38,963 nucleotides of DNA from Deltaproteobacteria bacterium (lineage in GTDB: Bacteria > Desulfobacterota > Desulfarculia > Adiutricales > Adiutricaceae). The translations under genes were made by a program, and so were the position numbers. Of this stretch, positions 1 to 38,963 are shown in pieces. Location: positions 1 through 38,963 of the forward strand of contig JAISEQ010000020.1 in assembly GCA_031264045.1 (NCBI GenBank). The letters are read 5' to 3'. Every line of letters begins with the position of its first letter. Position 1 is the stretch's first letter. The notes under the pieces are model-generated. The model saw nothing but the letters and a program-made list of their open reading frames with translations, was not told the origin of the DNA and made no database searches.

Positions 1-1055
1 TCCTCCGAATCTTTGTTGGGCCGACCCCTTTTCTTGGGGATAGACTTTGCAGCTGGCACGGAAAGTCCCAATGCTTCTAGTTCATCGATGACGCAGTTCA
101 GGGTGTTGACCCAGTATGCAACATTGACCGAAGGAGGCTCTGGGGCGTCTTTCACCCGCCATGCCGATGACAGGTCATCCATCAGTTCTCCGTACGACAT
201 GTAGGCCGGCAGGCCTGCCGACCTGGCTTTTCGAAGGATGCGGCATGTCGCAACGGTGGATATGAAATTGATGAATTCCGATCCGATCAGCGAAAAATCA
301 CCCTGTACATTGGTCTTGTCGAGACACTCATCGTTTTTGTATCTTGCGAATACAAGTTCTAGCATCCATCTGTCATAGTGGCATAGGTAAACCGTCTTAA
401 AGGGCAAGTCCTGATCGCATTCGAATACGATTACTCCGAAGGTCTCTTTCTTTCCCGCAAACTTAACCGTATCAAAGTTATGTTTCTTCTCAGCGTTTGC
501 CAGATATCCAGCCTCTTCCGCGGCTCCTCTCTTGGCATCCTTGAAGGAGTATAGGAACCTGCCTCATCCGATGGGGCATTTCTTGAAGACTATTTGCCTG
601 TCGATTATCCCTTCGAGGACTTCCTCGAATGCGAGCATCGAGTTTTCGGCGATACGCCTGTCGTTTCGCCTGATTGGCGTCAAGTAGTGCAACTCGGGCC
701 TTTCCTTCAGCAAGCCTTCGATCTTGCTCGGAGGGAAACCCCTTATCCGCTACGATGATCCCTTTCCTGATATTGTTGTTCCGGATGAACGCCGGGTAAG
801 AACTTGCACCAATACTGCTGCCAGGGAAGATCTGCGCACAGATCGGATCCATGAGTTCAATATCAGAGGCATACAGTACGGAAATTTCCTGACATCCCTC
901 CACCCTCGCTTTGCAGGAGAATGCGGAAAGGTCGTTCACTGTGCTGGTGTCCTGCTTCAGCGTTCCATCGATTGAGGTGTGGTGATCTTCCGCAACCATC
1001 TCAACACGCTTTTGGTAGAATTGCTTCCGCTTGCCTCCGTCCTGGCAGTCGCTAC
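1..1055 (-). pseudogene. Degenerate DDE transposase (IS4/IS1634-like), truncated by the window edge
   Basis: Minus-strand reading gives DGTLKQDTSTVNDLSAFSCKARVEGCQEISVLYASDIELMDPICAQIFPGSSIGASSYPAFIRNNNIRKGIIVADKGFP. After a frameshift it continues PSKIEGLLKERPELHYLTPIRRNDRRIAENSMLAFEEVLEGIIDRQIVFKKCPIG*, and past the stop LELVFARYKNDECLDKTNVQGDFSLIGSEFINFISTVATCRILRKA. This is the typical DDE transposase C-terminal region, with at least one frameshift and one in-frame stop. Confidence 0.75.
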
Positions 1056-1242
1056 CGAATTTCCGCAGTCTGCCGGAGCGGGGAGCGTCCAGCAATCCTT
1101 CTATGCCTAACGCAAGGAACCGTTTCCTCCATTTCGCCACGCCATTTTTGTGCAGGATAAGCACCTCCGCAATATCGCAGTCAAGAAAGCCAATGGCGCT
1201 TAAGAGCACTATCTTGGTCCGGGTGGTCAGGAAGGTCGGCAA
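1056..1242 (-). pseudogene. IS630-type transposase N-terminal HTH fragment joined to the DDE remnant
   Basis: TRTKIVLLSAIGFLDCDIAEVLILHKNGVAKWRKRFLALGIEGLLDAPRSGRLRKF resembles the IS630-family N-terminal HTH (RARILLLA...DAEIAxxLG...VxRWRxRFxxxGLEGLxDxPRxGRPRKF). The similarity stops abruptly and IS4-like sequence follows. Confidence 0.6.
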
Positions 1243-1386
1243 AGTCCACGATCGAATCCATCCGATTAAGAAGTGGATGAGGAGGAAGTCGAGGTGGGGG
1301 GGTGCTCAGCCGGGCGGACCATCAGCTAGCTCCTTTAAAGCCCACACTACCATAATATTTAAAAAAACAACCACTAATTGATAATT

Positions 1387-1425
1387 TTGACATAAAATAT
1401 GCGATTTGATTATTAATCATGTCAA
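1387..1425. promoter_or_regulatory. Inverted repeat TTGACAT...ATGTCAA in an AT-rich spacer; possible divergent promoter or IS end
   Basis: TTGACAT (1387-1393) and ATGTCAA (1419-1425) flank AT-rich sequence; each arm reads as a -35 in opposite directions. Confidence 0.3.
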
Positions 1426-2475
1426 GGTGACCCGAGGCCAAGAAATCCCCTTGGAATTCTCGCACGGTATTTTGAAATGACGTATTTGATACCGGGGAAA
1501 TGCTCCAAATGTCCGGGCGCAGGCACCCCGGGCCCGAGCCGGCGGACGGCTCCGCTCCCCTGCCCGCGTTCCGGCATCGTCAGGCCTCCAGACGCTCCTC
1601 CGCCACAGGGCCCCGGCGGTCCGTAGGAAACGGGACGGCGCTCCGGAACGCATGCGCTGCCGGGAACTGCCGCACGCCGTCTCCCCCGCCTCCCCAACCT
1701 CCGGCGCAAGGTCCCGGGTCGCCGGGCAACCTCTCCGGGGCCGCCTCCGCCTTGAACGGCCGGAATAGCTTTTCCCTTCCCCCTTCCGGAATCCCCTTCC
1801 CCTCCTCCATTCCTGTTGATCTTTCCCTTGCCTTGTCCGGGCGCGGGTGTATAGTATTTTTCACATGACCGCGACGGCTTCCAGTCCCCCGTGACCGGAC
1901 GACACCCAGGGCCGGCCGGCCCTGCCACAGGGACATCTCCGCCAGGGTCCGGTCCCGTCCGGAACGGTGCCCTTCCCGGTCCGCAGTCCATCCGTCACTA
2001 AGTTCGGGGCAACAGGGGCTGGGAGGACCGGCGGCTTGCGCCGCTGGCTTCCCGTGACCGCCGGGCGGAGGCGCAGTCCGTCCGTGTGCCCTCCGCAGGC
2101 CGGATGCGGCGGGAGACGGCCGGAAATCCTCCCAGAAGCCCCGTTTCGGCGCCGGCCCCGGCGCGGGTCCGGACTCGGGTGACACGCGCCCCTGATCCGG
2201 TCCGCCCCGGTGTCGGCCTCCTTGCCGACAGCCCTTCCCTGGGCGGCCGGCGTCCCGGGGCTTCCGCCCCGAAAACCCGAAACCGAGGAGAACCAGCACA
2301 TGCGCACGGCAAGACACCGCGGTCAGTTCCGCTCTCATGACGGACGGTCGGGACCGCCGCCCTCCCGGAAGGCGCTCGGGAACCGGTCCCGAGCAGCTTC
2401 CCCGCAGTCCCGGCGGACGGCGGAGGGCGCCGCTCCCGGGGCCGGGGCGCCCCCGTTCCCCCGGAGGGCAGGACG

Positions 2476-3552
2476 ATGACCTACGCCGGCCCTACGGGGG
2501 TAGTCTGGAACCGCCTGGTCGACTGGGTCAAAAAAGGCGAGATGCCGTACGATTTCCCGGGCTGGGACATGGCCGGCCACGACGGCATGACGCTCGCCCA
2601 CATAGCGGCGGAAGCCGGAATGTACCCCGAGGGCTTCGACATGTGGGAGATGAGGGGGCGCCGGGGTGTGAGCGTGGCCCACGTGGCCGCGAGAAACGGC
2701 CACCTCCCGGAGGGGCTGGAGCTCTGGGATCTCGCGGACGACTCCGGCAAGACGGTCGCCCACGAGGCCGCCGGCCACGGTCCCCTCCCCCCGGATTTCG
2801 ACCGCTGGGATCTCGCCGACGGATTCGGCAGGACGGTGGCCCACGTGGCGGCCAGACTGGGACACCTTCCCCCTGACTTCGACACCTGGGAGCTCCTCGA
2901 CCGAGAGGGCCGCACGGTCGCCCATGTGGCGGCGATCTTCGGCAGGCTCCCTTCCGGGTTCGACAGGTGGGACATGCAGTCCCGTTCCGGCAGGACCGTG
3001 GCCCTCCAGGCATCCAAGCACGGGCACCTTCCGGACGGCATCGGGGACTGGCGGGACCTTGTGAGCGGAGGCGACTTCGCGCCGCAGATCTTCCAGCCCA
3101 GACAGGTGCTTGACCGCAGGACTGGATGGACAGTATCGCACGAGGCAGCGGCGAACGGGCAGCTCCCCGGAGATTTCAGCATGTGGCACATAGCCGATCT
3201 CAGCGGCACTTCGGTCGCCCACACCCTGGCCGAGCGGGGGCCGCTGCCGAAGGGCTACGACATGTGGGAGCTGGCGGACCTCACCGGCTGGACCGTCGCG
3301 CACGAAGCCGCCCTGAACGGGAACCTGCCCGCCTCCTTCCGCAAGTGGGAGCTCGCCGACAACAAGGGCACCACAGTCGCTCACGTCGCGGTCGAGCGCG
3401 GGCCGCTGCCGGCAAATTTCAGCAGGTGGGGCCTCGCGGACAAGTCAGGCAAGACCGTTGCCGAGACCGCATCGGCCTACAGGCACCTGCCGAAGGGCAC
3501 GGGGAGCTGGCGGGCGCTCGTACCCGACGCGCCGCCGCGCAGGAGGCGCTGA
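2476..3552 (+). CDS. Ankyrin-like repeat protein with 27-aa repeats (G-x-T-V-A-H-x-A-A-x-x-G-x-L-P-x-x-F-x-x-W-x-L-A-D)
   Basis: 358-aa ORF with SD-like GGAGGG upstream of the ATG. Eleven units are visible, e.g. SGKTVAHEAAGHGPLPPDFDRWDLADG, FGRTVAHVAARLGHLPPDFDTWELLDR, TGWTVAHEAALNGNLPASFRKWELADN. Confidence 0.9.
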   Translation: MTYAGPTGVVWNRLVDWVKKGEMPYDFPGWDMAGHDGMTLAHIAAEAGMYPEGFDMWEMRGRRGVSVAHVAARNGHLPEGLELWDLADDSGKTVAHEAAGHGPLPPDFDRWDLADGFGRTVAHVAARLGHLPPDFDTWELLDREGRTVAHVAAIFGRLPSGFDRWDMQSRSGRTVALQASKHGHLPDGIGDWRDLVSGGDFAPQIFQPRQVLDRRTGWTVSHEAAANGQLPGDFSMWHIADLSGTSVAHTLAERGPLPKGYDMWELADLTGWTVAHEAALNGNLPASFRKWELADNKGTTVAHVAVERGPLPANFSRWGLADKSGKTVAETASAYRHLPKGTGSWRALVPDAPPRRRR

Positions 3553-4460
3553 ACGGGTCCTGCCCGAGGCCGGAGGATCCGGAGATCCTGAACGGATCGG
3601 ACATGCCGAATTTCCCGCGGCAAGGCTTCAGCGGCAGGTTTCCGTTCGGCTCCCGTCTGCCCGGCGGACGGGGCGGCCTCAAGGAAAACAAATGCGACGT
3701 CCCGTTTCCGTCCGCGAACGAGGCAAGCCGAACCCAGCCCCGGGCATAATCCGGAACGCGTCCGCCAGGCCAATCGCTCGCTTCCGTCCGGCAGACAGTT
3801 CCCGTGCCGGAAAAGCTCCCCCTGAGTACGCGGAAACTCCCCCCGTCCGGCCTGCGGCGGGTCATCGCGACCGGGCCCGATTCCCTCTTCGGACTCCTGC
3901 TGGTCATGACCATGAAGCCGTCATCGCCGTCGGTCCTGCCGCCGGACGCCCTGCGGAGGGCAGTCAAGGAACCGGTCGCGGAACGCTGACCCGCGGAATG
4001 CTGACCCGAAGAACCTGCTCGTCCGGCATTTCCCGAACGCGTTAGGGGCGGCGACCGCGACGGAGGCCCCCTTCCCCGGCCTGCCGCCCGGGGCCGCGAT
4101 CCCTTCCCCCGCCCGGCCGATCTCCTTCCGGGCCGGCCGCGCCGGCGCTCCCTTATCCGCGCGGTCTCCGCCCGGCGGACCGGGTCCGGACGGGCCGCGA
4201 ACATACCGCCGGGAAACTGCGGGGCGGCGGAATCCGCCGGCGCTTCCCGTCAGGGGACCGTCCGCAATTTCCCGCCGGGCGCTTCAGGGAGAGGGGACTG
4301 GCGGGGCCCGGAAAGGGCGGCCGCCCTCCGGGGCAGGGCAAAACCCCGGGCTCCCGGGCCGGGCAGGAGGCCCGGGGCGGGGAGCGTCGGGAAGGCAAGG
4401 CCGCCGAGAGTGGCTGAAGGCCCCTCCGGCCGGAGAGGACGGGCTGCGGGCCGGGAGCCG

Positions 4461-7154
4461 TCAGGGCGCCTCGGACGGCCCCTCCACGATCTTCGCGGCG
4501 GAGAGCCCCCGGACCCCGGAAGGAGGGGGGGACCCCCCGGCCGGCACGCCGGACGCCCCGGCCGCCTCGCCCTTCCCGGCGGCGTCCCAGGCGGCCTTCC
4601 GCCTCCGCTGGGCCATGAAGACCCCGAAGAAGATAAGGATGCCCGGGATGCCGAAAATCCATTTGGATGGCCTTTCCTCGGGGACCTCCACGCCGACGAC
4701 CCTGGTGGGGTCCTCCATGTTCACGCCCAGAAGCTCGAGGCGGCTCGCGTAGACCACGTCGTCTATCATGAGGACGTCGCCGTCCCAGGCCAGGCGTGCC
4801 CCGGCGCTCTCCAGACGCTTCTCGGCGCCGTCTCCCTCGAAAGGGAGCACGACCGTCTGCCGCACCACCCTGCCGTTGCCGAAGTCCGTCTCCAGGCGCA
4901 GGCGCATGGGCGCCCCTTCATCGAGGGCGGCCACCGTCTCCATCACCCGGGCGGGGGGGAGCTCCCTGTAGGGCGGGAACAGCATGTCCTGCGGTATGTC
5001 CGGGCGGAAGAGGAACATCATGGCCAAGGCCAGGGCCGCCATCTCCCAGATCCTGGTCTTCAGGAGCATGAAGCGCTGGGTGATGCTCGCGAAGGCCACG
5101 CAGGCAAGGGCGGAGGTGGCGAACACCCAGGCGAAGTGCCAGACGTTCCTGATGTTGATGAGGAGAATCTCCTGGTTGTAGAGGAAGACGAAGGGCAGGA
5201 CGGCCGTGCGCAGCTCGTAGACGAATCCCTGTATGCCCGTCTTGAACGGGTTGCCCCCCGATATTCCGGAGGCGGCGAAGGCCGCCAGGGCGACCGGCGG
5301 GGTCGCGTCCGCCATGACGCCGAAGTAGAGGCAGAACAGATGCACAGCCAGGTAGGGGATGCCCATGCCGTGGGCGGCGCTTATGTTGTAGATTACCGGG
5401 GCGAGCAGGGTGGAGACGATGATGTAGTTCGCCGTCGTGGGCAGCCCCATGCCCAGGATGATGGCGAGCACGGCGGTGAGCACCAGGACGGCCGGGAGGT
5501 AGCCCCCTGAGATGGCCTCGACGAGGGAGGCGAGCACCTGGCCGACGCCGGTCAGGCTCACCGCGCCCACGACTATGCCGGCCGTGGCGGTGGCGAGCCC
5601 GATGCCCACCATGTTCTTCGCGCCGTTGACGAGGCTCGAGAGGAGGCTCGACACGGCCTCCGAGATCATGGGCTTCACCGGCTCCCGCCGGATCAGCGCC
5701 GCCAGCGGCTTCCGGGTGAGCAGGATCAGGATCATCATGAGGCAGGCGTAGTAGGCGGCGAGGCCCGGGCTCATCTCCATCACCATGAGGCCCCAGACCA
5801 GGACTGCGGTGGGGAGGAGGAAGTATAGCCCGGCGAACAGCACCGGGGTGACCGAGCCTATGCGCATGAGCGCGTCGGTGTCGCCCTCGGGTATCTGGGG
5901 GAAGCGGAGGGATACGAAGAGTAGCAGGACGTAGCCGGCGGTCAGGAGGACCCCGAAGACGAGGAAGGAGCAGCCCCCGAACACCCCGGGGATCCAGGCC
6001 AGCAGGTAGTAGGCCATGCAGACTATGACCGTGCCGCCGGAACAGAGGATGAGCCCCCGCAGGAGGCGGGCCTTCAGGGGGTTCACGGACCTGCCCGCGC
6101 TCCCCATGCCCATCTTCACGGCCTCGATGTGGACTATGTAGAGGAGGGAGAAGTAGGCGAGGATGGCGGGCACGAAGGCGTGCCTGATTATCTGCGAGTA
6201 GGGGATGCTGGTGTACTCGGCCATGAGGAAGGCCGCCGCGCCCATGACCGGGGGCATGATCTGGCCGTTGGAGCCTGCCGCGACCTCGATGGCCCCGGCC
6301 TTCTCGGCGGAGAAGCCGGCCTTCTTCATGAGGAGTATGGTTACCGGACCGCAGGTCAGCACGTTCGCGATGGACGATCCGGAGATGAGCCCGTGCAGGC
6401 CCGACGCGACCACGGCGGCCTTGGCCGGCCCCCCGCGGAGGCGGCCCAGGAGCGAGAAGGAGAGCGCGGTGAGATACGAGCCCGCCCCGGCGTTCTCCAG
6501 CATCGAGCCGAAGAGCACGTAGAGGAAGACGAAGCTGGTGGACACCCCCAGGGGCACCCCGAAGACCCCCTCCTGGGTGAGCCAGAACTGGGAGGCGGCC
6601 CTGGAGAGGCTGGCCCCGCGGTGGGAGATGAGGTCGGGGAAGTGGGGCCCGAGGAACACGTATATCAGGAAGAGGATGGCCACCGCGGTCATGGGGAGCC
6701 CCATGACCCTGCGGGTGGCCTCGAGGAGGAGGGCCACGCCCGCGATGGCCACCGCCACGTCCCTGGGCGCGGGTATGCCGGGCCTCCTGACGAGCTCTGC
6801 CTGGAAGATGAACAGGTAGCAGGCGCAGAAGGCCGCGGCCAGCGCCATCGCCCAGTCGTAGAGGGGGATGCGGTCGGAGGGGCTCGACTTCAGGAAGGGG
6901 AAACCCAGAAAGCAGAGGAAGACAGCGAAGCTCAGGTGGAGGGCGCGGGTGGCCGTGTCGTTGAAGACGCCGAAGCCGATGGAGTAGGGGAGCGGCGAGC
7001 AGATCCAGAGCTGGAAAAGTGACCAGCAGACCGCGACGACGATGATGAGCGCGTGGGGATACCCCTGCGGCTTGCGGCGCCCGGTCTCCCTCTCGAGCAT
7101 CCGGGCTATGACTTGGCTGTGCGCGCGGGTGGGCTCGCCGGGATGGAAGGGCAT
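4461..7154 (-). CDS. TRAP transporter fused permease (4TM+12TM), TAXI-associated type
   Basis: 897-aa ORF, highly hydrophobic with DctM-like motifs (GLGLPTTANYIIVSTLLAP as IILGMGLPTTANYIIVSTLLAPV; AAGSNGQIMPPVMGAAAFLMAEYTSIPY; HLFCLYFGVMADATPPVALAAFAASGISGGNPFKTGIQGF). Adjacent to a TAXI solute-binding protein. Confidence 0.93.
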   Translation of the reverse strand: MPFHPGEPTRAHSQVIARMLERETGRRKPQGYPHALIIVVAVCWSLFQLWICSPLPYSIGFGVFNDTATRALHLSFAVFLCFLGFPFLKSSPSDRIPLYDWAMALAAAFCACYLFIFQAELVRRPGIPAPRDVAVAIAGVALLLEATRRVMGLPMTAVAILFLIYVFLGPHFPDLISHRGASLSRAASQFWLTQEGVFGVPLGVSTSFVFLYVLFGSMLENAGAGSYLTALSFSLLGRLRGGPAKAAVVASGLHGLISGSSIANVLTCGPVTILLMKKAGFSAEKAGAIEVAAGSNGQIMPPVMGAAAFLMAEYTSIPYSQIIRHAFVPAILAYFSLLYIVHIEAVKMGMGSAGRSVNPLKARLLRGLILCSGGTVIVCMAYYLLAWIPGVFGGCSFLVFGVLLTAGYVLLLFVSLRFPQIPEGDTDALMRIGSVTPVLFAGLYFLLPTAVLVWGLMVMEMSPGLAAYYACLMMILILLTRKPLAALIRREPVKPMISEAVSSLLSSLVNGAKNMVGIGLATATAGIVVGAVSLTGVGQVLASLVEAISGGYLPAVLVLTAVLAIILGMGLPTTANYIIVSTLLAPVIYNISAAHGMGIPYLAVHLFCLYFGVMADATPPVALAAFAASGISGGNPFKTGIQGFVYELRTAVLPFVFLYNQEILLINIRNVWHFAWVFATSALACVAFASITQRFMLLKTRIWEMAALALAMMFLFRPDIPQDMLFPPYRELPPARVMETVAALDEGAPMRLRLETDFGNGRVVRQTVVLPFEGDGAEKRLESAGARLAWDGDVLMIDDVVYASRLELLGVNMEDPTRVVGVEVPEERPSKWIFGIPGILIFFGVFMAQRRRKAAWDAAGKGEAAGASGVPAGGSPPPSGVRGLSAAKIVEGPSEAP

Positions 7155-7365
7155 AAACCAACCTGAAGGCCGTCGGACGGGAAGCTCGGGCGCGGGCGGG
7201 CCGCGGAGCGGCGCCGGCCCTCATTGGGGGAAGCGGCGTTCCTCTCAGGATTCCCGGCCGCGCGGGACGCGGACCGGCCAGGCCGGGCCCCTCCGTAGGG
7301 CCCCGCCTGGCGCACCTCGGGGACGCGCGTGAATCAGCGGGAGGGACCGGGGCCGTGCCCCGTGA

Positions 7366-8379
7366 CTACTCGGAAGATCCGGGCACTTCCAGGCCGGCCT
7401 CCCTGAAGTACCTCAGCGCCCCGGGATGGAAGGGCGCGGAGTTGCCCTCCAGCATGTTCTGCGGGGTGAGGCCGGCCAGGGCCGGATGGAGGCTCTTGAA
7501 CTCGTCGAAATTGGTGAAGATGGACTTGGCGACGTGGTAGGCGACGTTCTCCGGGAGGCTCGCGGAGGCCATGAGCGTTGCCCTGGGGCCGAAGGTCGGC
7601 ACGTCGGCGTCTGAGCCCTTGTAGGTCCCGCCCCTGATCACCGCGGAAGGGTAGAAGGGGTACTTGGCCACGAAGGAGTCGACCTTGGGGCCGGTCACCG
7701 GCACCAGGTGGGAGGAGCAGGTGTTCGCGGCCTCCTGGATGGAGCCGTTGGGATGGCCGACCACGTAGACGAAGGCGTCTATCTTGCCGTCGCAGAGGGC
7801 CCCGGCCATCTCGGCGGGTTTCAGGTCGGTCGCGAGGGCGAAGACGTCGGCGGTCCACCCGTACTCCCTCATGAGGAGCTCCAGGGTGTTGCGGTTGCCG
7901 GAACCCGGGTCGCCCAGGTTCATGCGCTTTCCCCGCAGGTCTTCGAAGACCCGGATCGAGGCGTCGTCGCGGGCCACCAGGGTGAAGGCCTCGGACTGGA
8001 GGGAGAAGAGGACCCTCAGGTTCTCGTCGGCGCCGGCGTCCCCGAACTGCTCTACGCCCCTGTAGGCGTAGTGCTGGACATCGGACTGGACGATGCCCAT
8101 GGACAGGTCGCCGGAACGGATGGCGTTCACGTTGAAGACAGATGCGCCCGTCGACTCCACCGTGCAACGGATGTTGTGCTCCCTGGCGCGGCGGGTCTTG
8201 CCCATCAGGTTGCAGATGACGCCGCCCACGGGGTAGTAGACGCCGGTTACGCCTCCCGTCCCCAGAGTCACGAACTCCTGCGGGGGCCGGGGATCGTCCT
8301 GGGCCTGGAGCCGGACCGGGAGGGCCAGGGCAGCCGCCGCGAGAAGGGCGACCGCCGCTTTTGCCAGAAAGCTGGTCAT
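7366..8379 (-). CDS. TAXI family TRAP transporter solute-binding subunit
   Basis: 337 aa with N-terminal signal peptide (MTSFLAKAAVALLAAAALALPVRLQA) followed by FVTLGTGGVTGVYYPVGGVICNLM...STGASVFNVNAIRSGDLSMGIVQSDVQHYAYRG, the TAXI-type SBP signature. Confidence 0.95.
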   Translation of the reverse strand: MTSFLAKAAVALLAAAALALPVRLQAQDDPRPPQEFVTLGTGGVTGVYYPVGGVICNLMGKTRRAREHNIRCTVESTGASVFNVNAIRSGDLSMGIVQSDVQHYAYRGVEQFGDAGADENLRVLFSLQSEAFTLVARDDASIRVFEDLRGKRMNLGDPGSGNRNTLELLMREYGWTADVFALATDLKPAEMAGALCDGKIDAFVYVVGHPNGSIQEAANTCSSHLVPVTGPKVDSFVAKYPFYPSAVIRGGTYKGSDADVPTFGPRATLMASASLPENVAYHVAKSIFTNFDEFKSLHPALAGLTPQNMLEGNSAPFHPGALRYFREAGLEVPGSSE

Positions 8380-8567
8380 GGGGGGGGGAACTCCTTGCTG
8401 TTTCGGGACTCAGGAGGGTCAGGCGCCCTGGCGCTGGCCGCATCTGCCCCGTGCCGGGGCCGCGCCCCGGCACGTGCTGTCTGCGAGGCAGGGGCCTGAA
8501 CGTCCGCCGCAGGACCGTCACGCGCCGCGGCGCCGGGGGAGCAGGGCTCTTGATGCGGCATTGAATT

Positions 8568-8596
8568 AGTTTACCAGAAGAAAGGCCGTATTCCAA
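8568..8596 (-). promoter_or_regulatory. Sigma70-like promoter for the TRAP operon
   Basis: Minus strand TTGGAA-N17-TAAACT, about 190 nt upstream of the TAXI start codon. Confidence 0.5.
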
Positions 8597-8721
8597 GAAG
8601 GGCTGATGAGGTGAGGCGGGCGCTCCAGGACGGTGCTCTTATCGAAATCAAGGCAGAACGACGGGAAGAACCCCCGCGCCGCCATGCACCCCCGGCTGAG
8701 GGGGAGAACATGGCGGTCGTC

Positions 8722-8817
8722 CGGATTCCGAAAGCGGACTTGCGAATCCTGCAGTACCCCAAGGACATCCGGATTCTGGAAGCGGACTTGCGAATCCTGC
8801 AGTACACCGAGGACATC
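8722..8817. repeat. 48-bp tandem direct repeat, 2 copies
   Basis: cggattccgaaagcggacttgcgaatcctgcagtaccccaaggacatc followed by cggattctggaagcggacttgcgaatcctgcagtacaccgaggacatc. Confidence 0.85.
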
Positions 8818-9688
8818 CTGAACCTGCGATGACAGTTAATCTTTTCGGTCAGGAATTTCAGACGCGCGGTTTTGACGGACAGGCGCGGCGCGCGGAGGAC
8901 GAAACGGTATTCGCCTTCAATCATACCACTTACGTCCGGAAGAGGCGGTACAGCGGGTATAATGCGGTGTCTAGAATGACTGCGGACTCCTGCGGCATGG
9001 AAGCTCCTGGCCGGCTTTGCCTAACGATCCATCCGGGACCTGTCGGACGGAGGTCCGGTTCCTGCCGCAGGCCGCCAAAACCGCCTGCCGCCTAAACAAT
9101 CGGGCCGACTGGTCGATTTTCATCTCTTCTCCAAAAATTCCTCAACCGCTGGAAACTGGAAAACCGCAACTGTTCAGGCCCTGTCTCTGACGGACGGCAG
9201 ACATGTCCATCATATGGCGGTACAGGCGCCCTGACGGGTCTCCAGCACCGCGTCATGTCCCCGCATACCCGGATATTCCCCCCTGCCCAGTTGCGGAAGC
9301 TCCTCCCCTTCCCGCCGTTTTATAATTTTCCGCTTTTCACATTGCCCCGGCAAAACGCCTTCGAAGGTTCCCGTCATTTCCAGGACAAATCAATCCGACG
9401 GCAACCCGAAAATTTCACGGACGAGCGCCGGAAAAAGTGCGGCTTGAGTTTGAACAGCCTGCAAAATCCTCAAATCCCATGCCTTTCGGAGATGGGGACT
9501 CATGTCCGGGCGCCCCCCGGCGGAACGCGGGACCGGCGATCGCGTTTCCGCGCGGAGCCGATTTCCCCGGCATCCCCCAATCCGTACGGTCCTGCGGCTC
9601 CCGGGCAACGCAGGCGCCCGTGCGGCGAAGCGGGGCCCGAGAGCCCTTACGCGCGCCGCGCCCCGGACGGGAGACGGCGCCTCCGCCG

Positions 9689-12600
9689 TCACCTCCAGTC
9701 CCCCGTCACGACGAAGGGAGCCCAGTAGTACGGGTGCGAGCGGCCGCCGCCTTCCCAGCGCGGAGCCTCCGGAGCGGCCGCACTCCCCCCGCCCGGTTCC
9801 GCCCCGCCATGCGGCCGGGCGGGTGACGCGGCGCGCGCACCGCCGGGACCGCCGTCCGCTCCGCGCATGAGCTTCAGCTGCGCCGCGCGGAGCGCCTCGG
9901 CCTTGTCCAGGCCCTGCACGTAGCGCAGGCGGTACATCTCCTTCATGAGTTCGGCCCTGGAGAGATCCTCCACCGGCCAGAGGGATGCCAGAACGGCCGA
10001 GGCACCGGCCCTCTGGAGCGCCTCCCCCAGGCTCTCGACCTCGGCGCCGGTCCCGCCGCGCGAGGCCGACGGGGCTTCGCAGCCCGAAAACGTCAGCAGA
10101 TCGATGCCACCGAAGTCCATGTCCCCCCCGGTCTCCATGGCCCTGAGGCTTATCGCGGTCCCGTCCCCGAGGAGAAGCTCCGAGGCCCCGTGGGATTGGG
10201 GGTCCAGCCTGAAGCGGCTGGCCACATGCACGGCCCGCGCTCCGGAAGCGAGGCCCGCCGCGAGCGACGCGCGCGTGAAGTCCGAGTCCAGCATGCCCTT
10301 CCCCTCCATGATTCCCCCGTCGGGCCCGATGGCCGTCCCGTCAGCCCGGGGCTGCCGGGGCTCCCGCGCCCCGCCTCCGCCGGTGCCAACTGCCGCGCCG
10401 CCCGCCAGGGCGCCAGCGGCCCCCGCCTGTCCGGCTCCGCCCACCACCGCGGCTATCTCCTCCGCCACGCCCGGCAGCGCCGGGTAGCCCGGCCAGTCGC
10501 GGGTGGCCCCCATGGCCCTCGCCGTGGCCTTCCCGTCCGGCGCGGGTTTCCTGAGCCCGGAGGCGGTGGACCCGGTGTAGACGGCGGTTGGGTGCCTTTC
10601 CGCGAGATACCGCTCCCCGTCCCAGAAGGCCCCGAAGGGCACGTAGCGGAGCGCCCCGTCCAGGGACAGCATGACGGTCCTCGCGCCCGCCCCCGCCAGA
10701 TCGTCCTCCAGGGGACGGATCACCGCGTCGAAGAGCCTCCTTCCGGCGGCCCTGGGGTCCCTGGAAGGATCGCCCAGGAGCTCCCGGAACTCCGCCGCCA
10801 TGGCACCGAGCTCCTCGCCCGTCGCGGCGGACTCCCTGACCGCCGCCGCCCGCGGCGTGACCAGGACGAGATGGAGGGTCCCGCCGGCCATCACGGCGTG
10901 GAGCAGGACCGAGCCCGGGCCCGCCGCCTCCAGCGCCTCCCGGCGGGCGCGCAGGCCTTCCGAAGCCCCCCCGGACGGCGCGTCCCCGGCGCCTCTTCCC
11001 GGAAGCCCGGGGAGACCCGCGCAGAACGCCTTGAAGACTTCCCGCGCCTCTCCCGCCCTGGCGTCCAGATCCGCCAGGCGGGCGAAGTCGGAGGCGCCGA
11101 GGGTTCCGTCCCCCTCCAGCCTGGCCCTCAGCTCATTCTGCCCGGATCCGATGGCCGTGCCGATCTCCGCCAGGCGGAAATATTCGCGAGCGGCCTCCTC
11201 CTCGGGGGCGCCGGCGAAAAGGCCTGTCCCCGCCGCCCGGTTTCCCGGGGCCTCCCGGCGTCCAGGGGCCGCAGTGAGGCCCGTTCCTGAAGTCGCCGCC
11301 CCGCCGGAACCGCCCTCCCCGGCCGGCTCCGCCCGTCCCGGATCGAGCGCCTCGAGCTCGTAGCCCTTTATGAAGTCCAGGACGTCCAGGGCCTCCGCGA
11401 CCCGGCCCGCCCCGGCCAGCTCCCCGAAGAGAAGGCGGCAGACGCTCTCCGCCGCCGCGGGGCTTGCCCGGCAGCAGTCCCCGTCGCCCGCGGGGTTCTC
11501 CCGGACGGCCTCCCGGTAGGCTTCCGCGGCGAGCTTCAGGAAGAAGATCGCCCGGGCCCCTTCCCCCAGCCCGGAACTCGCCCTGCCGATCCCGGCGGCG
11601 GCCCTGGCGGCGTCGGGGTGGAAGGGTCCCTTGAGCCTGGTCAGGATCTCAAGGACGGGGAGGAGCGCGTCCCCCGCGCCCCGGAGGTCGCCCGCCGCCA
11701 AGTGGCTCTCGGCCAGCCTGAAGCCGAACTCGAGCGTGAGCGGGCTTTCCGGCCCCAGGGTTCCTTCCGCCTCGCGGAGCACGAGCCCGTTCATCGCCCG
11801 CGCCTCGGAGAGCTCACCCTGCGAGGCCATGATGCCCGCCAGGGCGCTCCTGTCCCCGAGCGTCAGCGGATGCCCGGCCCCGAGGGCCCTTTCCCTGGAG
11901 GCCAGCGCCCGCTCCATCATGGCGCGGGCGTCGCCGAACTCCCCTGTCCGCTCCAGGATCGAGGCGAGCTTCTCCCGCGTCCCGGTGGCATCGGGGCCGT
12001 CCTCCCCGAACGCGGCGGTTTCGGCCTGGAGGACCAGACGGAGGGTGTCCCTCGCCAGTTCCGGCTCCCCCAGGCTCACGAGAACCGCCGCCAGGCGGCT
12101 TCTGGCGTCCAGGCCCTCGGGGCCGTCCTCCAGACGGGCCCCGGCCAGAGCGTCGATGGCCTCCTCGAGCGCGGCCCTGGCCTCGGCGTGCCGGCCCCTC
12201 GCGTCCAGGGCGTCCGCGAGAATTACCCTGGCGCCGGGCGCGTCGGGCGCGGGCGCCAGGAGCGCTTCGGCCTCGCCGTATCTTCCCATGCGCACGAGCA
12301 CGGAGGCGAGGTCCTCGCGGGCGAGCCGGGTGTCAGGATGCCCCGCGCCGAGGGTCCCCTCCCGCGCTTCCAGGACACCGGCCAGCTCCGAGCGGGCCCC
12401 CTCGCGCAGGCCCAGGGCGTCGAGCCCGCGGGCGAGGCCTCTTCTCGCGGAAAGCGCGTCGGGGTCGCCCCCGCCCCTCGCGCGGGCCAGAGTTTCCGCG
12501 GCGGCCCTGTAGAGGGCCAGTGATGCGCGGTGGTCCCCCAGGCGCTGCAGCGTGCCCGCCAGGGCCGCCCCCGCCAGGACCGCCTCCGGATCGTCCCGGC

Positions 12601-14062
12601 CCCGCGTCCGGAGGAGGGATTCCATGACCCGTTCCCTCTCGGCCCTCGCCGAGACGTAATCCCCGCTCGCCTCGAAGGATCTGGCGAGGCTGTTCCGGAC
12701 CGCGAGGGCGTCCCGGCTGTCGGCCCCGAGGATCCTTTCGCGGGACTCCAGAAGCCCCGCCCACGCCGCGCGCGCGGCGGCATGGTCGCCCAGGGCCTCG
12801 TGCGCGGCCGCGAGGTTCCCGCGGACAGCCATCGTGAAGGGATGATCGGCCCCGTCAGTCCTCTCCCTGGCGGCGAGGAGCCTTTTCAGAAGTTCCCTCG
12901 CCCCCTCGCCGTCGCCCGAGTTCGCCAGATCGGACGCCAGGTTCTCCAGGGTGCCCAGGGTGCGGGGGTCGTCCGCCCCGAACCTGGCGGTCTGGGACTC
13001 CAGAAGCCGGGAGTCCAGTTCCCGCGCCGCGGCATGGTTTCCCAGCGACGCCTCGACCCCGGCCAGGCTCCGGAGCGCCGCGAGTGTGTCCGTGTGCCCG
13101 GCCCCGCGGACATGCTCCAGGGACTCCAGCGCCAGCGCGTACAGATCGCGCGCCGACCTGCGGTCGCCCGCCGCGGCCAGGGCGGAGGCCAGCGACATCG
13201 TGGACGCCACCGACTCCGGGTGCCAGGAGCCGAGAGTGCCGGAGTGCGTCCCGGAGATCCGGCGCATTTCCGAAACCGCCGCCTCGGGATCGCCCGACGC
13301 CGCTGCCGCCATGGAGCGGGAGCGCCCGGCCGAGAGCGTCTGCGGATGGCCGGGCCCCAGGGCGGAAAGGGAGATCCGGACAAGATCCTGAAGCGCCTCG
13401 CCGGCCCCCGCCACGTCCCCGGAAAGGAGCAGGCACAGCGCGGCCGTCTCGGAGGCGTAAAGCGCCTCCGGAGAATCCTGCCCGAGGGTCGCGGCGAGCC
13501 AGCTGGCGGCCCTGTCCGCCGCCTCCCGGCTCGCCTGCCACGACGCCGAGAATTCCATGAGCGATCTGGCATGGAAGCTCAGCGCCTGAAGCGCCCTGGG
13601 GTCGTCCGGGCCGTACTCCGACTCGGCGGCCGCCGCTATCCTGCCCCAGATCTCCGCGGAGGCCTCGTGGTCGGCGGAATCCAGAAGCTCTTCGGCGGAG
13701 AGGCGGAGCTGCTCGAGCTCCGGGCCCATCGGGGCGTAGTTCCAGGCGGGGCGGTAGCGGGAAGGGCTGCGGGGGCCCCCAGGCGCAGGCCCGGCCCCCG
13801 GCTCGGACGCCGGGCCAGGGGAGCCGCCGGCGGCCCGGACGCCCGGCTCCGCCGCAGCTGGCGGCGGGCCCGGCCGGGGGTCGGCAACGGCCGAAGGGGA
13901 CGGAGACGGGGATGCGGAAGAGGAAGGCGGGGATGACGCGGAAGGCTCCGCCGCCTCCCGTGCCTGGAGGGTGAGGGAGGCGGCGGGGAGGACCAGCAGG
14001 GCCAGCGCCGGGGCGGCCAGGAGGGCGCGGAGCGCGGGAGGGTGTGCTGTCGGGGCTTTCAT
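9689..14062 (-). CDS. Exported TPR (kinesin-light-chain-like repeats) protein with C-terminal CHAT domain; predicted catalytic His replaced by Arg
   Basis: Start chosen at MKAPTAHPPALRALLAAPALALLVLPAASLTLQA (signal peptide), preceded by AGGAGG. Many ~42-aa TPR units with LGxxHPxTL motifs. CHAT C-terminus ARAVHVASRFRLDP...LLLGDG...DLLTFSGCEAPSA...VESLGEALQRAGASAVLASLWPVED...HPYYWAPFVVTGDWR. Confidence 0.92.
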   Translation of the reverse strand: MKAPTAHPPALRALLAAPALALLVLPAASLTLQAREAAEPSASSPPSSSASPSPSPSAVADPRPGPPPAAAEPGVRAAGGSPGPASEPGAGPAPGGPRSPSRYRPAWNYAPMGPELEQLRLSAEELLDSADHEASAEIWGRIAAAAESEYGPDDPRALQALSFHARSLMEFSASWQASREAADRAASWLAATLGQDSPEALYASETAALCLLLSGDVAGAGEALQDLVRISLSALGPGHPQTLSAGRSRSMAAAASGDPEAAVSEMRRISGTHSGTLGSWHPESVASTMSLASALAAAGDRRSARDLYALALESLEHVRGAGHTDTLAALRSLAGVEASLGNHAAARELDSRLLESQTARFGADDPRTLGTLENLASDLANSGDGEGARELLKRLLAARERTDGADHPFTMAVRGNLAAAHEALGDHAAARAAWAGLLESRERILGADSRDALAVRNSLARSFEASGDYVSARAERERVMESLLRTRGRDDPEAVLAGAALAGTLQRLGDHRASLALYRAAAETLARARGGGDPDALSARRGLARGLDALGLREGARSELAGVLEAREGTLGAGHPDTRLAREDLASVLVRMGRYGEAEALLAPAPDAPGARVILADALDARGRHAEARAALEEAIDALAGARLEDGPEGLDARSRLAAVLVSLGEPELARDTLRLVLQAETAAFGEDGPDATGTREKLASILERTGEFGDARAMMERALASRERALGAGHPLTLGDRSALAGIMASQGELSEARAMNGLVLREAEGTLGPESPLTLEFGFRLAESHLAAGDLRGAGDALLPVLEILTRLKGPFHPDAARAAAGIGRASSGLGEGARAIFFLKLAAEAYREAVRENPAGDGDCCRASPAAAESVCRLLFGELAGAGRVAEALDVLDFIKGYELEALDPGRAEPAGEGGSGGAATSGTGLTAAPGRREAPGNRAAGTGLFAGAPEEEAAREYFRLAEIGTAIGSGQNELRARLEGDGTLGASDFARLADLDARAGEAREVFKAFCAGLPGLPGRGAGDAPSGGASEGLRARREALEAAGPGSVLLHAVMAGGTLHLVLVTPRAAAVRESAATGEELGAMAAEFRELLGDPSRDPRAAGRRLFDAVIRPLEDDLAGAGARTVMLSLDGALRYVPFGAFWDGERYLAERHPTAVYTGSTASGLRKPAPDGKATARAMGATRDWPGYPALPGVAEEIAAVVGGAGQAGAAGALAGGAAVGTGGGGAREPRQPRADGTAIGPDGGIMEGKGMLDSDFTRASLAAGLASGARAVHVASRFRLDPQSHGASELLLGDGTAISLRAMETGGDMDFGGIDLLTFSGCEAPSASRGGTGAEVESLGEALQRAGASAVLASLWPVEDLSRAELMKEMYRLRYVQGLDKAEALRAAQLKLMRGADGGPGGARAASPARPHGGAEPGGGSAAAPEAPRWEGGGRSHPYYWAPFVVTGDWR

Positions 14063-14302
14063 GGTGCGTCCTCCTGCGCCGCGTCCCCCCGGAACGTCCG
14101 GGGGGGCCACGAGGCGGCAAAGGCTTCGGGCACGGTTCCTGCGGACCGGCCGGTCATCCCGAAGCCGGATCCGGGGAGCTCTGGGCCCGGACGCCGGAAA
14201 TGGGCCGGCCGGCGGTTTTACCCGGGCCCACGCGGCGGGATCCGGCCGCGACGGCGGGGAGGGAGGCGGGACGGGAAGCCGGGGGAACGGCCGAAAGGCT
14301 TT

Positions 14303-17300
14303 TCACCGCCAGTTTCCCATGAGCACGAAAGGCGCCCAGTAGTAGGGATGCGACGTCCCCTTCCCGTCCCAGCCCGGCGTACCGGGGAGGGGGTTCCCGA
14401 CGGAGGCCTCCCCGTGCAGGGAAGGCACCTTGCCGCGCGCCGCGCCGGCGTCCGGCCCCCCGCCGCGCATCATCTTCAGCTGCGCCCCGCGCAGGGCCTC
14501 GGCCTTGGAGGCTCCCCCGGAATAGCGCAGGCGGTAGAATTCCCGCATGAGATCCGGGACGGAGCGGTCGGCCACCGGCATCACGGCCGCGAGTACCGCC
14601 GACGCCCCGGCCCTCTGGACGACCTCGCCCAGGCTCTCCACGTCCCTGCCGTCCCCTCGCCCGGCTCCGGACGCCGTGTCGCAGGCGGAAAGGGTGAGGA
14701 GATCGAGGCCGCGGAAGTCCAGGCCCCGCCCGGAACGTATCTCGCCGAGGCTCAGGGTCCCCCCGTCGCCGAGCAGGAGGGCCGAATTCTCCAGGCTCCG
14801 CGGATCCAGCCTGAAGTGGCTCGCGACATGCACGACCGGCGCTCCGGACGAGAGCCCCTCCGCAAGGGAGGCGCGGGTGAAGTCCCCGTCCGTCACCGAG
14901 GTGCCCCGGAGCGCCCCGCCGGGCGTCCCGGACGTCCTCACCACCGCAGCGAGCTCCCCCGCGACGCCGGGAAGGGCCGGGAAGCCTGGCCAGGCCCGCG
15001 TGACGCCCATGGCGCTCACCGTGGCCTCCCCCTCGAACGGCGGGTCCCCCATTCTCAGCGCCGTGGCCTCGGTGAAGAGGGAGACCGGGTACCTCTCGAC
15101 GAGCCAGCCCTCCCCGTCCCACAGTGCCGCCACGGGGGCGTAGCGGAGCTCCTGGTCCAGCGACAGCATGACGGTCGAGGCGCCCGCCGATTCCAGATCG
15201 CCATCCACTGGGCCTAACAGGGCATCGTAGAGCCGTCCCGCCTCGGCCCGGGGATCCGCAGTCCGATCGGCCACGGCCCGCCGGAATTCCCGGGCCAGAA
15301 CCGCAATCTCCCCGTGCCCCGTCCCCGACGACCTCGCCGTGACCGAGTCCGGCGCGACCAGCACCAGGAACAGCCCGTCGTCCGCGGACACGGCATTCAG
15401 CAGGACCGTCCCCCGTCCCAGGGAGCCCAGCGCCGCCTGGCGCTCGGCCAGCCTCTCCGCGGCCCAGGACGGCCGGGATAGCCCTTCCCCGACGCCGGGG
15501 ACAGCCAGGAGCTCCGGGATCCTGCCCAGAAGCCCGACGAGCCCGGCTTCCTCGGCCGAAATCAGCCCGGGGAGCTCCGAGAGCCGCCTCCCGGCATCCT
15601 CCCGAAGCCCTCCCGCCGTACGGGCGGCTTCGAGGCCGGCGCGTTCCCGCTCGAGCGCGGCGGAATGCCCGGCCGCCGAACTGAAGGCCTGCCAGGCCTC
15701 CCCGTCGCGGGTGCCCCCGAAGAGATCGGGAGCCGCGCCGAATCCGGAAGCGGCCGGGGGATCGCCCCCCGCACCCGCCGCGGCCCGTCCGGGAGAACCC
15801 CCCGCCGCACCGGGAGCCCGCGCCGCCGCGGGAACCGCCTCCGTCCTGGCCTTCGGCTCCTCCGCGCCCCAGGACGCCCTGTCGAGCCCGAAGCGCTCCT
15901 CCTCCTTCAGGAGCCCCAGCACGGCAAGGGCCTCCGCGTTCCTGCCCTCCCGGACAAGGTGGCCGAAGAGCCTGCGATAGCTGCCGGCCACCGTGGACAG
16001 GTAGCCTCGCCTCGTGTCGCGGTCCATGGACCCCAGCGTGGCCCTCTCCTTTTGGGCGGAGTCCACGGCAACCTTCAGGAAGAAGACGGCAGCGGCCCGG
16101 TCCCCGGACGCCGCCCATGCCTCCCCCATGAAGGCCGCCGACCTGGACGCCAGGGGATGGGAGGGACCGAGGCGCACGGCCGCGGTCGCCAGGGCCGCCG
16201 CGCCGACGGCGCGGGCGGCCGGGGCGTCCCCCAGCCTCAGCCGCGAGGCGGCGAGGACCAGGGCCGACTCGACGATGTCGGGATGTCCGGCGTCCAGGAC
16301 CGCCATCCGGGCGTCCAGAACTTCCCGGAAAAGCTCGGCGGCGGCCTCCGGCTCCCCGAGGTTCTCCAGCGCGGCGGCCGTGTTGGCCTTGATGGCGAGG
16401 ACCGACGGATGGCGAGGGCCCAGACGCGCCTCAGCTTCCGCCAGCGCGCGGCTCGTGAGGTCGTACGCGCCGCGGGCGTCCCCCAGCCGGTGCATGGAGG
16501 CCGCGAGGCTGGCCAGCGACTCGAGCGTCTGCGGGTGGTCCGGCCCGAGCGCCCCCGCCCTGGCCTCGGCCACGCGGCGGAACGCGGGCATGGCGGCGGC
16601 GTAGTCCCCGAGTTCGTAGAGCGTCCAGGCAAGGTTGTTCGCGGCCGACAGGGACACGGGATGCTCCGGGCCCAGGGAGGATTCCAGGGCGTGGAGCGCG
16701 CGCTCGTTAAGTTCCCGCGCCGCGGCCAGCTCGCCCAGCTCCGCCATGGCCAGCGCCAGGTTGGCCCTGACGGCTTCGGTGTCGGGGTCCCCTGGACCCT
16801 GGGCGGCCTCCCTGGCGGCGAGCGTCCTCTCAAGAAGCGCCCTCGCCCCGTTCAGGTTCCCGAGGTCGTAGAGCACGGACGCCAGGTGGCCGGCGCGGAC
16901 GAGGGTGCCGGGACTGTCGGCGCCGAGCGTCCGGACGCTCGCGTCGAGGCAGGCGGCCAGCATGTCCCGCGCGGCCGCGAGCCCGCCCCGGGCCCGGAGG
17001 GCCGCCGCGAGGTTGTTGGCCGCCGCGAGGGCTCCGGGGCCTTCGGGGCCCTCCTCGCGGATCCTCGTCTCCAGGATGCGCCTCCAGAGCGTCTCCGCCT
17101 CCTCGAGCTCCCCCAGTTCCAGCATGTCCAGCCCTAGCTCGTGCATGGCGCTTCCGGCAAGCCGGTCGCCTGCCCCGAGGGCGGCCTCCGCCGCCGCAAG
17201 GGTCCCGGACATGTGCTCCCTGGCCTCCCTGAGCCGCCCCGAGAGCCGAAGCTCGCGACCCAGCGACACCGCCAGGAACAGCCCGGTCCGGTGTCCGGGC

Positions 17301-18349
17301 CCGAGCCCGCCGTCCGCGATCCCGAGCGCCGCCGCGAGCAGATCGGCCGCGGGGCAGTGGTCCCCGCGGGCGGCCATGGCCTCGGCCAGCAGGTTCATGG
17401 TCTCCAGGCTCTCCCGGCAGCCGGGCCCGAAACTCGACACGCATGCCCCGGCCGCCGGCGACAGGGCCGACGAAGCCTCGCCGAGAGCTCCCCCCGCCAT
17501 AAGGGCCGAGGCGAGCGCGCGCCTGACGGACAGCGTCTGGGGGTGGCCGGGGCCCAGCGCCGCCTCGGCCCTGGCGGCGAGTCCCGCGAGCTCGACCGCC
17601 GATCCGGCGGGGTCTGTCCCCGCCCGGAGCGAGTGCGCGGTCTCCTCGAGCATGTAGGGCTCGGGGGATCCCGGACCAAGGGCCCCGGCCATGATCCGGG
17701 CGGCGGACAGAAGAGGCCCCGAGGCCTCGGCCCCCGAGGAGCCTGCAAGCGCCGACTCCCGCATCATCCTGCCCGCCGCCGCGAGCGGCCTGGGATCGCC
17801 CTCCCCGTAGGCCTCCTCCGCCCCCGCCGCGAGCTCCCTCCAGGCCTGGGAGGCTTCGGCGCTCAAGCCCGCCCCGGAAAGTCTCTCGGCGCCGGCCCGC
17901 AGCTCCTCCAGAGATTCCCCCATCGGGCCGAAGGGCCAGGCGGGGAACCAGAGCCCGACGTCCCCGGCCCGGTCCGCCCGATCTGCCGGGGCCGCCTCCC
18001 GTACGTCCGGGCCGTCGGCGCGTCCGGAAACGGAAAGGGCCAGGAAGAAGGCGAGGGACAGCGCCAGCCCGCAGAGGGCGCAAACGGCGATTCGGACGGT
18101 CCGCCCGGAGCCCGGACGCCGGGGAGAGACGCTCCGGAGGAGCGGGCCGACCGGGCCCGTGCCGAGCGGAACTCCGTTCCGGAGCGGGTCGGTCGAGCCC
18201 GGGCGGGTGTGGGCGGAGAACTGGCGCGGGGGAGCCGAACCCGGGCGGCGGTGAGCGGGGAACGGGGGAACCGAGCGTGGGCGCAGGTCGGGGATCAGGG
18301 CCGCGAGCGATAGGTCGGGGCGGATGCGGCCAGGGGTCGAGGCCGTCAT
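14303..18349 (-). CDS. Membrane-anchored or exported TPR protein with C-terminal CHAT domain; predicted intact His/Cys dyad
   Basis: Start chosen at MTASTPGRIRPDLSLAALIPDL (AGGAGG 8 nt upstream). TM/signal segment VRIAVCALCGLALSLAFFLALSVSGRA. TPR repeats, then PVVHVASHFRLDP...LLLGDGGTLSLGEI...DLLTLSACDTASGAG...HPYYWAPFVLMGNWR. Confidence 0.93.
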   Translation of the reverse strand: MTASTPGRIRPDLSLAALIPDLRPRSVPPFPAHRRPGSAPPRQFSAHTRPGSTDPLRNGVPLGTGPVGPLLRSVSPRRPGSGRTVRIAVCALCGLALSLAFFLALSVSGRADGPDVREAAPADRADRAGDVGLWFPAWPFGPMGESLEELRAGAERLSGAGLSAEASQAWRELAAGAEEAYGEGDPRPLAAAGRMMRESALAGSSGAEASGPLLSAARIMAGALGPGSPEPYMLEETAHSLRAGTDPAGSAVELAGLAARAEAALGPGHPQTLSVRRALASALMAGGALGEASSALSPAAGACVSSFGPGCRESLETMNLLAEAMAARGDHCPAADLLAAALGIADGGLGPGHRTGLFLAVSLGRELRLSGRLREAREHMSGTLAAAEAALGAGDRLAGSAMHELGLDMLELGELEEAETLWRRILETRIREEGPEGPGALAAANNLAAALRARGGLAAARDMLAACLDASVRTLGADSPGTLVRAGHLASVLYDLGNLNGARALLERTLAAREAAQGPGDPDTEAVRANLALAMAELGELAAARELNERALHALESSLGPEHPVSLSAANNLAWTLYELGDYAAAMPAFRRVAEARAGALGPDHPQTLESLASLAASMHRLGDARGAYDLTSRALAEAEARLGPRHPSVLAIKANTAAALENLGEPEAAAELFREVLDARMAVLDAGHPDIVESALVLAASRLRLGDAPAARAVGAAALATAAVRLGPSHPLASRSAAFMGEAWAASGDRAAAVFFLKVAVDSAQKERATLGSMDRDTRRGYLSTVAGSYRRLFGHLVREGRNAEALAVLGLLKEEERFGLDRASWGAEEPKARTEAVPAAARAPGAAGGSPGRAAAGAGGDPPAASGFGAAPDLFGGTRDGEAWQAFSSAAGHSAALERERAGLEAARTAGGLREDAGRRLSELPGLISAEEAGLVGLLGRIPELLAVPGVGEGLSRPSWAAERLAERQAALGSLGRGTVLLNAVSADDGLFLVLVAPDSVTARSSGTGHGEIAVLAREFRRAVADRTADPRAEAGRLYDALLGPVDGDLESAGASTVMLSLDQELRYAPVAALWDGEGWLVERYPVSLFTEATALRMGDPPFEGEATVSAMGVTRAWPGFPALPGVAGELAAVVRTSGTPGGALRGTSVTDGDFTRASLAEGLSSGAPVVHVASHFRLDPRSLENSALLLGDGGTLSLGEIRSGRGLDFRGLDLLTLSACDTASGAGRGDGRDVESLGEVVQRAGASAVLAAVMPVADRSVPDLMREFYRLRYSGGASKAEALRGAQLKMMRGGGPDAGAARGKVPSLHGEASVGNPLPGTPGWDGKGTSHPYYWAPFVLMGNWR

Positions 18350-19713
18350 GGGGCAGTCCTCCTGCGCCGCATGGCCCGCGGACGGCGGGAAAGGCGATTG
18401 GGGTGATGCCCGGTATTCTACCACACCCGGAGCCGGACAGGCGCGGGCGGTCCGCACCGGTACAGCGCCGTGTACCCGGAGCATTGGAATTTCTCTTGCC
18501 GGCGGAGAACGCGCGGCGGACGGGGCACCGGCGAGGAGCATGTGCCCGTCGGGGCCCCGGCAGGGCGCAACCGCCGGTTCCCGCGACGGCGGACGCGGCA
18601 CGGAAGAACGAGCGCCTGAACCCGCTCCCCTCCAGTCGCGGGGTATCTGAGGAAGCCGGTTCGGAAGCTGTCCCCGGAGAGGCGTCGGCCCTCCCGGCCG
18701 CTGGGGCGCAGACGGAGCCGTGCCCGGGTCCGGGATCTGTGCCGCCGCGAGGTCATGCGCACGCATGAGCCGGTCCCCGCGCGGGGCCCGGGACTTTTCC
18801 CTGCCCTCAAGGGGCGCGGGACGAGGAACTCATCCGCGGGCACGTACCGGGAGATCCGCCGCGGGGCCTGACGTCCGCAGTCGCCGCGGGGACGCGTTGC
18901 CGCCGTTCGGGCACCCCGATGCACCCGCCCGGGCTCCACCTCCGGCCGGCCCCCGAAACCTCGGCGCAAGCCGAAAGGGTCGGGAATCGTCGCCGCTGAA
19001 GTCCGGATCCGGACCTTCGCCCGTCTCGCTCCGGGTCGGCTTCCAGACTTCCAGGGGCGGAGGAGCGTCAGAACGGCCTGACGGATCGACCCGGAAGAGG
19101 CCCCCGGCGCGGACGGCGGGCGGGCCGCAAGAGAGGCTCTCCGGAAAACAGGAGCTCCGGAAGAGAGGCGTCCTGGAAGACGGGCACCCGGATTGAAGTG
19201 CGCACTTGAACCTGGTACTGGAAGAGATTCCCTTTCGAGCGCCGCGGCGGAAGGTTCGCGGTAAGCTTAATCGATGGACAGATTGTTTTCTGATAGGGTT
19301 GGAAATTGCAAATACAGACGAAAATTATAATCATATTTGAAAATTTATGAATCGTAATTTTAAAAAAAAATTGGGGATTTCTGGATTATTTGTATCATAA
19401 GATTAATACAGTGTCGATGATTTAGATCAAGATCATGAACTTAAAATTTTACAGCTCAGTCACCGCACATTCCAATTGATATTACTTAACTTACAACACC
19501 TTCCGACCTTCCGCCGACTCCCAGCATCCTTCAACTGCCTCGCGGCAGTTCGCATTACCCCGTAGAATTCAATATACAGATCTTTGGTCTGGAAGCAATT
19601 TCCCCTGAGTGAAAATATTATTCTTTAAACGTTAGAGGCCCACGAATTTCTTATGGACAGCGATTCTGGAGAGCGGGCAGGACTGAAATGGCGGGAAATC
19701 CCGCGCATTGCCG

Positions 19714-20760
19714 TCAGAAGCGACTACAAAAATTGTCTTGCTTCCGAAGATTAAAGTTTCCCGAACAGTTTCTCTTCCTTGGGTTTATAATAATCCTTTC
19801 GAAAACTACCCGCCAACCTACGGAAAATCCGCAACTGCCCATATAGACGAGTAGCTGTTCTATTCTTTCTTTACGGTGCCGGACAGCCTTGATCGTCAAT
19901 TCTAATTGATAACGGATATCCTTATAGCTCTCGCATATGTCTGCTTTGGTCAGTCCCAGGTCCTACTCCCTCTTAATGAAATCTGCTCAGCAATTAAACA
20001 CACTTTGAAGGAAGGCGAACAGCACAAGATAAGCGTATGCTTTGCTGGAAAAATCTAAAAGTTTATCCTTGAGATCCTCAACAATTTACAGACCGAATTG
20101 ATTTAAATTTGATATTTAATAATTTAGGAAAATTATTTTTACGCTATAACCAACTATGAAGTCCAAATAGTTTGATATAATTTTGATTTTTCTATTGGAT
20201 TTTCACGCCAGTAGACCTGGAAAGCCTTAAGAAGGGCATCCATGTCGACACTGGTTTCATCCATCCACTTGTTGCTGACAAAAATTGCTTGGAATATTTC
20301 TCTGGAATTTCCTGGTAAAAGCCATGACGTTTAACTCTCCATAAATGGGGTTGGAAGGTACTAAGGCATCGGAGCTATCTGGAGAATATCCCAGCAGACC
20401 CACTTCGATGGCATATTCGATATCATCGTCCGAAACTTCTGTGGAGAAGGAATCTGCCCCGATAATCACTGCATCCATTACCCTTCAGACTCTCGGATCC
20501 TGCAGTCGCTCCTTGAGATAGTCGAAATGGATCGGATCGCAAAGAATCAAAGCATGGGCCGCCTGGTCAATGTCGGTTCCCGTGATGGGCTTGGAATTAT
20601 CATTTTAGACTGTGTTTCAACAACGCAATCATCCAGGGCATCGACAAGCCACGGGTGACCACCGATCCTGTACCAGGCCCGTTCAACGGCATCGGGTTCG
20701 AAAATCTGTCCCGTCTCAACGGTGTACGGGAGTAGAGAGATTAAATTTATTCCATGGTGA
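19714..20760 (-). pseudogene. Decayed AAA-like ATP-binding protein with C-terminal PD-(D/E)XK-like region
   Basis: Minus-strand frames give TVETGQIFEPDAVERAWYRIGGHPWLVDALDD, then ITGTDIDQAAHALILCDPIHFDYLKERLQDPRV, MDAVIIGADSFSTEVSDDDIEYAIEVGLLGYSPDSSDALVPSNPIYGEL, FVSNKWMDETSVDMDALLKAFQVYWRENPIEK, KAYAYLVLFAFLQSVFN, ADFIKRE*DLGLTKADIC, and YQLELTIKAVRHRKERIEQLLVYMGSCGFSVGWRVVFER. The order matches known AAA-like/PD-(D/E)XK proteins, but it is split across frames with stops. Confidence 0.75.
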
Positions 20761-21660
20761 AGTTGGTAATAGTCAGTGATTGTTTTATCACGTTGAGAAG
20801 GCTGGCCAGATCAGTTGACTCGGTTTCCGGCCGAACCCTGCTCAGACAGACCCTATCGATTATTCATCGGACTGTGAGACGGATGATCCGCCGCATGTCG
20901 CGTCACATCTAAAAGAGGAGGTCAAAGCTTCCCCAGTCGCTGCCGCAAGCGCGGATTCCAATGAGCACGGGCCGTCCAGAACCGCCTCCGCTACCTCGGA
21001 GAACGTCAGGCAATTCACGCAGAATTCGGTCTGCCGCCTGGACATGTCGGTCTTCTCGATCTCCATGAATAATGGAAGCTCACGGGCTTGCCTTTTCCTC
21101 CATGACCATCAAGACCGCATCTCAGGCTTCCTCAATTTGTCTTTCCGGTTCCTCTTTTTCCGTTTCCATGACCCCCTGGTCCGCCCAGATAAAATCCTCA
21201 TCGAAATCTCTCTCATTTTGCCTTTCAAAGTATATTAAACGGAACAGATCGCATCTGTCCAATAACGCGGTCTCATAAGCAGCGCTCAACGGGGAAGCGG
21301 AACCTGCCGGGGCTGGAAATTTTTTTCAGAGTTACTGCTTTCATGCCATGGGAAAAATTTTGCATCAATCGAAAGAGAACCTGCTATCACCTTATTCTCA
21401 ACCGCCAATAAACACTGCTTTCCCACGCCATCAGCCGTCCTGCGGTCTCGGATGCTCCAGGCACCAGATGGCGCGGACGCCTTCGACTCTCCGGAGGCGG
21501 ACCAGACCGACTCGGCGGGGGAACCCTCCCGCGCGGGCAACGTTCAGAAAAGTTGACCCGGAGCGGCCTGCCGGTCGGGAACAGCCCCCGAAGCAGTCAC
21601 CTGGCGGGAGGGGGGGGGAACGCCTCTCACGACGAGCCCCCGGTCCTGGCAGGCCGGGCA

Positions 21661-21690
21661 CCGCGTGGGACCGCGTGGGACCGCCTGGGA
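21661..21690. repeat. 10-bp tandem repeat (ccgcgtggga) x3, last copy diverged
   Basis: ccgcgtggga ccgcgtggga ccgcctggga. Confidence 0.8.
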
Positions 21691-21997
21691 CCTGCGGTCC
21701 GCATCCAGCGAGAGCTTCATGCAGAAGATGGCTGCGCGAGCTCATCGGTATTTCAGTACTCCGCTCCCAGTTCCGCCGCAGTCGCCAGAGAGACCGTATG
21801 GGAATCGCCCGAAGATCCGAAAATATTTAGCGCCAGGGTATCGCTCTTCACAGAACGGGCAGGCACGGCGGACCTTCTGGAAATTGCAGGCTCCTGCCGG
21901 GAGCCTCAACCGATTCGCCCGGGGCGCCCGGCGCTATGAGCTGGCGGACGGAGGGAGGGGAGCAGAGTGGTCGGGGCGGGGATCTGAAGGCGACAGG

Positions 21998-22023
21998 AAA
22001 AAATTCGGCGGAAAGGGCCGCCG
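21998..22023 (-). terminator. Rho-independent terminator downstream of the PPC-like protein gene
   Basis: Minus strand CGGCGG-ccctTT-CCGCCG followed by aaTTTTTT, directly after the 22036 stop codon. Confidence 0.8.
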
Positions 22024-22035
22024 TCGGCAGTCGCG

Positions 22036-22911
22036 CTAGTTGGTGTAGAGGGTGTAGTCAACCGTGACTCCTGAGATGTTGCTGACCCGCAGGCTGTAAT
22101 CGGATTCCTCCTCGGGGGTCCAGGAACAGGCGCCCACGGTCTCGAGGCCGTTATCGTAGGCCACGAGATTGTCCTCCATATCGTAGACGAAAAGATCCAC
22201 GTCCTGCCCGGAATTTATGACTATAGTGGCCCTTGCCGTGGCCCCTCCAGGGAACTTCACGACGTAGACGTCCGTGGAGTGCGGCCTTATGCGGTCGCTG
22301 TGGCTCTCGCCTTCGGGTCCGGGGGGCCTGCGGGCGCGGCGGGAGCCCGCCGCCATGGCCTCGATGGTGGCGGCCAGGGCCCCGTCCCCGCGTTCCCTGG
22401 CGAGCGCCGCCGCCTCGCCGAAGAGGGATCCCGAGTCGTAGGCGACCGGGACTGGAGACGGGACTGGAGACGGGACTGGAGACGGGGGGGGAGCGCCTTC
22501 GGGGTTTCCGAATAAGGGACCCCCGCCGGTCAGGGCCCGGGCGATAGAAGCCCGAGAAGGCACTTTGTTCTCTGGCAGGGAACCGTCATCCCGGTCGCTC
22601 ACGGTGGTCTTGTGCCGGGTCACCGCCTTTATCCGCGCGGTGGCCATCAGCTCGGCCGCGGCCGCGAGCGCCGCTGGGGAGCCCATCCTGCGACCCTCCT
22701 CCGCCAGGCGGGAGGCCAGCGTCAGGCGCTCCACGGGGTCGGGGCCGGATACGGCTTCAGGCTTGGGCGGCTCCTGAAGCGCCGTTCGGGGGGCGGCATG
22801 CCTGCCGGCCGCGGAGGCGGTTCCCGAAAGGGGCATGAGCACGAAAAGGGTCGTCCAAAGGACAAGGGCAGTTGCGAAGGGGCGGGGAATACACGATGTT
22901 GCGGCGGCCAA
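22036..22911 (-). CDS. Exported protein with Pro-rich linker and C-terminal PPC-like beta-sandwich domain
   Basis: Probable TTG start at 22911 preceded by AAGGAGG (aaggaggaaagcTTG). Signal peptide region TALVLWTTLFVLMPLSGTASAAG. C-terminus DVYVVKFPGGATARATIVINSGQDVDLFVYDMEDNLVAYDNG...YSLRVSNISGVTVDYTLYTN resembles bacterial pre-peptidase C-terminal domains. The longer ATG start at 23028 lacks an SD. Confidence 0.75.
   Translation of the reverse strand: MAAATSCIPRPFATALVLWTTLFVLMPLSGTASAAGRHAAPRTALQEPPKPEAVSGPDPVERLTLASRLAEEGRRMGSPAALAAAAELMATARIKAVTRHKTTVSDRDDGSLPENKVPSRASIARALTGGGPLFGNPEGAPPPSPVPSPVPSPVPVAYDSGSLFGEAAALARERGDGALAATIEAMAAGSRRARRPPGPEGESHSDRIRPHSTDVYVVKFPGGATARATIVINSGQDVDLFVYDMEDNLVAYDNGLETVGACSWTPEEESDYSLRVSNISGVTVDYTLYTN
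22447..22482. repeat. 12-bp perfect tandem repeat x3 within the PPC-like gene (encodes SPVP)n
   Basis: cgggactggaga repeated three times; protein reads PPPSPVPSPVPSPVPVA. Confidence 0.9.
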
Positions 22912-23241
22912 GCTTTCCTCCTTGGGGCGGGGGGCCCGACTGGCGGGATGCGGGGACAGAATCCCGGGCGGCGCGGGCACGAGTCCGGCATACGAGGCCG
23001 GAAACCGTCGTCCGGCGGTCATGTTCATGTGCGCGGCGGAAGCGGCGAGTCCCGGCGGGGCCAGATCCGGTCACTGCGCATGGGGCTGCCGCCCCCGGAC
23101 GGGATATCACGGGTTGAGCTCAAGCTTCATAAGGCCGCTGCCGGCTGCGGCATGGTCAAAGCCAAAAGCGATTCAAAGGAAACGGCGGGCTCAGGACATC
23201 GTAAAGCTTAAGACAACGGTCGCTTATCTTTACACAAAGGG

Positions 23242-23700
23242 AAGCTTAAGACAACGGCAATCATAAGACTACGGAGCTCTCAGGACGGCGGAGAGCCTCA
23301 GCCAAAGGCGATCCAAAGACAGCGGCTGGAATAGGCCAATGGAAAGCTTAAACCAAAGGATATCAACAGACGACAACGGGATTAGGACTGCGGAGAGACT
23401 AATTCTTATGGGATCATGAGACAGCAACGGGGTGAGAACGGCGGAGAGACTAAGTCAAAGGAGATCCTGAGACAGAAGCGGGTTGAGAATTGCGGAAGGA
23501 CTAAGCCAAAGGCGATCTTGAGACAGCATATGGTTGAGAACTGCGGAGAGACTAAGCCAAAGGCGATCCTGAGACAGCATAGGGTTGAGAACTGCGGAAA
23601 GACTAAGCCAATGGCGATTCTGAGACAGCATAGGGTTGAGAAGTGCGGAGAGACTAAGCCAAAGGCGATCCTGAGACAGCAACGGGGTGAGACCGGCGGA
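23242..23700. repeat. 51-bp tandem repeat array, 9 in-register units, more diverged toward the left end
   Basis: Unit starts at exact 51-bp spacing: 23242, 23293, 23344, 23395, 23446, 23497, 23548, 23599, 23650. Consensus gagactaagccaaaggcgatcctgagacagcatagggttgagaactgcgga. A further diverged unit is likely at about 23157-23206. Confidence 0.92.
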
Positions 23701-24003
23701 GAGTTTCGGCAGGCAAGCCCGGACGTTCCCTGCCGTGATGCCCTGAAAACCGGGGCGGCAGTACCGCCCGCGCCGAGGGGCGGGGCACGGAGAGGGCATG
23801 AGAATGCCGGAGACGGGGGCGTGCAGCGGGTACTGCCCGGCGGGGCCCGAGGGCCCGGGGGCAACCGGACAGCCCTGTTTCCCCGGCTGAGTCAAGTGCG
23901 GGTGAGGAGGCCGGGGAAAAACGTAAACCGGCCTCAGGCGCACGGGGCACCTCCGGAAGGTCCTTTCCGGGTGCGGAGGCCGAAAGCCCGTTCCGCCGGC
24001 CCC

Positions 24004-24027
24004 GGAGCCCGGAATGTTCCGGGCTCC
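24004..24027. repeat. Perfect inverted repeat GGAGCCCGGAA-TG-TTCCGGGCTCC downstream of the 108-aa gene
   Basis: 11-bp arms read directly; lies 20 nt past the 24047 stop on the minus strand; no U tract. Confidence 0.75.
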
Positions 24028-24046
24028 TCTCCCGCCTCGCGCGGCG

Positions 24047-24373
24047 CTACTCGTCCACCTGGTCGTCCCAGTCCCCCAGGTCCTCCTCGTCCACCAGAAC
24101 CACCTGGCGGCCGTCGTCGTCCCGCAGGACCGGGGGCGGGCCGTTGACAGGTACGGCGCCCGGCAGGGCTCCTCCGTCCTCAGGCGAGCGCCCGGAAGCC
24201 GTCTCGACCAGCATCTGCCGCACGGCATCGTCTATCATCTTCCTCCTCCAGTCCCGCTGCCTGGTCTGCGTCTTCTGATAATCGTTCAGCATCCGGCACA
24301 TCGCCGTGACCGAGAGCTCGGGAAGGGTCCTAATGCTCGGGGACTCGTTCCCGGAGCCCATATGCTTGTCCAT
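24047..24373 (-). CDS. Small hypothetical protein with acidic C-terminus
   Basis: 108 aa with a strong SD (GGAGGtattttaaATG). MDKHMGSGNESPSIRTLPELSVTAMCRMLNDYQKTQTRQRDWRRKMIDDAVRQMLVETASG...VVLVDEEDLGDWDDQVDE. Confidence 0.75.
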   Translation of the reverse strand: MDKHMGSGNESPSIRTLPELSVTAMCRMLNDYQKTQTRQRDWRRKMIDDAVRQMLVETASGRSPEDGGALPGAVPVNGPPPVLRDDDGRQVVLVDEEDLGDWDDQVDE

Positions 24374-24756
24374 TTAAAATACCTCCGTGGCCGCTTGACG
24401 CGGCATCCTGGCCGCCGGCAGGCAAGGCAAATTCCGGCGATGCGTGAGTGTAATCGCATGATGGCGGACGGCCGTCACCTCATGGATGGCATGTCCGGCC
24501 ATGTCCGGGGCAGGGCCCATGGCTCCTGCGGCCGTTCTGAGGAAATCGCCCGCAGGCCAGCGGCCGGGCGGGCGTCAGGGAAATCGCCGGACCCGGCGAG
24601 CGGACGGCCGGTGCTTTCCCGCGCCGCTGCAGACCCGTGCAGCTTCCGGGACGACCGGACCATCACCTGAGCGGAAAGGGTACCGGCGGCAAACGGGACG
24701 GCGGCGCGCCCGCAGCAGGAGTGACCGCCGGGACCGGCACAGGTCTTCTTCAGCCG

Positions 24757-24978
24757 TTACGGCTTCTGGGGACCGAGGCTGTCTACGCCGGTCAGGAAGT
24801 TCGAGAACCCGCTGCGGGAAGAACCGAAGGGGTCGACGCAGCTCATCCCGCCGAGCTCCCGCCCCCCGAACGGTTCCGACACGAGCGCCGCCGAGTAGAC
24901 GATCTCCCACATCGGCTGGGGAACGCGCTTCGCGCGCCTGGCGTCCGATCCGTAGTGGCCGAGGTCTCTGCATTCCAT
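24757..24978 (-). CDS. Small hypothetical protein
   Basis: 73 aa from ATG at 24978 with AAGGA upstream. MECRDLGHYGSDARRAKRVPQPMWEIVYSAALVSEPFGGRELGGMSCVDPFGSSRSGFSNFLTGVDSLGPQKP has a plausible residue balance. No family recognised. Confidence 0.4.
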   Translation of the reverse strand: MECRDLGHYGSDARRAKRVPQPMWEIVYSAALVSEPFGGRELGGMSCVDPFGSSRSGFSNFLTGVDSLGPQKP

Positions 24979-26907
24979 GATATCCATCCTTAAGGCCGGG
25001 TTCCCGACCGGTAAATCTTCACCCCGGCATGCCGTCCGCCGTCACGGGCGGATGAGGCAGGTCTTGTCTTTCAGTCGCGCCTGCCGCTTCCGAGCTGCAG
25101 GTCATGCCCCCGGGAAAGCGAGGGTACGTGCCGCACGTTGCGGGAAATACGTCTGCAGCACGGGGAGGCCTACCTTTCCGGCATCTCCGAGAGCAAAACT
25201 CGCCGCGGCGGGCGGTGCCCGCCTCTTCCGACATTGAACGGTCGGCATGCGGCTCGCGGCATCAGACCGCACGCACGGAAAAGGCGCCGTGCTGACTCCG
25301 ATGCCGCCTGAACATCCAGGCTCTGCTTCAGCCCGACGGTCCGTTCCAGGCATGTCGACAGGAAGCTTCCTCCTACCTTCCTCCGGAAAGGAGAAATGCG
25401 AAGCGGCCGGCACCGCCTGCGGGACGGTTCCCGGAATGTTCCAGGCTTCCCGCGAAATCCTGTGGTCAACCGATGCCGGAGCGGAGTCTCGCGACATTTC
25501 GGGCCGCAAGGAGTTCCAGAACCCCGCCGGGCGCGGCACCTCAATCGTCTCCCAGGCGGGCGCATGAACCCGTCTGTTCCGGGGCCTGTTCGGAATGTGC
25601 AGAAACGAGCTGCCGATCGAGGAGAAGGCCGGCCGTCCGAGCGTCTTGAACCCGACAAAGCCATGCCCCACTGCAGGTGAGAAGCGCGGGTGCAGTTCAG
25701 AGCCGCGGTGACGTCTGAGGGATGCCCGGCCGACGTGAACCGCCCGTCCTGCGGCAGGGCTCCCCCGCAACCGGCCGGAGGACTCACGGGCCGGCAGGTG
25801 TTCCGGGCCGTCAGCGTCCCCGGGGTGACCCCCTGGGATCATTCCCTCCGAAGCGTTCATGCCCGGTTTCGCGCCTGTTTTTAAATGTAAGCATGATTTT
25901 TCAGAAGTCAAGGTCCCAGGAATCCCGTTTCATCATTTCTTTTACTTCGGATTGCCTTGCCGGTCAGGCGAGCGGAAGTTCTGACTCTGGTGCCGTTCGG
26001 TTAGAAAATCATATGTCGGCGCTTCGCCATTTCGGAAGTGCCCGGCGACCGCACGCTCCGGCGGTTCGGTCACCGTTGGCTGACGGATCGGGAAGGCCGG
26101 TGAAACTGACGGAAAATGTCCTCTCGGTTCGGCATGCGGGCGGAATATGCGAAACACGTCGCGACCACGAACTATTTTCATCAAAGGCGCATACCGATGA
26201 AGGAATTTCCGGAACAGGCGCGGCAACAGGCCATGCGGCCCACGGACTTTATCCGGACCCGTTCCTCTGAGGTCCCTCTCGCCTGAAGGCGGGAATCATC
26301 ATCAAGTCAGGAAGCTCCTCCTTCCGTCTCGCGAAAAGATAATCATGCCGTTCGATCCTGTCAAGAGGCATCCGTCATTATTTCCCGGCATTGACCGCCA
26401 TTTCCAATTCAGGCGCTAACTGTCAGGTTCATACATAAACATTTATGAAATATGCTTCGCAGACGACACCGATATGAATGCGGCTAAGGTTCGCACATCA
26501 TCCATGTCTGGCATTACCGGCATGTCACATCAGTCATCATCAGATATTCAAGTTCAAACAGAATATTGAAAAAATATTCGGCATTTGAAATTTACGTTCT
26601 ACTGGCAGTTAACGTATTCGTTCAGGATCTTCTCCCGTAAAAACGCGCCCGGCTGAAATGCGCGTTATTCGGGACACGGAAACCGGCGGTCGGAACATCG
26701 TGGCCGCCGGGGAGCAAGCTTGCGGGAAGACGGAGGAAATTGCACCGCTTACGATCCGCCCGGCCCGGCAATTGCCTCTACCGGTCGCAGGGAGGATGCC
26801 GAAACGCGGACACCCCGATCCGGAGTCCCCAAGATGGCGCTGGCGGCATCAGGGCCAGGACGTCCGCCCGGCACCCACCTGCCCGCCGCCGCGAACCTCC
26901 TGCAGCT

Positions 26908-27090
26908 TCATACGCGGCATTGCGTACGCGTTACGGGTTCAGGCCGGCGGCTGCGGCCTGGACCCTCCTCGGGAGTCCGCCGGCGCCGCAGATGCGGCTG
27001 CCATCCCGGGGCCGGGGAGTGCAGCCAGAGGGCGGCGGTCACTGCCGCCGCTACCGCGGCGCACATGGCGGTGATGCGCTCGAGCTTCAT
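26908..27090 (-). CDS. Possible small membrane or exported peptide
   Basis: 60 aa MKLERITAMCAAVAAAVTAALWLHSPAPGW..., hydrophobic N-terminal segment, purine-rich (duplicated) upstream sequence. No homology evidence. Confidence 0.3.
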   Translation of the reverse strand: MKLERITAMCAAVAAAVTAALWLHSPAPGWQPHLRRRRTPEEGPGRSRRPEPVTRTQCRV

Positions 27091-27098
27091 CTTCTCTT

Positions 27099-27126
27099 CT
27101 ATACCTTTCCTGCTATACCTTTCCTG
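27099..27126. repeat. 14-bp perfect tandem duplication (ctatacctttcctg x2)
   Basis: Read directly; on the minus strand it duplicates AGGAAAGG just upstream of the 27090 ATG. Confidence 0.9.
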
Positions 27127-27520
27127 CAGAACGACCGGGGATCCCGTTGCCGGAGCGCCCTGATACGGCGCCATGCTGTCACATGTCCGCCCCGGATCCA
27201 ATGACATCGGGAAGCCGGTGCGGGCGGGATAGCGAGAGCCGTGAGGAAAGGGCGGCAACCGGTCCGGAAGTCTCGCCGGGCAGTCGGAAGGCCGGGAAAC
27301 AGCTCCGTCCGCAGGGGCGTACCGTCCGCGATCCCGACAACGGAGCGGACGGGATGCCCGGGCGTACGTGAAGACGGCTCCGCCCCGAAGTTCACCCGTC
27401 AGTCCGGGGCAACGGACGTTCCGGGCATAAGCGGCCCGGTTTCGCGGTATCGGGGCAACGGGGAACCGCAGGGTCGCGCGCTGCACGTTGCCGCCGCCTC
27501 CCGCCGCGTTCGCCCACGCC

Positions 27521-27552
27521 CGGACCGGACGTCATCCGGACCGGACGTCATA
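27521..27552. repeat. 16-bp tandem duplication (cggaccggacgtcat[c/a] x2)
   Basis: cggaccggacgtcatc followed by cggaccggacgtcata. Confidence 0.9.
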
Positions 27553-27852
27553 ATGATGCGCTTGGGACTTTATGCCCGCATGAGTCCGACCGCAGGGAAC
27601 GGCGCGGGCGGAGCTCCGCGGGGAACCGTCTTTCCCTCTCCCGGAGCCGTCCGCTGGCCTGAGCGCCTCCGGGCCCTTCCCCGCGTCCTCTCCAGCCGAC
27701 CCGAAAGGGAGCCGGGAAGCCGGGGATCCCGTGCGGAGGGTGGCGCCGCTATTGCTTGGAGGTGCGGTTGCCCGCCGGCCGGGGCGGGACCCGCCTCGTC
27801 CGGAATTTACGCATAACGGGCGTGGCGGCGACGGCATCAGGGAGGATCGGAC

Positions 27853-28857
27853 GTGGGGGACATTTACGCTTTCGACGCGGAAGGGCTGAGCGCGTCCTTG
27901 GGAAGCCGGGCCAGGAGCCTCGCGGGCAGGGGGCATCTGACGGGGGCCGCTTCGGCGCTCAGGCCCGTAGCCGGGACGGCCTCGGCGGTCAGGGGCCCGC
28001 TCGGTCCGGCCTCGCTCGGGACGCTGGACGTCCTGGCGGAGATCCTGGGAGCCCTGGGCCTCCCCCGCCACGAGATGGAGATGAGGGCCCGCGCCTTCGC
28101 GGCAAGCGCCAGTTCCATCGGAACCGGACATCCGGAAACGGTGAGGCGCAAGCACGATCTCGCCACGGCAGCGCTGAGGTCCGGTCAACCTGAAAGGGCC
28201 ATCCGCCTATTCGGGGAGTCCCTGGAGGCGAGGACCCGCAGAAGCCCGGCAGGCACGGCCCGCCTTGAGGCCATAGGCTCGCTCGCGGGCCTTGCCGAGG
28301 CCGCGGGGGCTGGGGGGTACGGCGTCTCCGCCCGCACCCTAAAGGCCATGGCGATCCGGGAGCTCGAGCGGGAACTGGGACCCAGGCATCCCGCCACACT
28401 GAAGGCCATGGACGCCCTTGCCGGGACGCTGGAGGCGGGGGAGGGCCGCGCGGAGGCCTGGGCGGCGAGGGTGCGCTCCGTCGCCGGGAGCGGGATCCGT
28501 CTCGGCCAGGGCTGGCTTCGGGCGCTGGCGGCGGCGGGAGGTCTCGCCGCCGCTGAAATCGCCCGCAACGACATGAGGGCCGCCTGCTCGCTGAGGCTTG
28601 AGGCACTGACCGCCAGGCTTCTCGATCTGGGACCGTGCCATCCCGACACCGTCAGCTCCTCCGCCAGGCTGGAGAGGGCACTGGCAGGGCTCGCAACGGC
28701 AGGCCGCGAGCGGGATCTGGCGTTCCGGGAGCTGGACGCCCGTGCCGGGGCCCCGGGCGCCGAGCACCCCCTGTCGACATTGGAAAGGCTGGGTCTCTCG
28801 GACGCCCTGGCGGGGCTGGGCGGCATGGCCCCGTCCGAGGACTTAAGCCTGGAGTAG
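27853..28857 (+). CDS. TPR-repeat protein without CHAT domain
   Basis: 334 aa, GTG start with GGAGG SD (ggaggatcggacGTG). Repeats with GTGHPETVRRKHDLATAAL, LGPRHPATLKAMDALAGTL and LGPCHPDTVSSSARLERAL motifs, similar to the TPR units of the CHAT proteins. Confidence 0.85.
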   Translation: MGDIYAFDAEGLSASLGSRARSLAGRGHLTGAASALRPVAGTASAVRGPLGPASLGTLDVLAEILGALGLPRHEMEMRARAFAASASSIGTGHPETVRRKHDLATAALRSGQPERAIRLFGESLEARTRRSPAGTARLEAIGSLAGLAEAAGAGGYGVSARTLKAMAIRELERELGPRHPATLKAMDALAGTLEAGEGRAEAWAARVRSVAGSGIRLGQGWLRALAAAGGLAAAEIARNDMRAACSLRLEALTARLLDLGPCHPDTVSSSARLERALAGLATAGRERDLAFRELDARAGAPGAEHPLSTLERLGLSDALAGLGGMAPSEDLSLE

Positions 28858-28859
28858 GG

Positions 28860-28883
28860 GCGGCTCCTGCCGGAGGGAGCCGC
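28860..28883 (+). terminator. Hairpin after the TPR gene stop codon (no U tract; weak terminator candidate)
   Basis: GCGGCTCC-tgccggag-GGAGCCGC immediately after TAG at 28855-28857. Confidence 0.4.
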
Positions 28884-30095
28884 ATCCGCGCGGTTTCCCG
28901 GCCGCGCCGCCCGGCCTGCGGCCGGTTCAGCCCATCGGCATCCTGCTCTCACGGAAGCGCTCCCGAACGGTCCCGGTCCCGACGTCCGCGGGGCGGCGGC
29001 ATGCCCTTCATCCCCCGGATGCGCGTCCCTGACGGAACAGAAATTCCGTTTCGCCGAAAAGAGCCCCGCCGTTCCGCGGAATTCTGGATGCGGGAAGAGG
29101 CGGAAAAGACGGAGAAAACAAATCTGCAGACTTCTGAATATTGAAATTCAATTTATTGAAAATCAATTTTCTGACACCCGCTCGCTTCCGATGTCATAAC
29201 ATGTTGCGACAGATCAAGCATCTGTTCACATTGGGGCTTGGGAAAACCGCCTGGAGATCCGAAACTACGGAGCGAGGGAAATCGGCGGGGATTATGAGAC
29301 ATGAGAGACATGATTTGGCACATGGTGTCAGTTATGGAAGGAAGGCCATGTTCGGGTCTGGCTGCATTGAGGGTGAACCGCCAGAGGCAAATCATCCATC
29401 CGCGAACTGATACTTGATAAATTTATTCGCTATAAGCACTAAGCAATATCATAATCATAAATATGTTCTATCTAAAAATATATAAATTTTTTTGGAATAT
29501 CAAAATTTTTACACTCTTTCTTCACTTCTCGTTTTAGTTCACAGTGAGAGTTGGCTGCAAGCAGAGAAATTACATGATGATTTTCACTGGATTGCCCCTC
29601 AGACAGGTTAATGCTGACATGACATACTGAGGCAGTTGTATGTCCCGTGGTTGGAAATAATTATCCGATCGTGCAGATGTCGATGCAAGCGACATGGCCG
29701 ACATGAAATCCCGTGTCAGCAAAGGCAATCCATCGGAAAACCTGGAAACCAGGATGACAGGTACAGAAAAAGCAACACGGGGGAGAGTTGCATGCCGTAA
29801 CTTTTCCTCACGTCGCAGGCGACAGAAGCGGAAAAGGCCGTTCAGAAACGTATCAGGACGGCCAAACGGAATTCTTACAGTATATCGGACACGGGCCTTC
29901 CCCTCTGAGCGGGCTGGCACGGCCCCGAACCTGCTGATGTTCGGAAACGCCGACAAATTGGCTGGCAGCCAGACATCGGCAAAACAGCTTAAAATTCATA
30001 CGGCAAATCGTGGCACATCCAAAGCGAATTGGATTAGCCAATTCAATTATCCAATTACAATCTCTCTTCAACAGGGTAAAATTAGGCTCATAATT

Positions 30096-30176
30096 ATGAT
30101 ATCGAATAAGCCGGAAAAGCGGGTTATAGCCGGACCGAACGGTTCAGGGAAAAGCGCACTCACGTCAGCATTTTGA
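30096..30176 (+). pseudogene. Isolated P-loop (Walker A) remnant, zeta-toxin/AAA-like
   Basis: MISNKPEKRVIAGPNGSGKSALTSAF* contains the GPNGSGKS Walker A but terminates at once. Confidence 0.5.
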
Positions 30177-30312
30177 AATGACAAGGACGGAAGCGAGGAA
30201 GAAAGCGAGGACTAAAGGAAGCATGATAAGGAAGGAAAGAAGCGGGGACGGATGAAGCAGCTGGGGTCAGGGCGGACCGGGCGGGGGGGGGATCCGGAAC
30301 GTGCGCGGCGTC

Positions 30313-30783
30313 TCAGGCGGTGCCGTCCTTGGCGCATTTCCGGCAGACCCCGCGCACCTCGACCGTGCCGTCCTTTATCTCGAAGCCCAGTGCCCCCAGA
30401 CGGGTGAAGATGCTCGTGTAGAGGCCCTCGTCGTTAATCTCCGTGGTGGTCTGGCATCCGGGACAGACGACTATCAGCGGGTTGTGGGCCACCATGTGCC
30501 CGTCCGAGCACGCCACGAAGGCGTTCAGGGCGTTCACGCGGTGGACCAGGCCGTTGTGGAGGAAGAACTCGAGGATCCTGTAGACCGTGGCGGGGGTGAG
30601 CCTGTGGCCGCGCTCCCGGAGGGTGTCGATGAGGTCGTAGGCCTTGACCGGGCCCGAGGAGGCGATGAGCGTCTCCAGGACCAGGCGCCTCAGCTGGGTG
30701 AGCTGGGTGCCCTGGGCGGCGCAGTAGCTCTCGGCCTCGTCCAGGAGGCGCTTTACCTTGTCGTCATGCGTCTCTGCGTCCAT
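30313..30783 (-). CDS. zur: Fur-family regulator, Zur-like
   Basis: From MDAETHDDKVKRLLDEAESYCAAQGTQLTQLRRLVLETLIASSGPVKAYDLIDTLRERGHRLTPATVYRILEFFLHNGLVHRVNALNAFVACSDG...CPGC...CRKC. Two CxxC motifs; adjacent to a zinc-transport-type operon. Confidence 0.85.
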   Translation of the reverse strand: MDAETHDDKVKRLLDEAESYCAAQGTQLTQLRRLVLETLIASSGPVKAYDLIDTLRERGHRLTPATVYRILEFFLHNGLVHRVNALNAFVACSDGHMVAHNPLIVVCPGCQTTTEINDEGLYTSIFTRLGALGFEIKDGTVEVRGVCRKCAKDGTA

Positions 30784-30811
30784 TTTCCACCGGGTGAAGG
30801 GAGCGCCGGGG

Positions 30812-31351
30812 TCAGCCGTCCTCCCGGTAGGGCTCCACCCTGTCCGCCGGGAGGGTGTAGCCCGCATCCCCGAGCTCGGTCGTGAACCTCTCCGCCCTTA
30901 TTGTACCATAAACCCATATGACGTCCATAACGGCCACCCCCGCCACCGGCTTCTCGCTCTTCACGAAGACTATCTGGTTGGGGGGCGGCGGGGGGACGTG
31001 TATGCAGGCCCCGAAGTACGGCACCAGGAAAAACTCGGTCAGTTCCGCGCCGTCCATGTCCAGGGGCACCACGAAGCCGGGAATCTTGATGGCCGTCCCG
31101 CCCATCCGGGGATTTATGGGGGCCTGGGTCCAGCGCTCCATGAACTGCCTCACCGCTTCCTGGGCCCTCGGGTCGTCGTCGCGCATCTTGTCTATGCCCA
31201 GCTCCTGGAAGATCTTTGCCGGATCCCAGGACGGGTCCACCAGCTCCTCCCAGATGAGCCAGCCGTTCTCCCTGTAGGTCACCGCCTGCGCCGAGGCGGC
31301 GGCGAGCGCCAGAAGCAGGGCGAGGGATATGAGCGCGAGCGTTTTCCGCAT
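30812..31351 (-). CDS. DUF3299 family exported protein
   Basis: 179 aa, signal peptide MRKTLALISLALLLALAAASAQA, then GGTAIKIPGFVVPLDMDGAELTEFFLVPYFGACIHVPPPPPNQIVFVK. Confidence 0.9.
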   Translation of the reverse strand: MRKTLALISLALLLALAAASAQAVTYRENGWLIWEELVDPSWDPAKIFQELGIDKMRDDDPRAQEAVRQFMERWTQAPINPRMGGTAIKIPGFVVPLDMDGAELTEFFLVPYFGACIHVPPPPPNQIVFVKSEKPVAGVAVMDVIWVYGTIRAERFTTELGDAGYTLPADRVEPYREDG

Positions 31352-31381
31352 GTTGTCCTCACAGTCCCCGGATGGCGGCCT

Positions 31382-32650
31382 TCAGCCGGCCGGGGTGAGC
31401 CCGTCCGAGAGGCTCAGGAAATAGGCCCTCACGGCGGGAATCAGGCTCGTGAGAATGCCCAGGACCAGGATCCCCCCCATGACGAGCCACTCCCTGGGGG
31501 TGGGGAAGCCCGCCTCGAAGGCCAGGCCGAAGCGGTCCAGGAGCCAGGGGGCCATCGCCGCAGTGGCCAGGGTCAGGGCGGCGGTGCCGGAAACTATCCC
31601 CGCGAGCGTGAGCATCAGGCCCTCCAGCGACAGGAGAGCCGTGACGTCCAGAGGCCCCGCGCCGGCCGAGCGTAGCACCGCCAGCTCGCGGCGCCTCTCG
31701 CCCAGGCCGGCGAGCACGGTGGAGCAGAGCCCCGCCAGACCCGTGAAGGTGACCAGGAGCGACACCGCCACGAGCGCCTTCTCCCAGCCGCCGAGAAGCC
31801 CCCAGAGCTGATCCAGCGCCACCCCCGGCATGACGGCGGTCACCGCCTCCCCGCGGTATTCCTGCAGATCCCTCTGGACGCCGAAGACCGAGCGGCGGTT
31901 CTTCAGGCCCACCAGCACGGCCGTGACCGTCTTGGGTGTCAGATCGAAGTGCCTGGCCTGCGCGGCCGTGACGTTCAGCCCCCGTATCGGGGCCCCGCCC
32001 TGCCAGTCTATGTGGATGGCCTCCATGGACTCCAGGCTTATGTAGAGAGAGCGGTCGACGGGCGACCCCGTGGGCGCGAGGATCCCCGTCACGGTGAAGG
32101 GCTTGTCGTCGTGGAGCCTCGCGTGCGGCCCTCCCCCGTGGGCCACCACGATCTCTTCCCCCTCGCTGTACCCGAGCCTCGACGCCACCTCGGAGCCCAG
32201 AACGGCCTCGAAGACGTCCCCGAAGGCCTTTCCCGACCGGAACGCGAGCTCCCTCCCGCCCCTGTACCGGAACCTGGAGAAGAACTCGGCGCTCGTCCCC
32301 ACCACCGGGTACCCCCTGTGGCTGTCACCCATGCTCAGGGGCACCGTCCACGCGACCTCCGGCCGGGAGGCCAGCATGACGGCGGTGTCCCAGCCGATGT
32401 TGTTGGACGCCCCGCCCATGTGGAAGACGGCGTACAGAATCAGCTGCACGGGCCCTCCCCTGGCCCCCACCACCAGGTCGGTCCCCGACACCGCCCCGGT
32501 GAAGCCCAGCCGCACCTGGCTCCTCACCCTCTCGATCCCAACCAGGAGAGCCGTGGACAGGCTCACCGAGAGCATCACCAGGACCAGCGTGAAGCGGCGG
32601 TTCCATGCGCTCCGCGCGGCCAGAAGCATCAGCGTCTTGAACCTCTGCAT
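31382..32650 (-). CDS. FtsX-like ABC transporter permease (MacB/LolC-like)
   Basis: 422 aa, MQRFKTLMLLAARSAWNRRFTLVLVMLSVSLSTALLVGIERVRS..., C-terminal multi-TM region, SD GAGGTGAT. Confidence 0.92.
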   Translation of the reverse strand: MQRFKTLMLLAARSAWNRRFTLVLVMLSVSLSTALLVGIERVRSQVRLGFTGAVSGTDLVVGARGGPVQLILYAVFHMGGASNNIGWDTAVMLASRPEVAWTVPLSMGDSHRGYPVVGTSAEFFSRFRYRGGRELAFRSGKAFGDVFEAVLGSEVASRLGYSEGEEIVVAHGGGPHARLHDDKPFTVTGILAPTGSPVDRSLYISLESMEAIHIDWQGGAPIRGLNVTAAQARHFDLTPKTVTAVLVGLKNRRSVFGVQRDLQEYRGEAVTAVMPGVALDQLWGLLGGWEKALVAVSLLVTFTGLAGLCSTVLAGLGERRRELAVLRSAGAGPLDVTALLSLEGLMLTLAGIVSGTAALTLATAAMAPWLLDRFGLAFEAGFPTPREWLVMGGILVLGILTSLIPAVRAYFLSLSDGLTPAG

Positions 32651-33015
32651 AGATCACCTCGCCCCCGGCGGCCGGAGGCCCGAGCTCCCGGGCCGGGACT
32701 GCCTCCCCCAGTCCGGGAGCGGGGGAGCGGCCGCGGCCGGGCGTCCTGGGGCGAAACCTCCGGGGCCCGCGGCCCCGGCCGGCGGTGACCGGGGTGCCCG
32801 GGGAGAGCGCCCGGCCGGTGCCCGCTTCCCGTTTTCCGCCGCAGGCACGGCAGCTCTTCCGCGGGGGCGGCGGGCCGGGCGGCCGCCGCCGGGACAAGTT
32901 AGACCCCCCGGGCCAGCCAGGACGAGTCCGGCGCCCCGCCCGTCAGGGACAGGCTGGTTATGGGCTGGACGTTCCGGATGGAGAGACGCCCTGCGGCGTG
33001 GCACCGGGGGGGCCC

Positions 33016-33044
33016 GGCGCATGCGGCCGTCGGCCGCATGCGCC
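33016..33044. repeat. Perfect 29-nt palindrome (14-bp arms) between ATPase and permease genes
   Basis: GGCGCATGCGGCCG-T-CGGCCGCATGCGCC. Confidence 0.9.
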
Positions 33045-33072
33045 GCATCCCGTAAAGATCCTCTTCCGCGGC

Positions 33073-33984
33073 TCACCCGCCGGCGGGGGGGGCCGGGGCG
33101 CCGAGCTCGAGCCTGCGCCCGAACTCCGAGGCGAGGGACCCGTCGTGCGAGACGAACATCAGGCTTGATCCGGCCCTTTCGCACTCGCGCATGAGAAGCC
33201 TCACGAACGCGAGCCCCGTCTCCTCGTCGAGGGCCGAGGTGGGCTCGTCCGCAATCAGCAGGGGCGGGGTCCCGATGAGCGCCCTGGCCGCCGCCACCCT
33301 CTGCTGCTGGCCCACGGAGAGCCTCGCGGCCACCCTCCCGTGGAGGCCGGGGGGAATCCCCAGCCTCTCCAGAAGCGTCCTGCCGGCAAGCGCGGGGGTG
33401 CCCCCCTGCCGGAGAGACCTCGTCCTCCTGGCCCTGGAGAACCCGCAGGGCAGGAGCACGTTCTCGATGGCAGTCAGGTAGGGCACCAGGTTGAACTGCT
33501 GGAAGACGTAGCCTATGTCGTCCCCGCGCAGACGGTCCCTGGCCGCCCCAGACATGCCCGCGAGCGATCTCCCCCCCACGCGGATCTCCCCAGCGTCAGG
33601 AAGCATGATTCCCGCGACCAGGCTGAGGAGCGTGCTCTTCCCGCACCCGCTGGGGCCAGACACGAAGAGCCTCTCGCCCCGCGAAAGCCTGAGCTCCAGC
33701 CCCTCGAAGACCTTCCCGCCCCCGGGCCAGGAGTAGCCGAGACCGGTGATCTCCACTGCGGCGGCCTCCGGCTCCCGGCGGCCGGCTCCTTCCCCGACCG
33801 CGCCGGGCCCGTCCGGGAGCTCCGCCGGTCCGGGGGGGACGCAGTCCCGCGCCCCTCCCGAGACTCCTCCGCCCGGGAGTGCGCCCCCGCCGGCCGCGGG
33901 CCCCGGATCCGGGACGTCCGGGCCGGTGCAGGGCGGGCGGGCCCCGCATGAAGCCGCCGGGGCGGCGGCGAAGTCCACTACCAT
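33073..33984 (-). CDS. ABC transporter ATP-binding protein (MacB/LolD-like)
   Basis: Walker A GPSGCGKST, signature LSVGQQQRVAAARAL, Walker B LLIADEPTSALDE. ATG at 33984 overlaps the upstream stop (ATGGTAG). Confidence 0.9.
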   Translation of the reverse strand: MVVDFAAAPAASCGARPPCTGPDVPDPGPAAGGGALPGGGVSGGARDCVPPGPAELPDGPGAVGEGAGRREPEAAAVEITGLGYSWPGGGKVFEGLELRLSRGERLFVSGPSGCGKSTLLSLVAGIMLPDAGEIRVGGRSLAGMSGAARDRLRGDDIGYVFQQFNLVPYLTAIENVLLPCGFSRARRTRSLRQGGTPALAGRTLLERLGIPPGLHGRVAARLSVGQQQRVAAARALIGTPPLLIADEPTSALDEETGLAFVRLLMRECERAGSSLMFVSHDGSLASEFGRRLELGAPAPPAGG

Positions 33985-34583
33985 GCCACGGAGGGGCTCG
34001 CGGGGCTGAGTTCCGCTCCCTTCTGTCCCTTGGGCGATACCAGCTGGACGTCCAGGTCCTGAAGGGCGGGGAAGGCCCCGAAAAGCCCCGAGGCGTCCAG
34101 GGAGCCGTCGCCGGATACCTCGGAGCATACGAACTCGAACTCGGCCTCCATGTCGGAGTGCCCCTCACCGTCCTCGTGGCCGTGACCGGCCTCCTCGCCG
34201 TGATCATGGCCCTCGCCCTCGGGGGCATGGGGGTGGCCGAGGACGTCCTCGGGTATGTTCTCGCCTTCAACGGTGACCTTGGATGAGGTGCATCCCCAGG
34301 CGGCCGGGAACGCGAAGAGTTTTCCGGCGGCGTTGAGCTTCTCCACCAGGACCTTCATCTCGGCCGTCTGCTCGGGGGTGCTGGGGGCATGCTCGAAGCT
34401 TATGAAGCTCGCGAGGGGCCCGTCCAGGTCTATGTCTATGGAGGACGACTCCACGGTGACGTTCATGGAAGCGTTGCCGTGGACGTGGGCCGCATGGGTC
34501 TCCCCCTGGGCGAGCAGGGTCGCGGGGGCGAGCAACGCCAGCACCGGAACCAGTGCCGCGAGTGTCAAAACTTTCCTTTTCAT
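33978..34583 (-). CDS. zrgA: DUF2796 (ZrgA-like) periplasmic zinc-binding protein
   Basis: 201 aa, SD AGGAG; signal peptide MKRKVLTLAALVPVLALLAPATLLAQ; ETHAAHVHGNASMNVTVESSSIDIDLDGPLASFISFEHAP; His-rich loop HPHAPEGEGHDHGEEAGHGHEDGEGHSD. Confidence 0.85.
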   Translation of the reverse strand: MKRKVLTLAALVPVLALLAPATLLAQGETHAAHVHGNASMNVTVESSSIDIDLDGPLASFISFEHAPSTPEQTAEMKVLVEKLNAAGKLFAFPAAWGCTSSKVTVEGENIPEDVLGHPHAPEGEGHDHGEEAGHGHEDGEGHSDMEAEFEFVCSEVSGDGSLDASGLFGAFPALQDLDVQLVSPKGQKGAELSPASPSVAW

Positions 34584-34767
34584 CTTGAAGCTCCTGAGGA
34601 AACGCGGAGGGCGCCGCGACTGCGGCGGCCAGAACCCCGCTGGGTCTGCGTGGCGGGAGGGGGCCGGGGGACCGGAAGGAGAGGCGCGGGTCCGGCCTGG
34701 CGGCGCCCGCCCGGGACACCGGGGAGAGGGGCCCGCGAGGGCTCCGCTATGAAATATTATCCGGTGA

Positions 34768-34805
34768 CAATATGATATAATATTGCTTCTGTTCGGCCCT
34801 GTCAA
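34768..34805 (-). promoter_or_regulatory. Promoter and Zur-like operator upstream of the zinc operon
   Basis: Minus strand TTGACA (34805-34800)-N17-TATTAT (34782-34777); near-palindrome CAATATGATATAATATTG (34768-34785, 16 of 18 positions symmetric) overlaps the -10. Confidence 0.75.
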
Positions 34806-35143
34806 GCGAAAGATGGCCCCGGCGGCCGCCCCGGAAGGAAGACGGGGGAGCGGAGCCCTCCGTCCGGACCCGACGGCGCCGTGCCCGTCCCTGCCCCGCA
34901 CTCCCGCAGGCATAGGCATCGGGTAACGGGACCGTACCGGGAGACTCGGCGAGACGCGGAGAAGCCCGAAGGCCGCCGGACCGGAGGACATGGAGGCTGA
35001 AGGCCATGAGGCCAGAAACCCGCCGGACAGGAGGACCGGATCCCGAAAACCCGGACAGTCCGGAAGGCAGACGGCGCCCGGCGGCTCACCCGCGGCGGGA
35101 ACCAGGCCGCGTCGCCCGTGAAAGGCGGAAAGGCGCGGCATTT

Positions 35144-35175
35144 AAAAAAGCCCGGGCGACAGCTCCCGGGCTTTT
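35144..35175 (-). terminator. Intrinsic terminator (minus strand, possibly bidirectional)
   Basis: Minus strand GCCCGGG-agctgtcg-CCCGGGC-TTTTTT; the plus strand has TTTT. Confidence 0.8.
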
Positions 35176-35516
35176 ACGGTGCCGACAGGCGGCAACGCCC
35201 CGCCTGCCGGTTCGCTCGTCATGAGGCGCATCGCTAAAGCGGTATAAATGTCCCTCCTTTCGGTCTCGGTAGAGACGCCACTCCTCCACGCATATCATAT
35301 GGTGCGTCTCAAGGATGCCGCAGCCTTCTGCCCCCGCCTGCGCAGGACGGGGGACGGGGACCGCGGGGATCTATGTCATGGCCCTGGGGCCGTGAATCGC
35401 CGGGAACCGGCCTCCCCGTCAGCGGCGCACCGGGCGGATGAAGGGACCCGCGGGTAGCGCTCCCGGGGGCCCCTTCGGGAGCCGGAGTTCCTTGTTTTGG
35501 GGAGGTCATCAAATGC
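35144..35516 (-). ncRNA. Candidate structured ~370-nt transcript from the second Zur-like promoter to the terminator
   Basis: Canonical promoter at one end, U-tract terminator at the other, at least four internal hairpins, and no ORF with convincing SD and composition. Confidence 0.4.
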
Positions 35517-35551
35517 AATGATATATTATTGCATATACCTACCCCTGTCAA
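35513..35551 (-). promoter_or_regulatory. Second promoter and Zur-like operator
   Basis: Minus strand TTGACA (35551-35546)-N17-TAATAT (35528-35523); near-palindrome ATGCAATGATATATTATTGCAT (35513-35534, 20 of 22 positions symmetric) overlaps the -10. Confidence 0.7.
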
Positions 35552-36015
35552 CCCCCCCCCATGCCCGGCATGGGCCGCATTCGGGTTTTTCCGGGCTAAT
35601 TCCTTGATATTGAGTGTTAAAAAAAAATCTGCTGAAAACGGGGCCCTGCCGTGAAAGACCCCCGCAGGAGCCCGGAACGCCTACTCCCGCAGGCCGCTCG
35701 GGCAGTCCGGCGTCCGCCAGGCATTCCGGGGAGCTCGCGGGCATGAAGGCGCCTCCGCGCCCCTCCCGGCTCTCCCGACCCGTTCCGGCCCGCCTCTCGG
35801 AGCGCGGCTTTGCCGCCGCTGCGCGGGACGCTATCCGCAGGCGCGCGACGGCCGGGGCTTTTCCGGGCACTTCACGAAACCGTCCGGTCCCTCCGGGGGC
35901 ATTCCGGGATCTCCCGGCCCTTCCGGGCTCCCCCGCCCGCCATGCCCCCCCATGCCGATGCCGTCCAGCTCACCTCCCGCTTGGCCCGGGACCCGCCCCA
36001 GGCTCCGGTCCAGCG

Positions 36016-37464
36016 TCATGGCAGGCCCCGCCACCACGGGCGGTAGAGGGCATGGACGTCGTCCAGCATGACCGTCTCCCCTATGAGCGGCGTCACGAGC
36101 CTCACACCGCCCGCCCTCCCGGAGGCGAGAAGCGCCCTCTCCAGGGGCTCGTCCCATGGGTGCGCCGCTATCGAGAAGCGCCCCACGTGGACGGGCATGT
36201 ACCTCCCGAGCCCCAGATCCCCGGCCGCCAGCACGGCCTCCTCCGGGGTCATGTGGATCTGCGGCCAGGCGGCGTCGTACTGCCCCGAGTCCAGCATGCC
36301 CAGATCGAAGGGCCCCAGCCTCCGGGCTATCTCCCCGAAGTGAGGCCCGTATCCGGAGTCCCCGCTGAAGAATACGCTCCTCCCCCCGCCCGACACGACG
36401 AATCCCGTCCACAGGGCCCTGTCGAAGCGGACCCCCCTGTTGGACCCGTGCCTGGAGGGCACGAGGGTCACCCTTATCCCCCCGAGATCGAAGGAGTCCC
36501 ACCAGGACCCCTCAAGGATCCTCCCTCCGTCCCAGCCCCAGCGCTCCAGGTGCGCCCCGGTCCCGAGCCCGCAGACGGCGGCGCGGGTCCTGTCCCTAAG
36601 GGCAACGGCCGCCTCCTGGTCCAGGTGGTCGAAGTGGTCGTGGCTGATCAGGAGCGCGTCCGCATCCGGGAAGTCCGGGGCGGAGTACACCTCAGTTCCC
36701 GGAAACGAGCCGTTCACGTATTTCAACGGGGAGGCGTAGCGGCCCAGCACCGGATCCGCCACGACCGTCATGCCGCCCAGCCTCATCACGAAGGACGAGT
36801 GCCCCAGCCACACGAGGCTCCCCTCGGGGAGGCTTTTCAGGTCGCTCTTCCGGGACGGGAGCGGCACTGCCGGGACCTTGCGGGGAGAGGGCTCCAGCGC
36901 CCTGGCGAGCATGTCCGCCAATCCCGTCCCCTCCGCCCTTCTGGACGTGGGCACCTCGTTCCGGAAGGCCCCGCCGACGTACTGGGGCGAAGCTTCGACC
37001 CTCCCGAGCCTCTCACCGCCGGGGAGCGCCCCGAACCTCGGAAGCGACAGGAAGGCCGCGGCCGCGAACGCCAGCGTCACGGCCGGGAGCGCCAGGCCCA
37101 GGAGGCTTATCCACACCATGAGCCTCACGAAGCCCTTCGCCCTGGCGGGCGGGACTGAAGCGCCAACCTCCGCCGCGGCCGTGCCGCCCCCGTCCGGGGA
37201 AGACCGGCCGCCGATGCCGGACCGCCCGGGTTCTCCCCCGGCGGCCGGATCGGGGGCAACCCCGCAGGCAAGCCCTGACCCCTTCTCCTGGGCAGTTTCC
37301 CCGGCCCTGCGGACGCGGCGGGCTTCCGCGGCCGGCGCGCCGGATCCTGCCGAACCGGATGGACGGACGGATTCGGCCTCGGCCCCGTCCCCGCCGACGG
37401 GACCGCCCTCCCGGCCGACCTCGGCGGGTGCCCCGGTGACGCCGTCATCAGCCATGTCCCGCAA
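36016..37464 (-). CDS. MBL-fold metallo-hydrolase (NAPE-PLD/UlaG-like), N-terminal TM segment
   Basis: VWLGHSSFVMRLGGMTVVADPVLGRYASP...ALLISHDHFDHLDQEA...VTLVPSRHGSNRG...SVFFSGDSGYGPHF...YMPVHVGRFSIAAHPWDEP. Contains HDHFDHLD; TM segment LMVWISLLGLALPAVTLAFAAAAFL. Start assigned to TTG at 37464. Confidence 0.88.
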   Translation of the reverse strand: MRDMADDGVTGAPAEVGREGGPVGGDGAEAESVRPSGSAGSGAPAAEARRVRRAGETAQEKGSGLACGVAPDPAAGGEPGRSGIGGRSSPDGGGTAAAEVGASVPPARAKGFVRLMVWISLLGLALPAVTLAFAAAAFLSLPRFGALPGGERLGRVEASPQYVGGAFRNEVPTSRRAEGTGLADMLARALEPSPRKVPAVPLPSRKSDLKSLPEGSLVWLGHSSFVMRLGGMTVVADPVLGRYASPLKYVNGSFPGTEVYSAPDFPDADALLISHDHFDHLDQEAAVALRDRTRAAVCGLGTGAHLERWGWDGGRILEGSWWDSFDLGGIRVTLVPSRHGSNRGVRFDRALWTGFVVSGGGRSVFFSGDSGYGPHFGEIARRLGPFDLGMLDSGQYDAAWPQIHMTPEEAVLAAGDLGLGRYMPVHVGRFSIAAHPWDEPLERALLASGRAGGVRLVTPLIGETVMLDDVHALYRPWWRGLP

Positions 37465-37536
37465 GCCTTTCCGCCGGGCGCCGAGGCCCCGGCGAGCCCG
37501 GGACCGCAGGCCCGGGAAGCCGAACGAAAGAGTCCC

Positions 37537-37566
37537 ATCTTACAGAAGCCCCGCCCGCCAGATCAA
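37537..37566 (-). promoter_or_regulatory. Sigma70-like promoter for the MBL gene
   Basis: Minus strand TTGATC-N18-TAAGAT about 75 nt upstream of the start codon. Confidence 0.5.
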
Positions 37567-37715
37567 TCGGCCCGGCCTCCCCAGCCCGGGAGCGCCGGCA
37601 GTTCTTTTCCGGGAAAGACGGATTATCCATCGCGCAAGACCGGCCGCGCACGGCCCGTGCCCCCGCGCCGAACCCTCCAGCTCCGTATCCCGGCCGCCGC
37701 TCCCCCATTCCTCTC

Positions 37716-37765
37716 CCGTTCCGTTCCGTTCCGTTCCCTTCCCTTCCCTTCCCTTACCTTCCCTT
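37716..37765. repeat. Pentanucleotide microsatellite (CCGTT)4(CCCTT)4(ACCTT)(CCCTT)
   Basis: Ten consecutive pentamers read directly. Confidence 0.92.
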
Positions 37766-38333
37766 CTGGCCCCTGACAAAAAGTCGCAGATGCGGCAAGG
37801 ACGGTCCGGGCAGGACGGAAAACGGACGACTGAGACAGATTGACAGCAGGAGACGGAGAGATTGACAGATGCAGATGGAGAAGGAGACGGAGGCGGAGAT
37901 GGAGAAGGAGGGACAGAGGCAAAATTATCGCCATTTCGCGAAAAGCAAAAAAAGCATCCCGCTGCCCCGCGAAAAAGGGCGACAAAAGCATGGAGGCCTG
38001 CGAAAGCCGGCCTCATATTCAGGCCCTGACAAATTCAGGAGCTTTCAAATTCGGGACCCGCCGAATTCCGGACCCGACAGAAGCGGAAAAGGGGGTGCAG
38101 ACCGGAAGCCGGAGTCCGAAAGCCATCACGAAACGGAGTAAGGTCGGCGAAGAACGGGAAGAAAGACACGCGCGGGCCGAAAAGTCCCGAAGAGGACGGC
38201 CCCTGACCATCCAAACCCCGATAATCCCTCGAGTGGCCCGTCGCCTCACCCCTCCGTCCCGGGAGTGCCGTTCCCCCGCGCCCCGCTCCGGCCCCCGGCT
38301 CCGTGGGTGTAAAAGAAAATTTTCCCCGATTCC

Positions 38334-38362
38334 TTGACAACCCGCAGGATTTGCCTTAGTTT
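38334..38362 (+). promoter_or_regulatory. Sigma70-like promoter for the pirin gene
   Basis: TTGACA-N17-TAGTTT. Confidence 0.5.
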
Positions 38363-38586
38363 TTATCCGGGCGGTGTAGCCAGGCCAATCTGGGCCGCCC
38401 TGCCTGTTCCGGATTGCGCCCGGCAGGCCCCGGCCGCCCACCGGCGGCCCGCACTCATGAACATAGGCGTCCCGGCGGCAGCTTTTTCCGGAGCGCCTCC
38501 CTTCCGGCCCGGGCCAGCGCCCCGCGCCGGTGGTCACCCTTGCGCCCTGGGCCCCCAGAGCCCTCCGCCGCGTGAAGGAGAACCGC

Positions 38587-38963
38587 ATGACCCTCCGCCA
38601 AGTCAGGAAAGCCGTCAAGGGCCACGCCGCCGTGGACGGCGCGGGCGTCCACCTCGTCCGGGTCCTGGGCATCAGGACCGTCTACGACTACGACCCCTTT
38701 CTCATGCTCGACAGCTTCGACTCCGAGGACTCCCGTTTGTGGATAAAGGGCTTCCCCACCCACCCCCACCGCGGGATCGAGACCATCACCTACCTCATCC
38801 AGGGCGAGATAGCCCACCGCGACAGCCTCGGCAACAAGGGCACCATCCGCTGCGGGGAGAGCCAGTGGATGACCGCTGGCTCCGGCATCATGCATGCCGA
38901 GATGCCCCTGGACGGCCCCAGGATGCTCGGCGTCCAGATCTGGCTGAACCTCCCCAAGGCCGA
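38587..38963 (+). CDS. Pirin family protein (N-terminal part, truncated by the window edge)
   Basis: AGGAG SD then ATG; MTLRQVRKAVKGHAAVDGAGVHLVRVLGIRTVYDYDPFLMLDSFDSEDSRLWIKGFPTHPHRGIETITYLIQGEIAHRDSLGNKGTIRCGESQWMTAGSGIMHAEMP has the canonical pirin HPHRG...E/H motifs. Missing from the ORF track because it is open at the edge. Confidence 0.95.
   Translation, partial: MTLRQVRKAVKGHAAVDGAGVHLVRVLGIRTVYDYDPFLMLDSFDSEDSRLWIKGFPTHPHRGIETITYLIQGEIAHRDSLGNKGTIRCGESQWMTAGSGIMHAEMPLDGPRMLGVQIWLNLPKA

Follow-up and report, generated by a model that had tools for sequence, protein, structure and literature searches.

Does a bacterial caspase-like protease that probably acts outside the cytoplasm work together with a catalytically dead relative? 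This question is raised by two adjacent genes on contig JAISEQ010000020.1 of GCA_031264045.1, a fragmented metagenome-assembled genome whose owner is probably a termite-gut bacterium. Here, "the window" refers to the whole stretch of 38,963 nucleotides that was analyzed. A preliminary description of it had proposed that the two genes encode an exported TPR-CHAT pair consisting of one intact protease and one pseudo-protease. What is known of TPR-CHAT proteases comes mostly from systems inside the cell, Craspase among them.

Results

The presence of two adjacent, same-strand TPR-CHAT genes was confirmed. The upstream gene, P2, occupies 14303..18349 on the minus strand (1348 aa) and starts with the ATG at 18349, the end coordinate given previously; the downstream gene, P1, occupies 9689..14062 on the minus strand (1457 aa) and starts with the ATG at 14062. 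Direct reading of the minus strand places a Shine-Dalgarno AGGAGG ahead of each start, at 18358..18363 for P2 and at 14070..14075 for P1. Both reading frames are intact, and the 240 bp between them contain no terminator-like site. Pfam identifies numerous TPR_12/TPR_10 units in both proteins together with a CHAT domain (PF12770), located at 14312..15247 (minus strand) in P2 (E = 4e-50, 171 bits) and at 9698..10750 (minus strand) in P1 (E = 1.5e-41, 143 bits), the latter with an extra low-confidence loop. Since both proteins far exceed the curated family cut-off of 24 and the catalytic His is otherwise nearly invariant, a chance match is excluded. Pfam gives CHAT instead of Peptidase C14, which was not found in either protein, and reported no anti-sigma domain before the membrane segment at E values up to 0.001. 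The model for the FxSxx-COOH system TPR protein (NF040586) matched the TPR part only, with 272 and 244 bits, below its cut-off of 300.

The structure check suggested for the CHAT domains, a comparison with Csx29 and separase, was run with AF2 models (pLDDT of 90.6 for P2 and 85.5 for P1) and Foldseek against the PDB. Both domains are predicted to retain the caspase/separase-like fold, and Csx29 is the top match for each (E of 9.8e-13 for P2 and 6e-12 for P1). A sequence-only PDB search with E up to 0.01 found nothing, and alignment to the solved TPR-CHATs required a lenient cut-off; in this profile alignment, the dyad columns of P1 and P2 fall on H585 and C627, the proven catalytic residues of a type III-E TPR-CHAT (PMC9729208). 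In P2, these columns hold His (CAC, 14816..14818, minus strand) and Cys (14681..14683, minus strand), and with this intact dyad P2 is predicted to be an active-type CHAT peptidase. In P1, Arg (CGC, 10214..10216, minus strand) lies on the site of H585, and an HMM alignment to the paralogs likewise places it in the catalytic His column, while the Cys site is occupied by Cys (TGC, 10079..10081, minus strand). P1 is thus predicted to be a pseudo-protease, as had been proposed, and the motifs quoted at the time and the 45-residue spacing from His or Arg to Cys hold in both proteins. P1 retains 79 of the 87 positions that are ≥90% conserved in active copies, and its altered positions include the catalytic His and residues adjoining the Cys.

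Export of both proteins is likely, as judged by a hydropathy scan. P1 has a hydrophobic signal segment (LLAAPALALLVLPAASL; 13973..14023, minus strand; mean KD 2.21) that is followed by a Pro/Ala/Ser-rich linker. The hydrophobic segment of P2 (IAVCALCGLALSLAFFL; 18041..18091, minus strand; mean KD 2.61) lies about 86 residues from the ATG, and hence it could equally well be an uncleaved anchor or a signal peptide. N-terminal hydrophobic segments are also present in most complete paralogs and, with a strict cut, in 40 of 82 outside relatives. Accordingly, the part of the preliminary description that presented export as unusual found no support in that form: TPR-CHATs with export segments occur commonly across several phyla, and their export is by itself neither unusual nor new.

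Orthologs of P1 were found in two congeners, G005 and G002 (clade support of 98/94 and 95/85), and their dyads are both broken, but differently. The G005 ortholog (contig C151, 6252-11396) has Arg/Ser, with CGC at the His site as in P1, and the G002 ortholog, whose gene lies partly on contig C589 and partly on contig C721, with 19 bp common to the two contig ends, has His/Ser. The two Ser codons, AGC and TCC, belong to different codon classes, indicating separate Cys-to-Ser events, and among the three orthologs (R/C, R/S, and H/S) no replacement residue is shared. The Arg is therefore not private to the window copy, but neither is it the defining lesion of the P1 lineage, because the G002 ortholog keeps the His and has lost the Cys. 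It also follows that conservation across the orthologs does not extend to the Cys remaining in P1. Conservation of the tandem arrangement is partial. In G005, contig C151 keeps the order active-then-pseudo, with P2 orthologs about 59-60% identical, next to other neighbors and with no TRAP/TAXI genes found; the pair alone is shared, and synteny across the window was rejected. In G002, no active CHAT adjoins the P1 ortholog and a search of this 74%-complete genome gave no clear P2 ortholog, so that adjacency is not obligatory.

P1 and its orthologs have kept open frames of ~1460-1715 codons despite synonymous distances near 0.7-0.9, and the pN/pS of the CHAT domain in a P1 ortholog pair (dS 0.68) is 0.50, compared with 0.25-0.37 in active pairs and well below 1. 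Intact frames and purifying selection argue that P1 is a maintained pseudo-protease, and recent decay or sequencing error was rejected on the basis of the orthologs and the substitution ratios. As its relatives are each broken differently, P1 has seemingly been kept for a job other than protein cutting. With a pN/pS of about 0.59, the TPR regions are fast evolving relative to TAXI, the slower divergence control, which was chosen because RecA and RpoB are missing from several of these incomplete genomes; constraint on an interface shared by P1 and P2 is therefore not evident. P1 and P2 are 37% identical in the TPR region and 57% identical in CHAT, and they are not mutual nearest paralogs.

Exported TPR-CHATs have expanded in the genus, with 0-36 matches per genome. 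The dyad is broken in 17 of 68 near-complete genus copies, versus 1 of 88 related sequences elsewhere, and at least 3-5 separate losses are needed to account for this. Across the genus, six pairs of CHAT genes are adjacent on the same strand, and five of them combine an active with a pseudo copy (permutation p=0.035, a value that overstates independence because the six pairs include orthologous ones); counting distinct loci only, three of four are mixed. For most pseudo copies, no active copy was found alongside, many of the contigs being short. Other CHAT copies in these genomes do carry genuine frameshifts or are fragmented.

The larger ORFs of the window encode transporters, regulators, and repeats according to a Pfam scan, which revealed no Cas genes of the kind linked to type III-E systems (Cas7-11/Csx30); a type III-E CRISPR link was hence rejected. 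A known defense system was likewise rejected, as PADLOC returned nothing for the four proteins scanned, and no structured RNA or tRNA was present in the searched sequence. An operon link to the downstream TRAP/TAXI transporter was discarded because the congener TAXI orthologs lie on other contigs, none of them beside the G005 pair. Pieces of an AAA gene flank P1 and P2. Insertion of the pair into this gene was rejected, since the flanking pieces are in the wrong order.

Discussion

The explanation that we tentatively favor, and that we hold to be somewhat short of an even proposition, is that P1 is an exported non-catalytic TPR-CHAT modulator of the exported protease P2. P2 would be an exported, TPR-regulated caspase-like CHAT protease, and P1 would have lost catalysis while keeping its TPR superhelix and CHAT fold, with selection maintaining a binding role. 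The short gap without a terminator-like site suggests that both may be translated from a single transcript, and both would act outside the cytoplasm, presumably in the periplasm or at the surface. There, P1 may compete for or present the class of ligand or substrate that P2 recognizes; alternatively, it may dock onto P2 in direct physical contact and tune its activity. Regulation of P2 by P1 is plausible, and both what the system senses and what it cuts are putative.

It is also quite possible, if somewhat further short of even, that P1 functions on its own as an exported binding protein (a receptor, adhesin, or decoy) that was recruited from the protease family and is unlinked to P2. In that case, the two genes would be neighbors because of local turnover within a large exported repertoire that evolves fast, a situation comparable to that of the scabies mite's inactivated serine proteases. 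The repeated dyad losses in the genus, the many pseudo copies not seen beside an active one, the G002 ortholog without P2, and the fast TPR evolution are all consistent with this, and it has been argued that prokaryotic pseudo-orthocaspases work separately from their active relatives (PMC6426788). However, two diverged species share the active/pseudo order although the neighboring genes differ, and most adjacent pairs are mixed, which speaks for P1 as a modulator of P2. A decaying gene that awaits removal after loss of function is improbable: the CHAT constraint is relaxed relative to active copies and other copies have truly broken down, but the long frames of three dyad-less orthologs, the substitution ratio, and the conserved positions kept by P1 largely refute decay. 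Even less credible is residual catalysis via another base or residue, for which one could cite the Cys of the window copy and the His kept next to Ser in G002; no common replacement has arisen, and the Csx29 H615A/C658A double mutant, altered at the corresponding sites, is inactive (PMC10028731). That the Arg arose through an error of sequencing, binning, or alignment in a fragmented assembly is hardly credible at all, given that the G005 ortholog has the same codon and that neighboring conserved active-site positions of P1 are changed too.

Among known systems, Csx29 of Craspase, whose dyad columns align exactly, is closest in having a TPR array followed by CHAT. Within Csx29, CHAT1 is a pseudo-caspase half and CHAT2 the active one (PMC10028731); the dyad missing from P1 is that of the active half. 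P1 and P2 are about twice as long and carry predicted export segments, a feature not described for Csx29 in its cited literature. DdvA (PDB 8rot and 8rw5), a transmembrane anti-sigma factor, offers a membrane-linked CHAT that matches P1 and P2 structurally at 14-19% identity and has the aligned His and Cys; this likeness is one of structure and sequence, and P1 and P2 differ in having no anti-sigma domain detected by Pfam. Separase also places helical repeats before a caspase-like fold but is eukaryotic and cleaves cohesin. HetF of cyanobacteria is membrane linked and combines CHAT and TPR domains; its CHAT, however, is N-terminal, and it is a single gene with a role in the divisome and heterocysts (PMC8406250).

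The pseudo-orthocaspases (C14 p20) are bacterial caspase folds with a replaced His/Cys dyad and make up 8.6% of bacterial orthocaspases (PMC6426788). They differ from P1 in having p20 and not CHAT, in their usual replacement (Tyr/Ser), and in being concentrated in Alphaproteobacteria and Cyanobacteria, and exported tandem pairs are not described in that study. Work cited there provides models for a partnership of P1 and P2, namely, cFLIP-L/caspase-8 and TbMC4/TbMC3, in which an inactive paralog acts with an active one; these are eukaryotic, and the interaction is proven for them and putative here. The same study also cites the inactivated serine protease paralogues of the scabies mite, an expanded protease family with many inactive members, although they belong to an animal parasite and their fold is unrelated to CHAT.

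What the pair adds to a known kind of protein is a pseudo-enzyme branch of exported TPR-CHATs. It is conceivable, although we regard it as unlikely, that the genus possesses an extracytoplasmic system for caspase-like recognition, made up of dozens of fast-evolving TPR-CHATs in which repeatedly evolved dead paralogs control or complement the catalytic members, as a bacterial counterpart of caspase-8/cFLIP or of the mite proteases. The genus has dozens of exported TPR-CHATs, and the active site is broken in a quarter of these. Since the P1 lineage was inactivated differently in three species while its frame was kept, it provides a natural test of which functions a CHAT fold and a TPR array serve once catalysis is lost, and of whether pseudo-proteases are a means by which bacteria regulate extracytoplasmic caspase-like enzymes.

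Results

The minus strand of the window (contig C240 of a metagenome-assembled genome of 4.76 Mb, 83% complete) contains two long open reading frames, both encoding TPR-CHAT proteins according to a domain scan: P2 (14303-18349), with a His/Cys dyad, and P1 (9689-14062), with Arg/Cys. AGGAGG lies upstream of the most likely start of each, ATG 18349 for P2 (1,348 amino acids), which is the end coordinate of the preliminary description, and ATG 14062 for P1 (1,457 amino acids). No terminator-like site was found in the 240-bp gap, and the only promoter-like sites in the region, which constitute weak evidence, are at 19.3-19.5 kb, upstream of P2.

Among 75 aligned CHAT domains, the His column (H233 in P2 fragment numbering) is nearly invariant and the Cys column (C278) invariant. 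When a profile of this alignment was compared with PDB sequences, the two columns coincided with H585 and C627 of TPR-CHAT, described as its catalytic dyad (PMC9729208); a Csx29 double mutant at the equivalent residues is inactive (PMC10028731). P1 has Arg (CGC) in the His column and retains Cys. AF2 models of both fragments were confident (pLDDT of 90.6 for P2 and 85.5 for P1), and structure searches with either ranked Csx29/TPR-CHAT first, followed by DdvA, separase (named with Csx29 in the preliminary description), and others. The column match, models, and structural matches together place the Arg at the catalytic His site within a fold predicted to be intact, as had been proposed.

P1 starts with a typical signal-like stretch (MKAPTAHPPALRALLAAPALALLVLPAAS...) followed by a Pro/Ala/Ser-rich linker, and in P2 a strongly hydrophobic stretch lies about 86 residues from the ATG; these calls come from hydropathy rather than SignalP, and hydropathy does not tell a cleaved signal from an anchor. 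Such segments also occur in most complete paralogs of the genus, and 40 of 82 relatives from other bacteria, some with lipoprotein-like motifs, passed a strict hydropathy cut. Putative export segments, as claimed for both proteins, are thus present, but export appears to be a trait of a wide TPR-CHAT group and no peculiarity of the pair.

The closest relative of P1 (R/S; 60% over 823 residues; CHAT clade support, 98/94) is at positions 6252-11396 of contig C151 (JAISFP010000360.1) in genome G005, directly downstream of the closest relative of P2 (H/C; 59% over 1,298 residues; support, 100/98). The neighbours of the pair differ between the two genomes, so it is the pair itself that is conserved. 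A third P1 ortholog, with an H/S CHAT half, is split across G002 contigs C589 (L174) and C721 (L153), one half matching P1 as far as a given point and the other from that point onward. A stretch of 19 bases inside this CHAT gene is identical at the two contig ends, which makes it very probable that the contigs are neighbours. The Ser codon in the Cys column is TCC in G002 and AGC in G005, which makes two separate replacements of Cys probable in this lineage. The dyad is broken in all three orthologs, with no common replacement, and the His-to-Arg change is therefore not what defines the lineage. The tandem order recurs in G005 but not in G002, where the ortholog is preceded by a PPC-like exported protein instead of an active CHAT, and where a search for P2 orthologs gave no clear candidate.

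Comparing P1 with the G005 ortholog gave a pN/pS of 0.50 in CHAT (dS, 0.68) and 0.59 in the remainder; the ranges were 0.25-0.37 and 0.54-0.60, respectively, for five pairs of active orthologs and a single pair of paralogs. At 87 strongly conserved CHAT positions, these two proteins have 8-9 changes, most active genus copies 0-5, and most other broken copies 16-44. These values show constraint on the P1 CHAT domain to be relaxed but real. Judged by a TAXI transporter gene from the same two genomes (86% identity; dN/dS, 0.19), the CHAT genes are fast-evolving.

The six genomes of the genus that were compared (G000-G005) have 15, 9, 36, 13, 0, and 24 CHAT matches, respectively; elsewhere in the family, multiple matches are confined to a single genus (11 and 4), and CHAT is absent from most genomes. 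Some of the six correspond to public "Deltaproteobacteria bacterium" MAGs, and sample-style names, together with a termite-gut survey reporting Adiutricaceae (PMC9137090), suggest that these may be Adiutricaceae of termite guts. The dyad is absent from 17 of 68 near-complete CHAT domains of the genus but from only 1 of the 88 related domains taken from other bacteria; the Fisher value (2e-6) is to be read loosely, since the outside set was picked by similarity to active P2, which disfavours broken copies. The trees require 4-5 changes between intact and broken states, at least 3 of them forced by strongly supported branches, and in several cases the ortholog of a broken copy is broken as well (R/V; A/T and P/T; P/S and P/S). 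The R/V copies L188:5453-6370 (G000) and L134:3-920 (G005) are 91.5% identical, and their dS of 0.10, far below that of the TAXI control (0.48), suggests recent exchange; both contigs stop at the same residue.

Several gene families recur around CHAT genes. Degraded AAA_35-like pieces flank the pair on the minus strand, an N-terminal one downstream (8820-9020) and a frameshifted C-terminal one upstream (20296-20845); longer members are located near CHAT genes in G002. The ankyrin-like repeat protein at 2476-3549 (plus strand; repeat DGxTVAHxAAxxGxLPxGF) belongs to a family with several copies adjoining CHAT genes (G005:C532, G002:C120, and G001:C159). An exported protein at 22039-23028 (minus strand), with a C-terminal beta-rich domain that is PPC-like by eye and without a Pfam match, has relatives adjoining broken CHAT genes on contigs G001:C49, G002:C589, and G003:C1 (JAITRL010000052.1). 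Contigs G001:C49, G002:C589, and G005:C206 (L196, L174, and L171) share a conserved arrangement in which a broken CHAT gene precedes a gene that, by eye, resembles a DNA methyltransferase. Exported proteins with the N-terminal region of these TPR-CHATs and no CHAT, often in tandem, also recur beside CHAT genes (L134:11795-17732, L129, L149, and L184), at one site just downstream of the G005 pair. Window positions 19000-21300 and 29000-29700 have 46-47% G+C and hardly any open reading frame, versus 75% in the CHAT genes.

Discussion

Pseudo-enzymes with a caspase fold (PMC6426788) and exported or membrane CHAT proteins (PMC8406250; PDB 8rot) are already known in bacteria. In a literature search covering few subscription papers, no account turned up of a class of broken TPR-CHATs that is maintained and has evolved repeatedly, or of an exported active/broken TPR-CHAT tandem. 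We slightly and tentatively favour a role for P1 as a partner that would modulate or feed P2, the active protease, because the order is kept in two species and mixed pairs are in excess (5 of 6 adjacent CHAT pairs are active plus broken; P = 0.035, with orthologous pairs counted twice). Nearly as likely, P1 would instead be an independent binding protein using its TPR array alone, in line with the large number of broken copies that stand unpaired and with the G002 ortholog. Whether as a partner of P2 or on its own, the data support P1 being a retained, non-catalytic, and probably extracytoplasmic TPR-CHAT protein.
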